Source: Flectobacillus sp. (GTDB taxonomy: Bacteria > Bacteroidota > Bacteroidia > Cytophagales > Spirosomataceae). Taken from it: DNA of 6,326 bases. This document shows positions 1-6,326 of this stretch, piece by piece (the first letter of the stretch is position 1; each line of letters starts with the position of its first letter). Where the stretch lies: NCBI GenBank assembly GCA_029865665.1, contig JARXAV010000231.1:1-6326 (forward strand). Direction: 5' to 3'. The translations under genes and the position numbers were made by a program. Under the pieces are notes generated by a model that was given only the letters and a program-made list of their open reading frames with translations, was not told the DNA's origin and did not search any database.

Positions 1-770
1 AAGACACTCAATATTACAGGACTGATTTGCTCTTTCTTTTCCAATAACTCATCTAAGGAGAACGTACCCACCAACTCTCGTAAGGCCAATTGCATTAAAG
101 CATACAATTGTTTTTCGTACTCTTTATTGTCTAAAGCCGCCTTTACGATGTCTGTTACTTTGTACTGAGCATAAAAATTGATACGCAAAGACGCTTTGTC
201 TTTCGTCAATATTTCTTGTCCAGACAACTCCATTTGGGTTTGGCGAACGTCTATTTTAGCTACGTGAATAGGAGTACTATTTTTCCACCAATAATACACG
301 CCGCCTGTCAAAATACGCTCAAACTTCCCGTTGACAAACAACAACCCTTGCTCGAAAGATTCTATCGTATAGGTACGAATGTATGCCCCTAATTTGTTAA
401 CCAAAATGGCAGGACTAATCGCTTCGGTAATATCAATGTTACTCAAATCGACTTTTACGAACGTATGAGTCAATACATTTTTCCAGAACGCATATCGTCC
501 AGTTGTTAATACAGCTTTAAACAAACCGTTTTCATAATGCACCGCAATATGATTATCTGGCACTTCAACTGTTTCCACTTGAGCCTTAAAAACGTCATCT
601 TTCAATAAAATTTCTAACGAAACAGGTGCATTAAAGGGTTCTGTCATGTTGTATGACACTAATTTCTCGGAAGGCATTAACCAGTAGTTGCCTTCGGTAA
701 TGGCTTTTTTGAAAGCCTCGTTTTTGAATACTAAACCTACGGAATAGGCATTAATTGTAACATATTTCAT
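1..770 (-). CDS. Slipin (SPFH/band-7 family) protein, 3' end beyond window
   Basis: Reading the minus strand from ATG at 770 gives 256 uninterrupted codons to the window edge, so the C-terminus is missing. Residues about 11-30, 75-96 and 141-161 are three copies of a repeat with the pattern N-x-x-F(x6)G-x-Y ending in W (N17/F20/G27/Y29, N81/F84/G91/Y93, N147/F150/G157/Y159). The SPFH domain follows from about residue 170 (VAKIDVRQTQMELSGQEI, then TKDKASLRINFYAQYKV), which is the classic slipin/stomatin signature. No N-terminal membrane helix is visible, unlike stomatins. An in-frame ATG at 779 would add MYT; 770 is preferred because the family often begins MK-x-V-x-I. The gene lies directly downstream of a structured tRNA-mimic RNA on the same strand. 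In other bacteria slipins of this type occur with Rsr/Ro60, Y RNA and RtcB in RNA-repair loci. Its molecular role there is unknown; membrane-associated scaffolding is the usual SPFH activity. Confidence 0.9.
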   Translation of the reverse strand, partial: MKYVTINAYSVGLVFKNEAFKKAITEGNYWLMPSEKLVSYNMTEPFNAPVSLEILLKDDVFKAQVETVEVPDNHIAVHYENGLFKAVLTTGRYAFWKNVLTHTFVKVDLSNIDITEAISPAILVNKLGAYIRTYTIESFEQGLLFVNGKFERILTGGVYYWWKNSTPIHVAKIDVRQTQMELSGQEILTKDKASLRINFYAQYKVTDIVKAALDNKEYEKQLYALMQLALRELVGTFSLDELLEKKEQISPVILSV

Positions 771-828
771 GGTGTACATTGTTTAAAAGTTTAAAAAACA
801 GTCCAAAGAATCCATTTGAACCTTGCGG

Positions 829-875
829 AAAAAGCGTTGAGTAAACGTTGATAAACTGGTGCTTACACGCTTATT
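829..875 (-). terminator. Hairpin plus T-run: possible terminator or attenuator before slipin
   Basis: AAGCGT (872-867) pairs perfectly with ACGCTT (837-832). GTAAGC (866-861) continues by pairing with GTTTAC (846-841), including one G-U, after a 3-base bulge (840-838). The apical loop is 14 bases. Five T residues (833-829) overlap and follow the 3' strand. The stem is GC-poor, so termination would probably be partial. It could separate ncRNA levels from slipin expression, or simply be one more arm of the leader. Confidence 0.4.
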
Positions 876-878
876 TTT

Positions 879-956
879 AGGGTATCAAAGGATTTTCCTT
901 CGACGACCTAAAGCCAGTAAGTATAAGTTACAGCTATCGTCCTTTACGGTATCCCT
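879..956 (-). ncRNA. Central branched stem of leader RNA
   Basis: Nested complementary segments are AGGG (956-953) with CCCT (882-879), AAAGGA (945-940) with TCCTTT (892-887), GACGA (941-937) with TCGTC (906-902), and an inner hairpin 935-928/920-912 (7 pairs, a T-T mismatch and a bulged G; loop CTTATAC). The second and third helices share bases 941-940, so the exact fold is uncertain or may switch. Confidence 0.5.
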
Positions 957-980
957 CTTTTTTCAGGCTTGGGCAAATTG

Positions 981-1006
981 TAGTCTATTCCCGAAGCAAT
1001 AGCCTA
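981..1006 (-). ncRNA. Hairpin with cUUCGg tetraloop in leader RNA
   Basis: TAG (1006-1004) pairs with CTA (983-981) and CTATT (1002-998) with AATAG (989-985). A G-A mismatch separates the two segments and a G-G mismatch lies below the closing C-G pair (996/991). The loop is TTCG (995-992), one of the most stable RNA tetraloops. It sits just inside the long-range helix. Confidence 0.65.
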
Positions 1007-1042
1007 CCAGACACTTTGGAACTGTTTTGACAAATCGAAAAT

Positions 1043-1111
1043 CCACTTGAAAGAGTGGTGCTTTAACCAACTTAGCTACATCAATCACTTGATGGCAGGA
1101 CTCGAACCTGC
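1043..1111 (-). ncRNA. Circularly permuted tRNA-like module 2
   Basis: T-arm GCAGG/CCTGC (1111-1107, 1099-1095) is a perfect 5-pair stem with loop TTCGAGT. It is followed by a perfect 6-pair acceptor-like helix CATCAA (1094-1089) with TTGATG (1084-1079), closed by GNRA loop GTGA. Then come T8-A9 (1078-1077), a D-arm GCTA/AAGC (1076-1073, 1063-1060) with three pairs, an A-A mismatch and a GG-containing loop, A26, and a local anticodon-like hairpin CCACT/AGTGG (1058-1054, 1047-1043) with the 6-base loop CTTTCA. Unlike module 1, the anticodon-type arm is closed locally, so the break lies in the variable region. The sequence resembles module 1 in T-arm and D-arm, which suggests tandem duplication. 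Confidence 0.85.
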
Positions 1112-1118
1112 GAATTTT

Positions 1119-1183
1119 CCTGTTGCTCTACCTACTGAGCTACCTCATTGCTGAAGAGAGGAGTCGAACCTCCGACCCACAGA
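1119..1183 (-). ncRNA. Circularly permuted tRNA-like module 1
   Basis: In transcript order: TCTGT (1183-1179) is the 3' strand of an anticodon-like stem; GGGTC (1178-1174) matches tRNA variable positions 44-48; the T-arm GGAGG/CCTCT (1173-1169, 1161-1157) carries loop TTCGACT. Next comes an acceptor-like helix of 5 pairs, CTTCA (1156-1152) with TGAGG (1147-1143), one of them G-U, closed by GNRA loop GCAA. T8-A9 (TA) follows, then D-arm GCTC/GAGC (1140-1137, 1128-1125) with loop AGTAGGTA containing the G18-G19 pair, A26, and ACAGG (1123-1119). ACAGG pairs with TCTGT over all 5 positions (one G-U). This is a full tRNA core opened at the anticodon loop and closed at the acceptor. It has no free 3' end and no CCA, so it cannot be aminoacylated as a tRNA. 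Confidence 0.87.
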
Positions 1184-1203
1184 TCCTAATATCAAATAAC
1201 AAT

Positions 1204-1260
1204 ACCTCGATAGCATATCGGTTTTGAACCCGACACTAGGTGGCTATATAGAAACCATCC
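1204..1260 (-). ncRNA. Possible degenerate third tRNA-like element at RNA 5' side
   Basis: A stem TGGTT/AGCCA (1257-1253, 1245-1241) with a 7-base loop looks like an anticodon arm. About ten bases later lies GGGTTCAAAACC (1231-1220), a T-loop-like motif whose stem pairs only if one G bulges. It is followed by CGATA-TGC-TATCG (1220-1208), a perfect 5-pair hairpin that competes with the T-stem. No D-arm or GNRA-closed acceptor is seen. It may be a decayed module or the 5' anchor of the RNA, or it may be unrelated. Confidence 0.35.
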
Positions 1261-1294
1261 TTGTAAATCAGCCGTACTTGCTTCTTTGATGATA

Positions 1295-1302
1295 CAAAGT
1301 AA
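1295..1302 (-). promoter_or_regulatory. Putative Bacteroidota -7 element for the leader RNA/slipin transcript
   Basis: TTACTTTG on the minus strand matches 7 of 8 positions of the Bacteroidota -7 consensus TAnnTTTG. Transcription from it would begin around 1288-1290, upstream of all the structured elements. No clear -33 TTG is found at the expected distance, which lowers confidence. Confidence 0.35.
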
Positions 1303-1311
1303 ATAAGCTGA

Positions 1312-1330
1312 TACGCAGCCTATTTGCGTA
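1312..1330. promoter_or_regulatory. Perfect dyad TACGCA-N7-TGCGTA, candidate operator
   Basis: Six-base perfect arms (1312-1317 and 1325-1330) are separated by GCCTATT. A second overlapping dyad, GCTG-N5-CAGC, lies at 1307-1319. Both sit in the divergent intergenic region, directly upstream of the putative -7 element of the leader RNA, where a bound regulator would block or recruit polymerase. No regulator gene is in the window. Confidence 0.4.
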
Positions 1331-1462
1331 GAAGAAAAAAAACGAAAAAACATTAAAATAAGTCTGATGTTAATCTCGTATATATTGTTTTCTTAGTTGA
1401 AGATTCAAGGAAGACCGTTATCTTTGAGGCCTGTAATCCTAGTTATTTGTATCTTCAATCGC

Positions 1463-2293
1463 ATGAATCAAAAAATTATTAACCTTTGTCCTACGGGTAC
1501 CCAAAGCACCAAAGACAACTCTCTTGCACCTATTTTTATCACTGAGATTATTGATGATGTATTAGCATGTCATGAAATTGGAATAACACTTGTGCATTTA
1601 CATGCCAGAGATTCATCTGGACAGAACACCTATAAAAAAGAAGTTTTTCAACAAATTATAGAGGGTATAACAAAATATGCCCCTGACTTATTGATTGGGG
1701 TTTCGCTGAGTGGTCGCTTTTTTACGGACAAATCTTTACGAACAGAGGTCTTATCTCTTCATCCAGACTTTGGTTCATTAACAATGTCTTCTCTTAATTT
1801 CCCACAGACAGCTTCGATAAATGCTCCCGAAACAATTTTATGGTTGATTGAAGAAATGAATCACTATGGAGTACAACCAGAGGTTGAATGTTTTGATTCT
1901 GGGATGTTAAATTATACCAACTATCTTTTGCATAAAGGCATTTTGAAGCAACCAGTTTACATCAACGTTATTCTGGGAAATCTATTTAATGCAGCAGCCG
2001 ATTTACTTTCTACTGCAACTATTTTAAACCAAGTTCCCAAGGATGCTTTCGTTTGCCTAGGAGGTATTGGAAAGGCTCAACTAAAAGCAAATGTCATGGG
2101 CTTATTAGAAGCCAGTGGAGTGCGAGTTGGACTAGAAGATAATTTCTATTGGGAAGATAAAACAAAGGCAACTAACCTTGGCTTGGTAAAGAGAATACAC
2201 CGAATGATACATGAATTCGGACAAGAATATATGACATCAACATCCTTTAAAAAACTTGGATATGGAAATCAAACAATTAGTCGTCTTGGGTAA
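1463..2293 (+). CDS. BKACE-family (DUF849) beta-keto acid cleavage enzyme
   Basis: The 276-residue product matches the 3-keto-5-aminohexanoate cleavage enzyme (Kce)/BKACE family, TIM-barrel Zn enzymes that convert a beta-keto acid plus acetyl-CoA to a new acyl-CoA plus acetoacetate. Visible motifs are HLHARD (H45, H47, R49), MSSLNF (109-113), PEVECFD (139-145), CLGGIGKAQ (198-206) and RVGLEDN (221-227). H45, H47 and E225 fit the Zn ligands, and R221 and D226 fit catalytic positions known from Kce. By my alignment residue 14 is Gln where Kce has the Glu that recognises the substrate amino group, so the natural substrate is probably not 3-keto-5-aminohexanoate. ATG 1463 is chosen; an in-frame TTG at 1397 would add 22 residues that do not fit the family N-terminus. 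It is the first gene of the operon and overlaps the next by 32 bases. The lysine-fermentation partners of Kce are absent here. Confidence 0.85.
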   Translation: MNQKIINLCPTGTQSTKDNSLAPIFITEIIDDVLACHEIGITLVHLHARDSSGQNTYKKEVFQQIIEGITKYAPDLLIGVSLSGRFFTDKSLRTEVLSLHPDFGSLTMSSLNFPQTASINAPETILWLIEEMNHYGVQPEVECFDSGMLNYTNYLLHKGILKQPVYINVILGNLFNAAADLLSTATILNQVPKDAFVCLGGIGKAQLKANVMGLLEASGVRVGLEDNFYWEDKTKATNLGLVKRIHRMIHEFGQEYMTSTSFKKLGYGNQTISRLG

Positions 2294-2903
2294 AAGTGAC
2301 GCTACTCTTACCATGATTTTAGATAATTTGGAATCCCTTCAGTGGTTTCCATCTATTAAGATTATTAATAATTTAGACACTCCTATTTTAAAAAGTTTTG
2401 AAAATCTCAAATTTGAGGTTTCGATTGCAACACAATTGGATGAAGTTGATTATTCATCATCTCTTGTTTTAGGAGGATTTCAAGTAAATACGAAAGTGGG
2501 AATTTTTGATAATTTCGGATTGCCCAAAGAACAATTTGTATCATTGGTACATCAAACAGCCTCTATTTCTAGTACCTCTTCACTAGGATTTGGCTGTATA
2601 ATCAATAGCCTTGTTTCCATTGCAGCTCATACTACATTAGGCAACTTTGTATCCGTCAATCGTAATGCTTGTATTGGACATCATACCACTATTGAGGACT
2701 TTGTAACGATTAACCCAGGATGTAATATTGCGGGCAATATTACGATTGGCGAAAGAACTCAAATCGGCATGGGTGCTAATATCATTGATGGGATAAGCAT
2801 CGGCAAAAATAGTATTATTGGAGCGGGTTCTTTAGTCACTAAAAATGTCCCAGATCATGTAATGGTTTATGGTTCTCCTGCTAAAATCATAAAAGAAATC
2901 TAA
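2262..2903 (+). CDS. NeuD/PglD-like sugar O/N-acyltransferase (hexapeptide repeat)
   Basis: The product has 213 residues. The N-terminal third (about 1-90) looks like the alpha/beta sugar-binding domain of NeuD/PglD enzymes, but the usual G-x-GGHG loop is replaced by VLGKSDATL (8-16). From about residue 100 there are left-handed beta-helix hexapeptide repeats (IGHHTTIEDF, IAGNITIGERTQIGMG, ISIGKNSIIGAGSLVTKNVP), ending in the conserved YGSPAKII (203-210). H140 in IGHH aligns with the catalytic His of PglD. Such enzymes transfer an acyl group from acyl-CoA to an amino or hydroxyl group of a nucleotide sugar in the cytoplasm. ATG 2262 is chosen over TTG 2256. The start lies inside the BKACE gene, implying translational coupling, and suggests that the BKACE acyl-CoA product could be the donor (inference). 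The altered glycine loop hints at an unusual sugar substrate. Confidence 0.82.
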   Translation: MEIKQLVVLGKSDATLTMILDNLESLQWFPSIKIINNLDTPILKSFENLKFEVSIATQLDEVDYSSSLVLGGFQVNTKVGIFDNFGLPKEQFVSLVHQTASISSTSSLGFGCIINSLVSIAAHTTLGNFVSVNRNACIGHHTTIEDFVTINPGCNIAGNITIGERTQIGMGANIIDGISIGKNSIIGAGSLVTKNVPDHVMVYGSPAKIIKEI

Positions 2904-2904
2904 C

Positions 2905-3660
2905 ATGTTTCATATCGCAACACCACTATATCGCTACGAGTATTTAGAAAGAATATACCAGTCTATTCCTAAACATGAGGATATTACTTGGCATATTGCT
3001 AAAGCTAAACATAGACCCCCACTTACCTTTGATTTCCTGCAAGATCCAAGGGTGAAGATATATGAAATAGATTGTCCTGATAGTGATACAGTAAGTAAAA
3101 GAAATACCATTTTTGACCACATTACTGATGGCTATTTTTATCTATTAGACGACGATACCATTTTTCTTGAAGAAGCCTATCATGTTTATAACGAATATCA
3201 ACAGCAAAACTTTGTTGGGCTAATTATTGGGAATCAGCTTTTATCATTACATTCAAGACTGATGAATAAAGCAAAAAAACCAACAAGCGACCCCACTACA
3301 ACACAAACAGATACAGGCATGGCAATTTGCCATTACTCTGTTTTAAATTATGTTCGGTGGGCTTGGAGCCCTGCTAATTCTAGATACGATAATGACTTCT
3401 TTTTCTGGAGTAGATGTTTTTCTTATTTTGGAGACGAATCTACACTGGTAGTTGATAAAGTTTTTACTGTTTACAACCACTTTGGGCCAAAAATAAGAGT
3501 GCGAAAACAACTATTGGGACTTAAAATTCATTTTGATATTTATAACATTTATGCGATGCAAGCCTACGAAACTATTGGCAAACTGCGATTGATATTTCAA
3601 GAAACATTTCAACTAAAAAGGGTTATTAATCAAAAAAATAAATTTCCTTATCGTCAATAA
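2905..3660 (+). CDS. GT-A type glycosyltransferase
   Basis: The product has 251 residues and no predicted membrane helix. It begins with a beta-strand MFHIATPLY typical of a GT-A nucleotide-binding fold. The motif YFYLLDDDTIF (77-87) contains the DxD metal/nucleotide-sugar site (D82-D84). DTGMAICHYSVL (136-147) and RYDNDFFFW (160-168, acidic D162 and D164) are the acceptor/catalytic-base region, and NHFGP (191-195) could give the third metal ligand. I cannot assign a CAZy family; GT2-like or GT43-like are the closest by style. The gene starts one base after the acyltransferase stop codon, so the two are co-translated. Its likely role is to transfer the modified sugar to a lipid-linked or protein acceptor at the cytoplasmic membrane face (inference). 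Confidence 0.75.
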   Translation: MFHIATPLYRYEYLERIYQSIPKHEDITWHIAKAKHRPPLTFDFLQDPRVKIYEIDCPDSDTVSKRNTIFDHITDGYFYLLDDDTIFLEEAYHVYNEYQQQNFVGLIIGNQLLSLHSRLMNKAKKPTSDPTTTQTDTGMAICHYSVLNYVRWAWSPANSRYDNDFFFWSRCFSYFGDESTLVVDKVFTVYNHFGPKIRVRKQLLGLKIHFDIYNIYAMQAYETIGKLRLIFQETFQLKRVINQKNKFPYRQ

Positions 3661-3673
3661 ACATCGCTCGTAA

Positions 3674-4483
3674 ATGTCTCCAATTAGCCTCATTATTGTC
3701 TGTTGTCTAACTCTGATTATACATTTTATTAGCATTATCAGTTTATCAGCAAGAATCGTTGGAACTCGTACTCAACGAGTAGCGTCGTCAGCTTCCATTT
3801 TCAATATTATCAGCTTAGTTGCTCAATTTTCAAATACCATTCAGGGACCATTACTCGCAAAATCGATTGAGAAAAGTATTACAACTGGACAAGCTCCAGA
3901 CCATTTTATATTTAGAGTAATTATTTTGTCTGCTACGGTTGGATGTACTCTCGGAGGATTCGCTATCCCAAGTATTCACCGATTTATGAAGAGAGGCGTT
4001 GATTCTTTATATTTACACCGCTCTGTATTTAGGGTTTTTATGAGTGCATTACACATAAAGACCTTAACCTACTTTTACGAAAGCATAACTATTCCATCGT
4101 TAAAAAACTTAACTAACCTAAAACGATACCCAGATACGCCATTTGGCTTAATTGCCCTGAATGCCTTTGTTTATAGCTTCACCACCGTTAGTGTACTGGC
4201 TTGTCTATATGCAGGATTTCTTAACCCTAACCTTCGCTCCACAGCTTTATCCATGACAGGGGTAAGCATTGGGCTTGGTTCTATCGGTATGATGCTTTTT
4301 ATAGAGCCTTACAGTGCCACCCTGACCGATAAAGTAATTGATGGGTCTATCACAGAAGGACATTTTAGACGCTACATTACTTTTATTGTGATTGCAAGGA
4401 CTATAGGGACACTTCTAGCTCAGTTCTTAATTATTCCTATGGCAAAATTTATAATATGGTTAGCAGAAGTACTATATGCTTAA
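3674..4483 (+). CDS. amj: Amj-family (DUF2837) lipid II flippase
   Basis: The 269-residue polytopic membrane protein has about six hydrophobic segments (near 4-25, 38-56, 79-101, 157-184, 189-211 and 233-266). The N-terminal block ARIVGTRTQRVASSASIFN (26-44), followed by SNTIQGPLLAKSIE (53-66), is the hallmark of Bacillus subtilis Amj (YdaH), an alternative lipid II flippase that can replace MurJ. Length and topology match that family. Amj moves undecaprenyl-pyrophosphate-linked peptidoglycan precursor from the inner to the outer leaflet. Here it is 13 bases downstream of a glycosyltransferase and follows sugar-modification genes, so it may serve a different undecaprenyl-linked glycan or act as backup for MurJ (inference). 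There is no separate promoter in the short gap. Confidence 0.85.
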   Translation: MSPISLIIVCCLTLIIHFISIISLSARIVGTRTQRVASSASIFNIISLVAQFSNTIQGPLLAKSIEKSITTGQAPDHFIFRVIILSATVGCTLGGFAIPSIHRFMKRGVDSLYLHRSVFRVFMSALHIKTLTYFYESITIPSLKNLTNLKRYPDTPFGLIALNAFVYSFTTVSVLACLYAGFLNPNLRSTALSMTGVSIGLGSIGMMLFIEPYSATLTDKVIDGSITEGHFRRYITFIVIARTIGTLLAQFLIIPMAKFIIWLAEVLYA

Positions 4484-4566
4484 TAATCATTTTATCTCAC
4501 AAGGAAACCTAATGTTAGAATTCATCGTTTCTTAAACATACCTTATGTCAAATCAAAATACTACCA
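4484..4566 (+). other. Intergenic gap between amj and ABC exporter gene
   Basis: Eighty-three bases without a convincing terminator hairpin or promoter. A 7-codon frame (ATG 4512 to TAA 4535) has AAGGAAA 5 bases upstream, but it looks accidental. A longer frame from ATG 4545 runs out of frame into the ABC gene and ends after 38 codons. Confidence 0.5.
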
Positions 4567-6324
4567 ATGAAGATACTTATCCCTTATCTCAAGCAGCACA
4601 AATTAACCATTGTGCTTGCTCTTTTCTTAGCGGTTATCAATCAGGTGTTCTCTTTACTTGACCCCTTGATTTTTAGACATATTATCGACGACGTTGCCGT
4701 CAAGTTCAATTTCAAAGAACAACCTTTTTCGGAATTTCTTCATGCCTTATTGCCTCTATTAGGGGCTTCGGTGGGGGTTGCTTTTATTTCGAGGGTTGCC
4801 AAAAATTTCCAAGATTATTTTATCAGCACAGTTACCCAACGCATTGGAGCAAAATTATACTCCGACGGGATTCGCCATTCCTTAGAACTGCCTTATGAAG
4901 TATTTGAAGACCAACGCTCGGGGGAAACCTTGGGAAAACTTCAAAAGGTACGTACTGATGTGGAAAAGTTAATTTCGGTAGGTATTAATATCTTTTTCCA
5001 AAGTTCGGTAGCTTTGGTGTTCGTGACTATTTATTCGGTTTCGGTACACTGGGCAATTGTCCCTTTGTTCTTAACAATTGGGCCTTTGATTGGCTGGGTG
5101 AGTTCTAAGTTGAGTAAAAAAGTAAAAACCATTCAAGCATCTATCGTGCGAGAATCAACGGCCTTAGCGGGTTCAACAACGGAATCTTTACGAAACATTG
5201 AATTGGTTAAATCGCTTGGTTTAGCACAACAGGAAATCAATCAGTTAAATACGACAACGGACAAAATTTTGGGTTTAGAACTCAAAAAAGTACGCTATGT
5301 TCGTAGCATGATGTTTATTCAAGGAACGAGCGTCAACCTTTTGCGAGTGGTCTTGAGCTTTGTGATGTTGTTGTTGATTTATAATGGAGAAATCACGGTC
5401 GGACAATTTTTCTCGTTAAACATTTATTCGTTCTTTATTTTTGGACCACTTCAAGAAATGGGCAACGTAATCAATGCCTACCGAGAAGCACAGGTATCAC
5501 TTCAAAACTATGAAGCTATTTTTGCGATTCCTGTAGAAGTAAAACCAGCTAATCCGTATAAAGTAACCAGCATTGATACCCTTCGTTTCGAAAACGTGGT
5601 TTTCCGTCATCAATCAGCTACAAAAAATGCCCTTCGTCATGTTTCTTTTGAAATGAAAAAAGGCGAAACCATTGCTTTTGTTGGGCCTTCGGGTTCGGGG
5701 AAAAGTACGATGGTGAAACTGTTGGTCGGACTCTATAAGCCTCAAGAGGGACAAATTTTATACAACGGACACCGTGGCGATGAAATTGACTTTGACCAAC
5801 TTCGAGAAAAAATTGGTTTTGTCACGCAAGATACCCAACTCTTTTCGGGTAGCATTCGTGAAAACTTATTGTTTGTTAACCCTACCGCAACCGATGCCCA
5901 GTGTTTGGAAGTACTTCAAAAAGCTGCTTGTCAGACCCTACTCGACCGTGCAGAAAATGGCTTAGATACCCTTATTGGAGAAGGAGGTGTGAAAGTTTCG
6001 GGAGGTGAAAAGCAACGTTTGAGTATCGCTAGAGCCTTGTTACGTAATCCTAATTTGTTGGTATTTGATGAGGCAACTTCTGCCTTAGATTCATTAACTG
6101 AAGAAGAAATTTCAGAAACGATTCGTAAAGTGTCGGAAGAAGGCAACGAACACCTTACAATTTTGATTGCTCACCGATTAAGCACCATCATGCACGCCGA
6201 TAACATCTTTGTTTTGGAAAAGGGGAAGGTCGTAGAAAATGGTTCGCATCAAGATTTATTGACTCAAAAAGGCTTGTACTATGCTATGTGGAGACAACAA
6301 GTAGGCGAGAAAGAAGAAGCCTAA
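4567..6324 (+). CDS. Type I ABC exporter, fused permease and ATPase (MsbA-like half-transporter)
   Basis: The product has 585 residues, a standard length for a homodimeric half-transporter. The N-terminal membrane domain (about 14-310) has six hydrophobic helices. The nucleotide-binding domain (about 335-580) is complete: Walker A GPSGSGKST (373-381, K379), Q-loop Q421 in TQDTQLF, signature VSGGEKQR (477-484), Walker B LLVFDEATSALD (497-508, catalytic E502), and H-loop H536 in AHRLSTI. The start MKILIPYLKQHK fits this family in Bacteroidota. It would export lipids, lipid-linked glycans, peptides or drugs; the substrate cannot be read from sequence. It is on the same strand as the glycan genes but after a larger gap, and its codon use appears slightly richer in G and C (TCG, GGG, GTG), so it may be an older neighbour rather than part of the same operon. 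Confidence 0.9.
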   Translation: MKILIPYLKQHKLTIVLALFLAVINQVFSLLDPLIFRHIIDDVAVKFNFKEQPFSEFLHALLPLLGASVGVAFISRVAKNFQDYFISTVTQRIGAKLYSDGIRHSLELPYEVFEDQRSGETLGKLQKVRTDVEKLISVGINIFFQSSVALVFVTIYSVSVHWAIVPLFLTIGPLIGWVSSKLSKKVKTIQASIVRESTALAGSTTESLRNIELVKSLGLAQQEINQLNTTTDKILGLELKKVRYVRSMMFIQGTSVNLLRVVLSFVMLLLIYNGEITVGQFFSLNIYSFFIFGPLQEMGNVINAYREAQVSLQNYEAIFAIPVEVKPANPYKVTSIDTLRFENVVFRHQSATKNALRHVSFEMKKGETIAFVGPSGSGKSTMVKLLVGLYKPQEGQILYNGHRGDEIDFDQLREKIGFVTQDTQLFSGSIRENLLFVNPTATDAQCLEVLQKAACQTLLDRAENGLDTLIGEGGVKVSGGEKQRLSIARALLRNPNLLVFDEATSALDSLTEEEISETIRKVSEEGNEHLTILIAHRLSTIMHADNIFVLEKGKVVENGSHQDLLTQKGLYYAMWRQQVGEKEEA

Positions 6325-6326
6325 AC

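Follow-up and report, generated by a model that had tools for sequence, protein, structure and literature searches.

Two tandem tRNA-like modules, circularly permuted and with a loop sealing each acceptor stem, were confirmed at positions 1043–1183, on the minus strand, of the 6,326-nucleotide stretch of Flectobacillus sp. DNA analysed here (the window). Comparison with related loci makes it near certain that they belong to a family of RNAs, whose mechanism we infer, and the best reading of that family from the sequences is a new tRNA-mimic RNA of RNA-repair operons, close to YrlA in module architecture. As to what such an RNA might do, a role as a bait or sensor for tRNA-cutting nucleases is tentatively favoured over a regulatory leader acting in cis, a protein scaffold, or a tRNA precursor.

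In the window, the order of elements in both modules is T-arm, a hairpin that replaces the acceptor, T8-A9, and D-arm. Pairing percentages given for individual helices were all obtained from alignment A1 (39 loci, including the window). Module 1 is enclosed by CTGT (1182–1179, in a 5' closing strand at 1174–1184) and ACAG (1123–1120, in a 3' closing strand at 1119–1124), which form an opened anticodon stem (helix 1; 92.7% of cells paired, five of five pairs changing on both sides). Between these strands lie the T-arm GGAGG-TTCGACT-CCTCT (1157–1173; helix 2, 100% paired), the closed acceptor hairpin CTTCA-GCAA-TGAGG (1143–1156; helix 3, 93.1% paired, with six of six pairs changing on both sides), and T8-A9 (TA) with the D-arm (1125–1142; helix 4, 96.2% paired), the latter reading GCTC-AGTAGGTA-GAGC from 1140 to 1125. 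Module 2 begins with the T-arm GCAGG-TTCGAGT-CCTGC (1095–1111; helix 5, 99.5%) and continues with the closed acceptor hairpin CATCAA-GTGA-TTGATG (1079–1094; helix 6, 92.6%, seven of seven pairs changing on both sides) and T8-A9 (TA) with a D-arm (1060–1078; helix 7, 82.1%) that occupies 1076–1060 and has three D-stem pairs in the window. It is followed by an anticodon-arm-like hairpin, CCACTCTTTCAAGTGG (1043–1058; helix 8, 89.7% paired over the 39 loci), which in the window can be drawn with 5 bp and a 6-nt loop or with 4 bp and an 8-nt loop, an irregular loop in either case; the arm entered for the window's loop type in our survey of second modules is in another register. Downstream of both modules, at approximately 265–415 nt, lies the start codon of a slipin (Band_7/SPFH) gene on the minus strand (3–770; Band_7, E 1.2e-19), which is cut by the window edge and for which the second ATG was taken as the start, as in L002.

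For comparison, genome contigs were searched with slipin, which gave 118 relatives, and the best 80 of the 118 were retained, many of which, among the matches listed, carry the same modules 5' of slipin. A held-out covariance model (alignment A5, 32 rows, built without the window, its nearest relatives L001 and L002, and four near-duplicates) found the window at 116.3 bits (E 2e-27). Closure of the acceptors was evaluated over the five pairs adjoining the T- and D-arms, without requiring a hairpin, in the 53 of 81 loci that had two recognised T-arm/D-arm pairs (33 unique arm pairs per module). The proportion of paired cells was 87.9% for module 1 and 92.1% for module 2, versus shuffle means of 51.5% and 47.8% and a shuffle maximum of 60.6% for both; when perfect stems were counted from the base, at most three pairs were present in seven of 53 first modules and four of 53 second modules. 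In alignment A1, 93.4% of cells pair, changes on both sides are seen in 35 of the 41 pairs, none of 500 shuffles matched any of five measures, and structures slid along the alignment paired in only 35.5–45.9% of cells; as A1 was selected for stems of at least four pairs in both modules (44 of 53 loci, then 39 after dropping L027, L029, L062, L071, and L073 for their long insertions), its counts favour the fold. RNAalifold, unprompted, predicted the same fold from the alignment. The folding energy of the 141 nt alone was uninformative (z = −0.98, with 35 of 200 shuffles folding as well). The tandem permuted arrangement, the closed acceptors, and the retention of the elbow elements (T-loops, D-loops, and T8-A9) proposed in the initial annotation all stand, and the covariation check that it suggested for the acceptor helices came out in their favour.

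The same letters can also be read as the decaying tail of a tRNA array, made of ordinary tRNA genes with pairings due to chance. The linear tRNA model of Rfam indeed passes its cut-off in the window (1147–1090, 30.4 bits vs. a gathering score of 29; a second match reaches 25.2 bits) and exceeds the gathering score in L003–L005 as well, and ARAGORN, run on 60 of the 80 loci, reported at least one tRNA in 41 of them (up to 16), including calls within the RNA itself in four (L004, L024, L029, and L060; in L004, it is the sole call). In the window, ARAGORN detected no tRNA gene. A linear fold across both modules, in which the 3' strand of module 2 pairs with the 5' strand of module 1, was rejected because its pairing (43.6% of cells) was at the shuffle mean; on A1, the linear helix paired in 47.7% of cells, whereas the closed pairing covaries. 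Fully paired linear arms were slightly in excess of shuffles (four of 44 unique arms, whereas shuffles averaged 1.2 and reached at most 6). A linear acceptor stem with a free CCA end, the criterion of a functional tRNA gene, was not found for these modules. With the adjacency to slipin also against it, decay of ordinary tRNA genes appears exceedingly improbable.

Model R1, applied to 81 sources, placed a match of 83 bits or more next to slipin in 67, of which 39 had served to build it, and no such match in the remaining 14; R1 scores near 80 are not decisive, as ordinary tandem tRNA pairs reach 80.8 bits. The number of modules varies, with three in L004. GNRA closure of the acceptor, which the initial annotation had taken as a defining trait, was rejected as a feature of the family, as GNRA loops occurred in only five of 53 first modules and five of 53 second modules and are thus local to a few loci. 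The closing loops are mostly of 3–7 nt and mostly lack CCA (among the loops listed), and stems of only 4–6 pairs were counted in 39 first and 22 second modules, out of 53 each.

In 47 of 53 second modules, the D-arm is followed by a five-position arm that has four or more pairs and a 7-nt loop, with U at position 33 in 39 of the 47 and a purine at position 37 in 44. The anticodon triplets of these loops vary widely and include stop anticodons in four of the 47. Module 1 usually has no anticodon arm. A further arm, ATGGA-loop-TCCAT, was present downstream in 23 of 67 loci, noticed by eye and then tallied by matching one fixed pattern, with no null; it constitutes a second anticodon-like arm, and in the 20 loci where its loop has 7 nt the flanks are near-constant and the triplet is variable. 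A total of 196 anticodon-like hairpins was set aside, as the search had also caught T-arms.

These features bear on whether the RNA could be the precursor of a permuted tRNA, in which a ligase would join the ends and RNase P and RNase Z would open the acceptor loop to yield a working tRNA. The order of T-arm, acceptor, D-arm, and anticodon arm would suit such a pathway, as would the ligase encoded at the locus, the CCA found in some closing loops (L043, L057, and L061), and the archaeal permuted gene described with a 1-nt intervening sequence (PMC3978253). However, the usual size of the loops and their general lack of CCA, the short acceptor stems, the stop anticodons, and the absence of an anticodon arm from most first modules make it very unlikely, if perhaps less so for the minority with CCA.

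The association with slipin was analysed in two samples of genomes. Among 395 Bacteroidota genomes, RNA model matches were obtained in 17 and the slipin protein in 20, with 16 in common (Fisher p of approximately 7e-24), in a sample that includes its own centre (G003, one of the 16), chosen as a carrier of the RNA, and that may, like the other one, contain species that supplied training loci. In all 16 shared genomes, the RNA lies on the same strand as slipin, 254–527 nt upstream, so that the placement upstream of slipin in a Bacteroidota genome recognised from the window alone holds for 16 of the 17 matches; this location, immediately 5' of slipin and in its orientation, is the criterion that we propose for the family. 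The 17th match (82.7 bits) had no slipin in the stretch fetched around it, and its score is comparable to those of tRNA pairs. Inspection by eye showed one or two closed, divergent modules in the four slipin genomes that lacked an RNA match. In the other sample, of 247 genomes including its own centre (G001, likewise chosen as a carrier), six matches above 100 bits, that of G001 included, were all at slipin and two of 73–74 bits were elsewhere; five further matching genomes are common to both samples. These genome searches used stricter filters, with 7–12 scored candidates per genome, and weak matches may be missed. No slipin match was found in phage records.

The modules are part of a larger structured leader of approximately 500 nt before slipin, which may alternatively be an RNA distinct from the slipin transcript: the 511 nt from 1290 to 780 folded better than 100 of 100 shuffles (z = −3.27). 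At its upstream end, a search for sequences upstream of slipin revealed a 19-nt palindrome, TACGCA-N7-TGCGTA (1312–1330, minus strand), that is likely an operator. When 1600 nt upstream of slipin were searched in 81 loci, 21 had a palindrome, 18 of them, including the window, in the TACGCA-N7-TGCGTA form (assigned by eye, with no null), and L031, L043, and L065 in different forms. In L006 (4890–4974) and L008 (3564–3648), an ordinary tRNA-Tyr called by ARAGORN lies directly before slipin, in the place of the RNA, with the same palindrome upstream. Downstream of the palindrome, comparison with relatives pointed to a promoter-like stretch with TTTG (1288–1306, minus strand), and TTTG or TTTTG recurs at a like distance past the palindrome in L001, L002, L003, L023, and other loci; this TTTG is presumably the −7 element of Bacteroidota. 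A sigma-70 scan returned no promoter at 1288–1306.

Two hairpins precede the modules on the minus strand. The first, GGTTTCTATATAGCC (1242–1256), has two of five pairs changing on both sides in 21 sequences; in the second (1205–1240; alignment columns 96–105 with 125–135), seven of nine pairs do so in one or more of the 21. On the 3' side of the modules, the minimum-energy fold contains a long-range helix of 14 pairs with one bulged U, formed by AAAACAGTTCCAAAG (1014–1028) and CTTTGGACTGTTTT (795–808). This helix is supported but not proven, because its free-alignment score in the window (38.0) falls short of the 39.7 that marks the 95th percentile under shuffling; across the family, 25 of 67 loci exceed that percentile (approximately three expected), and an alignment of 12 Flavobacteria showed a corresponding helix with some compensatory changes. 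Next to its 3' strand is the motif TTCCG-N-ATGG (809–833, minus strand), found in 36 of 83 loci, approximately 50–240 nt ahead of the slipin gene, vs. a shuffled expectation of 0.008 per locus, for a pattern defined after inspecting the same loci. The stretch GGGATACCGTA (945–955) occurs in the window and also in L001, L002, and Subdoligranulum L089. Its GATACC was tried as a conserved motif and is not claimed, since its presence in 12 of 83 leaders is only about twice the background (approximately six expected at 0.068 per 300 nt).

Such a structured leader fits regulation in cis as well. According to this explanation, the modules and the 3' region would control the transcription or translation of slipin, for example by responding to tRNA-binding proteins, to modification state, or to the level of uncharged or cleaved tRNA. 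The placement of the RNA before slipin and on its strand in all 16 shared genomes, the conserved 3' region with its motif ahead of the start codon, and the folding of the 511 nt all speak for it, and there is a precedent in the yjdF riboswitch, a tRNA-like fold that acts in cis (PMC9142559). However, the start codon is approximately 260–640 nt away from the modules, many relatives have sealing genes and tRNA arrays that a switch for slipin alone would not need, and the anticodon loops share a format within which the triplets vary. We therefore consider control in cis possible but somewhat unlikely.

The genes around the RNA point to RNA repair. Among 80 fetched stretches, of unequal length and with one representative of each neighbour cluster identified by Pfam, RtcB was found in 55, WYL regulators and TPR proteins in 30 each, RNase H-like proteins in 23, AAA proteins in 14, and PrfH-kind proteins with an RF-1 domain in 11, in addition to RlaP-type nucleotidyltransferases in clusters of nine and six loci. 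From its position and motif, we take the RF-1-domain neighbour to be PrfH. Arrays of up to 16 tRNAs were seen upstream of the RNA, in the orientation of slipin, in L005, L043, L047, L057, and others. The nearest relatives of the window locus, L001 and L002 (Arcicella aurantiaca, 71% slipin identity), encode at the slipin locus (L002:6895-10225) a T4 Rnl1-type ligase, RlaP, and a T4-type Pnkp (kinase-phosphatase), and RtcB was not found in the L002 genome at E up to 1e-10. Compared with the RtcB loci, the sealing systems of L001 and L002 have apparently been swapped; because Rnl1 and Pnkp replace RtcB there, RNA sealing is the constant. In the window itself, no repair gene is seen because slipin runs off its edge. 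Divergent from the RNA, positions 1397–2903 encode a BKACE beta-keto acid cleavage enzyme and, after it, a protein with hexapeptide repeats, and L001 and L002 have a WYL regulator where the window has the BKACE gene. Further along, at 3674–4483, lies a gene for Amj (alternate to MurJ), adjoining an ABC transporter on one side and an unassigned gene on the other.

Overall, the initial annotation was right about the modules and their position, and it lacked the anticodon arm of module 2 and the RNA-repair neighbourhood, as well as the second anticodon-like arm, the variable module number, the 5' and 3' structure of the leader, and the relatives outside Bacteroidota.

In the bait or sensor reading, tRNA-damaging stress would release the operator, and expression of the RNA would accompany that of slipin, of the sealing enzymes, and, in many cases, of spare tRNAs. 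Its modules would retain the elbow and the anticodon arm, the features that tRNA-binding proteins read, but, having no free 3' end, would be neither charged nor used by the ribosome as a tRNA. The RNA could then serve anticodon nucleases as a non-translatable bait, or sense their activity, and if nicked it would present a substrate to the ligase of the same operon. The RNA persists even where the sealing partners are of another type (Pnkp with Rnl1 in place of RtcB). The lack of an anticodon arm in most first modules and the irregular anticodon loop of the window count against a bait or sensor. A variable triplet in a fixed loop format suggests, as far as sequence comparison goes, display to nucleases rather than decoding; repeated recruitment of unrelated tRNAs would look alike, as a variable triplet is equally expected from it. 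It is also conceivable, if on the unlikely side, that the whole RNA of 500–600 nt is a self-repairing fuse, presenting several anticodon arms on elbows with sealed ends, which would be cut, signal, and be resealed. Toxins that cleave tRNA or phage-defence nucleases would then cut the RNA instead of tRNA, or alongside it, the cut ends would be read as a damage signal before the ligase of the same operon resealed them, and the diversity of triplets would reflect changing nucleases.

Outside Bacteroidota, related elements were seen next to slipin in both Clostridia and Proteobacteria. Plasmid records were searched at the protein level, and of the 11 found to encode slipin six were examined, by eye unless a family or model is named. 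In Subdoligranulum L089, a WYL protein, one closed module, slipin, RtcB, and RlaP were present, although R1 gave only 24.8 bits. Citrobacter L090 and E. coli L091 showed a T-arm and a closed hairpin before slipin, and RtcR adjoins slipin in L090 (annotated rtcR) and in L092 (NCBIfam equivalog). An apparent linear tRNA-like tandem pair was observed before slipin in Photobacterium L092 (3174–3311) and in Burkholderia L093 and L094, the anticodon arm in Burkholderia having a very short loop. The closed form may have arisen from such a tandem linear pair, by the 3' acceptor strand of one copy pairing with the 5' strand of the next.

No description of a tRNA-mimic RNA in a slipin leader was found in the open-licence literature, and several known systems share part of its features. 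Permuted tRNA genes of red and green algae and archaea also have the 3' half first and the acceptor ends joined, as described in PMC3978253, and they are processed into tRNAs, whereas the RNA reported here has short loops, mostly without CCA, and some stop anticodons. The yjdF riboswitch, which raises translation, is also a tRNA-like mRNA leader without a free 3' end; it differs in binding azaaromatic compounds and in being unpermuted, and the available part of its description (PMC9142559) does not mention repair genes. A yjdF match from Rfam was not obtained in the window at E up to 1. Among regulatory systems, the Anabaena TrcR regulon places a tRNA operon (trn), rtcB, and a slipin gene under one repressor, and thus resembles our loci in combining spare tRNAs, rtcB, and slipin, relieved by translational stress (PMC10272220); in contrast, the term tRNA-like is absent from the main text of that paper. 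The RtcR-controlled rtcBA and PrfH-RtcB systems share the ligase, regulator, nucleotidyltransferase, and release-factor neighbours, as far as described in PMC7790460 and PMC6514570, and the word slipin is absent from the main texts of both. Damaged tRNA has been described as controlling rtcBA (PMC7790460).

The closest resemblance is to YrlA, whose Salmonella representative has been proposed as a competitive inhibitor of an anticodon nuclease, a parallel to the bait reading, and reported not to be cut by the RecA-dependent nuclease, which counts against that reading (PMC7790460). YrlA, which is modified by DusA and TruB, tethers Rsr to PNPase (PMC8394870), and the RNA studied here could likewise be a scaffold, its elbow binding a nuclease such as PNPase and its other parts tethering a partner, perhaps slipin or a repair enzyme. 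Module 1 has the YrlA layout, the opened anticodon stem included, with a tRNA-like domain made of closed acceptor, T-arm, and D-arm. Y RNAs also have a large stem formed by their paired 5' and 3' ends; here, a stem of 4–5 bp was seen to close module 1 alone. However, the YrlA model (RF02553) scored 34.1 bits in the window, below its gathering score of 69, and 30–44 bits in the window and five of the six loci scanned, the best of the six reaching 43.7 and L006 giving none. Ro60/TROVE, the defining partner of Y RNAs, was found, at E up to 0.001, in one of 12 carrier genomes and not in the other 11, this sample being of unstated completeness and comprising some MAGs as well as L024 and L025, with divergent modules. 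Membership among Y RNAs was rejected on the basis of these scores and of the scarcity of Ro60, so that of the kinship suggested in the initial annotation the YrlA-like layout of the modules stood and the membership did not. With two or three modules present as well, we regard a scaffold function as doubtful, and the bait or sensor reading is retained.

In conclusion, the RNA shares with YrlA the permuted series of T-arm, closed acceptor, and D-arm, the opened anticodon stem, and a location in RNA-repair operons (PMC7790460, PMC8394870). It differs from YrlA in having two or three modules with an anticodon arm after the last one, additional 5' and 3' structure, and slipin in place of rsr. Mimicry of tRNA by closed permuted modules thus occurs here in tandem, mostly without Ro60 and with slipin as a regular partner, and related elements adjoin slipin in other phyla; the family makes testable both the part of slipin in RNA repair and the use of tRNA mimics as a bait or sensor of tRNA damage.
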